Positions 1 to 64,000 of a stretch of 64,000 bases of DNA are shown here, piece by piece. The notes under the pieces are model-generated. The model saw nothing but the letters and a program-made list of their open reading frames with translations. It did no database searches and was not told the origin of the DNA. Positions within the stretch are counted from its first letter, which is position 1. Each line of letters opens with the position of its first letter. Source of the DNA: Methylobacterium sp. (GTDB lineage: Bacteria > Pseudomonadota > Alphaproteobacteria > Rhizobiales > Beijerinckiaceae). Where the stretch lies: NCBI GenBank assembly GCA_020253445.1, contig JADCBP010000002.1, forward strand, positions 100,294 to 164,293. Reading direction: 5' to 3'. Made by a program: the position numbers and the translations under genes.

Positions 1-1076
1 GCGGTCGCCAATGCGTCGGCCTGGGTGAAGGCACCGCGCTGGAACAGCACGGAAATCATGGGATCGGCCAGCAGGAACAGCCCCGCCGCGGCCGGCAGGA
101 CCAGTAGAACCGCGAACCGGAAGCTTTCGGCCCGCGCAACATCGAGGCCCTTTTCGTCGCCCGCCTGCAGCGCCCGCGCGATGCGCGGCAGCAGCACCAC
201 GCCGATGGCCGAGGCGGCGAAGCCGAGCGGCAACTGGAAGAGCCGATCCGCGAAATAGAGCGTGGGGAGGCCATGCGGACGCAGCGAGGCGAATTGCGCC
301 GCGATCAGCAGGTGCAGATGGCCCGAACCCGCCACCGCCATGCCTGGAAACGCGAGCCAGAGCGCCATCCGCGCTTCCCCGCTGCGAAAGCCGCGCCGGA
401 ACGCCTTGAAGCGCGGTATGGCCCGGAAGCCGGTGCGCGTGACCGCCATCGCGAGCAGCGCGAGCTGGATCAGCCCGGCCAGCAGGATGGTGATGACCAG
501 AACCAGGCCCGCGCGCTTCTGGCTGATATCGGTGGCGAGCAGGAGCGTCGCCATCACACCGATGAGCAGAAGGTTGAGCATCACCGGCACGAGGGCGGCG
601 ACCGCATAGCGCTCGACGGAGTTCAGCAGCGCCGCATAGAGTGCCAGCAACAGGGTGAAGCTGACGAAGGGAAAGGCGATGCGCCCGAACAACACGGCCT
701 GAGCGAACAGGTCGGGATCTTCGCTCAGGCCATGCGCGAGGAAGCGCATCAGCGGCTCCATGAAGATTTCGGCCACCAGCACCAGAAGGATGGCCAGAAC
801 GGAGAGCAAAGCCAGGGCATCTTCTGCGAAATCACGCGCGGCGGCAGGGCCGTCCTGCTGCTCCAGCCGCGCAATCCGCGGCACAATGGCTGCGTGGAGC
901 CCGCCTTCGCTCATCATCCGGCGCACGAGATTGGGCAGGAGGAAGGCCGCGACATAGGCCTCGGCCACGCCGCCCGTGCCGAGCAAGGCCGCCACGAGCA
1001 CATCGCGCACGAACCCCGTGACCCGCGAGAGCAACGTGGCCGAGCCGACGACGGTGAACGGAACGGCGAGAGACAT
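1..1076 (-). CDS. murJ: Lipid II flippase MurJ (3' end outside window)
   Basis: Inner-membrane MOP-superfamily flippase that moves lipid II to the periplasmic face for peptidoglycan synthesis. Reading down from the ATG at 1076 gives MSLAVPFTVVGSATLLSRVTG, followed by the typical GFVRDVLVAALLG and an alternation of hydrophobic helices with short basic loops. About 358 codons are visible and the C-terminal helices lie off the left edge. The true frame is absent from the ORF track because it is open at the edge; listed ORFs here are shadows. Family assignment is firm from the N-terminal motif and helix pattern. Confidence 0.9.
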   Translation of the reverse strand, partial: MSLAVPFTVVGSATLLSRVTGFVRDVLVAALLGTGGVAEAYVAAFLLPNLVRRMMSEGGLHAAIVPRIARLEQQDGPAAARDFAEDALALLSVLAILLVLVAEIFMEPLMRFLAHGLSEDPDLFAQAVLFGRIAFPFVSFTLLLALYAALLNSVERYAVAALVPVMLNLLLIGVMATLLLATDISQKRAGLVLVITILLAGLIQLALLAMAVTRTGFRAIPRFKAFRRGFRSGEARMALWLAFPGMAVAGSGHLHLLIAAQFASLRPHGLPTLYFADRLFQLPLGFAASAIGVVLLPRIARALQAGDEKGLDVARAESFRFAVLLVLPAAAGLFLLADPMISVLFQRGAFTQADALAT

Positions 1077-1107
1077 CGGCCGACCTTTGACGCACGAGCG
1101 CGAGGGG

Positions 1108-1263
1108 TCAAGCCTCGTCAGACCGGATGAAGGCCTTCCGAAAGGGGAGGGCCCAACCGGCGCCGTTCCGTGATCCTCGTATGGTCCGCGCCGAAAGATT
1201 GGCCAGAACAGCGTCCAGGGCGGCGATCTTCCCCTGAATGTCGGAGATGACCGCGACCGGCAT
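1108..1263 (-). pseudogene. Metallophosphoesterase N-terminal stub
   Basis: From the ATG at 1263 the frame reads MPVAVISDIQGKIAALDAVLANLS and soon runs into unrelated sequence and a stop. Intact calcineurin-like phosphoesterases begin MxxAVISDIHGNxxALxAVL; here the metal-binding His of DIHGN is Gln and its Asn is Lys, and all later metal ligands are missing. I read it as the decayed 5' end of a deleted gene between hslU and murJ. It is only 51 residues, so chance resemblance cannot be excluded. Confidence 0.5.
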
Positions 1264-1273
1264 GCGGCTCGCC

Positions 1274-2578
1274 CTACAAAATGAACCGCGAGAGATCAGC
1301 ATTCTTCGCGAGCGTGCCGACCTCGCGCTCCACCAGCGCCTGATCGATCATGATGGTCTCTCCGGCGCGATCGGTCGCGGTGAAGCTCACCTCGTCGAGC
1401 ACGCGTTCGAGAATGGTTTGCAGGCGGCGCGCGCCGATATTCTCGACGTTGGAATTCACCTCGAAGGCCGCCCGCGCGATCGCCGCGATGGCGTCGTCGC
1501 GGAAATCGAGCGTCACGCCCTCCGTGCCCATCAGCGCGACATATTGCTTGATGAGGGAAGCTTCGGTGTCGGTGAGGATGCGGCGGAAATCCTCTTCGCC
1601 GAGCGGCCTCAGTTCCACCCGGATCGGCAGGCGACCCTGCAATTCGGGCAGGAGATCGGAAGGTTTCGCCACATGGAAGGCGCCCGAGGCGATGAAGAGA
1701 ACATGGTCGGTCTTCACCGGGCCATGCTTGGTGGAAACGGTGGTGCCCTCGATCAGCGGGAGAAGATCACGCTGCACGCCCTCGCGGGAGACATCCGCGC
1801 CGGCGCGGCCATCGCGCGCGGCGATTTTATCGATTTCATCGAGGAAGACGATGCCGTTTTCCTCCACCGCGCGAATGGCATCCGCCGTGATGCGATCCTG
1901 GTCGATCAGCTTGTCACTCTCTTCGGCGAGAAGCGGCTCATAGGCGTCGCGCACACTCATCCGGCGCGGCTTGCCCCGGCCCGCAAAGGCCTTGCCGAAC
2001 ATGTCGGAAAGGTTCATCGCGCCGATCTGCCCGCCCATTCCGGGAATTTCGAGCATGGGAAAGCCGGTCTGCGCGGGCTGAAGTTCGATCTCGATCTCCT
2101 TCTCGGCCAATTCGCCCGCATGGAGCTTCTTGCGGAAGGCGTCGCGCGTGGCGGGGGAGGCGGTGGAGCCCACCAGCGCTTCCAGCACGCGGTTCTCCGC
2201 CGCGAGATGCGCCCTGGCCTTCACCTCCTTGCGGCGCTTCTCGCGCTCAAGCCCGATACCGACCTCCACGAGATCGCGCACGATCTGCTCGACATCGCGG
2301 CCGACATAGCCGACCTCGGTGAATTTCGTGGCCTCGACCTTGAGGAACGGCGCGCCCGCGAGCTTCGCGAGGCGCCGCGCGATCTCGGTCTTGCCGCAGC
2401 CGGTGGGGCCGATCATCAGGATGTTCTTGGGCAGAACCTCCTCGCGCATCGGGCCTTCGAGCTGCTGGCGGCGCCAGCGGTTGCGCAAAGCGATGGCGAC
2501 CGCGCGCTTCGCCTCGGGCTGGCCGACAATGAAGCGATCGAGTTCGGAAACGATCTCGCGGGGGGAAAAGGTGGTCAT
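1274..2578 (-). CDS. hslU: ATP-dependent protease ATPase subunit HslU
   Basis: AAA+ unfoldase that feeds substrates to the HslV peptidase in the cytoplasm. The 434-residue length is normal. Walker A GPTGCGKT lies near residues 57-64, and the Walker B segment [15 protein letters not shown] precedes the HslU insertion-type [15 protein letters not shown] motif. The C-terminal DLSRFIL matches the tail that docks into HslV. The ATG overlaps the stop of the upstream DUF2157 gene by 4 bases (ATGA), implying coupled translation in an hslV-DUF2157-hslU operon. Confidence 0.97.
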
Positions 2579-3666
2579 GCGTGGGAATCCTGCGCATTCG
2601 CCGGGAACCTGCGACGAAGATTGGCGGGCAGAGCCATCAGCATCAGGCGCCGCAGGGGCTGCCAGCCAATGCTGAGCCCGAGGATGATCGCTCCGAGGAC
2701 AAGAAGGGCGGCCGGTACGGTCGCGGTGGTGATCGCCGCTTCCCTGAAGAGCGTGCCGAGCGCGATAGCGGTATAGACCAGTGCCGAAACGAGCAGCGCC
2801 CGCCGATCGATGACAAGCGCCACCATCGACAAAGCGAGAAAGAGGCCGATCATCGCAATCGCCTTGCCGGGATTCAGCAGCGCCACGCCACCGAACACTT
2901 CCTGAATGAAGCTGTGCACGATGAGCGGCGCGGAGAGGAGATGCAGCCAGAAGGCGATATCCGTTCGGCGCGTCTCCCGGCGCGGGTCGCTCATGTCGAA
3001 GCGCATGGCGAGCAGGAAGATCAGCAGGCCGATCAGCAGGATGATGAGCCCGGCGAATCGCTCCACGAATCCGGGTGCCAGCGCCGTCAGGAATACGAAG
3101 GCCGAGCCCGCCAGCACGGCCACGCCTGCCGCCACGGTCACCGGCACGCGGAAACGCAGGTAATGCAGCCAGACCGCACCAACGGTCAGCAAGGCCGCCA
3201 GTGACAGGGCCAGACGGCCTCCGAAGGCACCGGAACGGTGGCCGAAATCAAAGGCGCGATCCAGGCGGGAGGCATCGAGCCCCCAGATCATTGCAGCCCA
3301 GAGATAGATCGAAACCAGGGCCGAGCCGGTGAAGAGCACGAGCAACACGATGCTGGGCAGGGCCATGCGATGGCGGCGCGAGAACAGTTCCGCAAGCCCC
3401 CAGATCAGCCCCGTCATGATCGGCGCCGCAAATGCGGGCCTGACCGATTCCAGCAGGAAATAGCCCGCCGCACCCAAGAAGAGCGAAATGCCGATCACCA
3501 CGAAGATATCCGCGAAACCGGAGATGAAGCGGAGTTTCTCGCGGTCCTGCTCGGGCTCGAATTCGCGCCGGGCGAGATCGTCGGCCAAATCGCGCAGGCC
3601 ATCCGCCTGCTGCGCCGTGACGATGCCGCGCGAGACCGCCTCGCGCAGGACGGGTTCGGAAATCAT
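2575..3666 (-). CDS. DUF2157-like multi-pass membrane protein
   Basis: 363 residues. A short soluble N-terminal helical part ([23 protein letters not shown], typical of DUF2157 proteins) is followed by about ten hydrophobic segments from about residue 50 to the end. Function is unknown. It sits between hslV and hslU with 4-base ATGA overlaps at both ends, so it is probably cotranscribed and translationally coupled with the protease. Many relatives have hslV and hslU adjacent or with a different small insert gene. A role with HslVU is inference from position only. Confidence 0.75.
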
Positions 3667-4235
3667 GCGCCGATGCTTTCGATCACGAGGGAATGGTTGG
3701 TGTAGACGCAGATGTCCCCGGCGATCTGCATCGAGCGGCGGACGATCTCCTCGGCGTCGAGATCCGTGTCGGCCAGCGCACGGGCAGCCGCGAGCGCATA
3801 CATGCCGCCCGAGCCGATGCCCATGATGCCGCCCTCGGGTTCGAGCACATCGCCCGTGCCGGAAAGCACGAGGCCGGTATGCTTGTCGGCGACCAGCATC
3901 ATCGCCTCAAGCCGCCTGAGGTAGCGGTCGGTGCGCCAATCCTTGGCGAGTTCCACGCAAGAACGCATCAACTGCCCGGGATATTGCTCGAGCTTCGCCT
4001 CGAGCCGCTCGAACAGCGTGAAAGCATCGGCCGTAGCACCCGCGAAGCCGCCGATCACCTCGCCCTTGGCGAGGCGGCGCACCTTTTTCGCATTGCCCTT
4101 GATGATGGTCTGGCCGAGGCTCACCTGCCCGTCGCCGCCGATCACGGTTCGGCCGCCCTTGCGCACCATCAGGATGGTGGTGGCGTGCCAGGAGTTGCTC
4201 TGCCACCCTTGGGCCGGCTCTCTCTCGTTCTGCAT
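3663..4235 (-). CDS. hslV: ATP-dependent protease peptidase subunit HslV
   Basis: Threonine peptidase of the HslVU complex. The frame contains [25 protein letters not shown]; by family comparison the nucleophile is Thr19 of [10 protein letters not shown], exposed after N-terminal processing. Conserved [28 protein letters not shown] and GDICVYTNH follow. The track ORF (4829) is far too long. Two ATGs are close together (4241, 4235); the purine-rich AAGGGA is properly spaced only from 4235, giving 190 residues. The gene diverges from hisB across a 144-bp gap. Confidence 0.95.
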
Positions 4236-4379
4236 GCGCATTCCCTTCGCGCCTGTATGTAGGGGCCCGGAGGCGGGATTGCCAAGGCGGCCGGACCACA
4301 GTCGTGCTTTTCCTTTTCGCCCGCATGTTCTAAAGCCTCGCGGCAAGTGGCGCGAGCCACGGAAGGACGGGAGCAGGCC

Positions 4380-4973
4380 ATGCGCCGCGCAGAGGTGAAA
4401 CGCGAGACCGGCGAAACCAAGATCGCCGTCGCCCTCGATCTCGACGGGACCGGGCGGGCGGATATCGCCACCGGCATCGGCTTCCTCGATCACATGCTGA
4501 CTTTGCTCGCCCGGCATTCCATGGTCGATTTCCTCGTGCGCGCCGAAGGCGACCTGCAGGTGGATGACCACCACACCACCGAGGATGTCGGCATCGCCCT
4601 CGGGCAGGCCCTGCGGCAGGCGCTCGGCGCGAAGATCGGCATCCGCCGCTATGCCGATTGCCTGATGCCGATGGACGAGACGCTGGCGCGCGTGGCGCTC
4701 GACATTTCGGGCCGGGCCTTCCTCGTCTTCAAGGCGGAATTCCCGAGCGAAAAGATCGGCACCTTCGATACCGAGCTTGTGCGCGAATTCTTCCAGGCTT
4801 TTGCGACGAATGCGCAGGTGACGCTGCACGCCGAGGCGCTTTATGGCTCAAACAGCCATCACATCGCCGAAGCTTTGTTCAAGGGTCTCGCCCGCGTGCT
4901 GCGCCACGCCACCGAAATCGATGCTCGCGCGAAGGATGCCGTGCCTTCCACCAAGGGAACCCTTTCGGTCTGA
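4380..4973 (+). CDS. hisB: Imidazoleglycerol-phosphate dehydratase
   Basis: Catalyses the dehydration of imidazole glycerol phosphate in histidine synthesis. At 197 residues it is the monofunctional form, without a phosphatase domain. Mn-binding motifs [19 protein letters not shown] and [10 protein letters not shown] are intact. The ATG at 4380 follows a GGGAG ribosome site; the longer ORF start at 4347 lacks one. It opens a his block in which a DUF2628 gene separates it from hisH. Confidence 0.96.
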
Positions 4974-4986
4974 TGAGGTCGGTCTG

Positions 4987-5481
4987 ATGGCCCGCTACAC
5001 GGTGCATGTGAAGGGCGAGGGGCCCGATGCCCTGGCCCGCGCGAAATTCGTGCTTGACGGGTTTTCGTGGGCGGCCCTCGCCTTCGGCCCGTTCTGGCTG
5101 TTCGCGAAGGGCGCGTGGATCTCGGCATTGCTGCTCATCGCGCTGCTCATCAGCATTGGCATGGTGCTGGGCGGGTTGGGGATCGCAGCGATGTTTCCAC
5201 TGGTGTCGCTGCTGGTTTCGTTCCTTGTTGCGCTGGAATCGGGCGCGATCCAGGCCTGGGAGCTGGAACTCAAGGGCCATCGTTTCGCGGGCGTGATCTC
5301 GGGCGATGACCGAGACGTGATGGAACGCCGGTTCTTCGCGGAAGCGCTCGGCGAAAGGGCCGCTCCTGCGCCGGTTTCCGCACCCGTCCCCGCCGAATTT
5401 GCGCCGACGCGGACCGTGAGCGGCGTCCCGATCATCGGGCTGTTTCCCAATCCCTCCCGCCCCGGAGGAAACCGCTCATGA
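4987..5481 (+). CDS. DUF2628 membrane protein
   Basis: A 164-residue protein starting MARYTVHVKGEGPDALARAKFVLDGFSWAALAFGPFWLFAKGAW, the hallmark N-terminus of DUF2628 proteins, followed by two or three hydrophobic helices (about residues 40-95) and a Pro/Ala-rich tail. Function is unknown. Its place between hisB and hisH is conserved in many Rhizobiales, and its stop overlaps the hisH start by 4 bases. The track start at 4843 lies inside hisB and is rejected. Confidence 0.85.
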   Translation: MARYTVHVKGEGPDALARAKFVLDGFSWAALAFGPFWLFAKGAWISALLLIALLISIGMVLGGLGIAAMFPLVSLLVSFLVALESGAIQAWELELKGHRFAGVISGDDRDVMERRFFAEALGERAAPAPVSAPVPAEFAPTRTVSGVPIIGLFPNPSRPGGNRS

Positions 5482-6128
5482 AGGTCGCGCTGATCGATTA
5501 TGGCGCGGGAAACCTGCATTCCTGCGGCAAGGCGCTTGAGCGTGCGCTCGCGGCCAATGGCATGGCGGGCACGGTCGAGGTGGGCGCAAAGCCGGAGGTG
5601 ATCGCGATGGCGGATGCCATCGTGCTTCCCGGCGATGGGGCGTTCAGGGATTGCCGTGATGAATTGGCTGCCGTTTCCGGCCTTGAGCAGGCCTTGCACG
5701 AGGCTGTCCGGGTGAAGGCCCGTCCCTTCCTCGGCATCTGCGTCGGCATGCAATTGCTGGCGGATATCGGCGAGGAGCGCGGGGAAACCGCCGGCCTCGG
5801 CTGGATTCCCGGTCGCGTGGTGGCGCTCGATCCGGCCGAGCGGCATCTCAAGGTGCCGCATATGGGCTGGAACACGCTGGAATCGCGTGGCTCGCACCCC
5901 GTGCTGAAGGATGTGCCCTTCGGCGAGAAGGCCCTGCACGCCTATTTCCTGCATTCCTTCCACCTGTTGCCGAAACATGCGGGCGATTTGCTGGCTATCG
6001 CTGATTATGGCGGGCCGGTCTCGGCCATTGTGGGTCGCGAGAACATCGTCGGCACGCAATTCCACCCGGAAAAGAGCCAGCAGCTTGGCCTCCGGCTTCT
6101 CCAGAACTTTCTCGCGTGGCGTCCATGA
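5478..6128 (+). CDS. hisH: Imidazole glycerol phosphate synthase, glutaminase subunit
   Basis: Class I glutamine amidotransferase that passes ammonia to HisF. 216 residues. The catalytic triad is visible: Cys88 in [11 protein letters not shown], and His196 and Glu198 in [20 protein letters not shown] supplies the oxyanion-strand region. The start overlaps the DUF2628 stop and its own stop overlaps the hisA ATG (ATGA), so the run is tightly coupled. Confidence 0.96.
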
Positions 6129-6853
6129 TCCTTTACCCCGCCATCGACCTCAAGAACGGCCAATGCGTTCGCCTGAAGCAGGGCGACATGGCGCAGGCAA
6201 CCATCTTCAACGATGACCCCGCCGCGCAGGCTGCGCGCTTCGAGGCGCAGGGCTTCGAGGCCTTGCATGTCGTCGATCTCGACGGCGCCTTCGCGGGCGA
6301 GGCCGTGAACGGCGCGGCGGTGGAGGCGATCCTCAAGCGCGTGCGCTTTCCGGTGCAACTCGGCGGGGGCATCCGCCGCATGGAACAGGTGGAAGCCTGG
6401 CTGTCGCGGGGCATCGCCCGCGTCATCATCGGCACGGCGGCCCTGCGCGACCCCGATTTCGTCAAGGCGGCCGCGAAGGCCTTTCCCGGCAAAGTGGCGG
6501 TCGGCATCGATGCCCGCGACGGCAGGGTGGCCGTGGAGGGCTGGGCCGAAACCTCGGATATGCGCGACGTCGACCTCGGGAAGCGCTTCGAGGATGCTGG
6601 CGTGGCGGCCATCATCTACACGAACATCGCGCGTGACGGCATGCTCTCGGGCCTCGATTTCGAGAGCACCATCGCTTTGGGCCATGCGTTGACGATCCCG
6701 GTCATCGCCTCGGGCGGCCTCGCCTCCATGGCCGATATCAGGCGGCTGGCCTCGCCCGACTGCGCGCATCTCGCGGGCGCCATCACGGGCCGCGCGCTCT
6801 ATGACGGACGCCTCGACCCCGCGCAGGCTCTTCGTCTAATTGGCAACCGGTGA
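6125..6853 (+). CDS. hisA: ProFAR isomerase
   Basis: Phosphoribosyl isomerase ((beta/alpha)8 barrel) of histidine synthesis. From the ATG at 6125, which overlaps the hisH stop as ATGA, the protein is 242 residues. The acid/base aspartates are in [10 protein letters not shown] (Asp8) and in [12 protein letters not shown]; phosphate-binding GGGIR and ASGGLA loops are present. An upstream in-frame GTG at 6116 is possible but less likely. The next gene downstream is on the opposite strand, separating hisA from hisF. Confidence 0.95.
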
Positions 6854-6857
6854 AGCC

Positions 6858-7466
6858 TCAACGCATGACCATCCATATCGCGACGCCGACGAAGGCCATA
6901 GCATAGAGGCCGTTCGCGTAGCGGCTTTTCAGCGGTCCGAGCAGAAACTTTCCGAGCGCCGCCCAGACCACGAACGCGATAATGTTGTTGAAGGTAAAGA
7001 TGGTGGTGATTATCGCGATATCCGCCGCATTCGAATGGCGCGCGGCAAAAGCGGCAAACATCGCCCCGATGATCGCATAGGCCTTCGGATTGAACAGGAA
7101 CAGCATCATGCCGGCCCAGAAGCTCGGCGCTGGCTGGGCCTGCGCAACCTGACGCGAAACATCGGTCTCTGGTGAGGGATCGAGCATCGATCTCAGGCAT
7201 AGGAGGGCAATCCAGGCCAGATAGAGGGCGGAAAGAATCACCAGTACTCTTGCAACCACAGGCGAGGCGAGAAGGCTCATCGCCGCGCCATAACCAATGG
7301 CCAAGGTCACGACGAACGTTGCGACATGATAGCCTAGCAAGGAAGGGATGATTCCCTTCAGACCAAAACGCGCGCCGTTAAGCGCGAAGAACATGTTGCC
7401 GGGACCCGGCGAATAAGCCAGCGGAAACAGAAACGCCGTGAGGGCGACGAGCACTTGGAGGGACAT
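6858..7466 (-). CDS. LysE/RhtB-family amino-acid exporter
   Basis: About 202 residues with five or six hydrophobic helices. The N-terminal [23 protein letters not shown] segment is the family signature, and [20 protein letters not shown] is the second conserved motif. The physiological substrate is unknown. It lies in reverse orientation between hisA (4 bases away, convergent) and hisF (divergent), and by eye is less GC-rich than its neighbours. Two starts have plausible ribosome sites: 7466 (chosen from the family N-terminus) and 7490. Confidence 0.88.
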
Positions 7467-7574
7467 GGCGAAGGATCCTTTCTCGGGCATTTTTTCCTAA
7501 GGTTCTCCCCCAATCCACCCGATTTCAACAAAGAGGCATTGTCACGACGCGCGCGGAGGGCTAGTCCGGCCTCC

Positions 7575-8360
7575 ATGCTGAAGGTTCGCGTCATCCCCTG
7601 CCTCGATGTGAAGGACGGGCGCGTCGTGAAGGGCGTGCAATTCGTCGATCTCATCGATGCCGGCGACCCGGTGGAAAGCGCCAGGGCCTATGACGCGGCG
7701 GGCGCGGACGAGCTCTGCTTCCTCGACATCACCGCGAGCCACGAGAATCGCGGCACCATCCTCGATGTCGTCAGGCGTACGGCCGAGAATTGCTTCATGC
7801 CGGTCACTGTGGGTGGCGGCGTTCGCGCGGTGGAGGATATCCGCGCGCTGATGCTCGCGGGGGCCGACAAGGTGTCGATCAACACCGCCGCCGTGAAGGA
7901 TCGCGCGATCGTGGGCCGCGCAGCCGAGAAATTCGGCGCGCAGGCCATCGTTGTGGCGATTGACGCGAAAAAGGTCTCCGAGCCGAACGAAAACGACCGC
8001 TGGGAAATCTTTACCCATGGCGGGCGCAACCGCACGGGAATCGAGGCGATCCAATATGCCCGCGAGGTGGCCGATCTCGGCGCGGGCGAAATTCTGCTCA
8101 CCTCCATGGATCGCGATGGCACCAAGGCTGGCTTCGATCTCGCGCTGACCCGCGCGATTGCCGAGGCGGTGACCATCCCCGTGGTCGCTTCCGGCGGCGT
8201 GGGGACGCTGGACCATCTTGTAGATGGAATAAAAGTCGGCAAAGCTTCGGCGGTCCTCGCTGCGTCGATTTTCCATTTCGGCACTTTCACCATCGGCGAG
8301 GCGAAAAAGCACATGGCGCAGGCGGGCCTTCCCGTGCGCCTCGACGGGATCACCGGATGA
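7575..8360 (+). CDS. hisF: Imidazole glycerol phosphate synthase, cyclase subunit
   Basis: (beta/alpha)8 barrel that uses ammonia from HisH to make IGP and AICAR. 261 residues from [20 protein letters not shown]; the catalytic aspartates are in CLDVKDG and in [15 protein letters not shown], and phosphate loops VGGGVR and ASGGVG are intact. The track ORF start at 7455 is too far upstream. The stop overlaps the hisE ATG by 4 bases. Confidence 0.96.
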
Positions 8361-8680
8361 GCCAATTCACCCTCGAACATCTCGAAGCCCTGATCGCGGT
8401 GAGGGCCGGCGCCGATCCGGCCGAATCGCACACGGCGAAGCTGGTGGCGCGCGGCATGAGCCAGGCCACGAAGAAACTCGGCGAGGAAGCGGTGGAAGCC
8501 GTGATCGCGGGCATGAAAGGCGATATCGAGGAACTCACGAAGGAGAGCGCGGACGTGCTCTACCATCTGCTGGTGGTGCTCCACATCGCCGGCGTGCCGC
8601 TGAAGGATGTGCTTGACGAACTGGCCTCTCGCACGGCCCAATCCGGCATTGCGGAAAAGGCCGCGCGCAAACCCGTCTGA
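8357..8680 (+). CDS. hisE: Phosphoribosyl-ATP pyrophosphatase
   Basis: Hydrolyses PR-ATP to PR-AMP, step two of histidine synthesis. 107 residues, the stand-alone HisE form. MazG-like metal-binding helices are seen in [16 protein letters not shown] and [17 protein letters not shown]. It is translationally coupled to hisF by a 4-base overlap; coaA follows after 47 bases. Confidence 0.95.
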
Positions 8681-8727
8681 GAGCGGGAGCGGCCCAGGAA
8701 GCGGAAATACTCTGGGGGGCTTTTTCC

Positions 8728-9696
8728 ATGGATGCTCGCGTCTCGAAGCTCGCGCCCGACGTGGATCTCTCGCCGTTCCGCGTTTTCGACCGCCAGGAAT
8801 GGGCCTCCCTGCGCGCCGATACGCCCCTGACCCTCAGCCTCGAGGAGATCAAGGGTCTGCAATCCATGAATGATCGCCTCAGTCTCGAGGAAGTGGTGGA
8901 GATCTATCTGCCGCTCTCGCGCCTGCTCGCGCTCTACACTGCGGCGGCGCAGGGGCTCTACAAGGCGACGCAGCGCTTTCTCAATGCCGGAGACGGCAAG
9001 GTTCCTTATGTCATCGGCGTCGCGGGCTCCGTGGCAGTGGGGAAATCCACCACCGCGCGCGTTCTGGAAAAGCTGCTGACGCGCTGGCCCAACACGCCGA
9101 AGGTGAGCCTGATCACCACGGATGGCTTCCTCTTCCCCAATGCAGAATTGCGCCGCCTCGGCCTGATGGAGCGCAAGGGCTTCCCCGAGAGCTATGACAG
9201 CATGGCGATCGTGAAGTTCCTCGCGCAGATCAAGGCCGGCGAGCGCCACGTAAACGCGCCGCTCTATTCCCACCTCGTCTATGATGTTCTGCCCGACGAG
9301 CAGCAGGTGGTGGATCGGCCGGACATCCTGATCTTCGAGGGCCTCAATGTGCTCCAGCCGCCCAAGCTGCCGCGCGATGGCAAGCCGGTGCCCTACGTCT
9401 CCGATTTTCTCGATTTCTCGATCTATATCGACGCGGATGAGGATTTGTTGCGCAAATGGTATGTTGATCGCTTCATGGCCTTGCGCGAAACCGCCTTCCG
9501 CAAGCCGGAAAGCTTCTTTCACCGCTATGCCTCGATTGGCGAGGCAGAAGCGCTCGCCACAGCCCATAGCCTGTGGGATCGCATCAACCTGCCGAACCTG
9601 CGCGAGAACATCTTCCCCACGCGGCCCCGCGCGGATCTCATCCTGCGCAAGGGCGAACGCCACACCATCGAGGAAGTGGCGCTGCGGAAGCTCTGA
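8728..9696 (+). CDS. coaA: Pantothenate kinase, type I
   Basis: Commits pantothenate to CoA synthesis. 322 residues, the length of bacterial type I enzymes. P-loop [12 protein letters not shown] is at about residues 97-108, with [11 protein letters not shown] and the [26 protein letters not shown] region after it. The placement after hisE is the usual one in alphaproteobacteria. It converges with the sugar-kinase gene 18 bases downstream. Confidence 0.96.
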
Positions 9697-9714
9697 GGGT
9701 CAGGGGCCCGGGCC

Positions 9715-10710
9715 TCAAAGCAGCCCGTTTTCCTGCGCCAGCACCTTCAGCGACCGTTCCGGGCGCGCGCCGAGCTTCTGGATGACATGGCTCGCGGCCA
9801 TCGTGCCGAGGCGGCCCGCCTTCTCGTAGCCGAGGCCCGCCGTGTAGCCGAACAGGAAGCCCGCCGCGAAGGCATCGCCCGCGCCGGTCGCATCCTCCAG
9901 CGTCTCGATCGGGTAGGCCTGCACGGAGACGGTCATGGACCCCTCGATGATGACAGCGCCCTTCTCCGACCGCGTGACGGCCGCCCGCTTCGCCTCGTGG
10001 CGCAGCGCCGCGAGGGCGGTGTCGAAATCGGCGGTCTCATAGAGCGCCTTCAGTTCATGCTCGTTCGCGAAGACGAGATCCACGGTGCCGCTGGCGATCA
10101 GCTGGCGGAATTCCGCGCGATAGCGGTCGACGCAGAAGCTGTCGGAGAGGGTGAGGGCGACTTCGCGGCCGGCTTCATGCGCCAGATCCGCCGCCTTGCG
10201 GAAGGCGAGCTTCGCGGCCGGCGGGTCCCACAGATAGCCTTCGAGATAGGTCACGGCCGCGGCCTGCACGGTGGCGGGGTCGATATCGGCCTCGGTCAGG
10301 TTCTGGCAGGCGCCGAGGAACGTGTTCATCGTGCGTTCGCCATCGGGCGTCACGAGGATGAAGCTGCGCGCCGTGGCCTTGCCGTCGACCGCCGGACGGG
10401 TGCCGAAGGCTACGCCGGAGGCCACGATGTCATGGGCGTAGAGATCACCTAAAGGATCGGCCTTCACCTTGCCGATGAAGGCCGAGCGGGCGCCCAACGA
10501 GGCCGCACCGACACCGGTATTCGCAGCCGAACCACCGGAGATGATCGTGACCGGGCCCATCGCGGCGTAGATGGCTTCCGCGCGATCCTCGTCGATCAGC
10601 GTCATCGAGCCCTTCACCACGCCCTGGCGATGCAGGAAATCCTCCTCGCAGCGGGCGATCACATCGACGATCGCATTGCCGATGGTGAGGACGTCATAGG
10701 TGCGGGACAT
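9715..10710 (-). CDS. PfkB-family carbohydrate (adenosine-type) kinase
   Basis: 331 residues from MSRTYDVLTIGNAIVDVIARCEEDF. The Gly-rich GGSAANTGVGAASLG and the C-terminal anion-hole motif ATGAGDAFAAGFLFG with catalytic Asp define the ribokinase fold. The overall pattern resembles the adenosine kinase-like group common in Rhizobiales, but the substrate cannot be read from sequence. The track start at 11103 runs through the Smr gene and is not used. Confidence 0.88.
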   Translation of the reverse strand: MSRTYDVLTIGNAIVDVIARCEEDFLHRQGVVKGSMTLIDEDRAEAIYAAMGPVTIISGGSAANTGVGAASLGARSAFIGKVKADPLGDLYAHDIVASGVAFGTRPAVDGKATARSFILVTPDGERTMNTFLGACQNLTEADIDPATVQAAAVTYLEGYLWDPPAAKLAFRKAADLAHEAGREVALTLSDSFCVDRYRAEFRQLIASGTVDLVFANEHELKALYETADFDTALAALRHEAKRAAVTRSEKGAVIIEGSMTVSVQAYPIETLEDATGAGDAFAAGFLFGYTAGLGYEKAGRLGTMAASHVIQKLGARPERSLKVLAQENGLL

Positions 10711-10765
10711 GGGATTTTCCGGTTCACGAAGGGTCGCGAGGGGATGGCCGAGCGGAGGCGGGGCG

Positions 10766-11323
10766 TCAAGCCTTCTCGAACCTGCGCACCCGGCGCAGGC
10801 GCACATAAAGCGCCCCCTCGCCCCCATGGCCCGGCGCTGAGGCCTCGTAACCGAGCACGATGGTGCGCAGGGCAGGGTCGGCCAGCCAATGCGGCACGAG
10901 GCGCCGCAAGATGCCACGCTCCTCGCCGCGGGCATCGAGGCCGCCGCCCTTGCCGGTGATGACCAGAACGAGCTTCGCGCCGCGATGATGCATGGCGTAG
11001 AGGAATTCGAGCAAATCGCGATGCGCCTCGGCCTGTCGCAGGCCATGCAGGTCGATCCGACCGTCGAGCGGCTGCAACCCTCGCGCGACATCGCGCCGGG
11101 CACGCCGATCCAGCGGCGCGAGGGGCGGAATGGGGCGTGGCGCGGCCTTTTTCAGGGGCCCGGTGACAGGGCTCGCAGCGGAAGGCAGTGGTGCGGGAAC
11201 GGCGGGTGGCGGCTCTTCGGGCAATTCGGGCAGCATGCGGCCCGGCAAGGGTTTCGCCTGCCGTGCGACATGATGCCAGACCTCAACCTCATCCGGGGAC
11301 AATCCGCGCCGCTTGCGCCGCAT
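10766..11323 (-). CDS. Smr/MutS2-type domain protein
   Basis: 185 residues: a basic N-terminus (MRRKRRGLSPDEVEVWHHVARQAKPL), a Pro/Ala-rich linker to about residue 75, then a C-terminal Smr domain with IDLHGLRQAEAHRDLLEFL and LVITGKGG. Smr domains can nick DNA or cleave RNA; the actual role here is unknown. The ATG lies just past the mltA stop (4-base gap), so it is in the timA-mltA-smr operon. The track start at 11404 is inside mltA. Confidence 0.88.
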   Translation of the reverse strand: MRRKRRGLSPDEVEVWHHVARQAKPLPGRMLPELPEEPPPAVPAPLPSAASPVTGPLKKAAPRPIPPLAPLDRRARRDVARGLQPLDGRIDLHGLRQAEAHRDLLEFLYAMHHRGAKLVLVITGKGGGLDARGEERGILRRLVPHWLADPALRTIVLGYEASAPGHGGEGALYVRLRRVRRFEKA

Positions 11324-11327
11324 CGGG

Positions 11328-12551
11328 TCATGCCCCCCGCGGCCAGAAGACGACAAAACGCATGGAATCGCGCACGAGACCGGCGCGCTGTCCGGCTTCA
11401 GCACCCGATCCCATGAAGAAATCTCCGCGCGCCGGGCCGAGAATCGCCGAACCGGTATCCTGCGCGATCATCAGGCGATCGAGAGGCCGGCGCGGGCCTT
11501 CGGGCGTGAGCGGCGAAACCTCGATCCAGACCGGCAGGCCATAGGGCCAGAGCGTACGATCCACCGCGAGGCTGCGTCCTGTCGTCAGTGGGACACCCGC
11601 GCCACCGATCGGGCCGCGCGCAGGATCGAGCATCGGTTCGAGCGCGAAGAATATGTAGGAGCGGTTGCGCTCCATCAGTGCGCGCCCGCGCGCAGCATCG
11701 GCCCGAAGCCAGCCCATCAGGCGCTCCAGCGACATCTCCGGGAGGGGTATCTCGCCCTGCTCCGCGAGAATTCGGCCGATGGAGGTGTAGGGATGCCCGT
11801 TCCGCCCGGCATAGGTCAATCGCGCGCGCGTGCCATCCGTGAAGGTCAGGCGCGCGGAGCCCTGCACCTGGATGATGAAAAGCTCGGCCTCGTCCCGGAG
11901 CCATGCGATTTCAAGACCCTGGCCGGCCAGCGCACCCGCCCGGATCGCCGCGCGATCCGGAAAGGCAGAAAAAAGGCCCTCGCGCAGGCGGGCGGCAGAA
12001 TAGATCTGGTCGATGCCCGGCGGGCGGGGTTCATCCTGCGCAAAGGTCACGAGGTCCGGCGGACGGCGCAGCACCGGCACGGGAAACTCTGCCATGCGCT
12101 CTCGGGACGCCACGATTTCCGGTTCGAAATAGGCCGTCAGGAAGCCATTCCCAATCCTGGGTCGGATTTCGAAGGGCTGGAAATGCGCCTCGAAGAACGC
12201 CCGCGCAGCCCGGCTGTCGGAGATCGGCTCGGCAAGAGATTTGCGACAGATGGCGACGAGCGCTTCCGGCGGCTTCACGCCGAGCCGCTGGGCAGCGGCA
12301 CCTTCGGCCAAAGGCTTGCAGGTCTCGAGAAAGGCACGGAAGGCGGCGCCCGCATCGTCCTGCCCCCAGATGGAGAGCTCGGAGAAGGCGAGCGGGCGCA
12401 GATCCGCCTGTTCGGCCATGACTTGCAGGGCGCGCGGGATTTCGGCTGGCGCAGCGCCACTCACGGCCAGAAGCCCCAGCCCGGCAACGACCAGAGCCTC
12501 AGGCCGATTCAGTCGCCACCAGACGCCAGTTCGGATCCCGCGAGGTGACAT
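11328..12551 (-). CDS. mltA: Membrane-bound lytic transglycosylase A (MltA)
   Basis: Cleaves peptidoglycan to anhydromuropeptides at the cell envelope. The C-terminal 3D domain has MIAQDTGSAILGPARGDFFMGSG with the catalytic Asp; the MltA domain has NGFLTAYFEPE and FIIQVQGSARL. The start is uncertain: the ATG at 12551 gives 407 residues with a signal-like VWWRLNRPEALVVAGLGLLAVSGAAPA, and overlaps the end of the TimA gene by about 50 bases. No lipobox Cys is seen, so it is probably periplasmic or signal-anchored. Confidence 0.9.
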   Translation of the reverse strand: MSPRGIRTGVWWRLNRPEALVVAGLGLLAVSGAAPAEIPRALQVMAEQADLRPLAFSELSIWGQDDAGAAFRAFLETCKPLAEGAAAQRLGVKPPEALVAICRKSLAEPISDSRAARAFFEAHFQPFEIRPRIGNGFLTAYFEPEIVASRERMAEFPVPVLRRPPDLVTFAQDEPRPPGIDQIYSAARLREGLFSAFPDRAAIRAGALAGQGLEIAWLRDEAELFIIQVQGSARLTFTDGTRARLTYAGRNGHPYTSIGRILAEQGEIPLPEMSLERLMGWLRADAARGRALMERNRSYIFFALEPMLDPARGPIGGAGVPLTTGRSLAVDRTLWPYGLPVWIEVSPLTPEGPRRPLDRLMIAQDTGSAILGPARGDFFMGSGAEAGQRAGLVRDSMRFVVFWPRGA

Positions 12552-13206
12552 CGCGCGCGAAGGTCCAGATATCCGTGACATCGGTGACCTTTTCGGGGTT
12601 GCCATCGATGACCGCGCCCTGCGCATCACGCGTTGCGGTGATGAGCTTGGAGAGGAATTTCACCGTCACCTGCGCACTCTTCGCGCGCAGCAGGGCATCC
12701 GAGAATTCGGCCTTGTCGATGGAGACGAATTGTGTCTCGACCTTCTCGTTGCGGCTCTCGCGATCCTTGATCGCGCCCTCGAAGCCCTCATAGACCTCTG
12801 GCGAGAGGAGATCCTTCAGGGTGCGGCGGTCGCCCTGCGCGAAGGCCATCACGATCATTTCATAGGCCGCCCGCGCGCCGCCAAGGAACTCGCGCGGGTC
12901 AAAGGTGGAATCGCTCTGCATGATCTGGACAAGGCCGCCAAAAGCGGGCGAATCCGGCGGAACCACGCCGGCCAGGCGGGCTTCCGGCTCGGCGGCCGGC
13001 TGAGGTCCCCGCACGCTGGGCAGCGGAACGACATTGGTGTTGCTGGCGCCCGGCGCCGGCTGTTCCGCCGCCTGCTCGCGGCGAATCATCAAATCCTGAG
13101 GCGGTTTCTCGGTGCCCGTGCGTTGGCCCAGAACCGAGCGCAGCTTGTAGATGACGAAAATCGCCAGCCCGAGGAAAACAAGCGTGAGAATGTCGAAATT
13201 CTGCAT
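12499..13206 (-). CDS. Tim44/TimA-like membrane-anchored protein
   Basis: 235 residues with one N-terminal transmembrane helix (ILTLVFLGLAIFVIYKL), a low-complexity linker rich in Pro and Ala (about 40-85), and a C-terminal Tim44-like domain (FLGGARAAYEMIVMAFAQGDRRTLKDLLSPEVYEGF). Alphaproteobacterial TimA proteins are relatives of the mitochondrial import motor subunit; their bacterial role is not settled. It heads the operon with mltA and smr and diverges from fxsA. Confidence 0.88.
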   Translation of the reverse strand: MQNFDILTLVFLGLAIFVIYKLRSVLGQRTGTEKPPQDLMIRREQAAEQPAPGASNTNVVPLPSVRGPQPAAEPEARLAGVVPPDSPAFGGLVQIMQSDSTFDPREFLGGARAAYEMIVMAFAQGDRRTLKDLLSPEVYEGFEGAIKDRESRNEKVETQFVSIDKAEFSDALLRAKSAQVTVKFLSKLITATRDAQGAVIDGNPEKVTDVTDIWTFARDVTSRDPNWRLVATESA

Positions 13207-13382
13207 CGAGGAGCACCTGTACAGTCGCGAAACCCATGGGCCGGACCCATTGGTTCCTGCTTTATCCTTCCCATATAGGGTGTTCGATTGTCTGGCGCCA
13301 TCCCCGATTCGACCGGCAGGCGCAAGGAAAACGAGGCGAAAGATTCCGGATGGGCCGATTTCCCGACCCGAATGAGCGCAAT

Positions 13383-13841
13383 ATGGCCATGGCGCGCGGC
13401 CTTCAGGCTTTCGTGCTGCGCCCTGGCCTGTGGTTTCTGCTCTGGATGGCGCTGGAAGGCGCGTTGTTCATGCTGCTGGCCCAGAAATGGGGTCTTGGAA
13501 CCGTCATTCTTGCGGCCTTCGGCAAGAGCGCGCTGGGGCTTTTCGCGCTGGTCTGGCTGACCGGGCGCTCGCTGCTGAAGGTTTCCGCGCCGGGCTTCCG
13601 CCTCATCCAGCTGGAAAGGCTCGGCACCGGCATGATGTTCGCGCTGACCCTGATGATGCCGGGTTTCGTGCTTTCGCTTTTCGGGCTGGCGCTGCTGGCG
13701 CCGGGGCTGCGCAGCGCGCTCATCCGGCGCGCTGCGCGGCCGCCGCAGAGGGATGACGTGATCGATCTTGAACCCGGAGAATGGCGCGAAATCCCCACGC
13801 GGGAAACCCGGTTGCCGCCCGATGCAGCGAACCGGCCTTGA
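13383..13841 (+). CDS. FxsA-family membrane protein
   Basis: About 152 residues with three or four hydrophobic helices (LWFLLWMALEGALFMLLAQKWG, AFGKSALGLFALVWL, MMFALTLMMPGFVLSLFGLALLAPGLR) and a charged C-terminal tail. The E in helix one and the PG of the third match FxsA proteins, which in E. coli modulate phage exclusion; the native role is unknown. The start is uncertain: 13383 is chosen so that the first helix lies near the N-terminus, while 13350 and 13236 are alternatives. Confidence 0.75.
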   Translation: MAMARGLQAFVLRPGLWFLLWMALEGALFMLLAQKWGLGTVILAAFGKSALGLFALVWLTGRSLLKVSAPGFRLIQLERLGTGMMFALTLMMPGFVLSLFGLALLAPGLRSALIRRAARPPQRDDVIDLEPGEWREIPTRETRLPPDAANRP

Positions 13842-13848
13842 GGCGCGC

Positions 13849-13897
13849 GGGCCTTGCATGTAAGCCGTCGCCCGAATATCGGGTGATTGCAAGGCCC
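13849..13897. other. Nested palindrome between fxsA and secB
   Basis: GGGCCTTGCA at 13849-13858 pairs perfectly with TGCAAGGCCC at 13888-13897, and inside them CCCGA (13871-13875) pairs with TCGGG (13879-13883). The RNA could fold into a long stem with an internal hairpin. There is no T-run, so a simple intrinsic terminator is unlikely. It lies 47 bases before the secB start. Confidence 0.7.
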
Positions 13898-13943
13898 CGG
13901 CGGGCCAGATACCCGCCTGACACACGAGGACAGGATCAGAACC

Positions 13944-14408
13944 ATGGCTGAAGGAAATGGCGGCATGCCGCAGCTCGATGCGCTTGCGCAATATGTGAAG
14001 GATCTGTCCTTCGAGAACCCGAATGCACCGCGCTCGCTGCAACCGAAGCAGGTTCCGCCGGCCATCAACGTCCAGGTGAACGTGAACGCGAAGGAACTGG
14101 GCGGCGGCGAATTCGAGGTCGATCTCTCGCTCGAGGGTTCGGCGGGCGAGGCCGACGACCTGATCTTCCGCTTCGAGCTCCTGTATTCCGGCATTTTCCG
14201 GCTCGTGAACATTCCCGCCGAGCTCATGCACCAGGTGGTCATGATCGAGTGCCCGCGCCTGCTCTTCCCGTTCGCGCGCTCCATTGTGGGCAATGCTGTT
14301 CGTGACGGCGGCTTCCCGCCCTTCCTGCTCCAGCCGATCGATTTCGGCGCGCTCTATCACCAGAGGATGGCGGAAATGCAGGATTCAGCCGGGATCGCGC
14401 GCAACTGA
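13944..14408 (+). CDS. secB: Protein-export chaperone SecB
   Basis: Cytosolic tetrameric chaperone that holds preproteins unfolded for SecA. 154 residues from MAEGNGGMPQLDALAQYVKDLSFENPN. The conserved blocks PPAINVQVNVNAKEL, YSGIFRLVNIP, CPRLLFPFARSIV and GGFPPFLLQPIDF are complete. An AGGA site lies about 8 bases before the chosen ATG. It converges with dnaQ, 4 bases away. Confidence 0.97.
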   Translation: MAEGNGGMPQLDALAQYVKDLSFENPNAPRSLQPKQVPPAINVQVNVNAKELGGGEFEVDLSLEGSAGEADDLIFRFELLYSGIFRLVNIPAELMHQVVMIECPRLLFPFARSIVGNAVRDGGFPPFLLQPIDFGALYHQRMAEMQDSAGIARN

Positions 14409-14412
14409 ACCC

Positions 14413-15147
14413 TCACGCGGGAGGCGGCTCCACAACCGCCTTTTCCGCCTCGGCCCAATAGGCCTTCCAGAGCGCCTTGTCGCCCATCTCCGCGACGAAG
14501 GCGCGGTGCAGGGCGCGCTCTTCCTCCGTGATCAGATGAATGGCCAGGAGTTGCGCGCGCTGCTGCGCCCGTTCGGCGGAATCCGGCCCGGATCCTCCAT
14601 CGCGATCGGATGAGGCGCCGAGCAGCAGGCTCGATTGCTTGCCGCCGGTCAGCTCCGCATAGACCTCCGCGAGGATCTCGGCATCGAGCAGCGCCCCATG
14701 GCGCGAGCGCCGGCTGTTGTCGATGCCATAGCGCGCGCAGAGCGCATCAAGCGAATTCTGCTGCCCCGGATGTTTCCGCCGGGCGATGGCGAGGGTATCG
14801 ATCACCCGGTCTGCGGCGAGCGAGCCCTTTTTCATGCGCTTCAGTTCGGCATTCAGGAAACCCATATCGAAGCTCGCATTGTGGATGACCAGTGGATCAT
14901 CCCCGATAAAGGCGAGAAACTCCTCGGCGACCTGCCGGAAGACCGGCTTGTCAGCAAGAAAAGCATCGGAAAGCCCGTGCACCGCGAAAGCTTCGGGCGA
15001 CATCGGGCGCTCCGGGTTGATGTAGCGGTGGAAGACCTGCCCCGTGACGAAGCGGTTGACGATTTCCACGCAGCCGATCTCCACGAGACGGTCGCCGCGC
15101 AGGGGATCGAGGCCGGTCGTTTCGGTATCGAGCACAATCTCGCGCAT
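14413..15147 (-). CDS. dnaQ: DNA polymerase III epsilon subunit (3'-5' exonuclease)
   Basis: Proofreading subunit of the replicase. Exo I LDTETTGLD, Exo II HNASFDMGFLNAEL and Exo III RRSRHGALLDAEILAEVY (DEDDh type) are all present in 244 residues, and the C-terminal tail should bind the alpha subunit. It is the last gene of the minus-strand run ppsR-maf-aroE-coaE-dnaQ. Confidence 0.96.
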   Translation of the reverse strand: MREIVLDTETTGLDPLRGDRLVEIGCVEIVNRFVTGQVFHRYINPERPMSPEAFAVHGLSDAFLADKPVFRQVAEEFLAFIGDDPLVIHNASFDMGFLNAELKRMKKGSLAADRVIDTLAIARRKHPGQQNSLDALCARYGIDNSRRSRHGALLDAEILAEVYAELTGGKQSSLLLGASSDRDGGSGPDSAERAQQRAQLLAIHLITEEERALHRAFVAEMGDKALWKAYWAEAEKAVVEPPPA

Positions 15148-15162
15148 GGTTCCGCCCGAATG

Positions 15163-15753
15163 TCAGTAGAGGCGCGGTGCCAGGGCCCGGAGAAGGGCCT
15201 GAAGATCGTTCCGCGCGGCCGGAAAACCCCGGCTGGTTTCCAGTATGGCATGGGCGCGTTTGCGTTTCTCGGCATCCGGCATCTGGCGGTTCAGAAGAGC
15301 GTGGAAAAGTTCCTGGGTCATGCCGGGCCGGGCCATCACGCGCGATTCTTGAGTCGCGGGCGAAACGGTGGTCACCAGCACGGCATCACACCGGTTTTCG
15401 CCTTTCGTTTCGAAGAGCAAGGGCACATCGAGCACGATGAGCCTGTGGCCCGCGCGTTGGGCTTGGGCGATCGCCTGCTCTTCTTCTTCGCGCACGAGCG
15501 GATGCACGATCGACTCCAGTTTCCGGAAGCGCTCCGCCTTGCCATCCAGAGCGCCCGCGAGCTTCCTGCGATCCACCTCGCCATCCTTGACCGTGCCGGG
15601 AAAAGCCTCCTCGATCAGCGGCGCGGCGCGTCCGCGATAGAGGGCGTGAACCGCAGCATCAGCATCATGAACCGGCACGCCGAGTTCGCGCAGCATGGCA
15701 GCGGTGGCGGATTTGCCCGTGCCGATCGAACCCGTGAGGCCCAGCCGGAACAT
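15163..15753 (-). CDS. coaE: Dephospho-CoA kinase
   Basis: Last step of CoA synthesis. 196 residues. P-loop GLTGSIGTGKSA at 5-16, then DADAAVHALYRG and the VVLDVPLLFE-type segment (LIVLDVPLLFETK). It lies 6 bases after aroE and 15 bases before dnaQ in the same operon. The second CoA gene of the window, coaA, is unlinked. Confidence 0.95.
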   Translation of the reverse strand: MFRLGLTGSIGTGKSATAAMLRELGVPVHDADAAVHALYRGRAAPLIEEAFPGTVKDGEVDRRKLAGALDGKAERFRKLESIVHPLVREEEEQAIAQAQRAGHRLIVLDVPLLFETKGENRCDAVLVTTVSPATQESRVMARPGMTQELFHALLNRQMPDAEKRKRAHAILETSRGFPAARNDLQALLRALAPRLY

Positions 15754-15759
15754 TTCGGG

Positions 15760-16602
15760 TCACTTCGGCAGATGCGCGACGAGATGCGCATGCAGGGCTT
15801 CGGTGACCTCCGGTTTACGGCCGAACCATTTCTCGAAGCCGGGCACGGCCTGATGCAGCAGCATGCCGAGGCCATCAAGCGTCTTGAGCCCGCGCGCCTT
15901 CGCCGCCGCCAGAAGCGGTGTTTCCAGTGGCACATAGACGATATCCGCAACGATCGCATGCGCGGGAAGGGCTGAAAGATCGAGCTTCAGCGGTTCCTTG
16001 CCCTGCATGCCGAGACTCGTCGTGTTGATCAGGAGATCGAATTCGGCGAGCGCCGTGTCTTTCGCGGCCCATGGAACGATCTCGACCGGGGCATCGGGCG
16101 CGACCTTCTTCAGGTCGGCCACCAGCTTGCGGGCGCGATCCGACGAGCGGTTGCAGAAGGCGAGTCGCCGGGGTTTCCGCTCCAATAAAGGCATCGCAAG
16201 GCCGCGCGCGCCGCCGCCCGCGCCAAGCAGGAGGATGCGGCTGTTGGCCTGCTCCCATCCGGGATGAACGGCATCGAGATGGGCAACGAAGCCGGTCCCA
16301 TCCGTATTGTCGCCCCAGATCTCGCCATTCTCGAACCAGATCGTGTTCACGGCTTCGAGCGCGGAGGCACGTGGCGTGGTGTGCGTGCAGGCGCGGAAGG
16401 CCGCTTCCTTGTTGGGAATCGTGACATTGCAACCCGCGAATCCGCGCGCAGAGAGGCTTTGGAGGAAGGTGGCCACATTCTCCGGTGGCACTTCCTCGCG
16501 GCCATATTCGCCTGCAATGCCATATTCCTTCAGCCAGAAGCTGTGCAGCAAGGGCGAGCGCGCCTGAGAGACCGGAAATCCAATGACGAGCGCGCGCTTC
16601 AT
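15760..16602 (-). CDS. aroE: Shikimate dehydrogenase
   Basis: NADPH-dependent reduction of 3-dehydroshikimate. 280 residues. The catalytic Lys65 is in NVTIPNKEAAF (the usual His after Pro is Asn here), the second catalytic Asp in GDNTDGTGF, and the nucleotide loop is LLLGAGGGARGLAM. It overlaps maf by 4 bases (ATGA). Confidence 0.95.
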   Translation of the reverse strand: MKRALVIGFPVSQARSPLLHSFWLKEYGIAGEYGREEVPPENVATFLQSLSARGFAGCNVTIPNKEAAFRACTHTTPRASALEAVNTIWFENGEIWGDNTDGTGFVAHLDAVHPGWEQANSRILLLGAGGGARGLAMPLLERKPRRLAFCNRSSDRARKLVADLKKVAPDAPVEIVPWAAKDTALAEFDLLINTTSLGMQGKEPLKLDLSALPAHAIVADIVYVPLETPLLAAAKARGLKTLDGLGMLLHQAVPGFEKWFGRKPEVTEALHAHLVAHLPK

Positions 16603-17240
16603 GCCTCGATCTCCTCGGCGCCGGCCAGCACGCCCGCCTCGCGCAGCGCATAGAGCACTCCAAGCAGCGGCAGGCCGAGAATGGTCGCGTGATCGCCGAC
16701 GATCTCCGAAAAGAGATGCGGACCAAGACCCTCCATCTCGTAGCCGCCGACGGTTTCGGTGACGCGCGGACCCATCGCGTCGAGATAGCTTTCAAGAAAG
16801 GCATCGTCAAAGGGCCGCATGAGCAGCGTAGCCGAGGAAAGGCCTGCCCAGAGCACGGTTTCGCCGCGCCGCAGGGCCGAGGCCGAATGCAGGTGATGCG
16901 CCTTGCCCCGGAGACGCGCGATCTGCGCCTGTGCAGCGCCGCGATCCGCCGGCTTCATGAAGAGAGAGCCCTCAAGGTCGAGGGTCTGGTCGGCGGCGAG
17001 AACCAGGCGATCCGGGTGAAGCCGCGCGACAGCCTCGGCCTTGGCATGGGCCAGGGCGATGGCGATTTCAGCAGGGTCGGCACGGCTTTCCAGCAGAGTG
17101 GCGGCGATCGCCTTCTCATCCACCCGCGGCCGGATGATCTCGAGCGGGATACCACAGGATTCCAGCAGCAGCCGACGCGCGGAACTGCCCGAGGCGAGAA
17201 CGAGTGGCTCGCCCCCGAGCCAGAAAGGAGAGGCACTCAT
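16599..17240 (-). CDS. Maf-like nucleoside triphosphate pyrophosphatase
   Basis: House-cleaning pyrophosphatase acting on non-canonical or methylated nucleotides. 213 residues with [19 protein letters not shown] near the N-terminus, the acidic DEKAIA motif, and [13 protein letters not shown] with the catalytic Asp. [26 protein letters not shown] is the characteristic C-terminal block. Coupled by 4-base overlaps to both ppsR (upstream) and aroE (downstream). Confidence 0.93.
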
Positions 17241-18070
17241 TGCGCGATCAGCCCCAGGCGATGCGTGCGGTGCAGATCGATGATGGCCGCCGCGGTCTCT
17301 TCGATCGAGCGGCGTGTGACATCGATCACCGGCCAGTCATGCTTGTCGAAGAGCCGCCGGGCCCGCAGGATTTCATCGATCACGGATTGCTTGTCCGTGT
17401 AGGCCGCGTCCCGGTCATCGGCATGGAGCGCGAGCAGGCGGTTCTGGCGGATCTGCACGATGCGCTCGGGCGATGCCACGAGACCCACGACCAGCGGCTT
17501 GAGCAGATGCTCGAGTTCCGTCGGCGGCGGCACACCGGGCACCAGAGGCACATTGGCGGTCTTGATGCCGCGATTGGCGAGATAGATGCTCGTTGGCGTC
17601 TTGGAGGTGCGGCTGACGCCGACCAGCACGACATCGGCCTGCTCGAGATTGTCGAGCAGCTGGCCGTCATCATGCATCATGGTGAAATTCAGGGCATCGA
17701 TGCGCCGGAAATACTCGGTGGAAAGGGTGTGCTGTCCACCGATGCGCGGGGTCATCGCCACGCCGAGATAGGATTGGAACAAACCAACGATCGGCTCCAG
17801 GACCGACATGCTCGGGCACCCCATTTCCTCGCAGGCCGAGCGCAGGCGCTCCGACAGATCCTTCTCGACAAGCGTGAAGAGAACAATGCCCGGCTCGTTT
17901 TCGATTTCCGAGATCACGCGATCGAGTTGCCGCATGTTGCGCACCAGCGGATAGACATGCTCGATCGGAGAGATTCCCTGATACTGGGCCGTCGCGGCTC
18001 GCCCGACGGTGATCAGCGTCTCGCCGGTGGAATCCGAGACGAGATGGAGATGAAAGAAATTGCGGCCCAT
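17237..18070 (-). CDS. ppsR: PEP synthase/PPDK regulatory kinase-phosphorylase (DUF299)
   Basis: ADP-dependent kinase and phosphate-dependent phosphorylase that switches PEP synthase or pyruvate phosphate dikinase. 277 residues starting [20 protein letters not shown]-loop-like GVSRTSKT at 151-158 followed by [20 protein letters not shown]. Which target it controls is not shown here. In alphaproteobacteria this gene (RP001-type) typically flanks the origin opposite hemE, which is the arrangement seen. Confidence 0.92.
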
Positions 18071-18470
18071 CGCGTTCCGTAACTCGCTGGATTCGCCCGG
18101 TTGTCTGGCTTGTCTACGGACTTCTCCACAGGGCTGTTGTCAAGCCGGGAAAGCCGGGCTGAACGCGGGCATCGCTGACCCGCATCGCTTTCGGGGTGGG
18201 GAAAAGCCCGCATTCGGATTCACAGACCCACAAGCGGGAGAGGTTCGGAAATGTCAGGAATGATATCCGGCATAAGCTCCTGGCTTGTGAATCCGCGGCA
18301 GGAACTCTCTTGTTTTCAAGCGGTTCGGCAAGCACGGTCCGAGGCGGGCTGTGGATGGTCTCGCGGATGGATGGCAAGGTGCTGTGGACGGAAGCCGTCT
18401 TTCGCTCTAAGCCCCTCCAAGAGAAAAAGAAAAGAAGAAGGTTTCCTTTCTTTATTAGAGGGGTCTGGGG
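18071..18470. other. Candidate chromosome replication origin (oriC)
   Basis: This 400-bp gap without a credible gene lies between divergent ppsR and hemE, the position of oriC in Caulobacter and other alphaproteobacteria. It holds sites sharing the DnaA-box core: TTCTCCACA (18122), GGATTCACA (18216), its inverted partner TGTGAATCC (18286), TGTGGATGG (18350) and TGTGGACGG (18383); none is a perfect TTATCCACA. A purine-rich, AT-rich tract (18419-18460) next to hemE could be the unwinding element. Gene orientation flips here, as expected for leading-strand bias. Confidence 0.7.
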
Positions 18471-19490
18471 ATGGATGGTTTGCGTGGTTTGTTTACCGGA
18501 CGGGTCAAGACCCGGCCACCGGTCTGGCTCATGCGGCAGGCGGGGCGTTATCTTCCGGAATATCGCGAGGTGAGGGCAACGGCACCTGATTTCCTGTCCT
18601 TCTGTTACACCCCGGAACTCGCGATCGAAGTGACCTTGCAACCGATCCGGCGGTTCGGCTTCGATGCATCGATCATCTTCTCCGACATTCTCGTCATTCC
18701 CGATGCCCTGGGGCAGCGTGTTCGGTTTGTGGAAGGCGAAGGCCCAAGGCTCGATGCCATTGAAACACCGGAAGCGTTGACAGCGCTGGCAGCCAAGCTC
18801 GACGAGGAGAAGCTTCAGCCGGTCTACGAGGCCCTTCGCGGCGTGCGGGCAGCGCTCCCCGCCTCGACCTCGCTCATCGGCTTCTGCGGCGCTCCCTGGA
18901 CCCTGGCGACCTACATGATCGCCGGTCAGGGGACGCCGGATCAGGCGCCGGCGCGGCTCTTCGCCTATCGGCATCGCGAGGCTTTCGCGAAGCTCATCGA
19001 CACGCTGACGGAGAGCTGCATCATTCATCTCATCCGGCAGATCGATGCCGGGGCGGAAATCGTCCAGATCTTCGATTCCTGGGCCGGGCCGTTGCCGCTT
19101 TCGGAATTCGACGCATGGTGCGTGGAGCCCGTGGCGCGGATCACCAGGGCCGTTCGGGCACGCCACCCGCATGTGCCGGTGATCGCCTTCCCGCGCGCCG
19201 TCGCCGGAAGCCTGCGCGGCTTCGTCGATCGTACCGGCGTTCAGGCGATCAGTCTCGACACAGCGGCCCGACTGGCGGAGGTGCGGGTTGGCTTGCCGCC
19301 GCAGATTGTCACGCAGGGCAATCTCGATCCCCTCGTGCTGATCGCAGGTGGCGATGCGCTGGATCGCGCGGTCGATGACATTCTCGCGGCGACGGATGGG
19401 CTGCCGCACATCTTCAATCTCGGGCATGGCATCCTGCCGCAGACGCCGATTGCCCATGTTGAACGCATGCTGGAGCGCATTCGCGGATGA
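18471..19490 (+). CDS. hemE: Uroporphyrinogen decarboxylase
   Basis: Converts uroporphyrinogen III to coproporphyrinogen III in haem synthesis. 339 residues. Conserved [17 protein letters not shown] (substrate-binding Arg residues), [30 protein letters not shown] and the C-terminal [16 protein letters not shown] are intact. It is the first gene rightward of the candidate origin and overlaps hemJ by 4 bases. Confidence 0.97.
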
Positions 19491-19912
19491 TGGATCTCTG
19501 GATCAAGACCCTGCATGTCCTGGCGGTCATCTCCTGGATGGCCGGGCTGCTCTATCTGCCCCGGCTCTTCGTCTATCATTCAAGTGTCCCGGCGGGTTCC
19601 GAGCAGGATCGCCTGTTCCGGGTGATGGAATACCGGCTTTATCGCTACATCATGCGGCCGGCGATGATCGTGGCGTGGATCACTGGGCTCTGGCTTGCCT
19701 GGTCGAGCTTTGGCCTCAGGGGGGGCTGGCTGCATGCGAAACTCGCGCTGGTCGTCGCGCTGTCGGCCCATCACGGGTTTCAGGGCTTCTGGCTCAGAAG
19801 CTTTGCCGCCGGAACGAACACGCGGCCGGGCCGTTTCTTTCGCATCCAGAACGAAGTACCCACGCTTCTGATGATCGGCATCGTCATTTTCGTGATCGTG
19901 AAGCCTTTTTGA
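19487..19912 (+). CDS. hemJ: Protoporphyrinogen IX oxidase HemJ
   Basis: 141-residue inner-membrane protein with four hydrophobic helices. [28 protein letters not shown] carries the family's conserved His, and the [13 protein letters not shown] segment the later conserved Lys and His region. HemJ is the protoporphyrinogen oxidase of most alphaproteobacteria, and the overlap with hemE supports a haem role. The initiation region reads ATGATGG, so either of two adjacent Met codons may be used. Confidence 0.92.
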
Positions 19913-20131
19913 AGCGGCTCTTGTGAAGCGGCGCGAAAGGCGCTAATCGAGCAAACGAATCCGCTGTTTTGCTCTCGATCTGCGGCGAAATGGGTCCGGA
20001 TTTGGTCGCCGCCTGATCGGCACGAGCCCGTTGGCCGTGCTCTCGGTGATCCGGACCGCGAGAGACGGGCCCTATTTTTCCCCAACCCCGGGCCGTCTCC
20101 GGCCCTTCCCGACCAGACAAGGTTTTTCGTC

Positions 20132-21397
20132 ATGCCCGAGATCAAGCTTCAGGATCTCAAGACAAAATCTCCAACGGAATTGCTCAACTTCGCCGAGGAA
20201 CTCGAGGTTGAAGGGGCCAGCACCATGCGCAAGCAGGAGCTGATGTTCGCGATTCTGAAGCAATTGGCCGCCCGTGACACCGAGATCATCGGGGAAGGCG
20301 TGATCGAAGTACTTCAGGACGGCTTCGGATTCCTGCGGTCTCCTGATGCGAATTACCTCGCAGGCCCGGATGATATCTATATTTCACCGATGCAGATCCG
20401 GAAATTCTCGCTGCGTACCGGCGATACGGTAGAGGGTCTCATTCGCTCACCGCGTGACGGGGAGCGCTATTTTGCGCTGCTCAGGGTGAACACCATCAAT
20501 TTCGAGGACCCGGAGAAGGCGCGCCACAAGGTGCATTTCGACAACCTCACGCCGCTCTATCCGGACCAGCGGCTGAAGATGGAAACGATTGATCCCACGA
20601 AGAAGGACATGTCCTCGCGTGTGATTGATATCGTCTCGCCGATCGGCAAGGGCCAGCGCGCGCTCATCGTTGCCCCGCCGCGCACCGGCAAGACCGTGCT
20701 CCTGCAGAATATTGCGCAGTCGATTACCGGCAATCACCCCGAATGTTATCTCATCGTGCTGCTGATCGACGAGCGCCCCGAGGAAGTGACCGACATGCAG
20801 CGTTCCGTGCGCGGCGAGGTCGTCTCGTCCACCTTCGACGAGCCCGCGACCCGCCACGTGCAGGTGGCCGAGATGGTGATCGAGAAGGCGAAGCGCCTGG
20901 TCGAGCATGGGCGCGACGTGGTTATCCTGCTCGATTCGATCACCCGTCTCGGCCGGGCCTACAACACGGTCGTTCCGTCTTCGGGAAAGGTGCTGACCGG
21001 CGGCGTGGATGCGAATGCCCTTCAGCGCCCGAAGCGCTTCTTCGGCGCGGCCCGCAACATCGAGGAAGGTGGCTCTTTGACGATCATCGCGACGGCGCTG
21101 ATCGATACCGGCAGCCGCATGGACGAAGTGATCTTCGAAGAGTTCAAGGGCACCGGCAACTCGGAAATCGTGCTTGATCGCAAGGTTGCGGACAAGCGGG
21201 TCTTTCCCGCGCTCGATATCCTCAAATCGGGCACCCGCAAGGAAGAACTCATCACCCCGCGCGACCAGCTCCAGAAGACCTATGTGCTGCGCCGCATCCT
21301 GAACCCGATGGGCCCGCAGGATGCGATCGAGTTTCTGCTCGACAAGCTTCGCCAGACCAAGACCAATGGCGAGTTCTTCGATTCCATGAATACCTGA
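20132..21397 (+). CDS. rho: Transcription termination factor Rho
   Basis: Hexameric RNA helicase. 421 residues. N-terminal Rho domain with [18 protein letters not shown] and primary RNA site GFGFLRS (64-70); P-loop [11 protein letters not shown] (181-191), Walker [17 protein letters not shown]-loop [24 protein letters not shown] 219-bp leader separates it from hemJ with no gene in it. Its 3' end carries a short tandem repeat (see separate entry). Confidence 0.97.
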
Positions 21398-21426
21398 CCA
21401 TGAAGTCCTGACCATGAAGACGTGAC
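21385..21426 (+). repeat. Three tandem 14-bp imperfect repeats at the end of rho
   Basis: CATGAATACCTGAC, CATGAAGTCCTGAC and CATGAAGACGTGAC follow one another without spacers. The first copy contains the last codons and stop of rho; the other two lie in the rho-mnmE gap and repeat the Met-stop pattern. Looks like slippage duplication of the gene end. Confidence 0.85.
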
Positions 21427-21449
21427 GAGGCGGAGGGCGTGTCGGCGCC

Positions 21450-22760
21450 ATGGAGGCGGAGACGATTTTCGCTCTGAGCAGCGGCGCCGCGCGCAGCGGT
21501 GTCGCCGTGATTCGCGTGTCCGGTCCTGCGGTTGGTGAGGTCCTCGCACTTTTTCTCGATAAGCCTGTGCGGCCGCGCGAGGCCACCCTCCGCGCCATCC
21601 GCGATCCTCGGGATGGTTCTCTGCTTGATCGCGGGTTGGTGCTGCATTTCCCGGCGCCCCATTCTTTTACCGGCGAAGATGTGGTCGAGTTTCAGACACA
21701 TGGCTCCGTGGCGGTGATGCGCCAGTTGCTGGCGCGGCTAAGCGATGTTCCGGGTTTGCGTGCAGCCCTGCCTGGCGAGTTCACGCGCCGCGCCTGGCTC
21801 GGCGGCAGGATGGACCTGCTGGATGTCGAGGCGCTGTCGGACACGCTCGCGGCTGAAACGGAGCTTCAGCGCAAGCTCGCTCTGGATGGTTCGCGCCGGT
21901 TGCGCGGGATGAGCGCAGAGTGGCGCCGCGCGCTCATGGGTCTTCGGGCCCGGGTGGAGGCCGAGATTGATTTCGGCGATGAGGGCGACGTCCTCGATCG
22001 ACTCGATTCGGAAACGGAACGAGATATTCGGCACTTGGCCGAGGCCTTGCGTCAGGCGGCATCTTCGCTTCGTATCGGACAGAAAATTCGTACGGGTTTC
22101 CGCGTCGCCATCCTCGGGGAGCCGAATGCGGGAAAATCCAGCCTTCTCAATGCGTTGGTCGATCGCGATGTAGCGATGACCTCGCCCTTGCCGGGTACGA
22201 CGCGGGATATTGTCGAAGCCGTTGCGGATCTCGATGGCCTGCCGGTGATCTTCATGGATACGGCCGGGCTTCGCTCCAGCGCGGCGGATGAACTCGAGGC
22301 GGAGGGAATGCGTCGTTCGATGCGGGCCGGGGAATCAGCGGACCTTGTCATTTGGGCCTCAGCGATCGATTCGCCTTCGAAACCATTCGACACGCGGTTT
22401 CTGGTCGTCAACACCAAAGGCGACCTTGGCCCACGATCCGCAGATGCTTCGCTGGTGGTGTCAAGCAAGACCGGCGAGGGAATCGATTCGCTGACGAAAG
22501 AAATCCACCGTCGAGCCGGGATTGAGCGGTTTGATTTGGAACAGGGATATGGAGCGCTTGTTGCCCATGAACGACATGCGCAATGTTTGCTGCGTGCAGT
22601 GGATGCGCTGCATCGAGCGATTGGGCATGGCGCGATCGCCATGGATATTCGTGCGGAAGAGCTGCGCGTTGCGTGCGATGCGCTCGATGCCTTGGTCGGT
22701 CGGATCAGCCCGGATGATGTTCTGGGGGAAATCTTCAGTCGCTTTTGCATCGGGAAGTGA
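21450..22760 (+). CDS. mnmE: tRNA modification GTPase MnmE
   Basis: Works with MnmG to put cmnm5 groups on wobble uridines. 436 residues: N-terminal folate-binding domain (TIFALSSGAARSGVAVIRVSG; PGEFTRRAW), helical domain, inserted GTPase with G1 GEPNAGKS (223-230), LPGTTRD and DTAGLR, and the C-terminal Cys in FCIGK. Its partner mnmG starts 4 bases later. Confidence 0.96.
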   Translation: MEAETIFALSSGAARSGVAVIRVSGPAVGEVLALFLDKPVRPREATLRAIRDPRDGSLLDRGLVLHFPAPHSFTGEDVVEFQTHGSVAVMRQLLARLSDVPGLRAALPGEFTRRAWLGGRMDLLDVEALSDTLAAETELQRKLALDGSRRLRGMSAEWRRALMGLRARVEAEIDFGDEGDVLDRLDSETERDIRHLAEALRQAASSLRIGQKIRTGFRVAILGEPNAGKSSLLNALVDRDVAMTSPLPGTTRDIVEAVADLDGLPVIFMDTAGLRSSAADELEAEGMRRSMRAGESADLVIWASAIDSPSKPFDTRFLVVNTKGDLGPRSADASLVVSSKTGEGIDSLTKEIHRRAGIERFDLEQGYGALVAHERHAQCLLRAVDALHRAIGHGAIAMDIRAEELRVACDALDALVGRISPDDVLGEIFSRFCIGK

Positions 22761-22763
22761 GCG

Positions 22764-24662
22764 ATGTTTCACGTGAAACAAGGCGGGCCTGCGGGCGGGT
22801 TGTCCTTCGATGTTATCGTCGTTGGCGGTGGGCATGCAGGCACCGAGGCAGCTGCCGCAGCGGCGCGGCTTGGCGCGCAGGTCGCGCTCGTAACCCATCG
22901 TTGGGACAATGTCGGTGTCATGTCCTGCAATCCCGCCATCGGCGGCTTGGGCAAGGGGCATTTGGTTCGGGAGATTGATGCACTGGATGGCATCATGGGT
23001 CGCGCAATCGACCGCGCGGGCATCCATTTCAAGGTTCTCAACCGGTCGAAAGGGCCTGCCGTTCGCGGTCCGCGGGCGCAGGCGGATCGTAAGTTGTACC
23101 GCCTTGCCGTGCAGGATCTGCTGGCTCGCCTGGAGAATCTGGCGGTGGTTGAGGGGGAGGTGGTCGACCTGATTGTGGAGTCGGGCTCGGTCGCGGGCGT
23201 TGAGCTGGCCGGCGGCTTACGAATTCGGGCGGGATCGGTGGTCCTGACCACTGGAACATTTCTGCGCGGCGTCATTCATGTTGGTGGTGACCGGACGCCT
23301 GGCGGGCGGGTCGGCGAAGCGGCCGCCGAGCGGTTATCGCTACGACTGCTCCAACTCCAACTGCCCATGGGGCGGCTGAAGACGGGTACGCCGGCGCGGC
23401 TGGATGGTGGAACGATCGATTGGTCGGCGTGCGAGCGGCAATATGGAGACAATCCTGCTGAACCCTTCTCCGCGCTGACGAGATGTATCACGAATCCGCA
23501 GGTCGCTTGCGGCATCACGTATACAACGCCGGCGACTCATCAGGTGATCACGTCCAACCTCCATCGATCCGCGATGTATGGCGGGCAGATCGAGGGAAGA
23601 GGCCCGCGCTATTGCCCGTCGATTGAGGACAAGGTTGTGCGCTTTGCGGATCGGGACCGTCACCAGATCTTTCTGGAGCCTGAAGGCCTGGAAGACCCGC
23701 TCGTTTATCCCAATGGGCTGTCGACCTCGCTGCCGGCCGAGGCTCAGGATGCGTTCTTCTCGACCATTCCGGGGCTGGAGAAGGCGCGGATCATCCGCTA
23801 TGGTTATGCGATTGAATATGACTATCTCGATCCGCGCGCCCTCCACCCGACTTTGGAGTTGAAAGTGCTCGGCGGCCTGTTCCTCGCTGGCCAGATCAAC
23901 GGAACCACCGGCTATGAAGAGGCTGGCGCACAGGGACTGGTCGCCGGGCTGAACGCGGCCCGCAAAGCTGGTGGATTGGACGGCATCACCTTCAACCGCA
24001 CCCAATCGTATACTGGCGTCATGATCGACGATCTCACGCGGCATGGGGTGACAGAGCCATACAGGATGTTCACGTCCCGATCCGAATTCCGCCTGCTGCT
24101 GCGTGCGGACAACGCGCCTGAGCGCCTCACAGATCTTGGCGTTTGCCTGGGACTGGTCGGCTCCGAGCGTTCTCTTCATTTCCGGGCCCAGCAGGAGCAG
24201 ATCGATTCGGTACGGCAACGATTGCGTTGGATTTCCGTGACACCGAATCAGGCAGCGGGCCACGGGCTTTCGCTCAATCATGATGGAGTTCGCCGCAATG
24301 GTTTGCAGTTGCTGGCGTTGCCTGGTGTCCAATTCGCGACCCTGGAAGCTTTCGATGCCGAACTGAAATTGACGCCAGTGCCGGTTCGGGAGAAGCTTGA
24401 GATCGAGGCCAAGTACATGGTCTACCTGGAGCGCCAAGCGCGTGACGTGGAACGACTGCGCCGGGACATGGACTTGTTGATTCCCGCTGAGTTTGCTTAT
24501 GAAGATCATCCGGGGTTTTCCGGCGAGGTTCGGCAGAAACTTGCGTCGATTCGGCCGCGTTCGATGGCTGAGGCTGCCGAGATTGAGGGAATGACACCCA
24601 CCGCGCTTCTGCTGCTCTCCGCGTTGGTTCAGAGAAGCAAGGACAAGGCCCATGTCTCCTGA
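22764..24662 (+). CDS. mnmG: tRNA uridine 5-carboxymethylaminomethyl modification enzyme MnmG (GidA)
   Basis: FAD enzyme that forms a complex with MnmE. 632 residues. FAD-binding [57 protein letters not shown] and [20 protein letters not shown] are all intact. The first codons read MFHVKQ because they consist of the parS palindrome; such starts fit its origin-proximal place. Overlaps rsmG by 11 bases. Confidence 0.97.
22765..22780. promoter_or_regulatory. parS centromere site (perfect 16-bp palindrome)
   Basis: TGTTTCACGTGAAACA is identical to the ParB-binding consensus of chromosomal parS sites. It occupies codons 1-6 of mnmG, about 4.3 kb right of the oriC candidate and 2.5 kb left of parA. 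ParB should nucleate here and ParA segregate the region. Confidence 0.95.
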
Positions 24663-25290
24663 GGGTGCCAGCGAGCTCGCATCGAAAGAAGCACTGATTG
24701 CAGATTTCGGTGTTTCATGTGAAACAATGAAGGGGCTGGAGGCTTACGTCGCTCTCCTCACGCATTGGCAAAAGACCACCAATCTCGTTGCCCCTTCGAC
24801 ACTTGGACAGATCTGGTCGCGGCATATCCTCGACTCAGCGCAACTCTTTGCACTTGCTCCGAACGCCCGAGCCTGGATCGATATGGGATCTGGCGGTGGC
24901 TTGCCGGGGCTGGTGCTGGCCTGTCAGCTCAAGGAAGTCGGGGGGACGATCGATCTGGTCGAAAGCAACAGCAAGAAAGCCGCCTTCCTGCGCCATGTCG
25001 CAACGCAACTGGCCCTCCCGGCCCGGGTGCATGGCGATCGCATCGAAACCGTCCTGCCAAAGCTTGCGCCCCCCGACATTGTGACCGCGCGAGCCCTTGC
25101 ACCGCTGACCGAACTGATCGGTTACGCAAAGCAGTTGTTGAAAAGCGGGGCAACAGGTCTCTTTCCGAAGGGGAGAGAGTATGCTGCGGAGTTGACCGAA
25201 GCCGGCAGGCACTGGCATTTCTCTCATGAGCTGCACGCGAGTCGAACAGAGCCTGAGGCGCGGATCATTCGGATCACCGGCCTGACATGA
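24652..25290 (+). CDS. rsmG: 16S rRNA (guanine-527-N7) methyltransferase RsmG (GidB)
   Basis: SAM-dependent methylation of 16S rRNA; loss in other bacteria gives low-level streptomycin resistance. 212 residues. [22 protein letters not shown] and the SAM-binding [17 protein letters not shown] are diagnostic. It contains a second parS-like palindrome near its 5' end and overlaps the longest parA reading frame by 4 bases. Confidence 0.95.
24711..24726. promoter_or_regulatory. parS-like site, one mismatch
   Basis: TGTTTCATGTGAAACA differs from the parS consensus only at position 8 (C to T), breaking the central CG. It lies inside rsmG, 1.95 kb from the perfect site. One-mismatch sites can bind ParB in other species; activity here is inferred. 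Confidence 0.7.
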
Positions 25291-25325
25291 GGTCCTGTCG
25301 ACCCAAGGATTTCCGGGAGAGACCC

Positions 25326-26117
25326 ATGAAGCCTCGTGTTCTAACGATTGCGAACCAGAAGGGCGGCGTGGGAAAGACCACGACAGCCATCAATCTGGGT
25401 ACTGCCCTGGCTGCCATTGGCGAGCATGTCCTGCTGATCGATCTTGATCCCCAGGGCAATGCTTCGACGGGTTTGGGTTTGGATGGCGCCTCGCGGACTC
25501 GATCGAGCTATGATGTGCTGCTCGGCGAACTTGATCTGGTGCAGGCTGCGCAAGCCACGGATGTTCCCCGCGTATCCATCGTGCCGGCGACGATGGATCT
25601 TCTGGGTGCCGAGATCACGCTCGCCGGGCAGAAAGACCGCACGCATAAGCTGCGTGCCGCGATTGACCGTCTCGGCGCGAATGCCCCATTCTCCTATATT
25701 CTCATCGACTGTCCGCCTTCCTTGAACCTGCTGACCATCAACGCGCTCGCGGCTTCGGATGGCGTGCTTGTGCCGTTGCAATGCGAATTCTTTGCTCTGG
25801 AAGGCTTGAGCCAGCTCCTCAAGACGGTCGAGCAAGTGCGGAACTCCCTCAATCCGGACCTCGAGATCTATGGCGTGGTTCTCACCATGTTTGACCCGCG
25901 GAACAATCTCGCCAATCAGGTCATCCGGGATGTCCGGCAGTTCCTCGGCGCGAAGGTTTTCGAGACTGTCATCCCGCGCAATGTTCGTGTGTCTGAAGCC
26001 CCATCTTTCGGCAAGCCGGCGCTTCTCTATGATCTCAAATGCGCGGGCAGCCAGGCTTATCTGAAGCTGGCATCCGAAGTGATCCAGCGTGAGCGCCTGA
26101 TGCAGGCAGCCGAGTGA
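25326..26117 (+). CDS. parA: Chromosome partitioning ATPase ParA
   Basis: Walker-type ATPase that moves ParB-parS complexes. From the ATG at 25326, after a GGGAGA site, 263 residues: ANQKGGVGKTTTAINLG (deviant Walker A, KGGVGKT 12-18), LIDLDPQGNASTG, and ILIDCPPSLNLLTINAL. A longer start at 25287 overlaps rsmG but adds a non-conserved leader. Part of the rsmG-parA-parB run. Confidence 0.96.
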   Translation: MKPRVLTIANQKGGVGKTTTAINLGTALAAIGEHVLLIDLDPQGNASTGLGLDGASRTRSSYDVLLGELDLVQAAQATDVPRVSIVPATMDLLGAEITLAGQKDRTHKLRAAIDRLGANAPFSYILIDCPPSLNLLTINALAASDGVLVPLQCEFFALEGLSQLLKTVEQVRNSLNPDLEIYGVVLTMFDPRNNLANQVIRDVRQFLGAKVFETVIPRNVRVSEAPSFGKPALLYDLKCAGSQAYLKLASEVIQRERLMQAAE

Positions 26118-26131
26118 GGGGGAGAGGCCCG

Positions 26132-27028
26132 ATGAACGACGATCTTTCCAAAAACCGTCTGGGTCGCGGCCTGGCCGCCTTGCTGGGAGATGTCGGCGCC
26201 GAGAGCGCCGCCGAGAAGCGGCTGAGGAGCCAGCGTCGGGTGCCGATCGAGTTCCTGCGCCCGAACCCGATGAACCCTCGCGTGACCTTTCACGAGGCGG
26301 ACCTCGAGGAGCTGGCGCAATCGATTCGGGAGCGTGACATCATTCAGCCGATTGTCGTGCGCGGTGTCCCCGGTGTGCCAGATGCCTTCGAAATTATCGC
26401 GGGCGAGCGCCGCTGGCGCGGGGCCCAGCGCGCCGGCCTGCATGATGTTCCCGTGGTCATCATCGAGGCGGATGACAAGCAGGCCCTCGAGCTGGCAATC
26501 ATCGAGAATGTGCAGCGGGCGGATCTCAACGCGCTGGAAGAGGCGAGGGGGTACGAATCGCTGATCCTGCAATATGGTTACACCCAGAGCGATCTCTCGC
26601 AGATCCTTGGGAAGAGCCGCAGCCATGTCGCGAACACATTGCGTCTGGCGCGATTGCCGGATGGCGTGAAGGAGAAGCTCGCCAGCGGCGCGCTTTCCGC
26701 CGGCCACGCCCGCGCCCTTCTTTCCGTCTCAGATCCGGAACTTGTAGCGAAACGCGTTGTTGATCAGGGGCTTACGGTCCGAGACGTCGAGCGTATCGCG
26801 CAGAGGGAGGCGGAGGGCGAAGCGCCTCGCCAGCCTCGTATTCGCGAGAAGGATGCCGATACGAGAGCGCTGGAGCAGCGCCTTTCCGATCTTCTCGGCC
26901 TGGCCGTCAGCATAGAGCATCGGGGTGAGAAGGGCGGAGCGATCACGATCCGCTACCGCACGCTCGAACAGCTCGATGCCTTGAGCCATCGGCTGGCTGT
27001 ATCAGTTGCTGCTCCGGCGCGCGGCTAG
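26132..27028 (+). CDS. parB: Chromosome partitioning CTPase/DNA-binding ParB
   Basis: Binds parS and spreads as a CTP-dependent clamp. 298 residues from the ATG after GGGGGAGAGG. The N-terminal KNRLGRGLAALLGD is the ParA-contact motif; IIAGERRWRGAQRAG is the CTP/arginine-patch box; the HTH is SDLSQILGKSRSHVANTLRLARLP; a C-terminal dimerisation domain follows. Its last 27 bases overlap the convergent holA. Confidence 0.96.
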   Translation: MNDDLSKNRLGRGLAALLGDVGAESAAEKRLRSQRRVPIEFLRPNPMNPRVTFHEADLEELAQSIRERDIIQPIVVRGVPGVPDAFEIIAGERRWRGAQRAGLHDVPVVIIEADDKQALELAIIENVQRADLNALEEARGYESLILQYGYTQSDLSQILGKSRSHVANTLRLARLPDGVKEKLASGALSAGHARALLSVSDPELVAKRVVDQGLTVRDVERIAQREAEGEAPRQPRIREKDADTRALEQRLSDLLGLAVSIEHRGEKGGAITIRYRTLEQLDALSHRLAVSVAAPARG

Positions 27029-28024
27029 GGCCACGGCCCAGAGGGCGCGGGCCACGATGGTTTCTTCGAGCGCGGCGTTTTTCCGGCTCTGCGCCTGCGC
27101 CGTGCCGAGCGTTTCTACGGCACGCCGGATTCCATCCGGCGACCAGTTCTGAGCCTGACGCCGCACACGTGCCTCCCGGCGAAAGAACAGCCGCTCCTGC
27201 TTCACGGCCTGATCCAGCATGTTTTCCGCGCGCGCGCGCAGCAGGCGATGCAGCATTTGGACATGGTTGAGAGCCAGAGTCAGCACGGCAGCCGCCGATA
27301 TGCCGTCACGCAGGCACCGCTGCATCGCAGGCTCGATTCCCTGAAGATTGCCCTCGAATGCCGTGTCGATGGGTTCCGAGGCCGAACTGGCCGAGGCATC
27401 CGCGAGTATCGCGTCGATATCCGCGATCTCCACCTCCTGCTGTCCGTGGCAATAGAGCGCGAGCTTGTCGACTTCCTGGAGGGAGAGCGACTGATCCGCC
27501 CCGAGCATATCCACGAGATGTGCAGCCGCCTGGGGCCCGAGTCGAAGGCCGGCGGTGCCCAGGCGCGCCTGCGCGGCCTGCTCCAGATCACGTGCCTCGA
27601 GCGGATAGCACGCGATCACGGCGACAGCCGGATTCGATTCGCAGGCGATACGAAGCGCATGGGGTTTCGTTAGCTCTTCCGCGTGCAGAATAACAGGCGA
27701 GCCAGGGCTCCCAATCTCCAGCAAAGCCTGCCAGATGCCCTTGCTGAGCTTGCCGGCCTGCCGCACGATGATCACACGCTTGTCGCCGAACATGGAGATG
27801 GCTTGCGTTTCATCCGCCAGCCGCGCCGGATCGGAGTTCAGCGTTTCGGCATCGAGTTCCACACGATTGAGGGGATCGGCAGCTGCGCCAAGCACGGCCT
27901 CCGCCATGGCCCGCACGCGCAGACGCGCAAGGCCCTCGTCCGGCCCATGCACCAGCATGATGCGATACTCGCCTCCGCCACGGGCGATCAGGCGATCGAC
28001 ATCGCCGGGCCGGATCGCGCTCAT
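27002..28024 (-). CDS. holA: DNA polymerase III delta subunit
   Basis: Clamp-loader subunit that opens the beta clamp. 340 residues with the HolA N-terminal pattern (IRPGDVDRLIARGGGEYRIMLVHGPDEGLARLRVRAM), VELDAETLNSDPARLADETQAISMFGDKRVIIVR and a helical C-terminal collar domain. Lies downstream of lptE and leuS on the minus strand, the common arrangement leuS-lptE-holA. Confidence 0.92.
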   Translation of the reverse strand: MSAIRPGDVDRLIARGGGEYRIMLVHGPDEGLARLRVRAMAEAVLGAAADPLNRVELDAETLNSDPARLADETQAISMFGDKRVIIVRQAGKLSKGIWQALLEIGSPGSPVILHAEELTKPHALRIACESNPAVAVIACYPLEARDLEQAAQARLGTAGLRLGPQAAAHLVDMLGADQSLSLQEVDKLALYCHGQQEVEIADIDAILADASASSASEPIDTAFEGNLQGIEPAMQRCLRDGISAAAVLTLALNHVQMLHRLLRARAENMLDQAVKQERLFFRREARVRRQAQNWSPDGIRRAVETLGTAQAQSRKNAALEETIVARALWAVALAARRSSN

Positions 28025-28030
28025 GGTGGG

Positions 28031-28642
28031 TCAGCCGGTTTCATCACCGGGGTTGCGTGCAGGCGCCTCATCCCACGGATCGATGGGTCGCGACAAAGCC
28101 GGGGCCGGGCCCGTGCGGCGCGGCGCCGCATTGTTTGACAGCGCGCCGATCACGATGAGGCGCAGACGCTCCGCCAGGGCCTTGCCAAGACGCTCCTCGG
28201 CATCCCGCTGCGCGCGGATGGTGGCGAAGCGCTGGCCGGAACGGTCATAATTGGCGGAGCCGAAGGTCCTCCCGGAGGCGCGGATGACCCCGGTCTGGGT
28301 GTCCTTCAGCTCATAGGTGGCTTCGGCCTGAAGGGTCACGCTTTGCGGGCGTGCGGTCTGCGCGTCGATGATGCTCGTCGCGCCGGTCTGCTGGGTTTTC
28401 ACGGTGAGCAGATAACGGGTGCCGCTCGCGGGAGCGCCATTGGTCAGCAGGTAATCAAGCTCCGATTTCAGGTTATAGCCGAGGAAGCCCTCGATCGGCG
28501 CCACGGAGACCTGCGCCAGTTCCTGCGCGATCGGTCCGCCTCCAATTCCTAGATGCGGTGCATGGACGGGCTGGAGGCAGGCCGATAGCCCGCCTGCCAC
28601 CGCGCCGAGAATCGCCAGTCGAAAAACGGACCGCCGGATCAT
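28031..28642 (-). CDS. lptE: LPS-assembly lipoprotein LptE-like
   Basis: 203 residues. N-terminal signal ends at lipobox GGLSACLQP, so an outer-membrane lipoprotein is expected. The body has the LptE-like pattern (IAQELAQVSVAPIEGFLGYNLKSELDYLLTNG; TLQAEATYELKDTQTGVIRASGRTF). LptE plugs the LptD barrel for LPS insertion. Position between leuS and holA supports the call; sequence conservation in this family is weak. Confidence 0.85.
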   Translation of the reverse strand: MIRRSVFRLAILGAVAGGLSACLQPVHAPHLGIGGGPIAQELAQVSVAPIEGFLGYNLKSELDYLLTNGAPASGTRYLLTVKTQQTGATSIIDAQTARPQSVTLQAEATYELKDTQTGVIRASGRTFGSANYDRSGQRFATIRAQRDAEERLGKALAERLRLIVIGALSNNAAPRRTGPAPALSRPIDPWDEAPARNPGDETG

Positions 28643-28648
28643 CTGTCC

Positions 28649-31255
28649 TCACACCACGATATTCACGATGCGCTTCGGCACCACGATCACCTTGCGCACG
28701 GGCTTGCCATCCAGTGCAGCCTGCACGCTTGCATCGGCGAGCACAAGCGCTTCCACAGTCGCGTTGTCGGCATCGGTCGGCACGCTGACATCGGCGCGCT
28801 TGCGACCATTGACCTGCACAGGAAGCAGCAGCTGATCCTCGACGATGAGCGAGGCATCGCCCAATGGCCAGGCGGCATCGGCCACGAAGCCTTCGCCGCC
28901 GAGATCTCTCCAGCATTCTTCCGCGAGATGCGGCATCATCGGGGCGAAAAGCTGCACGAGAATGCGCGCCGCCGCCTTGATCTGGTCGCCATTCTTTGCG
29001 GCATCCGGAGAAGCCAGAGCCTCTGCCAGCGCATTCGAAAGCTCGTGGATATGCGCCACGCAGCGGTTGAAGCGCAGGCGCTCGATATCCTCGCCCACCG
29101 CGAGAATCGCTTTGTGCGCAGCCTTGGTGACCGGCTGCAGGAGTCCCGAATCACCCGCGGGCAACGCAACGGCATCGCCCACAAGGCGCCAGACCTTCTG
29201 CAGGAAGCGCGAGGCACCCTGCACGCCATCCTCGGTCCAGATGACATCGCGCTCGGGTGGGCTGTCTGAGAGCATGAACCAGCGGGCAGTATCCGCACCA
29301 TAACTCGCGATGATATCGTCCGGGTCGACGACGTTCTTCTTTGATTTCGACATCTTCTCGATGGAGCCGATGGAAACCTCGGCGCCGCTCGCGATCTCGA
29401 AGGCCCGGCGCTCGCCCTCGACCGTCTCGATGCGGATATCCGCCGGCGGCACCCATGCGCCTTCCGCGTTCTTGTAGGTTTCGTGCACAACCATGCCCTG
29501 GGTGAAGAGCCCGTCGAAGGGCTCGGCGAGCGTGGCATGGCCGGTCTTGGTCATCGCGCGGGTGAAGAAGCGCGAATAGAGCAGATGCAGGATCGCATGC
29601 TCGATGCCGCCGATATATTGGTCGACCGGCAGCCATTTCCGGATGGCGGACAGGGTTGTCGGCTCGCTTTCGTTGAACGGGTCCGTGAAGCGCGCGAAAT
29701 ACCATGAACTATCCACGAACGTATCCATGGTGTCGGTCTCGCGACGGGCCTTCAGGCCGCATTGCGGGCAATTCACGTGCTTCCAGGTGGGGTGGCGATC
29801 GAGCGGATTGCCCGGCACGTCGAAGGTCACGTCATCCGGCAGCTTCACCGGCAGATCCTTCTTCGGCACGGGCACGGTGCCGCAGGCCTCGCAATGGATG
29901 ACGGGGATGGGGCAGCCCCAATAGCGCTGGCGCGAGATGCCCCAATCGCGCAGGCGGTAATTCACCTTGCGCTGCGCCACCGGCCGATGGCCGAGGCTTG
30001 CCGTTTCGAGCTTCTTCGCCACGGCTTCCTTGGCATCCGCGACGTTCAGGCCGTTGAGGAAGCCGGAATTGAAGAGAATGCCATCCTCCGTCACCGGCGG
30101 GTTCTCGCGGCGGAAAGCGGCGTTGGCCGCCTCGTCCGAGAGATCAGCCGCGCGCACCACCGGGATGATCGGCAGATTGTATTTCGTCGCGAAATCGTGG
30201 TCGCGCTGGTCATGCGCCGGGCAGCCGAAGATAGCCCCGGTGCCGTAATCCATGAGGATGAAATTCGCGACATAAACCGGAACGGTCTTGCCCGGCACCA
30301 GCGCATGCAACGCGCGGATGCCGGTGTCGAAGCCCTTCTTCTCCGCCGTTTCCAGCACGGCCTGCGAGGTGCCCATGCGGCGGCATTCCTCGCAGAAGGC
30401 GGCAAGTTCGGCGTTCTTCGCCGAGGCCGATTTCGCCAGCGGATGATCTGCCGCGATCGCCATGAACGAGGCACCGAACAAAGTATCGGGGCGCGTCGTG
30501 TAGATTTCGAGTTCGCTTTCGCCGGCGGGCACGGTCGAGGGCTCGAGAGCCCAGCGCACCATCAGGCCCTCGGAGCGCCCGATCCAGTTCGCCTGCATCA
30601 GGCGCACCTTCTCCGGCCAGCGCGGGAGATGCTCGAGGGCCGCCAGCAATTCATCCGAATAATCGGCGATCTTGAGGAACCATTGCGTCAGTTCGCGCTG
30701 TTCCACCAGCGCGCCGGAGCGCCAGCCGCGCCCCTCGATCACCTGCTCGTTGGCGAGCACGGTCTGGTCTACCGGGTCCCAGTTCACCTTCGAGGTCTTG
30801 CGTGCAACGAGGCCGCTGCGGAGGAAATCAAGAAACATCGCCTGCTGGTGGCGATAATAGGAGGGGTCGCAGGTCGCGAATTCGCGCGCCCAGTCGAGGC
30901 TGAGGCCCATGGACTTCAGCTGCGCCTTCATCGTCGCGATGTTCTGGTAGGTCCAGGTTGCGGGATGGCTCTTCTTCTCCATCGCGGCGTTCTCGGCTGG
31001 CATACCGAAAGCGTCCCAGCCCATGGGGTGGAGCACGGCATGACCTTTCGCGCGGCGATAGCGCGCCACCACATCACCCATGGCGTAGTTGCGCACATGG
31101 CCCATATGGATGCGGCCCGACGGATACGGGAACATCTCGAGCACGTAGTATTTCGGGCGCGGATCGTCGGTGCGGGTGGCGAAGGTTTCCGCCTCGTCCC
31201 AGCTTTTCTGCCAGCGGGGTTCGGCTTCGCGGAAATTGTAGCGGCTCGGGCGCAT
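28649..31255 (-). CDS. leuS: Leucyl-tRNA synthetase
   Basis: Class I synthetase, 868 residues (normal). HIGH motif in [20 protein letters not shown], editing CP1 domain in the middle, KMSKS as [16 protein letters not shown], and a C-terminal anticodon/tail region ending in [13 protein letters not shown]. Diverges from yggS. The 542-residue antisense ORF is a shadow. Confidence 0.97.
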
Positions 31256-31382
31256 GGATCAGGCTTGAGGCTCTGGAAGGGCGCGATTTCGCGCGGGAAA
31301 CACGCGCGCTATGGACAATATTCCCGCTTTGCGGTCAACGGAGATTCCCTGCGCGAGGGTTTCAATTTTCGGAGCATCGGCC

Positions 31383-32060
31383 ATGGATGAGGCGCATCAG
31401 GACGTGATCGAGGCGCTTGCCCGCGTGAAAGGCGAGATCGCCCGGGCGGAAAAGGATCATGGCCGCAAGGCTGGAAGCGTCACGCTTGTGGCTGTTTCGA
31501 AAACCATGCCGGCGACGCGCATCCGACCGGCCCTTGTTGCGGGCCAGCGCGTCTTCGGCGAGAATCGCGTGCAGGAAGCGCAGGAGAAATGGCTCGGCCT
31601 GCGCGCGGCGTTTCCCGGCATCGAGCTTCACCTGATCGGCCCGCTCCAGACCAACAAGGTAAAAGAGGCCGTGGCCCTGTTCGATGTGATCGAGACGCTT
31701 GATCGGGAGAAGCTCGCGGTCGAACTCGCGAAAGAGATCCGCCGAACTGGCCGTGCGCCGAAGCTCTATGTGCAGGTCAATACCGGCGCGGAGCCGCAGA
31801 AGGCGGGCATCCTGCCGGGCGAGGCCGATGATTTCATCCGCCTTTGCCGGGAATCCCACGGCCTCATCGTTTCGGGGCTGATGTGCATTCCCCCGGCAGG
31901 GGAGCCACCTTCACCGCATTTCGCGCTGCTGGGCGAGATCGCGCGGCGCAACGGCATCGCCACCCTCTCCATGGGCATGAGCGCGGATTACGACCCCGCG
32001 ATCCAGCTTGGCGCCACGCATGTGCGGGTCGGCAGCGCGATTTTCGGCGCCCGGCATTGA
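31383..32060 (+). CDS. YggS-family PLP-binding protein
   Basis: Pyridoxal-phosphate homeostasis protein; 225 residues from the ATG at 31383. The PLP Lys40 is in VTLVAVSKTMPATRI; GENRVQEAQEKW, HLIGPLQTNKVKEAV, VQVNTGAEPQKAGI and the phosphate-binding SMGMSADYDPAIQLGATHVRVGSAIFG are all conserved. A longer start at 31311 exists without added homology. Confidence 0.94.
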   Translation: MDEAHQDVIEALARVKGEIARAEKDHGRKAGSVTLVAVSKTMPATRIRPALVAGQRVFGENRVQEAQEKWLGLRAAFPGIELHLIGPLQTNKVKEAVALFDVIETLDREKLAVELAKEIRRTGRAPKLYVQVNTGAEPQKAGILPGEADDFIRLCRESHGLIVSGLMCIPPAGEPPSPHFALLGEIARRNGIATLSMGMSADYDPAIQLGATHVRVGSAIFGARH

Positions 32061-32077
32061 TGCCTTTCCCGTCTTTT

Positions 32078-32128
32078 TCGCATTTTCTCGCGGCCAACCG
32101 GAATCGACCTGGTCCGAAAATGCTCTAG
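32078..32128. repeat. Dispersed palindromic repeat, copy A
   Basis: GCATTTTC ... GCCAACCGGAATC ... GAAAATGCTCTAG: an 8-bp perfect outer stem around a CCAACCGG centre. Related copies at 34808, 42980 and 56046. The terminal CTAG supplies the TAG stop of the adjacent L,D-transpeptidase gene (32125-32127). Confidence 0.85.
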
Positions 32129-32655
32129 CCCAGCACGATCCGCGTTCTTGGCGAGAGCCTCGACATCACGAAATCGATTCGGTTGCGGAATATGCCGACG
32201 CAGCCGGCGGTCGGTCCGCCTTCATCCCGGGCGAGATGCAGGAAGATGGCGCTGCCCTTGCCCTGTCGGCGTGGGCGGCGGTTCCAGTCGAGTTCAAGCA
32301 CCACATCGTAGAGGCCGTCCTTGCGCATCATGTCCTCGTGGCTCGCGGCATAGGGCTTCGTCACGAGGCGGTTGTAATTGCGGTCGCCGGGAACCTCGCA
32401 CCAGCCATCGCCGGGCCGGATGGGCCGCAGCGGCACGCCCGTCACTGGTGGCAGGCGCCTGTCACGCCGCCAGAAGCCGCGCACCGCCCGCAGCGTCGCA
32501 TGGGGCGAGGCGCCATCGCCCTCCTTCTTGCGATGGGTGATGCCGCTTCGACCGATTCGGCACCGTAACGTCACCGGCCCGAGGGTGATGCGGCCGATAT
32601 GGCGCGGGCCGCCGGGCACGGCGCGGACGGTGATCCGGGAAAGCGGGCGCAGCAT
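32125..32655 (-). CDS. L,D-transpeptidase (YkuD) family protein
   Basis: 176 residues from MLRPLSRITVRAVPGG; small YkuD catalytic domain with the His...Cys motif in IFLHLARDEGGPTAGCVGI. Such enzymes make 3-3 cross-links or attach proteins to peptidoglycan. No signal peptide is evident from this start; the upstream track start (32772) adds no convincing leader either, so localisation is open. Neighbours a cell-envelope type response regulator, divergently. Confidence 0.82.
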   Translation of the reverse strand: MLRPLSRITVRAVPGGPRHIGRITLGPVTLRCRIGRSGITHRKKEGDGASPHATLRAVRGFWRRDRRLPPVTGVPLRPIRPGDGWCEVPGDRNYNRLVTKPYAASHEDMMRKDGLYDVVLELDWNRRPRRQGKGSAIFLHLARDEGGPTAGCVGIFRNRIDFVMSRLSPRTRIVLG

Positions 32656-32814
32656 CGTCTTGAAAACTCCGGAAAAGTCGAACACAAACGCTGAATTCCA
32701 TGTGAGAACCCGCGTGAACTCTTCCCCAAAGCGCAAACGCTTGCAATCCTGTGCGCGGGGATCGGGCCGCACCCGGTCCGAGGGCGCGGGTTTCTGGCTG
32801 AAGGCAGGTTACGC

Positions 32815-33501
32815 ATGAGTTCGGTTCGCAAAATTCTGGTCTGCGACGATGATAATGATCTTCGCACGGCACTCGTCGAACAGCTGGGTCTCTACGACGA
32901 GTTTCAGGTCAAGGATGTCGACTCTGCAACAGCCGCCGTTCAGCTGGTCAAATCCGATCATTTCGATCTGGTGATCATGGATGTCGGCCTGCCGGATATC
33001 GATGGCCGCGAAGCCGTGAAGATCATGCGCAAGAACGGGTTCAAGAGCCCGATCTTGATGCTCACCGGGCATGATGGCGAGGCCGATACCATTCTCGGGC
33101 TCGAGGCGGGCGCGAATGATTACGTGACGAAGCCCTTCCGCTTCGCCGTGCTGCTTGCGCGCATCCGCGCGCATCTGCGCCAGCATGAATCGAGCGACGA
33201 TGCGATCTTCCAGGTCGGCCCCTACTCCTTCCGGCCCGGCCAGAAGCTCCTGGTCACGGACAAGGGCTCGAAGATCCGCCTCACCGAGAAAGAAACGGCG
33301 ATCATCCGCTTCCTTTATCGCGCGGGGCAGCGCGTCATTCCGCGGGATGTCCTGCTGCAGGAGGTGTGGGGCTACAATTCCAATGTGACCACGCACACGC
33401 TGGAAACGCATATCTACCGCCTGCGCCAGAAGATCGAGCCCGATCCAGGTCGCGCACGGCTTCTCGTCACGGAGAGCGGCGGCTATAAGCTGGTGCCCTG
33501 A
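32815..33501 (+). CDS. OmpR-family response regulator (CenR-like)
   Basis: 228 residues: receiver domain with acidic pair DDDND near residue 11, phosphoacceptor Asp56 (LVIMDVGLPD), Thr in LMLTGHD and Lys106 (VTKPF); then a winged-helix DNA-binding domain (IRLTEKETAIIRFLYRAGQ ... THTLETHIYRLRQKIEPDP). The pattern resembles the CenR envelope regulator of alphaproteobacteria. No histidine kinase is adjacent. A cNMP-domain gene follows after 12 bases. Confidence 0.85.
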   Translation: MSSVRKILVCDDDNDLRTALVEQLGLYDEFQVKDVDSATAAVQLVKSDHFDLVIMDVGLPDIDGREAVKIMRKNGFKSPILMLTGHDGEADTILGLEAGANDYVTKPFRFAVLLARIRAHLRQHESSDDAIFQVGPYSFRPGQKLLVTDKGSKIRLTEKETAIIRFLYRAGQRVIPRDVLLQEVWGYNSNVTTHTLETHIYRLRQKIEPDPGRARLLVTESGGYKLVP

Positions 33502-33513
33502 GGAACAGGCGCG

Positions 33514-33954
33514 ATGCGGCTCGATGATGTCATCTTTCTTCTGAAAGCCCTGCCGCTCTTCCGGCAGGTCGAATCCGAGGCGTTGCGCCTGCTCGCCTTC
33601 TCAGCCTTACGCCGGCCTTTGCGTGCCGGTGACATCCTGTTCCGAAAGGGCGAACTCTCGGATGGCGGGTTTCTCGTGCTCGAAGGCGAAATCATTCTGG
33701 ATGCCTCGGACAGTGGTGCGCCCTCCCCGAACATTTTCCGGGCGGGGGCCCTCATCGGCCAGGCCGCGCTGTTCGCGCCGATCGAGCGGCCAGCCACGGC
33801 TCTCGCCCGCGAACGGACGCAATTGCTGGTGTTGACCCGCGATCTGATCGAGCGTGTGCTTGATGCATATCCGCGCAGCGCCATTGCCCTCCGCGATGCC
33901 GTGGCCGAAGAAGTCCGGCAATTTTCGAACGCCCTGTCCAAACTCTCGATCTGA
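33514..33954 (+). CDS. Cyclic-nucleotide-binding-domain protein
   Basis: 146 residues, essentially one CRP-like beta-barrel: LLKALPLFRQVESEALRLLAF, RAGDILFRKGELSDGGFLVLEGE, and RAGALIGQAALFAPIERPATALA in place of the canonical phosphate-binding cassette. No DNA-binding helix follows, so it is a stand-alone sensor. Very likely cotranscribed with the response regulator; which nucleotide it binds, if any, is unknown. Confidence 0.82.
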   Translation: MRLDDVIFLLKALPLFRQVESEALRLLAFSALRRPLRAGDILFRKGELSDGGFLVLEGEIILDASDSGAPSPNIFRAGALIGQAALFAPIERPATALARERTQLLVLTRDLIERVLDAYPRSAIALRDAVAEEVRQFSNALSKLSI

Positions 33955-33963
33955 GGCACCCTG

Positions 33964-34779
33964 TCAATCGCGCGCCAGGGTCAGCGTGATGGGAACATGG
34001 TCGGATGGGCGCTCCCAGCCGCGCGTTTCCTTTCGAATAGCACCCGAAATGATCTGGTCCTTCAGCCCGCGCCCCAGCCAGATATGGTCGAGGCGCCGCC
34101 CCTTGTTCGCGGCCGCCCAATCCGGCGAGCGGTAGCTCCACCACGAATAGAGTTTTTCCGGCTCGGGCGTGAGCACCCGGAATGCGTCGCACCACTCGCC
34201 CTCGGCAATCGTGCCCATCATGGCCTCGGTCTCGACCGGCGTGTGGCTCACGACATCCAGAAGCTGCTTGTGGCTCCAGACATCATGCTCGAGTGGTGCG
34301 ATGTTGAGATCGCCGACGAGCACCGAACGCGGGGCGGCCTTGCGCAGGTTTTCGGAGAATTGCCGCATTTCCTCCACGAAGGCGAGCTTGTGCGCAAATT
34401 TCGGATTGGCTTCCGGGTCGGCGACATCACCACCTGCCGGAACATAGAAATTGTGGAGCTGGATGGCGGATGCGCCTTCCCCCATCTCCACCGCGATATG
34501 CCGGGCATCGGGCTTCGCGCACATCTCGCGCGCCTCGAGCGGGCGGATGGGCTCGCGCGAGAGAATCGCCACACCATTATAGCCCTTCATGCCGATGAAG
34601 GACTGATGCGCGTAGCCGGCCTTCGCGAAGGCATTGGCAGGAAAGACCGGGTCGGGGCATTTCGTTTCCTGGAGGCAAAGCACATCCGGCTGGTCCTCCG
34701 CCAGGAAGCGCAGGACCTGATCGATTCTGAGCCGAACCGAATTGATGTTCCAGCTGGTGATGCTGAGCGCTTTCGCCAT
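33964..34779 (-). CDS. xth: Exodeoxyribonuclease III
   Basis: AP endonuclease/3' exonuclease of base-excision repair. 271 residues from MAKALSITSWNINSVRLRI. Metal-binding Glu38 in LCLQETK, catalytic Asp/Asn in LVGDLNIAP, and RRLDHIWL plus PSDHVPITL at the C-terminus. The track start at 34881 extends into repeat copy B and is rejected. Confidence 0.95.
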   Translation of the reverse strand: MAKALSITSWNINSVRLRIDQVLRFLAEDQPDVLCLQETKCPDPVFPANAFAKAGYAHQSFIGMKGYNGVAILSREPIRPLEAREMCAKPDARHIAVEMGEGASAIQLHNFYVPAGGDVADPEANPKFAHKLAFVEEMRQFSENLRKAAPRSVLVGDLNIAPLEHDVWSHKQLLDVVSHTPVETEAMMGTIAEGEWCDAFRVLTPEPEKLYSWWSYRSPDWAAANKGRRLDHIWLGRGLKDQIISGAIRKETRGWERPSDHVPITLTLARD

Positions 34780-34807
34780 GAGCCGTTCCTTCCCGCGCGC
34801 CCTCCTC

Positions 34808-34913
34808 AGAGCGCAAACCGATCTGATCGAATCAGCTCTGGCGCTCACTCGTCCTGTTTTCGCATTCGCTTTTTGCGCCAACCGGTATCCACTTGGCGGG
34901 CGTATGCTCTAGC
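34808..34913. repeat. Dispersed palindromic repeat, copy B (two-hairpin form)
   Basis: About 106 bp. First hairpin AGAGCGCAAACCGATCTGAT ... ATCAGCTCTGGCGCTC, second GCATTCGC ... GCGCCAACCGGTATCC ... TTGGCGGGCGTATGCTCTAG. It matches copy C (56046-56146, opposite strand) closely over its whole length. Lies in the xth-lolA gap. Confidence 0.88.
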
Positions 34914-34951
34914 GGAGGTCGTGCTGGAAATCGATGGCGAAGCGGTCGTCC

Positions 34952-35701
34952 TCAGTTCGGATTGATGAGCTTCTGCTCGTCGATCACGAAGAGCGAGCGA
35001 TCCGGATTGGCATTGGTGTCGAGGTTGGAGAGCATCACGCGCGTATCGAACCCCTGCGGGTCCGTCACGGTCCATTCCTTCAGTGCGTAGGTCTGCCCGT
35101 CGAAAACGACGCGGATCCTTGAGGTGCCGCCGATGGTGGATCTGTCCTCGAGCAGGAGCTGCACCTCGTCGCCAGCGCGCTTCAGATCGGTGACCGTCGA
35201 ATCCCGGGCGACGTCGATCTTCTGCGCGAGCAGGAATTTCAGCGGCGTCTGCCCGATGTAATAGAGATCCTGCGTTCGGAGCTTGCGATCCCGAATCGCG
35301 ACCGAGCGGCCATCTGCGACAATCTCGAGCTGCGCGGGCGGGTGATATTCGAAGCGCATGCGACCTGGGCGAAGCAGGTAGAGCACGCCGCTGTAATTGC
35401 GACCATCTGGTGCGATCTGAACGAAATCGGCCTGGAAGCCCCTGAGGCCGTTGAAATAGGCGTTGATGCGATCGAGGCTTGGCGGGGGCGGCTCGGGCGG
35501 TTTCGGTGCATGGCTTGGCGTGGCCGCGGGGCGGGAGGGCGGCGGGGGGGGATCAGCCCGGAACGGGCTGTTCGGCGGCGCCGTGCGCACCGGCGGCGTC
35601 GGCAGGGCCGCCTGAGCGATTGCCCCGGCCATTCCGGCCAGCATCAGGAAACCGGCGAGAGCGGTGCGAAGAGTGGCGCGCGAAGAAACCGATTCTGTCA
35701 T
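34952..35701 (-). CDS. LolA-like outer-membrane lipoprotein carrier
   Basis: 249 residues. Signal peptide (LRTALAGFLMLAGMAGAIAQA), then an unusual Pro-rich linker (PPPPPSRPAATPSHAPKPPEPPPPS, about residues 48-75), then a LolA fold domain (DRINAYFNGLRGFQADFVQIAPDGRNYSGVLYLLRPGRMRFEY). Periplasmic carrier of lipoproteins. Lies 66 bases downstream of ftsK on the same strand, a frequent alphaproteobacterial pairing. Confidence 0.87.
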   Translation of the reverse strand: MTESVSSRATLRTALAGFLMLAGMAGAIAQAALPTPPVRTAPPNSPFRADPPPPPSRPAATPSHAPKPPEPPPPSLDRINAYFNGLRGFQADFVQIAPDGRNYSGVLYLLRPGRMRFEYHPPAQLEIVADGRSVAIRDRKLRTQDLYYIGQTPLKFLLAQKIDVARDSTVTDLKRAGDEVQLLLEDRSTIGGTSRIRVVFDGQTYALKEWTVTDPQGFDTRVMLSNLDTNANPDRSLFVIDEQKLINPN

Positions 35702-35767
35702 GAAATTCCGGATCACTGGACTAGCCGCTTTCTATCCTGGCCATGTGGCGGAAGAACGGCGGCGAAA

Positions 35768-38353
35768 TCAATCCGTTCCATTCTCTCCGCCGCGCAGCAG
35801 GATCTCGCGCTTGCCCGCATGGTTTGCCGGCCCCACGATTCCTTCGCGCTCCATGCGCTCGATCAGCGAGGCCGCACGATTATAGCCGATCTGCAGACGC
35901 CGCTGGATATAACTGGTGGAGGCCTTCCTGTCGCGCAAGACCACGGCGATCGCCTGATCGTAGAGATCGGCGCTTTCCTCGCCGAAATTGCCATGATCGA
36001 ACACGGCAACATCGTCGCCGCCTTCCCCGCCTTCCCCATCCGCATCGGCGGTGATGTCGTCGATATAGGCCGGACGCCCCTGCATCTTGAGGTGCGAGAC
36101 GATCTTCTCGACCTCGCCATCGGCAACGAAGGGGCCATGGACGCGGGAAATGCGCCCGCCGCCCGCCATGTAGAGCATGTCGCCCTGGCCGAGGAGCTGC
36201 TCCGCCCCCTGCTCGCCGAGAATGGTGCGGCTGTCGATCTTCGACGTCACCTGGAAGGAGATGCGGGTGGGGAAGTTCGCCTTGATCGTGCCGGTGATGA
36301 CATCCACCGAAGGGCGCTGCGTCGCCATCACGAGATGGATGCCCGCCGCGCGGGCCATTTGCGCGAGGCGTTGCACCGCGCCTTCGATTTCCTTGCCGGC
36401 GACGAGCATCAGATCCGCCATCTCGTCAACGATCACGACGATATAGGGCAGCGGCTCCAGCGCCATCATCTCTTCGTCATATTCCGCCTCGCCCGTCTCG
36501 GGGTCGTAGCCGGTCTGGATGGTGCGGGTGATGACCTCGCCCTTCTCCTTGGCCTCGGCGATCCGTGCGTTGAAGCCGTCGATGTTGCGCACGCCGACCT
36601 TCGACATCTTCCGGTAGCGGTCTTCCATCTCTCGCACCGCCCATTTGAGCGCGACGACGGCCTTTTTCGGATCTGTGACGACCGGCGTGAGCAGGTGCGG
36701 AATGCCTTCGTAGATCGAGAGTTCGAGCATCTTCGGGTCGATCATGATCAGGCGGCACTCCTCCGGCCTCAGCCGGTAGAGCAGCGAGCAGATCATGGTG
36801 TTGATCGCGACTGACTTGCCCGAGCCGGTGGTGCCGGCGACGAGCAGATGCGGCATGCGCGCGAGATCGACGATCACCGGCTCGCCGCCAATGGTCTTGC
36901 CGAGGCAGAGAGAGAGCTTCAGCTTCGATTTCTCGAAATCCTCGCAGGCGAGAAGTTCGCGCAGGTATACGGTTTCGCGCTTGGCATTCGGCAATTCGAT
37001 GCCGATGGCGTTGCGACCTGGGATGACTGCGACGCGCGCGGCCACCGCGCTCATCGAGCGGGCGATATCTTCGGCGAGGCCGATCACGCGACTCGATTTC
37101 GTTCCCGGCGCGGGCTCGAGTTCGTAGAGCGTCACCACGGGGCCGGGGCGGACATTGATAATCTCGCCGCGCACGCCGAAATCCTCCAGCACGCTTTCGA
37201 GGAGGCGGGCATTCTGTTCAAGCGCATCGGTTGAAATCTGCGGCATCGTTCCGCGCTTCGGCTCGGCCAGCAGCGAAAGCGGCGGGAACTGGAATTCCTC
37301 CTGGTCGAAGATCGAGATCTGGTTCTCGCGGCGCTCGCGTTTTCCGGCCTTCAGCGCGCCCATGGGCGGGGTGACGCGGGGCGCGACGGTCTCGGGGATG
37401 ACATCCTCCTCGTCATCGTCCAGAGGCAGGGGGTCGAATGGCGCAGGCTCGGGCCGCGGGGCCTCGGCACGCGGCGCTGGCGCGCGCTGTTCCGGTTCCA
37501 TCATGTGCGGCGGCAGGGGCTGGCCTGCCGGACGAGGCGCGCCGGCCGGCACGAAAACCGGCTCGCGGCGCAGGCGATTCGTATCCTCGTCGCGCTGGCG
37601 GTTCGCCAGAAAATCACGCAGGCGCGTCTTGATGCCCGGACGATCGGCCCGGTCGGGAATGAGACGGGCGATGAAGCCCTTCAGCGTGTAGCCGAAATGC
37701 AGGAGCGCCCCGAGCATGAGGATCGCGAAGGAGGGCTCCTCGTCGCGCTCATCCTCCTCGTCATCGAGATCGCTTTCCTCGCGATCCGATAGGCCGCGGA
37801 ACTGCACATGGAAGGCGAGCGCCAGGGTCAGGCCCGCGACCAGCACGGCGAGGATGCGCACAGGGCCATCCACCGCAAGGCCGAGAATGCCGACGATCTG
37901 CAGCAGGCCATCCCCCATCGCCCCGCCGAGCCCCGTGGGAAGCGGCCAGCGTTCGGTTGCTGGAAGGGCCGAGGCGAGGCAGGCCGCAGAGAGCACGCCG
38001 ATCATCGCCACGGCGAGCCGCCATTTCCAGCCGCTGGCGGAGGCCACCACCAGAAGCCGCAGGCCCATCGAACCGAGGGCGATGGCCAGCGCGATGCTGC
38101 CGAGGCCGATCAGCTGCATCGAGAGATCGGCGATCACCGCTCCGGGATAGCCCAGGAGGTTGGAGACCTTGCCGGTTCCTGTCGTGGAGAGGCTGGGATC
38201 GCCGGCGGACCATGTCGCGAGCGCCAGGGCATGCGCGATCGCGAGAACGATCAGGGCAAGGCCCAGCCCGTCGCGCAAGCGCCGCGCGAAGCCCTCGCGG
38301 ATCTGGTCGGGCAGCCTGCCCAAATTCGATTGAGTGAGGCGCGTCGTCCGCAT
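35768..38353 (-). CDS. ftsK: DNA translocase FtsK
   Basis: 861 residues. Four or so transmembrane helices in the first 190 residues, an acidic then Pro-rich linker, the motor with Walker [18 protein letters not shown] and [24 protein letters not shown], and a C-terminal winged-helix gamma domain ([27 protein letters not shown]) for KOPS-type recognition. Clears the chromosome terminus through the septum. A 490-residue antisense ORF is a shadow. Confidence 0.96.
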
Positions 38354-38469
38354 CGAGAAGCCATCCCGGTTTGCGCGGTTCGAGCCGACGGGAGAGCCGG
38401 CTCGCCAATCTCCGGTTATCGAGCAATCCGGTTAAGGCTCTGTTTGCGAAAGTGCTGAGGGCCGAAATG

Positions 38470-38499
38470 AAAAAAGGCGGACCGGTGAAGGTCCGCCTT
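38470..38499 (-). terminator. Intrinsic terminator after amtB
   Basis: On the minus strand: AAGGCGGACC-TTCACC-GGTCCGCCTT followed by T residues (the + strand A-run at 38470-38475). A 10-bp perfect stem, six-base loop and U-tract place it 55 bases after the amtB stop. Confidence 0.9.
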
Positions 38500-38553
38500 C
38501 AGTCTTGGCGGGGCGGGCGGAGGAAGACCCCGGCCCCGACCGTCAACTGGATC

Positions 38554-40023
38554 TCAGAGGTTGTAGGCGCGCTCGCCATGCTCGGCAATATCGAGGCCTT
38601 CGCGCTCCTGATCCTGCGGGACGCGCAGGCCGATCACGACATCCACGACCTTGAACAGGATCGCGGAAAGAATACCAGAATAGAGCAGCGTGAAGACCAC
38701 GGCCTTGATCTGGGCCCAGACGGCGGTGCCCATGTCATAGGCGCCGACCGCGAGTTCGCCCGGCTTGGACGTGTAGTCGGGGATGCCAACGCCGCCGAGC
38801 GCGGTGTTCACGAGGATGCCTGTGCCGATCGCACCCACGATGCCGCCCACGCAATGCACGCCGAACACATCGAGGCTGTCATCATAGCCCAGCGCGTTCT
38901 TCAGCGTGGTGCAGGCGAAGTAGCAGACGACACCCGATACGAGGCCAAGGATGATGGCGCCCATCGGGCCGGCAAAGCCCGAGGCCGGGGTGACGGCGAC
39001 GAGGCCGGCCACCACGCCTGAAGCCAGACCCAGGAGCGAAGGCTTGCCCTTGCCCATCCACTCGATGACGAGCCAGGCGAAGCCGGCCGCGGCGGTGGCG
39101 ACGAAGGTGTTGACGAGCGCGACCACCGCGCCGGCCGAGGCCTCGAGGTTCGAGCCGGCATTGAAGCCGAACCAGCCCACCCAGAGGAGCGCCGCGCCGA
39201 TCATGGTCATCGGCAGCGAGTGTGGCGCCATCAGTTCCTTTCCGTAGCCGATGCGCTTGCCGATCATGATGCAGCCCACAAGACCCGCGATGCCGGCATT
39301 GATATGCACCACGGTGCCACCCGCGAAATCCAGCGCGCCCCACTTGAAGAGCATGCCGGCATCGGCCGTCACTTCATCGAGCTTCGCCTGCGCGGCGGTC
39401 TTGGCGGCGGCGTCGGTGGCCGAGGCGACGGCCTTCGCGGCGTTGCCCAGGGCATCCGGGCCGGCCCAGTACCAGACCATGTGCGCCATCGGGAAATAGA
39501 CGATCGTGACCCAGAGCGCGGTGAAGGCGAGCAGCGCCGAGAACTTCATGCGCTCGGCGAAGGCGCCGACGATCAGCGCCGGCGTGATGCAGGCGAAGGT
39601 CATCTGGAAGGCGACATAGACGAGTTCGGGAATGACGACGCCATTCGAGAAGGTGGCGACCGTCGATTCCGGCGTGACACCCTTCAGGAAAATCTTGTCG
39701 AAGCCACCGACGAAATCGTTGAGGCTGCCGCCCGCCGTGAAGGCCAGCGAATAGCCGTAGGTTACCCAGATCAGCGAGACGAGGCAGACCGTGGCCAGAA
39801 CCTGCGTGAGCACCGAGAGCATGTTCTTCGAGCGCACAAGGCCGCCATAGAACAGTGCGAGGCCCGGAATGGTCATCAGCAGCACGAGGATGGTCGAGAC
39901 CATCATCCAGACGGTATCGGCCTTGTTGGGCGTGGGTGCAGCCTCTGCGAGGGCCGGCATCACCGAGAGCGCGAGGAGGCTCATCGCTCCGGCCACGCCC
40001 GTCATTGAACGCTTGGACATCAT
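38554..40023 (-). CDS. amtB: Ammonium transporter AmtB
   Basis: 489 residues: signal-like N-terminus (MSLLALSVMPALAEA), then eleven or so transmembrane helices. GLALFYGGLVRSKNML, the pore His in YFPMAHMVWYW, DFAGGTVVHINAGIAGLVG and the second pore His in VHCVGGIVGAIGTG are intact. The loop between about residues 190 and 215 is Ala-rich. Second gene of glnK-amtB; GlnK is expected to block the channel when nitrogen is sufficient. Confidence 0.96.
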   Translation of the reverse strand: MMSKRSMTGVAGAMSLLALSVMPALAEAAPTPNKADTVWMMVSTILVLLMTIPGLALFYGGLVRSKNMLSVLTQVLATVCLVSLIWVTYGYSLAFTAGGSLNDFVGGFDKIFLKGVTPESTVATFSNGVVIPELVYVAFQMTFACITPALIVGAFAERMKFSALLAFTALWVTIVYFPMAHMVWYWAGPDALGNAAKAVASATDAAAKTAAQAKLDEVTADAGMLFKWGALDFAGGTVVHINAGIAGLVGCIMIGKRIGYGKELMAPHSLPMTMIGAALLWVGWFGFNAGSNLEASAGAVVALVNTFVATAAAGFAWLVIEWMGKGKPSLLGLASGVVAGLVAVTPASGFAGPMGAIILGLVSGVVCYFACTTLKNALGYDDSLDVFGVHCVGGIVGAIGTGILVNTALGGVGIPDYTSKPGELAVGAYDMGTAVWAQIKAVVFTLLYSGILSAILFKVVDVVIGLRVPQDQEREGLDIAEHGERAYNL

Positions 40024-40069
40024 TGGTGGCTCCAGATTGGTCGGGAAACGATCGACGGAAGGGGAGGGA

Positions 40070-40749
<680 letters not shown>

Positions 40750-41622
40750 TCAGAATCGGGAAGGTTCCGGCTTGATCACCCGCACAAGGCCCTCCTGCAT
40801 GACGGAGGCGATCAGGCGACCATCCTTCGTGTAGATCAGCCCGCGCCCCAGGCCCCGCGCATGGCCGGACCAGGGGCTTTCCTGCGCGTAGAGCAACCAC
40901 TCATCCGCGCGGAAATCCTCATGGAACCACAAAGCATGGTCAAGGCTCGCGGGCATGATGTCAGGATCGGACACGCTCTTGCCATGGGCGACCATCGCGC
41001 TGTCGAGCAGCGACATGTCCGAGGCATAGGCGAGCACGGCCGCGTGGGTCGCCGGATCATCCGGGAGGCGGCCGGTGGCGCGGAACCAGAGGTGATGCGC
41101 GCTCGCCTGCTTTCGACGATCGAAGAAGCCGGAGGGGTCCACCGGACGCACCTCGATCGGGCGTTCGCGACGCCAATAGGCCGCCCGGCCCGGCGGCAGG
41201 CTGTCGAGATAGAGCTTCTTGAGGTCTGCCTCGGTCGGCAGGTCATCCGGGCCCGGCACCTTCGGCATCGTTGCCTGATGATGCAGGCCGGCTTCCTCCG
41301 CGTGATAGGAGGCGGACATCGCGAAGATCGCCTCGCCCTTCTGGATCGCCACGACGCGCCGCGTGGTGAAACTGCGCCCGTCGCGGATGCGTTCGACTTC
41401 GTAGATGATGGGAATGGAGGGATCGCCACCGAGCAGGAAATAGCAATGCAGCGAATGCGGCCGGCGCCCCTCCACCGTGCGATTCGCCGCGACCAAGGCC
41501 TGCGCGACCACCTGCCCGCCATAAACGCGTTTCCAGCCCACGAGAGGGGAATGCCCGCGGAAGAAGTTTACCTCAAGCCGTTCAAGATCGAGAATCGAGA
41601 GAAGCGTTTCGACAGGTGTCAT
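40750..41622 (-). CDS. tesB: Acyl-CoA thioesterase II (TesB)
   Basis: Double hot-dog thioesterase, 290 residues. LEVNFFRGHSPLVGWKRVYGGQVVAQALVAA in the first half and MPASLDHALWFHEDFRADEWLLYAQESPWSGHARGLGRGLIYTKDGRLIASVMQEGLVR in the second, with the catalytic Asp in LDHALWFH. Diverges from the ubiH-type gene. Confidence 0.93.
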   Translation of the reverse strand: MTPVETLLSILDLERLEVNFFRGHSPLVGWKRVYGGQVVAQALVAANRTVEGRRPHSLHCYFLLGGDPSIPIIYEVERIRDGRSFTTRRVVAIQKGEAIFAMSASYHAEEAGLHHQATMPKVPGPDDLPTEADLKKLYLDSLPPGRAAYWRRERPIEVRPVDPSGFFDRRKQASAHHLWFRATGRLPDDPATHAAVLAYASDMSLLDSAMVAHGKSVSDPDIMPASLDHALWFHEDFRADEWLLYAQESPWSGHARGLGRGLIYTKDGRLIASVMQEGLVRVIKPEPSRF

Positions 41623-41743
41623 GCAAGGTCCGGTCAGCGGGTGAGGAAGGTTTTCTGAGCTTCCCGCTTGTGCTGCGTCAAGTCGCCCGTTCCGCCGGGT
41701 TGGCAGCGCCCGCCGCGCGCGCTAGGTCAGACAGGGAGGAGGC

Positions 41744-42964
41744 ATGGCCATGTCTGAGCGAATCCTCATTGCTGGCGCAGGCCCGGCTGGCGCGGCGACG
41801 GCGCTGGCCATGTTGCGCGCCGGCCTCCCGGCTTCGGATATCGCCGTCCTCGACGCGATGGACGGCGTGGCAGAAACGATGCGCGAGCCGGATTCGCGCA
41901 TTCTCGCGCTGAATGCCGGCTCCTGCCGCTTTCTGCAATCGCTCGGCGTCTGGCCGGCTCTCGCCGCCGGGGCCCATCCCATGCGCTCGATTGCCCTCTC
42001 CGATACCGCGCTCGCGGCTGAAATCCGGCCCCTGAGCCTCGGATTCGAGGCGGACGAGGGCGAGCCGCTTGCCCATCTCGTGCCGCTCAGTCTGTTGCAG
42101 AAGGCGCTGCGCGCGGCACTGGCGGGAGCCAGCGTGACCGTGCGGCCGGAGATCATCCGCTCTTTGCGCGAGGAGGGTGACAGCCTGCTCATCGAGACGA
42201 ATCGCGGCCGGTGGAAGGCGTCGCTGCTGATCGGCGCGGATGGCGCGCGCTCGGCTGTGCGCCGCATCGCCGGCATTCCCGTGCATGGCTGGGCCTATGG
42301 GCAGGTGGCGATCACGGGGATCGTCGAGCATTCAGGCCAGCATCATGGCGAGGCGATCCAGCATTTCCTGCCCGGTGGTCCCTTCGCGCTGCTGCCGCTC
42401 GAGGAGGGCCGCTCCTCGATGGTCTGGAGCGAGCGTTCCGATGTTGCCAGGCGCATGCTCGCCTTGCCGCCGGAGGATCTGCGCGCAGAGATCGATCGGC
42501 GCGCGGCGGGCTGGCGCGGCACCATCACCGGGATTGGCCGGATTTCGAGCCACCCGCTCTCGCTGGGTCTCGCGCGGCGATTCGTGGGTCCGCGCCTTGC
42601 TCTGGTGGCGGATGCGGCGCATGTCGTTCACCCTCTCGCCGGGCAGGGGCTCAATCTCGGCTTTGGGGATGCTGCGACGCTGGCCGAACTCGTGATCGAG
42701 CACCTGCGCCTGGGGCTCGACCCCGGCGATCCGGCCTTGCTGGAAGCCTATCAGGCGCGGCGGCGACCGGCGGCGGCGGCGATGGCCGCTGCGACCGAGG
42801 GGCTCAACCGCCTCTTCTCGAATGATGCTGGGCCGCTGCGCGTATTGCGCGATGCCGGATTGAACTTCGTCAACCGCTCGGAGCGGCTAAAAGCGATGTT
42901 TCGGCAGGCGGCGGCCGGGCGAGGCGCGCATGAGCCGCGGCTCTTCCGTGGCGAACCGATCTGA
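41744..42964 (+). CDS. UbiH/UbiF/COQ6-family FAD monooxygenase
   Basis: 406 residues. GAGPAGAATALAMLRAG dinucleotide fold, the DSRILALNAGSCRFLQSLGVW segment, LIGADGARSAVRRIAGI (DG motif) and ALVADAAHVVHPLAGQGLNLGFGDAATLAELV (GD motif) define a ubiquinone-type ring hydroxylase. Which ring position it hydroxylates cannot be decided. Followed by repeat copy D. Confidence 0.9.
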   Translation: MAMSERILIAGAGPAGAATALAMLRAGLPASDIAVLDAMDGVAETMREPDSRILALNAGSCRFLQSLGVWPALAAGAHPMRSIALSDTALAAEIRPLSLGFEADEGEPLAHLVPLSLLQKALRAALAGASVTVRPEIIRSLREEGDSLLIETNRGRWKASLLIGADGARSAVRRIAGIPVHGWAYGQVAITGIVEHSGQHHGEAIQHFLPGGPFALLPLEEGRSSMVWSERSDVARRMLALPPEDLRAEIDRRAAGWRGTITGIGRISSHPLSLGLARRFVGPRLALVADAAHVVHPLAGQGLNLGFGDAATLAELVIEHLRLGLDPGDPALLEAYQARRRPAAAAMAAATEGLNRLFSNDAGPLRVLRDAGLNFVNRSERLKAMFRQAAAGRGAHEPRLFRGEPI

Positions 42965-42979
42965 TCTTGCGGCTCGGTC

Positions 42980-43028
42980 GCGTTTTCCGCAGGCGAACCG
43001 GCTCCCTCTTCGCCTGAAAACGCTTCAG
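42980..43028. repeat. Dispersed palindromic repeat, copy D
   Basis: GCGTTTTC ... AGGCGAACCGGCTCCCTCTTCGCCT ... GAAAACGCTTC: an 8-bp outer stem plus inner AGGCGAA/TTCGCCT stem around AACCGG. Fills the gap between the hydroxylase and the Trm112-like gene and touches the end of the latter. Confidence 0.75.
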
Positions 43029-43234
43029 TCGATCCGGCGTGCTTCCTCGGGCAGCATGATCGGGATGCCATCACGCACGGGATAGGCGAGCTTCGCGGGA
43101 CGGCTCACGAGTTCCTGGCGCACGGCGTCATAATCAAGTGTCGCCTTGGTCAAGGGGCAGACGAGCAATTCCAGCAGCTTCGGATCAACGCTGCGCTCGG
43201 GGCCGGATTGGGTGTCGGTCGTCTGTTCGCTCAT
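43025..43234 (-). CDS. Trm112/UPF0434-family small protein
   Basis: 69 residues: [53 protein letters not shown]. The LLVCPLTK and [17 protein letters not shown] blocks are the family signature; only one of the zinc-knuckle cysteines remains, as usual in bacterial UPF0434. Possible methyltransferase partner. Lies 24 bases downstream of the LON-domain gene. Confidence 0.88.
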
Positions 43235-43258
43235 CGGAAATCCCTCGCTGCGCCGCCT

Positions 43259-43927
43259 TTACTGCAGACGCGGCTCTTCGTCACCATCCTTGCGAGCGAG
43301 ATCCATCTCGGTGATGGCGATGAGCATCTCGGCGCGATCCTTCAGCGTTTCCGCTTCCAGCAGCGCCTGTTTCTCGCGCACGCCATAGGGCGACATCATG
43401 GAAAGGCCGTTGACCAGCGCCTCGTTGCCGGCCTGCTCGATGGAGCCCCAGTCGATCGGAACCTTGTTCGCATCCGAGAATTTGCGGAGCGCCGCGAGCA
43501 TGCCCTCGCGATCCACCTCGTTCTCTCCCGCGCCGGGGCTGCGATCCGCCGAATAGGGCGCGAAATCCACCTGCGCCTGCCGGAAAGGCGTGATGACCGA
43601 CAATTCCTCGACGATCCGAAACCGGCTGATGCCGGTGAGTTGAATAAGGTAACGCCCGTCGCCGGTCTCCGCGAATTGCGTGATGCGCCCGGCACAGCCC
43701 ACCCTGTAGATCTGCGGCAGGCCGATGCGATCGACCACGCCCGGATCGGGCTGGACCATGCCAATGAGGCGGCTGCCGGCGAGCGCGGCATCGACCATCA
43801 CGAGGTAGCGCGGCTCGAAGATGTTCAGCGGTATCTGCCCACGCGGCAGCAGCAGCGCCCCTGGCAGCGGGAAAAGCGGCAGCGTATCCGGAAGCATGAG
43901 GCCCGAGGGGCTCGACGAACTGGGCAT
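43259..43927 (-). CDS. LON substrate-binding (N-terminal) domain protein
   Basis: 222 residues from MPSSSSPSGLMLPDTLPLFPLPGALLLPRGQIPLNIFEPRYLVMV; a stand-alone Lon N-domain (PF02190) with no ATPase or protease part. GRITQFAETGDGRYLIQLTGISRFRI is typical. Function unknown, perhaps substrate recognition. Lies between the thioredoxin-TPR gene and the Trm112-like gene, a conserved trio in alphaproteobacteria. Confidence 0.9.
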   Translation of the reverse strand: MPSSSSPSGLMLPDTLPLFPLPGALLLPRGQIPLNIFEPRYLVMVDAALAGSRLIGMVQPDPGVVDRIGLPQIYRVGCAGRITQFAETGDGRYLIQLTGISRFRIVEELSVITPFRQAQVDFAPYSADRSPGAGENEVDREGMLAALRKFSDANKVPIDWGSIEQAGNEALVNGLSMMSPYGVREKQALLEAETLKDRAEMLIAITEMDLARKDGDEEPRLQ

Positions 43928-43949
43928 GCCGAAGCCTCCTCCTGTCAGA

Positions 43950-44828
43950 TCAGGCGAACAGGGTAGCCGAGAGGCGACGACGACCGGCGACGGTTGCATC
44001 GTCCTGATTGCCCCAGGCCTCGAAGAATTGCAGCAGTTGCTTTCTCGCGCCGTCATCGTTCCAGGCGCGATCCTTCCTGATGATCGCGATCAGCGCTTCC
44101 ACGGCTTCTTCCTTGCGGCCCCGCGCGTTGAGCGCGAGCGCGAGGTCGAATCGGGCCTGATGATCCAGCGGATTGGCCTCGACCTGCCTCTGCAGCGTGT
44201 TGAGATCGCCAAGGGCCTCCACCTGCCTTGCAAGATCGAGCGCGGCGCGTGCGCCGGCAATGGCCGGGTTTTCGGCCTTCTCGGCAGGAACGCGGGCCAG
44301 CATCTGCTCGGCCTGCATCAACGCGCCTCCGAGGATCTGCGCGCGGATCAACCCACCGAGGGCATCCATGTTCTCGGGCTCCTCCGCGAGAATGGCTGCG
44401 AAGAACTCCATCGCGCCCGCCGCGTCGCCACTCTCGAGCAGAGCCTGCGCCTCAGCCATCGCAGCAGCGAGATCAGGGCCGGCCGGGCCGACGAGCCGCT
44501 CGATGAAGCCCTTGATCTGGCTCTCGGGCAGGGCACCCATGAAACCGTCAATCGGCTGGCCGCGCTGGAAGGCAAAGACGGCGGGAATCGACTGCACGCC
44601 GAGCTGGCCCGCGATCTGCGGATGCTCGTCGATATTCATCTTGACCAGCTTCACCTTGCCCTTGTAGCTCGCCACCACCTTCTCGATCACGGGGGTCAGC
44701 TGCTTGCAGGGCCCGCACCAGGGGGCCCAGAAATCGACCAGCACGGGCTGGCTCATCGATTCCATCAGCACATCCTGGCGGAAATCCTTGGTGGTCGTGT
44801 CCTTCACGAGGGCGGTGGCGTCGGTCAT
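43950..44828 (-). CDS. Thioredoxin-TPR co-chaperone (YbbN/CnoX-like)
   Basis: 292 residues: N-terminal thioredoxin domain with active site WAPWCGPC (CGPC 38-41), then TPR-like helices (AAMAEAQALLESGDAAGAMEFFAAILAEEPENMDALGGLIRAQI). In E. coli the homologue is a redox holdase linked to GroEL, there with a degenerate SXXC site; here both cysteines are present, so disulfide chemistry is likely. Confidence 0.92.
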   Translation of the reverse strand: MTDATALVKDTTTKDFRQDVLMESMSQPVLVDFWAPWCGPCKQLTPVIEKVVASYKGKVKLVKMNIDEHPQIAGQLGVQSIPAVFAFQRGQPIDGFMGALPESQIKGFIERLVGPAGPDLAAAMAEAQALLESGDAAGAMEFFAAILAEEPENMDALGGLIRAQILGGALMQAEQMLARVPAEKAENPAIAGARAALDLARQVEALGDLNTLQRQVEANPLDHQARFDLALALNARGRKEEAVEALIAIIRKDRAWNDDGARKQLLQFFEAWGNQDDATVAGRRRLSATLFA

Positions 44829-44917
44829 GGCTCGGAACCCTGTTCTTCCAGCCGCAAGCGGCCTTGCTGCGATATGTGGAATTCAAGCGGGAAGGTTGCA
44901 ACCCGTCACGGCAGATT

Positions 44918-45445
44918 TCAGCCCCCGGCCTCGGGCTCAAGCACGCGATGGGGAAGCTCCATCGCCTGAACCGCATGGCCTGTCGCCGCGATATAGGCGA
45001 GCAATTCCTCGCGTTTCAGGGCCGTGGTGCGTGAATTGACGAGGGGATGCACATTGATGATCTCGTGCTCGAGAAGGCGTTTCTCGAGGATGAAGGTCAC
45101 GAGTCCCGCCTTGTCATTTACAAGCGCAAGCGGCGTCACCGAGCCGGGCTCGATGCCGAGATGCTCGCGGAGGAGTTCGGCGCTGGCAAAGGAAAGCCGG
45201 CCCTTGGTGCCCAGGAGCTTGCTTGTCGCGTTGAGGTCGATGGGGCTGTCCTCTTCGGCGGTGATGAGGAAGAGCCGGTCGGCCTTATCCTTCGTGAAGA
45301 GGTTCTTGGTGTGCCCGCCGGGCAGGGTGCCGCGCAATTCTTGCGATTCCGCCACGGTGAAGACAGGTGGATGCTCCACCGTGTGGTGGGTGATGCCCAG
45401 CTTGGCGAGCAGGGCGTAGGCGGGGGCGGAAGGGTCGGCGCTCAT
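44918..45445 (-). CDS. YbaK/ProX-type aminoacyl-tRNA editing protein
   Basis: 175 residues from MSADPSAPAYALLAKLGITHHTVEHPPVFTVAESQELRGTLPGGHTKNLFTKDK. GGHTKNLFTKDKADRLFLITA and LEREHLGIEPGSVTPLALVND-like segments match the ProXp-ala (PrdX) group, which hydrolyses mischarged Ala-tRNA-Pro. Track start at 45538 lacks support. Confidence 0.88.
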   Translation of the reverse strand: MSADPSAPAYALLAKLGITHHTVEHPPVFTVAESQELRGTLPGGHTKNLFTKDKADRLFLITAEEDSPIDLNATSKLLGTKGRLSFASAELLREHLGIEPGSVTPLALVNDKAGLVTFILEKRLLEHEIINVHPLVNSRTTALKREELLAYIAATGHAVQAMELPHRVLEPEAGG

Positions 45446-45607
45446 GCGGATCGGTCCGGAAAAGGGGAGTTGCAACACGTTCTTTGCCCGCTTGGCCGCA
45501 GAAAGCCAAGCCCTGCCGGCCTCCCCGCTCATGGCCACAAAATGCCTCTTGCCTTTTCGCCGGCTCTTGTTCTAAACACCGGACGTCGGCGGTCTCGTCG
45601 CATGGAT

Positions 45608-45682
45608 GCGGGTGTAGCTCAGGGGTAGAGCACAACCTTGCCAAGGTTGGGGTCAAGGGTTCGAATCCCTTTACCCGCTCCA
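45608..45682 (+). tRNA. tRNA-Gly(GCC)
   Basis: GCGGGTG acceptor pairs with TACCCGC; D-arm GCTC/GAGC, anticodon stem CAACC/GGTTG around TTGCCAA (anticodon GCC), TTCGAAT T-loop with AGGG/CCCT stem, discriminator U and encoded CCA. 75 nt including CCA. Lies at the left border of an IS-remnant patch. Confidence 0.97.
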
Positions 45683-45713
45683 GTTTTTTCCTGTGCCGCG
45701 CAAGAAATGTGAA

Positions 45714-45736
45714 TCGCCCCTCCGGGCGGGCTTTTC
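45714..45736 (+). terminator. Terminator-like hairpin after tRNA-Gly
   Basis: CGCCC-CTCC-GGGCG followed by GGCTTTT; short GC stem and T-run 33 bases past the tRNA. Confidence 0.65.
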
Positions 45737-45809
45737 GGTTGGGGCTGTCCCAGATCCGTAACGGGTCTAGGATGTCAGGATGCTTCTGAACGGTTGTTGA
45801 TTAACGGAT

Positions 45810-45970
45810 AAAATTCAAGATCGGCTCGCGGAATTTTTCGTCGGCGGGGTATGGCGCGCAACGCTGCCGACTTGCTTGGCGTGAACCGCAAGACGGCAGC
45901 TTGTTTCTATCATCGGCTGCGGGAGATCATCGCCGCACAGATCGAGGCAAGCTCGCCGGTCCATGGGGTG
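45810..45970 (+). pseudogene. IS1595-type transposase N-terminal remnant, frameshifted
   Basis: KIQDRLAEFFVGGV in one frame continues as ARNAADLLGVNRKTAACFYHRLREIIAAQIEASSP in the next, matching the helix-turn-helix N-terminus of ISSod11/ISPna2-like transposases (LVRFFVGGVTARxAADLVGVNxxTAAYYFHRLREII). A base has been lost near 45850, and the catalytic domain is absent. The following VVYLAVAIDRSSGEARV may be a piece of another transposase. Confidence 0.65.
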
Positions 45971-46064
45971 ACGTTCCAACACGTGGTGTATCTGGCGGTG
46001 GCCATTGATCGATCTTCGGGCGAGGCTCGGGTTTGCGACAACCAAGCGAACCCGAGGATGACCA

Positions 46065-46410
46065 ATGACCGACGAGATGATGAACCTTCGCACGCTGGTG
46101 GAGAAGACCCCTGACGCGGATATCCTTCGCGAGATGATCGGCTTCGCCGCCGAGCGGCTGATGGAGCTGGAGGTGGCGCGCTGACCGGTGCAGCGCATGG
46201 CGAGAAGAGCCCGCTCAGGCTGGCGCAAAGGAACGGCTATCGTGACTGGCCCTATCTCTGGATCGACGCAACCTCTGTGAAGGTCCGGCAGAACGGACGT
46301 ATCGTCTCTGTTGCCGTCATCATCGCGGCGGGCGCCGACGGCCGGCGCGAAATGCGCTGCTCCCGAACAACCTCCTGCAAATGCAGACTTTTCGTCCTCA
46401 CCGAACGGTG
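46065..46410 (+). pseudogene. IS256-type transposase remnant: frameshift and internal deletion
   Basis: [39 protein letters not shown] then, one frame over (shift near 46183), [22 protein letters not shown] joined directly to WPYLWIDATSVKVRQNGRIVSVAVIIA. In IS256-family proteins roughly 100 residues separate NGYRD from the WPYLWIDAT segment with the first catalytic Asp; here they are fused at a shared GACTGG. The C-terminus is also lost. Clearly inactive. Confidence 0.85.
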
Positions 46411-46835
46411 ATGGTGATCCGTTCCGACATGACCGGCTTGTCATGCGGAATATGGGTCCAGTCGCCAAGAACGAGTTGCAGGGTATGGCGTCCCGCCGGA
46501 AGGGAAACGCGGGCCTCTGTTTGGCCCTTGCCAAAATGAACATGCCGTTCGTCGGCGGGAATGGGGGCTTTGAGATCATCGCCCTTCAATTCGGCATTGA
46601 TGAGCAGATGATGGTGCCCCGTATTGGCCGTGGCATCGCCCTGAAGCCCCGCCGGAGCGATCCCCATGCCCGAAAGGCCGAATTGAATGAGAACGGGCGA
46701 GGTGACTGTGTCGCCGTCCTTCAGATTCACAAAATAGACCTTGGCTTCTGCTGGTGATTTTGAGTCCTGCGCCATGCCGGGTGTCGCCCCGAACAGAACG
46801 ATAGAGGTGATTGCAAAGAGCGCCTTGAACGACAT
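46398..46835 (-). CDS. DUF4399 periplasmic protein
   Basis: 145 residues with a signal peptide (MSFKALFAITSIVLFGATPGMAQ) and one DUF4399 domain: KVYFVNLKDGDTVTSPVLIQFGLSGM, NTGHHHLLINAELK, HVHFGKGQTEARVSLPAGRHTLQLVLGDWTHIPHDKPVMSERITITV. The His clusters suggest metal binding; function unknown. Divergent from an ECF sigma factor 58 bases away and likely within its regulon by position (inference). Confidence 0.88.
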   Translation of the reverse strand: MSFKALFAITSIVLFGATPGMAQDSKSPAEAKVYFVNLKDGDTVTSPVLIQFGLSGMGIAPAGLQGDATANTGHHHLLINAELKGDDLKAPIPADERHVHFGKGQTEARVSLPAGRHTLQLVLGDWTHIPHDKPVMSERITITVR

Positions 46836-46893
46836 TTTTTTCTCCCATAACTGATGTGACAGAATAAAAACACGCTAGGGGGGAGATTTATTC

Positions 46894-47430
46894 GTGGCTG
46901 GTCCAAAAATTGTTGGCCAGGATATCGCGCTCGAATTGCCTGCCTTGCTCCCGCGCCTCTGGCGGTTAGGGATGTCCCTGTCCGGCAACAGGGATGTCGC
47001 AGATGATCTTGTGCAATCCACTTGTCGCCGCGCGATGGAGAGGGCCCACCAGTTCAAGCCCGGAACGCGTCTCGACAGTTGGGTTTTCACCATTCTCGTA
47101 TCCATCTGGCGGAACGAGTGCCGCGCTGCCCTTTTACGAAAAGGCGAAACGTTGATCAGTGTTTCCGATGGGCTACAATGGATGTGTGAAAATGATCCGG
47201 AAACAGCCTTTTACCATAAGCAGGTTGTCATGGCGGTCTTTCAGCTGCCGGAGGCGCAGCGCGAGACCGTGATGCTGGTTTATGTGGAAGGTTTCAGCTA
47301 CGCCGAGGCTGCGGTTGTTCTTGATATCCCGATTGGAACGGTCATGAGCCGACTGGCGAAAGCGCGGGAGAGGCTTGCGGATTTCCTGGGAGAAGCCGGC
47401 AGCAAACAGAAAAAGGCGATGTCAGAATGA
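46894..47430 (+). CDS. ECF-type RNA polymerase sigma factor
   Basis: 178 residues from a GTG start preceded by GGGGGGAG. Region 2: LPRLWRLGMSLSGNRDVADDLVQSTCRRAMERAHQFKPGTRLDSWVFTILVSIWRNE; region 4: LPEAQRETVMLVYVEGFSYAEAAVVLDIPIGTVMSRLAKARERL. Its stop overlaps the anti-sigma ATG by 4 bases. The target signal is unknown. Confidence 0.93.
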   Translation: MAGPKIVGQDIALELPALLPRLWRLGMSLSGNRDVADDLVQSTCRRAMERAHQFKPGTRLDSWVFTILVSIWRNECRAALLRKGETLISVSDGLQWMCENDPETAFYHKQVVMAVFQLPEAQRETVMLVYVEGFSYAEAAVVLDIPIGTVMSRLAKARERLADFLGEAGSKQKKAMSE

Positions 47431-48242
47431 TCAGCTTGGACCGCGCCCGCCCGATCTCAGATGAGATCCTTGTTGCATATCTTGATCGCGAGCTGGCTGA
47501 CAGCGATCGCGCCTATATCGATGCGGAATTGGAGCGTGACCCGATCCTTCGTGCGCGCCATGATTATCTTTCCAGGGCAAGCCTGCCGTTTGCCGAGGCG
47601 TTTTCGAGCGTGCTTTCAGCTGCGCCTTCGAACCTCGCAAGAAAGTTTCCACCGCTGCCGCCCGACTTTGCGAGCCGCAAGCCCAAAGGCTCGCACCGCT
47701 TGATCGACCGGCGATCAATCGCTGCGGGACTTGCCGCCGCGATGGTTCTTGGCCCGCTCGGCGTGCTCGCAGGGCGTTTGACGCGACCTGACATGAACAA
47801 TTGGCGCGAGGCCGTCGCGCAATACCATAAGCTTTACTCCGATCGAACGGTTGCTGGCATTGTGGCGGGTCGAGCCGATGGCAGTCAGGAACTTGCCGTG
47901 GTCGGAAACGAATTGGGCCTGGAACTGACATTGGCCTGGCTGGAAGGCATAGATGCGCGCTACCGCAGGTCGCAAATTCTGACCGTGGATGGCGGACCTC
48001 TGGCGCAGATCGTGCTCGCGGGGGCAGATGAAAAGGTTCTCGCCTATTGTATTCGTCCACTTTCGGGACCCGATGCCGCGCCAATGTTCGAATCTCGTGC
48101 AGGGCTTGCCGTTGTGCACTGGAGGATCGGCAATTTTGGTTTCATGATCGCCGGCAAGGCCAGTCCCGCAGCCGTTCATCAGGCGGGGGAAATCTTGTAC
48201 AGGAACGCCCGTCAGAAGATGTCAATCGCCCTGAATTCATAG
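47427..48242 (+). CDS. Membrane anti-sigma factor
   Basis: 271 residues. N-terminal cytoplasmic anti-sigma-like helix region (ISDEILVAYLDRELADSDRAYIDAELERDPILRAR, no zinc Cys), a single transmembrane helix near 98-117 (SIAAGLAAAMVLGPLGVLAG) and a periplasmic domain of about 150 residues. Coupled to the ECF gene by ATGA overlap. Probably sequesters the sigma factor until an envelope signal arrives (inference). Confidence 0.85.
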   Translation: MISLDRARPISDEILVAYLDRELADSDRAYIDAELERDPILRARHDYLSRASLPFAEAFSSVLSAAPSNLARKFPPLPPDFASRKPKGSHRLIDRRSIAAGLAAAMVLGPLGVLAGRLTRPDMNNWREAVAQYHKLYSDRTVAGIVAGRADGSQELAVVGNELGLELTLAWLEGIDARYRRSQILTVDGGPLAQIVLAGADEKVLAYCIRPLSGPDAAPMFESRAGLAVVHWRIGNFGFMIAGKASPAAVHQAGEILYRNARQKMSIALNS

Positions 48243-48670
48243 ATGCTTTCCTCCCTCGATTTGAGGCAGGGAGGCCATGACGGACAGCGCGAACCTGATC
48301 GATGATTTCGCTTCGCGGTTCTTCGGTTCAAGCGCCGGTGCTCTGGCTTCGGGCGCCAGCATGTGACGCTCAGGCGCGAAGGGCTGGCTGAGAACCACAA
48401 GCAGCTCTTCCGTCAAAATCCGCGAAGAGAAGCATCCGCGAAGAGAAGCGGTCCATTCGGCGTCGTGGCAGGTCCAGTTGGGCCATCGGGACACGCGCCC
48501 CACTCGCAACTCGGATGGCAGGCGCCGGCTGAGTAAGCCTCCACCTTCAGCCCGTGTCGGGCTCTGGCGCTGCGCAATGCAAGAAAACTCCGCGGCATCG
48601 TTCGCGGAAGAAGGGTCCGATTCCGATCTTGAAAAGGTCGAAGATCCCGATCATGCCCCGCTCCCTTGCC
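48243..48670. other. Degenerate gene-poor stretch
   Basis: About 430 bases between the anti-sigma gene and soxG. ATG 48277 after GGGAGG opens a 29-codon ORF (MTDSANLIDDFASRFFGSSAGALASGASM) whose sense continues in another frame as REGLAENHKQLFRQN; vaguely like a UbiK/BMFP N-terminus, but too short to call. Remaining listed ORFs show no family pattern. Holds a 16-bp tandem duplication. Confidence 0.45.
48418..48449. repeat. Perfect 16-bp tandem duplication
   Basis: ATCCGCGAAGAGAAGC at 48418-48433 is repeated exactly at 48434-48449. Two units only; probably a recent slippage duplication in non-coding DNA. Confidence 0.9.
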
Positions 48671-49252
48671 TCAAAGCCCGTTGGTGCCGCGCAGGGCATC
48701 GGCCAGATGGCCGACGAGATAGGGAGCGAAAGACCGCCAGACCTCGACATGAAAGCGGGCATCGCCCTGCCGCCAGAGCACGATTTCGGTCTTGAGATAG
48801 ATCGTCCGCGTCGCCATGCCGATCGGGAAAGAGGCAAGGCCGAGATCGAGTGGGCACCCTGCCGAGAGGCAGCGCGCGGCAAGCCTTCCTTCCAGTGTCA
48901 GGCCGATCTGCCGATGGGAAACATCCACCAGCGCGGTGCTTGCAGCCGGAAGCGACGGTTTCAGCGTGTTTCTGATGGCTTCTGCATCCTCGCCAGGGGC
49001 GAGGAGCAGGAATTCATCCGGCCCAAGCCACAGCGCGGCTCGGGAGCCGGCCGTGCTCGCCCGCAATCTGTCCGGTACTTCCGGCCCGAATGCGGAGACG
49101 TGAATGCTCTCTCCGCGCAGGATGAACCGCGCCGCGTGGACAGCCCGGGAAACGGAGAAATCCGTTTGCCCTGGCAGGGAAAGGCCATCGAGCGGCCCAT
49201 GCCGGCTGGCTGGCATGCCAGCATGATCGACCATCGATCCGGTCTCACTCAT
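48671..49252 (-). CDS. soxG: Sarcosine oxidase gamma subunit
   Basis: 193 residues from MSETGSMVDHAG, start overlapping the soxA stop by 8 bases. RAALWLGPDEFLLLAP and LVDVSHRQIGLTLEGRLAARCLSAGCPLDLGLASFPIGMATRTIYLKTEIVLWR are the SoxG blocks. Fourth gene of soxBDAG; contributes to the heterotetramer that oxidises sarcosine to glycine. Confidence 0.93.
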   Translation of the reverse strand: MSETGSMVDHAGMPASRHGPLDGLSLPGQTDFSVSRAVHAARFILRGESIHVSAFGPEVPDRLRASTAGSRAALWLGPDEFLLLAPGEDAEAIRNTLKPSLPAASTALVDVSHRQIGLTLEGRLAARCLSAGCPLDLGLASFPIGMATRTIYLKTEIVLWRQGDARFHVEVWRSFAPYLVGHLADALRGTNGL

Positions 49253-52226
49253 TGATCCGGTCTCCTTTGGGATCGACAAATACCGGCGCGACGATCTTCA
49301 CGGCGATCGCTCCACCTGGCATCGGGACGTAAAGCGTTTCGCCCATGCGCTTGCGGCCATCCGCGACCAGCGCCAGCGCGATCGAACGCCCCAGCGCCGG
49401 GCTTTCATAGGACGAGGTGACGTGGCCAAGCGCGCGGGTGCCCGTTGCGGGTGTGGCCCCGGCCGTGATCTGCGCGCCTTCCTCGAGAACCGTTGCCGGG
49501 TTTTCGGTCAGCAATCCGACCAGTTGCTTGCGCCCTTCGACGACCATGTCGGGCCGGATCAGCGAGCGTTTGCCGACAAAGTCCTTTTTCGCCTTGCCGA
49601 TGGCCCAGTTGAGGCCGAGATCATCCGGCGTCACCGTGCCGTCGGTTTCCTGCCCGATGATGATGTAACCCTTCTCGGCACGCATGACGTGCATCGCCTC
49701 GGTCCCGTAGGCCACCGCGTCAAACTTGCGCCCTTCGGCCCAGACCGCCTCCCAGACAGAGCGCCCGTAATCGGCTGGCACATTGATCTCGAAGCCAGGC
49801 TCGCCGGTGAAGCTCACGCGCATCACGCGGGCCGGCACGCCGCAAACCATGCCCTCGCGGATGGACATGTGCGGCATCGCGTCCTTGGAAAGGTCGATGC
49901 CGTTCACCAGCGGCGCGATGATCTCCCGCGCCTTAGGCCCCTGAACCGCAATCACCGCCCATTGCTCGGTGGTGGAGGTGAGCCAGACCTTGAGTTCGGG
50001 GAACTCGGTCTGGAGGTAATCCTCCATGTGGTGCAGCACGCGCGGCGCACCACCCGTTGTGGTGGTGACGTGGAACCGGTCATCGGCCATCCGGGCGATG
50101 ACGCCGTCATCGATCACGAAGCCCGCTTCGTTGAGCATGAGGCCATAGCGGCAACGACCCGGCTCGAGCTTTGCCCATGGGTTGGTGTAGAGCTTTTCCA
50201 TGAAGGCGGCGGCATCCGGTCCCACAACCTCGATCTTGCCGAGGGTGGAGGCATCGAAGATACCAGCGGTCGCGCGCGCCTGCCGGCACTCGCGCAGCAC
50301 CGCCTTGTGCATGTCCTCGCCGGCCCGCGGGAAATACCAGGCGCGTTTCCAGATGCCGACATCCTCGAAAGCCGCGCCGTTTTCCGCGGCCCAGGAATGG
50401 ATCGGGGTTTGCCGCACGGGGTCGAAAAGATCGCCCCGATTGGCCCCGGCGAACGCACCAAAGGTCACCGGCGTATAGGGCTGGCGGAAGGTCGTCAGCC
50501 CAACCTGCGGGATGCTCTTGCCGAGCCTGTCCGCCGCGACGGCCAGCGCGTTGAGGTTCGAGGTCTTGCCCTGATCCGTCGCCATGCCGGTGGTGGTGTA
50601 GCGCTTCACATGCTCGATCGAGCGCATGCCCTCCTGAACGGCAAGATCGATATCATCGGCTTTGACATCGTTCTGGAAATCGACAAAGGCCTTGCCCTTG
50701 CCGCCGGCCGGTCGGGGCAGGCGCCCCATCATGCCGCCCTCCGTCCCGGAATCCCCGGAGACCGAAAAATCACGGTGGCGCGCGGTGCCGGAAGCCTCTT
50801 CCCCGGCCCGATACCCCTCCTTCAGGATCTCCGACAGGGCGAATGTCCCCTTGCACGCGCCGGCGGAACGCTCGGCCTGCACCGATACGCCCGGCAGGAA
50901 CATCTGGCGATCCTCGCTCCAGACGACCTTGCCGCGAGACTGCGAGTAGAGATGCACGCTCGGCGTCCAGCCACCCGACATCAGGACAGCGTCGCAAGCC
51001 AGCCATTCGGGCTGGCCGACCACGCCGCCGGTGACGACGGCGATCCCGACGCTCGAAACCCGAAGCCGGCCCCTTGTGCCGATCACCGTGCCTGACGTGA
51101 CAACCCGCAAGCCCGCATTCCGCGCTTCTTCCAAACGCGCCGCTGGCGGATTGGCGCGGGTATCGACGATGGCGGCGACGGTGGTTCCTGCCGCGGCCAG
51201 GTCGAGTGCCACACGATATGCGCTGTCATGCGCGGTCACGATCACCACGCGCGAACCCACCTTGACACCGTGGCGGTTGAGATAAAGGCGCGCGGCTTCG
51301 GCGAGCATCACGCCGGGGCGGTCATTGCCGGGAAAGACGAGCGGGCGTTCGATCGCGCCCGTCGCGATCACCACTTCCTTGGCACGCACCTGCCAGAGCC
51401 GCTCGCGCGCGCCCTCTGGCATTTCCGGGAGGTGATCCGCGACGCGTTCCGACAGCGCGACGAAGTTCTGCGCATAATAGCCGAAAGCCTGCGTGCGCGG
51501 CATCAACCGCACATTGGCAAAGCTTCGCAGCTCGGCCAGAGCGCCCGCGAGCCAATCCCGCGCCGGCTTCCCGTCAATGCCGGCCGTTGCTTCATGCAGC
51601 AGCGAACCACCCAGTTCGGCCTGTTCATCACACAGAATGACATCCTTGCCGGATTGGCCCGCCGCCAGCGCCGCCGCGATACCAGCAGGGCCGGCGCCAC
51701 AGATCAGGACATCGCAATGGGCATGGAACTGGGCGTAACGATCCGGGTCCGGCTCGGTCGTGCGGGCACCAAGACCTGCGGCCTGCCGAACAATCGGCTC
51801 GAAAACCTTTGTCCAGAGTGCGCTCCCCGCCGCCTTCGGACCCATGAAGGTCTTGTAGTAGAACCCGGCGGAGAAGAACTTGCCGGCAAGATCATTGATC
51901 GCGCCCGCATCGAAGGCGAGCGATGGCCAGCAATTCTGGCTCGAGGCCGTGAGCCCGTCGAAAAGCTCGACCTGGGTCGCGCGCAGGTTCGGCGTCATCC
52001 GCCCCGGTCCGCGTGTCACGGCAACCAGGGCATTTGGCTCCTCGGCACCGGCGGAAAGGATGCCGCGGGGGCGGTGATATTTGTAGGAACGGCCAACCAG
52101 ATGCACGCCATTGGCGAGGAGTGCCGAGGCCAGCGTATCGCCCGCGCGGCCCTGATAGGCGATTCCGTCAAAAACGAAGCGCATCGGGCGCCCTTTGGTG
52201 CCCGCAATCCGGAATGGTTCGCTCAT
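49245..52226 (-). CDS. soxA: Sarcosine oxidase alpha subunit
   Basis: 993 residues, normal for heterotetrameric SoxA. N-terminal ferredoxin-like part (FVFDGIAYQGRAGDTLASALLANGVHLVGRSYKYHRPRG), NAD/FAD domain (VLICGAGPAGIAAALAAGQSG; VIVTAHDSAYRVALDLAAAG), and C-terminal folate-binding GCV_T-like domain (WYFPRAGEDMHKAVLRECRQARATAGIFDASTLGKIEVVGPDA). Makes 5,10-methylene-THF from the methyl group. Start overlaps the soxD stop by 4 bases. Confidence 0.96.
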   Translation of the reverse strand: MSEPFRIAGTKGRPMRFVFDGIAYQGRAGDTLASALLANGVHLVGRSYKYHRPRGILSAGAEEPNALVAVTRGPGRMTPNLRATQVELFDGLTASSQNCWPSLAFDAGAINDLAGKFFSAGFYYKTFMGPKAAGSALWTKVFEPIVRQAAGLGARTTEPDPDRYAQFHAHCDVLICGAGPAGIAAALAAGQSGKDVILCDEQAELGGSLLHEATAGIDGKPARDWLAGALAELRSFANVRLMPRTQAFGYYAQNFVALSERVADHLPEMPEGARERLWQVRAKEVVIATGAIERPLVFPGNDRPGVMLAEAARLYLNRHGVKVGSRVVIVTAHDSAYRVALDLAAAGTTVAAIVDTRANPPAARLEEARNAGLRVVTSGTVIGTRGRLRVSSVGIAVVTGGVVGQPEWLACDAVLMSGGWTPSVHLYSQSRGKVVWSEDRQMFLPGVSVQAERSAGACKGTFALSEILKEGYRAGEEASGTARHRDFSVSGDSGTEGGMMGRLPRPAGGKGKAFVDFQNDVKADDIDLAVQEGMRSIEHVKRYTTTGMATDQGKTSNLNALAVAADRLGKSIPQVGLTTFRQPYTPVTFGAFAGANRGDLFDPVRQTPIHSWAAENGAAFEDVGIWKRAWYFPRAGEDMHKAVLRECRQARATAGIFDASTLGKIEVVGPDAAAFMEKLYTNPWAKLEPGRCRYGLMLNEAGFVIDDGVIARMADDRFHVTTTTGGAPRVLHHMEDYLQTEFPELKVWLTSTTEQWAVIAVQGPKAREIIAPLVNGIDLSKDAMPHMSIREGMVCGVPARVMRVSFTGEPGFEINVPADYGRSVWEAVWAEGRKFDAVAYGTEAMHVMRAEKGYIIIGQETDGTVTPDDLGLNWAIGKAKKDFVGKRSLIRPDMVVEGRKQLVGLLTENPATVLEEGAQITAGATPATGTRALGHVTSSYESPALGRSIALALVADGRKRMGETLYVPMPGGAIAVKIVAPVFVDPKGDRINE

Positions 52227-52516
52227 GCCGCACCTTTGTCGAGGGTCGGCCGCGCTTCGCCTGCCTTGTATGTCAGGGTGATCCGGTCACTCACCGTATC
52301 GCGGATGCAATTGAAGAACCGGCCGCAGCCGTGGATATGGCGCCAGCGTTCGGCATGAAGCCCGCGCGGGTTGGACCGGAAATAGAGATACTCGGCCCAT
52401 TCCTCGTCCGTGGTCGCCATGGGGTCCGGCGGGCGAGCGACATGCGCCTCGCCACCATAGCGGAACTCCAGTTCGGGGCGGTCCATCTCGCAATAAGGGC
52501 AACGGATCAGCAGCAT
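52223..52516 (-). CDS. soxD: Sarcosine oxidase delta subunit
   Basis: 97 residues. Zinc ligands in LIRCPYCEMDRPELEF and HIHGCGRFFNCIRDT, the standard SoxD arrangement. Lies between soxB (15 bases upstream) and soxA (4-base overlap). Confidence 0.96.
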   Translation of the reverse strand: MLLIRCPYCEMDRPELEFRYGGEAHVARPPDPMATTDEEWAEYLYFRSNPRGLHAERWRHIHGCGRFFNCIRDTVSDRITLTYKAGEARPTLDKGAA

Positions 52517-52531
52517 CGGTCTGTATTCCTG

Positions 52532-53782
52532 TTAATGGGCAACCGCCGCGGCCGCTGCCTCATCGATGAGGCGGCCGGTGCGAAAACGATCCATGGTGAA
52601 GGGAGCCGCGATGGCATTGGGTTCGCCGCGCGCCACGAGATCGGCAAAGACATGGCCGGAGCCCGGCGTCGCCTTGAACCCGCCCGTGCCCCAACCGCAA
52701 TTGACGAACAGACCCGGCACCGGCGTCTTGCCGATGATGGGCGAGCGATCCGGCGTCACGTCGACGATACCGCCCCAGTTGCGCAGCATCCGGAGGCGAC
52801 GCACGGCCGGGAAAAGCTCGCAGATCGCGTCCAGCGTATGGGTGGCGATATGAAGCCCGCCGGTCTGCGAATAGGAGGTGTAGGCATCCGTCCCGGCACC
52901 GATGACCAGTTCGCCCTTGTCGGATTGCGACATGTAGGCATGGACCGTGTTCGACATCACCACGCAGGACATCATCGGCTTGACGGGCTCGGACACCAGC
53001 GCCTGCAACGGATAGCTTTCGAGCGGCATGCGCACCCCGGCCATCGCCATGATGACGGAGGTATGGCCTGCCGCGACGACCCCGATGCGCCTGGTGGCGA
53101 TGAAGCCCTTCGCCGTTTCAACCCCGGAAATGGCGCCCGAGGCGTCGCGCCGGATGCCGGTCACTTCACAATTCTGGATGATATCGACCCCGAGGCGATC
53201 CGCTCCACGGGCATAGCCCCAGGCTACCGCGTCATGGCGGGCCGTGCCGCCGCGCCGTTGCAACGAGGCCCCGATCACCGGATGGCGGATGTTCCTTTCG
53301 ATGTTGAGCAGCGGGCAGAATTCCTTCGCCTGCTCCGCACTCAGCCATTCATTGTCGATGCCGGCGAGGCGGTTTGCGTGCACATGGCGCTTGAAAACCT
53401 GCACATCGTGGAGGTTGTGCGCCAGCATCATCACCCCGCGCGGGGAATACATGACGTTGTAGTTCAACTCGTGACTGAGCCCTTCCCAGAGCTTCATCGC
53501 ATGTTCGTAGATGCCCTCTGATTCTTCCCAGAGGTAGTTGGAGCGGACAATCGTCGTGTTGCGCCCGGTGTTGCCGCCGCCGAGCCATCCCTTTTCCAGC
53601 ACAGCGATGTTCCGCAGGCCATGCTCCTTTGCCATGTAATAGGCTGTGGCGAGGCCATGCCCGCCCGCACCAACGATAATGGCGTCATAGGACGCTTTCG
53701 GCTCTGGCATTCGCCATTGGGCCGGCCAGTCTCGATTGCCCTTGAGGCCTTGCATGAAAACGGAGAGAGCGGAAAACTTCAT
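52532..53782 (-). CDS. soxB: Sarcosine oxidase beta subunit
   Basis: 416 residues from MKFSALSVFMQGLKGNRDWPAQWRMPEPKASYD. FAD fold DAIIVGAGGHGLATAYYMAKEHG; the His in RRGGTARHDAVAWGYARGAD is the covalent FMN site by family knowledge; NCGWGTGGFKATPGSG near the C-terminus. Heads soxBDAG. The track start (53797) adds only five residues. Confidence 0.95.
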   Translation of the reverse strand: MKFSALSVFMQGLKGNRDWPAQWRMPEPKASYDAIIVGAGGHGLATAYYMAKEHGLRNIAVLEKGWLGGGNTGRNTTIVRSNYLWEESEGIYEHAMKLWEGLSHELNYNVMYSPRGVMMLAHNLHDVQVFKRHVHANRLAGIDNEWLSAEQAKEFCPLLNIERNIRHPVIGASLQRRGGTARHDAVAWGYARGADRLGVDIIQNCEVTGIRRDASGAISGVETAKGFIATRRIGVVAAGHTSVIMAMAGVRMPLESYPLQALVSEPVKPMMSCVVMSNTVHAYMSQSDKGELVIGAGTDAYTSYSQTGGLHIATHTLDAICELFPAVRRLRMLRNWGGIVDVTPDRSPIIGKTPVPGLFVNCGWGTGGFKATPGSGHVFADLVARGEPNAIAAPFTMDRFRTGRLIDEAAAAAVAH

Positions 53783-53876
53783 GGCACGACGCTCCAAATT
53801 TTATCGAGCATGCGCGTCTTGGGCGATCAATTCGAGAATATTCCCGCCATTTGACTTGTAAATTATCCCCACCGGT

Positions 53877-54914
53877 TCAGGATTTGAAAAGACGGCGATC
53901 GGCTGGGGCTTCAGCGTGGGTGATATCGCCACGCTGGCGGATCCCTCGGGGGTTCACACCAAAACGCTTGCGATAGACACGGGCGAAATGCGCGCCATCG
54001 GCAAATCCCGTCATGGCGGCAATCTCGCCGATGCTGCGCTTCGTGTTCGAAATCAGCCAATTGCCATAGTCGAGCCGCATGGTGCGATAGGTTTCCGCCG
54101 GGCTGGCACCGAGTTCAATGCGGAACAACCGGTCGAGCTGCCGTTCGCTGACACCGATCCGGGCAGCGAGGTCGGCAATCGCGATGGGGTTGGCCATGGC
54201 CTGTTCCATGGCAAGAGCAGCCCGCCGGACGCGCGCATCCGCGGCTGTTGGCGCAACATGCGGTGTCGGCTGGGCCGAGTGGGCGGCGCGCTGCTCATCC
54301 AGCAGCATGACATTGAGGCTCTTTCTCGCCGCCCGTGCACCCACGTGCTTCTCGACCAGCTCTGCGGCAAGATCGACGACGCCGGCGCCACCCGAACAGG
54401 TGATCCGGTCGCCATCGATGACATAAAGCTGGTCGGCAATCGGCGCGACGCCGAATTCTTCGATAAAGTCGCTGCGATGATACCAGGAAACGCAGGTCTT
54501 GCGTTCTTCCAGGAGTCCGAGGCGCTTGAGGATGAACGAGCCCGTACAAACCCCGATCAGGGGTGTTCCCGCCGCTGCGGCTTGCCGGATATACTTCGCG
54601 GTGGCTTCATCGATCTGTTCGCCGCGATGCAGCAGGCCACCGACCACGACGATGTAGTGGAATTGCCTGGGGTCGGTCAGGCCGGCTTCCGGCACGATCT
54701 GCACGCCCGAACTCGAGGCAATCGCGTGCCCGGTCGCCGACATCACGACCCATTTGCAATGAATGGGGCGCGAGCGATCGCCTTCATCAGCGGCAAGACG
54801 GAGCGTATCGATGAAATTCGCAAAGGCGGTCAGGGTGAAATGGCGCGCCAGAACAAAACCCACGCGGAGGCGCGTTGCGGTGATATCGGGCTTCGGGGAG
54901 GCAACCGACGACAT
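53877..54914 (-). CDS. GATase-like AraC-family regulator (GbdR/SouR type)
   Basis: 345 residues. N-terminal DJ-1/PfpI-like domain with GVCTGSFILKRLGLLEERKTCVSWYH, C-terminal AraC double HTH (IAIADLAARIGVSERQLDRLFRIELGASPAETYRTMRLDYGNWLI and IGEIAAMTGFADGAHFARVYRKRFGVNPRGIR). Relatives control choline, betaine, carnitine or sarcosine use; being upstream of soxBDAG on the same strand, a sarcosine or betaine ligand is likely. The start is uncertain (54914 ATG or 54950 TTG). Confidence 0.87.
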   Translation of the reverse strand: MSSVASPKPDITATRLRVGFVLARHFTLTAFANFIDTLRLAADEGDRSRPIHCKWVVMSATGHAIASSSGVQIVPEAGLTDPRQFHYIVVVGGLLHRGEQIDEATAKYIRQAAAAGTPLIGVCTGSFILKRLGLLEERKTCVSWYHRSDFIEEFGVAPIADQLYVIDGDRITCSGGAGVVDLAAELVEKHVGARAARKSLNVMLLDEQRAAHSAQPTPHVAPTAADARVRRAALAMEQAMANPIAIADLAARIGVSERQLDRLFRIELGASPAETYRTMRLDYGNWLISNTKRSIGEIAAMTGFADGAHFARVYRKRFGVNPRGIRQRGDITHAEAPADRRLFKS

Positions 54915-54955
54915 TTCGATCAGCTTGCGCCAAGGTGCGGCGCGTTGCAATAACC

Positions 54956-56011
54956 TCAGGCCTGAGCCGAGGCGACAAGGGTCCCCGCTTCCGGCTGCCA
55001 GGCGACGAAGGTCCGTTGTCCGGGCATGAAGGGCGATTGTGCCTCGCCACGCACCTGAAGACGCGTATCGTCGTCCAGCCGCACCAGATAATCAATGAAC
55101 GATCCACGGTATGTGAGTGTCTCGACGGTCGCTTCCGTGGCGTTCATTTTGCCATTCATCGGCTGAGACGAGAGGCTCATGTGCTCCGCCCGAAGCGCGA
55201 GAAGGCCCTCACCTCGGATCGGGGATGCCTTGTCGATGGCGATGCTCATGCCGTTTCGGAGCTGCCCTCGCCCTTCGCCGTCGATCCTGACCGGAACCAG
55301 ATTGGCGAACCCCATGAAATCCGCGACGAATGCCGAAGCCGGCCCCTCGAACACCTCGCGAGGGGTCCCGATCTGCTCGACCTTGCCCGCACTCATCACG
55401 ACGAGGCGATCGGAAACAGAAAGCGCCTCGTCCTGATCATGCGTAACGAAGATCGTTGTCAGGGCGAGCGATTTCTGCAGCAGTCGGATCTCGGTCTTCA
55501 TTTCCTGTCGAAGCTTGGCATCGAGATTGGAGAGCAGCTCATCCAGAAGCAGGACAATGGGCTCGATGACCAGCGCGCGCCAAGGCGACGCGCTGCTGCT
55601 GGCCGCCCGAGAGTTGCTTGGGCAGCCGGTCGGCGAGGTGGGCAAGACGAACCCGGCTCAGTGCCGTGTTGACCCGGCTTGCGATCTCGACTTGGCGATC
55701 TTCCGCATTTCAAGCCCGAACGCGCCATTCTCCGCCACCGTCATGTGCGGAAAGAGGGCATAGTTCTGGAAAACGAAACCCATATTGCGTTTGGCCGGTG
55801 GCAGGCGTGTCACGTCGCTTCCGCCGACAAGGATGCGGCCGGACGTGACATCCACAAAGCCGCCGATCATTCGCAACGTGGTGGTCTTTCCGCAACCGGA
55901 GGGGCCCGGGAAGGTGACCAGTTCCCCCTCCTCGATCCTGAGGCTGGTTGCTTGAACCGCAACGACATCGCCATACTGCTTGCAGACGTCCGAGAGCACG
56001 ATTTCTGACAT
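54956..56011 (-). pseudogene. Polyamine-type ABC transporter ATPase, two frameshifts
   Basis: The first part (from 56011) reads to [16 protein letters not shown]-stop; the next frame carries [39 protein letters not shown], and the original frame resumes at [22 protein letters not shown] to the TOBE-like C-terminus. A one-base loss near 55692 and a two-base loss in a GC run near 55579 explain this; the net is -3. Also DELLSNLD instead of DEPLSNLD and VTFPGPSG instead of VTFLGPSG. PotA-like; no permease or binding protein nearby. Pseudogene, or sequence error at the shifts. Confidence 0.85.
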
Positions 56012-56045
56012 GACACGTCCTTCAGAATGCGCGGTTGAGCTCAGG

Positions 56046-56143
56046 GCATCCGCCCGCCAAGCGGATACCGGTTGGCGGAAAAAGCGGATGCGAAAATAAA
56101 AAGAGTGAGCGCAAGACCTGATTCTGTCAGATCGGTTTACGCT

Positions 56144-56146
<3 letters not shown>
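56046..56146. repeat. Dispersed palindromic repeat, copy C (two-hairpin form)
   Basis: Reverse complement of the copy B arrangement: GCATCCGC...GCCAAGCGGATACCGGTTGGC...GCGGATGC, then GAGCGCAAGACCTGATTCTGTCAGATCGGTTTACGCTCTAG. Its terminal CTAG contains the TAG stop of katG (56144-56146). Confidence 0.88.
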
Positions 56147-59354
<3,208 letters not shown>

Positions 59355-59488
59355 TCTGAACCATCAGGGCTTGATCCGCCCGAGAATGCGAGGCTTATCG
59401 CCGCCAACCTGCGCGATAATCTCCTCTCCCGAGGCCGGAACCTGCCGGCAGGCCTGGCATCTGAGCCGGCTTTCCCTCGCGGCCGGCT

Positions 59489-60508
59489 TCAGCGCACGGG
59501 CGGCGCGAAGAGGATGCCACCTTCGCTCCAGAGCTGGTTCAACCCGCGCGGGATGCCTAAACGGGAACCCGTGCCCACATTGCGCTCATAGAGTTCGGCA
59601 TAGTTCCCCACGGCCTCGATGGCCCGGCGCGCCCAGTCATCCGAGAGGCCGAGCATCTTGCCAAGCCCGCCTTCCGCACCGATGAGGCGGCGCACATCCG
59701 GCTTGTTCGATTGCGCGGCGGCGGTAAGCGTTTTGGTGGAAACGCCGAGTTCCTCGGCATTGATCAGCGCGAAGGCCACCCATTTCACGACCATGTGCCA
59801 GCGCATGTCATCCGCGCGCGTCACGGGGCCGAGGGGTTCCTTCGAAATGATATCCGGCAGGATCACGGCATCGCCGGGTTTCTCGAGCTTCAGGCGCTCG
59901 GCGAACAGGCCGGAATTATCAGTGGTCATCGCCTCGCATTCGCCCTTGGCGAAGCCCGCCAACGTGGCCGCCGAATCCGGGAAAACCTTCAGTTCCACCG
60001 TCATGGCGTTCGCCGCGAAATAATCGCGCGCCACGTTCTGGCTCGTCGTGCCGGCCTGCACGCAGACCTTCTTGCCGCCGAGTTCGAGCGCGGAGGTGAT
60101 GTTCGTGTTTCTGCGCACCATGAAGCCCTGGCCGTCATGGAACAGCACGCCCGCGAAGATGAGACCAAGCTCCGCCTCACGCTGCAGGGTCCAGGTGGAA
60201 TTGCGCGACAGGATATCGATCTTGCCCGACTTCAGCGCCTCGAAACGCTCGGAAGCCGAGAGCGGCAAGAAGCTCACGCGATCCGCGTTGCCGAGCACGG
60301 CCGCCGCCACGGCGCGGCAGAAATCGACGTCGAACCCGGCCCATTTTCCGTCCTGCTGGAAGGAAAAGCCATAAAGGCCCATGCTCACGCCGCATTGCAG
60401 CGTGCCACGCTGGCGCACCTGCTCCAGCGTGCCGGATTGCGCCACAGCGCCGGAGGCTAGGCCCAGAAAGACGACTGAGGCGGCCGCGAGGCTCTTGCGC
60501 CAGGACAT
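59489..60508 (-). CDS. AapJ-like amino-acid ABC substrate-binding protein
   Basis: 339 residues; signal peptide MSWRKSLAAASVVFLGLASGAVAQ, then family 3 solute-binding protein: LEQVRQRGTLQCGVSMGLYGFSFQQDGKWAGFDVDFCRAVAAAVLG and GECEAMTTDNSGLFAERL. RBS GAGGAGG. General L-amino-acid type. No permease genes adjacent, so an orphan in this window. Confidence 0.92.
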   Translation of the reverse strand: MSWRKSLAAASVVFLGLASGAVAQSGTLEQVRQRGTLQCGVSMGLYGFSFQQDGKWAGFDVDFCRAVAAAVLGNADRVSFLPLSASERFEALKSGKIDILSRNSTWTLQREAELGLIFAGVLFHDGQGFMVRRNTNITSALELGGKKVCVQAGTTSQNVARDYFAANAMTVELKVFPDSAATLAGFAKGECEAMTTDNSGLFAERLKLEKPGDAVILPDIISKEPLGPVTRADDMRWHMVVKWVAFALINAEELGVSTKTLTAAAQSNKPDVRRLIGAEGGLGKMLGLSDDWARRAIEAVGNYAELYERNVGTGSRLGIPRGLNQLWSEGGILFAPPVR

Positions 60509-60518
60509 GATGACCTCC

Positions 60519-61121
60519 TCAGACCTGCGGTCCGTGCCGGATGATGACTTTCGCGCCAACGGGCACGCGTTCGAAAAGGTCGATCACATCGCCATTGGCG
60601 AGGCGGAAACAGCCGGAGGAGATCGCCTGTCCGATCGTTTCCGGCTGGTTGGTGCCGTGAATGCGATAGACCGTGGAGCCGAGATAAAGCGCCCGTGCGC
60701 CCATGGGGTTGCCCGGTCCGCCGGCCATGAAGCGTGGCAGATAGGGTTGGCGCTGGATCATCTCGGGCGGCGGGGTCCAGTCCGGCCACTCGGCCTTGCG
60801 CGACACCTTCTGGAGGCCCGCCCACTGAAAGCCCTCGCGCCCCACGCCGATGCCGTAGCGAAGCGCTCGGTTGTTCCCCATGACGACGTAAAGGAAGCGC
60901 TCGGAGGTGTGGATCACCAACGTGTTCGGAGGCTCATTCGTTCGGAAGAACACCATCTGGCGCGCATAGGGGCCATCCTCGATCACCGTCTCGGCGGTGG
61001 AGACGCGGCCTGGCTCATCCCCGATATCCATGGTTTCAGGCGGCGGCGCGCGCCCCTGCCCCACAGCCGGGATGGCCGCAAGGCTCGCGAAAAACGCGAG
61101 AAGCAGCGGAAAACGCATCAC
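60519..61121 (-). CDS. Secreted L,D-transpeptidase (YkuD)
   Basis: 200 residues with a signal peptide (MMRFPLLLAFFASLAAIPAVGQ). YkuD domain: NTLVIHTSERFLYVVMGNNRALRYGIGVGREGFQWAG, and the catalytic HGTNQPETIGQAISSGCFRLANGDVIDL. Expected to form 3-3 cross-links or attach lipoproteins in the periplasm. Downstream of a lipoprotein gene (12 bases). Confidence 0.93.
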   Translation of the reverse strand: MMRFPLLLAFFASLAAIPAVGQGRAPPPETMDIGDEPGRVSTAETVIEDGPYARQMVFFRTNEPPNTLVIHTSERFLYVVMGNNRALRYGIGVGREGFQWAGLQKVSRKAEWPDWTPPPEMIQRQPYLPRFMAGGPGNPMGARALYLGSTVYRIHGTNQPETIGQAISSGCFRLANGDVIDLFERVPVGAKVIIRHGPQV

Positions 61122-61133
61122 TCGGACCTCTCC

Positions 61134-61619
61134 TCACTTGCAGCGGACATAAATGAAGGTGCCGTAGCGGTTATGGATCTCGGGATCGACAAAACGCATC
61201 ACCAACTGGTCGTTCGAGGCGGAGAGTATGACGCGATCCTGCCAATCGCCGGGCGGTGCCTCGAAGCCCAGATAGGTCTTGCCATCCGAAGCGCCCTTGA
61301 GGCGCAGTTCGTAGAGCTTGGGATCATCCGCCGCGTGCATCATCACGCCGTTCCGCGGCCCGGCAGTGATGTCATAGGGCTGGCGGCTGCAGAAGGAGCG
61401 CGCCTGCGCGGTGGCGCGCGCGCGGTCCTTCTCCTCGCGGAAGGAGGCAACACCCCAGCGCCCGATGAGCATCTCGCGCGTGATTTCCGTTGGACGCTCG
61501 GTCAGAGAAGAAGCCGAGGCGCCGCTCGCGGGATCACCATCCGAGGTTTCCTGCAACGAAGCACAGCCCGAGACGGCCAGTGCGACACCCAGAACCAAGG
61601 CAACGAACCGAATTGTCAT
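61134..61619 (-). CDS. Uncharacterised lipoprotein
   Basis: 161 residues with a lipobox (ALAVSGCASLQ). The mature part has ITREMLIGRWGVASFREEKDRARATAQARSFCSRQPYDITAGPRNGVMMHAADDPKLYELRLKG, an alphaproteobacterial conserved pattern of unknown function. Cotranscribed with the L,D-transpeptidase, so an envelope role is plausible (inference). Confidence 0.8.
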   Translation of the reverse strand: MTIRFVALVLGVALAVSGCASLQETSDGDPASGASASSLTERPTEITREMLIGRWGVASFREEKDRARATAQARSFCSRQPYDITAGPRNGVMMHAADDPKLYELRLKGASDGKTYLGFEAPPGDWQDRVILSASNDQLVMRFVDPEIHNRYGTFIYVRCK

Positions 61620-62083
61620 GACGCCCCCGAAAAAAAGCCCTGAGCGTCAGGTTTCAGGCGACCCCTCCCCGCGAGCTTCCATGCAAAAAACCACGCGCAT
61701 CCGGAATTGTCAAAACCTGCGCGGACCCTGGATGTCAGGGGCGGGGCTTGCGCCGGTTCCGCGCCATTCGTTCCTGCACAATCTCGATCGTGCAAGAGAA
61801 TTCGGCCGGGACGTGGCGATCGTGAAGCACGTCACCACGGTCTGCGCGCTGGCGAGGACGGATCGGGCGTTTTTGCGCGATGCCAAGAATTTCTTGCGCT
61901 TTCTGCGCGCCTCAAAGCAAAGCCGTGGCACTCCATCAAAATCATAACATGATGTTCGGTTCAGCGCATGAAGTGGTCGTTGCGTTCGGTTTCCGGGCCG
62001 TGTTTTATCCCGCTTGGAACCCGGGAAGTTGCCGGCACAAGGCAACCGCTGGACGGGAAGCAAGAAGAAGAGGGAGGATAGCC
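61620..62083. other. Gene-free leader of the branched-chain amino-acid operon
   Basis: 464 bases between divergent transcripts. Listed ORFs show no family pattern. Moderately AT-rich around 61930-62010, where promoters are expected. I see no repeat copy or RNA gene. Confidence 0.6.
61980..62008 (+). promoter_or_regulatory. Possible sigma-70 promoter before livJ-type gene
   Basis: TTGCGT, 17 bases, TTTTAT, 76 bases upstream of the ATG. Spacing is ideal but both hexamers are weak. Confidence 0.3.
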
Positions 62084-63217
62084 ATGGATCGCCGAATGTT
62101 CGTCGCGGCTGCGGCCGTGCTCTGCCTGTCGCCAGCGCTGGCGCAGGACAGGGTGAAGCTCGTCAATGTGGTGGAACTTTCCGGCGCTGGCGCGACCGCC
62201 GGCACTAACTGGAAGAACGGCATCGATATCGCCGTCGCCGAAATCAATGCCAGGGGCGGCATCCTCGGACGGCAGATCGAGATCGTGCATTACGATACGC
62301 AGACGAACCCGGGCAATACCCGCGCCGCCGTGCAGCGGGCGATCGATGAAGGCACCTATGCGGTGCTTGGCCCGGTCTTCTCCGGTCCGATCGGCGCCTC
62401 GATGCAGATTTCCCAGCGTGCCGAGATCGCGCAGATTGTCGGCGGCGAGGCTGCGGGCCTCACGAAGCAGGGCAACCCCTACATCTTCCGCACCTCGCTG
62501 AGCCAGGCAGCCGCGATGCCGAAGATCGCCGCCTATCTCCAGAACGACGTCAAGGCAAAGACCGTCGCGGTCGTCTGGGTGAACAACGATTTCGGCAAGG
62601 GCGGCCGCGACGCGATCCTCCCCGAGCTTGAGAAGCGCGGCATCAGGGTCGTGGCGGATGTCTCGACCGAGCAGGGCCAGGCGGATTTCACCTCCGATGC
62701 CATCAAGGTGAAGAACGCGAACGCCGATTCGGTGTTCGTCTATCTGAACGAGGAGGAGAGTGCCCGGTTCCTGCGCGCCGCGAAGCAGCAGGGCATCGAC
62801 AAGCCGATGATCGGTGAAACGACGCTGCTCGGCGCGAGGGTGATCGAGCTTGCGGGCGACGCCGCCAACGGCGTGCGTGGCCATGTCGGCCTCTCGATCG
62901 ACGCGCCGGTGCCGGCTTTCCAGGATTTCGGCAGGAAGTTCCAGCAGCGCTTCAACTCTTTCTCCGACCATAATGGCCTGAAGGGCTACATGGCGGTCTA
63001 CATGGTGAAATGGGCCACCGAGAAGCAGAAGAAGTTCGACAGGAAGGGCCTCGCCGACACGCTTCGTGGCGCGCGCATTACCCCGAAGGACGAGCCCGGC
63101 ATCATGATCGAAACCAGGATCGAGCAGAATGGCGACATTGACCGCGAGAGCTTCCTCGCCGAGGTCGTGGCGGGCAGGCAGGTGATCAAGCAGACCCTGC
63201 CGATGATCAACCCGTAA
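62084..63217 (+). CDS. Branched-chain amino-acid ABC substrate-binding protein
   Basis: 377 residues from MDRRMFVAAAAVLCLSPALAQ (signal peptide), after AGGGAGG. LivJ/LivK-type: VNVVELSGAGATAGTNWKNGIDIAVAEINARGGILGRQIEIVHYDTQTNPGNTRAAVQRAI. First gene of a HAAT-type importer followed by livH. The ligand may be an amino acid, amide or aromatic; sequence alone cannot tell. The long antisense ORF (587 residues) is a shadow. Confidence 0.93.
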   Translation: MDRRMFVAAAAVLCLSPALAQDRVKLVNVVELSGAGATAGTNWKNGIDIAVAEINARGGILGRQIEIVHYDTQTNPGNTRAAVQRAIDEGTYAVLGPVFSGPIGASMQISQRAEIAQIVGGEAAGLTKQGNPYIFRTSLSQAAAMPKIAAYLQNDVKAKTVAVVWVNNDFGKGGRDAILPELEKRGIRVVADVSTEQGQADFTSDAIKVKNANADSVFVYLNEEESARFLRAAKQQGIDKPMIGETTLLGARVIELAGDAANGVRGHVGLSIDAPVPAFQDFGRKFQQRFNSFSDHNGLKGYMAVYMVKWATEKQKKFDRKGLADTLRGARITPKDEPGIMIETRIEQNGDIDRESFLAEVVAGRQVIKQTLPMINP

Positions 63218-63238
63218 TCCACACGGCTCCTCCCTCCA

Positions 63239-63269
63239 TCGTCCCGGCCACCGCGCCGGGATGATCGGA
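63239..63269 (+). other. Hairpin between the binding-protein gene and livH
   Basis: ATCGTCCCGGC-cacc-GCGCCGGGATGAT forms a GC-rich stem without a T-run. May stabilise the binding-protein mRNA or attenuate livH, as in other ABC operons. Confidence 0.5.
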
Positions 63270-63298
63270 AGCCCAGAAATACCCGGAGACGTAAAGCG

Positions 63299-64000
63299 AT
63301 GGCTGAATTCGTCGCCTATCTGATCGCGGGCCTCGCGACAGGTGCCATCTACGCGCTGGCCGCCATCGGCTTCACGCTGGTCTGGCAGACCTCGCAGACC
63401 ATCAATTTCGCGCAAGGCGAATTCGTGATGCTCCCGGCGATCCTCATCCTTGCTCTGGTCAAGCTCGCGGGCGCGCCGTTCTGGTTCGCGGCCACGCTGG
63501 GTGTCGGGCTGTTCATCGCGCTCTTCGGCTGGGGCTTCAAGATCGCCATCGTCGATCCGATGATCCGCCACGGCGTGCTTCCGCTGGCGATCGCCACCAT
63601 GGCGCTGGCGATCATCATGAAGGAAGGCGCGAAGGACGGTTTCTCGGCGGAAGCGCAGAGCTTCCCGTCCCTGCTTCCGGCCCAGACGCTGAGCTTCATG
63701 GGGATTTCCATCTCGCTGCAGCATGTCGCGATCATCATCGTGGCTTCAGTGGCGATCAGCGGGCTGCAATGGTTCGTCACGCGCACCCGCACGGGCCGGC
63801 AGATGCAGGCGGCTGCGCAGAACCCCGGCGTGGCGCTCATCCTCGGCATTCCCGTGGCGCGAATGGTGATGCTGACCTTCCTCATCAATGCGGGGCTGGC
63901 CGCGCTTGCTTCCGTGCTGATCTCGCCGATCTATCTTGCGAAATTCTCGAATGGCGAGGTCATCGGCCTCTTCGCCTTCATCGCGGCCATTGTCGGCGGC
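63299..64000 (+). CDS. livH: Branched-chain amino-acid ABC permease LivH (3' end outside window)
   Basis: Open to the right edge and so missing from the ORF track. MAEFVAYLIAGLATGAIYALAAIGFTLVWQTSQTINFAQGEFVMLPAIL is the LivH N-terminus; GRQMQAAAQNPGVALILGIPVARMVMLTFLINAGLAALASVL is the conserved loop. 234 codons seen, about six helices. Inner-membrane permease of the importer begun by the preceding gene; livM, livG and livF presumably follow. Confidence 0.93.
   Translation, partial: MAEFVAYLIAGLATGAIYALAAIGFTLVWQTSQTINFAQGEFVMLPAILILALVKLAGAPFWFAATLGVGLFIALFGWGFKIAIVDPMIRHGVLPLAIATMALAIIMKEGAKDGFSAEAQSFPSLLPAQTLSFMGISISLQHVAIIIVASVAISGLQWFVTRTRTGRQMQAAAQNPGVALILGIPVARMVMLTFLINAGLAALASVLISPIYLAKFSNGEVIGLFAFIAAIVGG

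Follow-up and report, generated by a model that had tools for sequence, protein, structure and literature searches.

The 400-bp gap between the divergent genes ppsR and hemE is predicted to be the chromosomal replication origin (oriC) of this bacterium, a reading to which sequence comparison leads us to assign a probability of about 90%. An oriC at this site had been proposed in a preliminary description, and the proposal is supported by gene context, a cluster of DnaA boxes, an AT-rich unwinding tract, nearby parS sites, a phylogenetic footprint and, in two relatives, the polarity of words that we take to be KOPS-like. The locus very probably belongs to an already-known class, the alphaproteobacterial hemE–COG1806 oriC. 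It provides a usable oriC coordinate for a Beijerinckiaceae-like genus that has received little study and in which GC skew fails to show the origin, and the footprint across 15 genomes indicates which boxes are likely to matter.

Genomic context of the ppsR–hemE gap

The window, that is, the whole 64-kb stretch of DNA analyzed here, corresponds to positions 100294–164293 of contig C11 in a genome of 18 contigs and 3.28 Mb; among named relatives, the closest to it are Rhizobiales metagenome bins of the Beijerinckiaceae type (HemE 73%). The candidate oriC lies at C11:118.4–118.8 kb and is bounded exactly by the two divergent genes (Table 1). Rightward, the gene order is hemE, a small gene, rho, mnmE, mnmG, rsmG, parA and parB; leftward, it is ppsR, maf, aroE, coaE and dnaQ. 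Curated cut-offs were passed by hemE, rho, mnmE, mnmG, rsmG, parB, ppsR and dnaQ, and the remaining neighbors (e.g., maf, aroE and coaE) were named from weaker matches, from reading of the translation or from position.

The absence of a credible gene from these 400 bp and the divergence of the flanking genes had both been reported previously, and the coordinates proved exact. Open reading frames that cross the gap, such as 18114–19457 on the minus strand, were rejected as genes, being either antisense to hemE or short. An Rfam scan returned no match above gathering scores and two weak, chance-like matches below them, and a scan for sigma-70 promoters and terminators found no promoter-like site and no terminator.

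Table 1. Features of the candidate oriC and its neighborhood, in window coordinates
Feature	Position	Strand	Remarks
ppsR (DUF299/COG1806, PEP synthase/PPDK regulator), left boundary	17237..18070	-	NCBIfam PRK05339.1, 341 bits, above cut-off; start at 18070
Candidate oriC	18071..18470		400 bp; GC 57% vs 64% for the genome
Predicted DnaA box 1, TTCTCCACA	18122..18130	+	Within conserved block CTTCTCCACAGGGCTGTTGTCAAG; conservation percentile 0.98 in the gap
Putative weak box 2, TTTTCCCCA	18197..18205	-	Several congeners have better boxes here, e.g., TTTTCCACA, TCATCCACA
Predicted DnaA box 3, GGATTCACA	18216..18224	+	Followed by conserved GCGGGA; GANTC inside
Box-like site, AGACCCACA	18224..18232	+	One-base overlap with box 3; not conserved
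Predicted DnaA box 4, GGATTCACA	18286..18294	-	Inverted relative to box 3; box kept here in G069, G062 and G064; GANTC inside
IHF-like site, TTTCAAGCGGTTC	18314..18326	+	7/9 positions
Predicted DnaA box 5, CCATCCACA	18350..18358	-	YCACA-rule match
Predicted DnaA box 6, CCGTCCACA	18383..18391	-	Conserved hemE-proximal box; conservation percentile 0.97
AT-rich purine/pyrimidine tract, presumed DNA unwinding element	18419..18460		Beside hemE; holds the least stable 30-mer
hemE, right boundary	18471..19490	+	TIGR01464, 393 bits, above cut-off; start at 18471
parS, TGTTTCACGTGAAACA	22765..22780		Perfect; at the mnmG start
parS, TGTTTCATGTGAAACA	24711..24726		One mismatch
parA	25287..26117	+	Lies ahead of parB; its ParA/MinD family matches fall below cut-off; assignment partly inferred
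parB	26114..27028	+	TIGR00180, 179.6 bits, above cut-off

A cluster of degenerate DnaA-box-like sites

Boxes were called by requiring a YCACA core, the criterion of the preliminary description itself, together with at least 6 of 9 matches to TTATCCACA. Under this rule the gap contains six degenerate box-like sites, none of them perfect (boxes 1, 3, 4, 5 and 6 and the site at 18224; Table 1), compared with a genome mean of 0.31 sites per 400 bp. The earlier account of five degenerate boxes was therefore right about the degeneracy and the shared core and wrong about the count. Its inverted pair of GGATTCACA is real, with 61 bp separating the two copies.

The genome-wide scan covered 2.51 of 3.28 Mb; the other ~0.77 Mb includes contigs C17, C18 and, apart from the dnaA locus, C15. 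Within the scanned part, the gap is the sole 400-bp stretch with six YCACA-rule sites. The exceptionality of the cluster depends on how a box is defined: under a plain Hamming rule of at least 7 of 9 matches the gap holds 3 sites, a number equaled or exceeded by 192 stretches in the same 2.51 Mb, and is unremarkable. The 3 sites nevertheless exceed the 0.38 expected at this threshold from composition-matched shuffles of the gap.

The working set probably comprises predicted boxes 1, 3, 4, 5 and 6 plus the very weak site at 18197, and the box-like sequence at 18224 is probably not functional. The weak site TTTTCCCCA includes TCCCCA, as, we presume, Caulobacter W-boxes do. The perfect box TTATCCACA occurs 0 times in the whole genome, compared with 12 times for the reversed word; because a fifth-order Markov model expects only ~1.9 copies in 2.51 Mb, this absence is not notable and was dropped as a signal.

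The box-contacting region of the organism's own DnaA (GGRDHTTVLHA) matches that of E. coli DnaA solved on DNA (1J1V), so a standard box would be expected. Altered DnaA specificity was accordingly rejected, and the departure from the standard lies in the DNA rather than in the protein. The dnaA gene sits away from the candidate oriC, on contig C15. A cluster of perfect boxes at another site such as dnaA, which the preliminary description had set against its own proposal, was not seen: the dnaA locus was searched and held no box cluster, and the YCACA cluster of the gap had no equal in the 2.51 Mb scanned. As a separate observation, a second open frame of ~170 residues at ~610 kb on contig C14 (G000:C14; L002 1501–1668) carries the DnaA C-terminal DNA-binding domain alone, without the ATPase part.

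The AT-rich tract and accessory sites

The purine-rich AT tract described earlier at the hemE end of the gap is real, and it contains the least stable 30-mer (18427–18456) of the 63,970 in the window. In most congeners, the least stable 40-mer lies at the same tract position. Of 11 distinct congeneric lineages, 8 have their best match to the IHF consensus at the same place; it is perfect in two and reaches 7/9 in our own species. A search allowing one mismatch accordingly gives no match in our gap. The CtrA site TTAA-N7-TTAA was not found in the gap (best 5/8), and such sites have not been seen in most other alphaproteobacterial origins (PMC4468827). The published DnaA-trio arrangement, which requires at least three NAN trios 0–16 bp from a box (PMC8287927), was likewise not found, even when as many as 3 box mismatches were allowed.

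Strand polarity, parS and the position of the predicted origin

A strongly oriented word, GGGCAGGG, was found de novo in our own genome and is presumably KOPS-like, that is, akin to FtsK-orienting sequences. Its polarity flips cleanly at C13:127–129 kb, which probably marks the replication terminus. Near the gap on C11 the KOPS-like sites of our own genome are few and of mixed polarity. In sister genome G064, GGGCAGGGR changes from 35 minus/8 plus to 1 minus/8 plus between 1,079 and 1,156 kb (Fisher p 0.0001). This 77-kb bracket contains the ppsR–hemE gap (ppsR start at 1,152.4 kb), and a split placed at ppsR is as good as the best split. In the closed genome G007, hemE (704 kb) falls inside a 326-kb flip bracket (480–806 kb), and polarity flips the other way at 2.90–2.94 Mb, about half a genome away. 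The closed genome G058 has its best flip at 1.35–1.46 Mb of contig C1 versus hemE at 1.06 Mb, 0.3–0.4 Mb apart, with a split at hemE fitting 28 of 37 sites versus 31 for the best split; this offset suggests either that a region near the origin has been inverted or that the origin there sits at a different position.

The genome has only two parS sites, both 4–6 kb to the right of the gap. Cumulative GC skew, the check proposed in the preliminary description, returned an ambiguous answer: the minimum on C11 falls at 98,970, 19 kb to the left of the gap, and the skew of our own genome is too weak to localize an origin. Cumulative GC skew and skewed octamers found de novo gave noise-limited minima at 99 and 142 kb that flank the gap. 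GC skew has also been reported as insufficient to place origins in other alphaproteobacteria (PMC1914354) and in Methylocystis SC2 (PMC3794950).

We consider it very unlikely that the true origin lies some tens of kilobases off, for example at the C11:99 kb skew minimum or nearer parS, the gap itself being a relic or a site of DnaA binding. Such a displacement would accommodate the skew minimum, which is 19 kb leftward of the gap, and would fit within the wide polarity brackets of the relatives (77 and 326 kb), but no other site on C11 or within the scanned 2.51 Mb has a comparable YCACA-box cluster, the length and architecture of the gap are conserved in distant relatives, and the origin of Caulobacter has been mapped between the same gene pair, hemE and the COG1806 gene (PMC1914354).

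Conservation of the gap among relatives

We compared homologous ppsR–hemE gaps at 87 distinct loci, mostly 300–600 bp long. They contain a mean of 3.4 boxes versus 0.6 in dinucleotide shuffles, and their commonest feature is a minus-strand box 80–160 bp before hemE, represented here by box 6. Most of these boxes are imperfect, and Caulobacter uses weak G- and W-boxes (PMC4468827); the earlier characterization of the present set as unusually degenerate was therefore mistaken, and weak boxes are usual, not exceptional, in hemE–COG1806 origins.

The genus-level footprint was built from 15 congeneric genomes with the gap. The outermost boxes, 1 and 6, are among the most conserved 3% of the gap, and box 3 and the AT tract show above-average conservation. 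Boxes 4 and 5 are kept in nearer species only. For the boxes together, a circular-shift conservation test gave a p value of only 0.034.

Adjoining box 1, the minus strand carries a CTTGACA-like element that is also conserved in most congeners, and part of the conservation may thus reflect a promoter. It is nevertheless highly improbable that the gap is a divergent promoter region only, in which the conserved blocks would serve ppsR and hemE as promoter and leader elements and the role of DnaA would not go beyond regulating the two genes. GANTC sites and purine tracts can be promoter features as well, but five congeners (G070–G074; L121–L125) keep box 1 and have lost the CTTGACA element, and promoter conservation alone is therefore insufficient. 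Moreover, the sigma-70 scan found no promoter-like site, and six boxes, an unwinding tract, nearby parS sites and polarity flips in two relatives would be superfluous for a promoter. That the cluster is a meaningless product of chance in a low-GC gap is scarcely credible: its prominence is sensitive to the box definition, but nearly every homologous gap shows box enrichment, and the positions of the boxes are conserved.

As a side observation, the CTTGACA-like element lies inside the conserved block of box 1 (18120–18145), which may link the transcription of ppsR to the binding of DnaA.

Comparison with known origins and a proposed initiation mechanism

Of the features that define the hemE–COG1806 class (PMC1914354), the gap has the boundary genes, several predicted boxes, a higher AT content with an AT-rich tract, and, by the YCACA rule, no competing cluster in the 2.51 of 3.28 Mb scanned. 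CtrA sites are absent and are not a required feature, and the IHF-like site is weak in our own species (7/9). The strand-composition shift is weak in our own skew; the KOPS flip occurs at the locus in G064 and G007, and not in G058.

The gap resembles Cori of Caulobacter crescentus in its boundary genes, its length (~400 bp or more), its weak DnaA boxes, a single IHF-like site and an AT-rich tract of ~40 bp (PMC1914354, PMC4468827), whereas it lacks the CtrA site and its box sequences are not of the G-box type. The predicted oriC of Methylocystis sp. SC2, a methanotroph relative, is similar in that GC skew failed and the region is not near dnaA; its GC content is ~10% below that of the chromosome (PMC3794950). 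It differs in spanning 1063 bp with three E. coli-type boxes (Ori-Finder), in contrast to our 400 bp and weaker boxes. Origins of Wolbachia, Rickettsia and their relatives share the hemE boundary, DnaA and IHF sites and an AT-rich gap (PMC1914354), but most of them have CtrA sites, and in Wolbachia the COG1806 gene is apart from hemE. The B. subtilis-type basal unwinding system likewise places a group of DnaA boxes next to an AT-rich tract; unlike in that system, the published rule identifies no trio at 16 bp or less from a box in our gap.

For the predicted origin, we propose that DnaA would bind the weak boxes in two groups, a left group (1–3) and a right group (4–6), and that IHF would introduce a bend in the interval from box 4 to box 5. 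With DnaA loading cooperatively onto weak boxes and no single strong anchor box, opening would be tied to the level of ATP-DnaA. The DnaA complex would then melt the AT-rich tract beside hemE, where the helicase would be loaded, and initiation would presumably be bidirectional. Segregation of the new origins would fall to ParB, acting at the two parS sites 4–6 kb to the right.

GANTC sites in front of hemE

In 72 of the 87 homologous gaps, GANTC, the CcrM site, occurs in the last 80 bp before hemE, with all four middle bases represented. Dinucleotide shuffles gave a mean of 32 of 87 such gaps and a maximum of 42 in 200 runs, and the control of nearest composition, AGNCT, was found near hemE in 48 of 87. 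The background frequency of GANTC is 15.6% in ordinary 80-bp windows and 30% in AT-rich ones. Within the genus, a CcrM-type RAMA domain is present in 15 of 17 genomes and GcrA in all 17. GANTC in the Caulobacter origin and intergenic GANTC enrichment have already been reported (PMC3973325). Our own genome and that of its nearest sister (G067) have no GANTC in the tract (window 18390–18470, the last 80 bp before hemE).

A tentative and rather doubtful reading is that GANTC is a standard part of the hemE-type unwinding tract across Alphaproteobacteria, where hemimethylation would affect re-initiation or hemE transcription, and that it was lost in our own species and the nearest sister, leaving GANTC only elsewhere in the gap. 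We treat this pattern as a lead only, because the sequences share ancestry, the hypothesis arose from the same data and an effect of the hemE promoter is possible. If upheld by a phylogeny-aware test, it would link the cell-cycle methylase to the opening site of the origin, a link testable in existing alphaproteobacterial models.

Our own gap contains three GANTC sites, two of them inside boxes 3 and 4. These two, at 18217 and 18289, lie in both inverted copies of GGATTCACA, and methylation could affect DnaA binding there.
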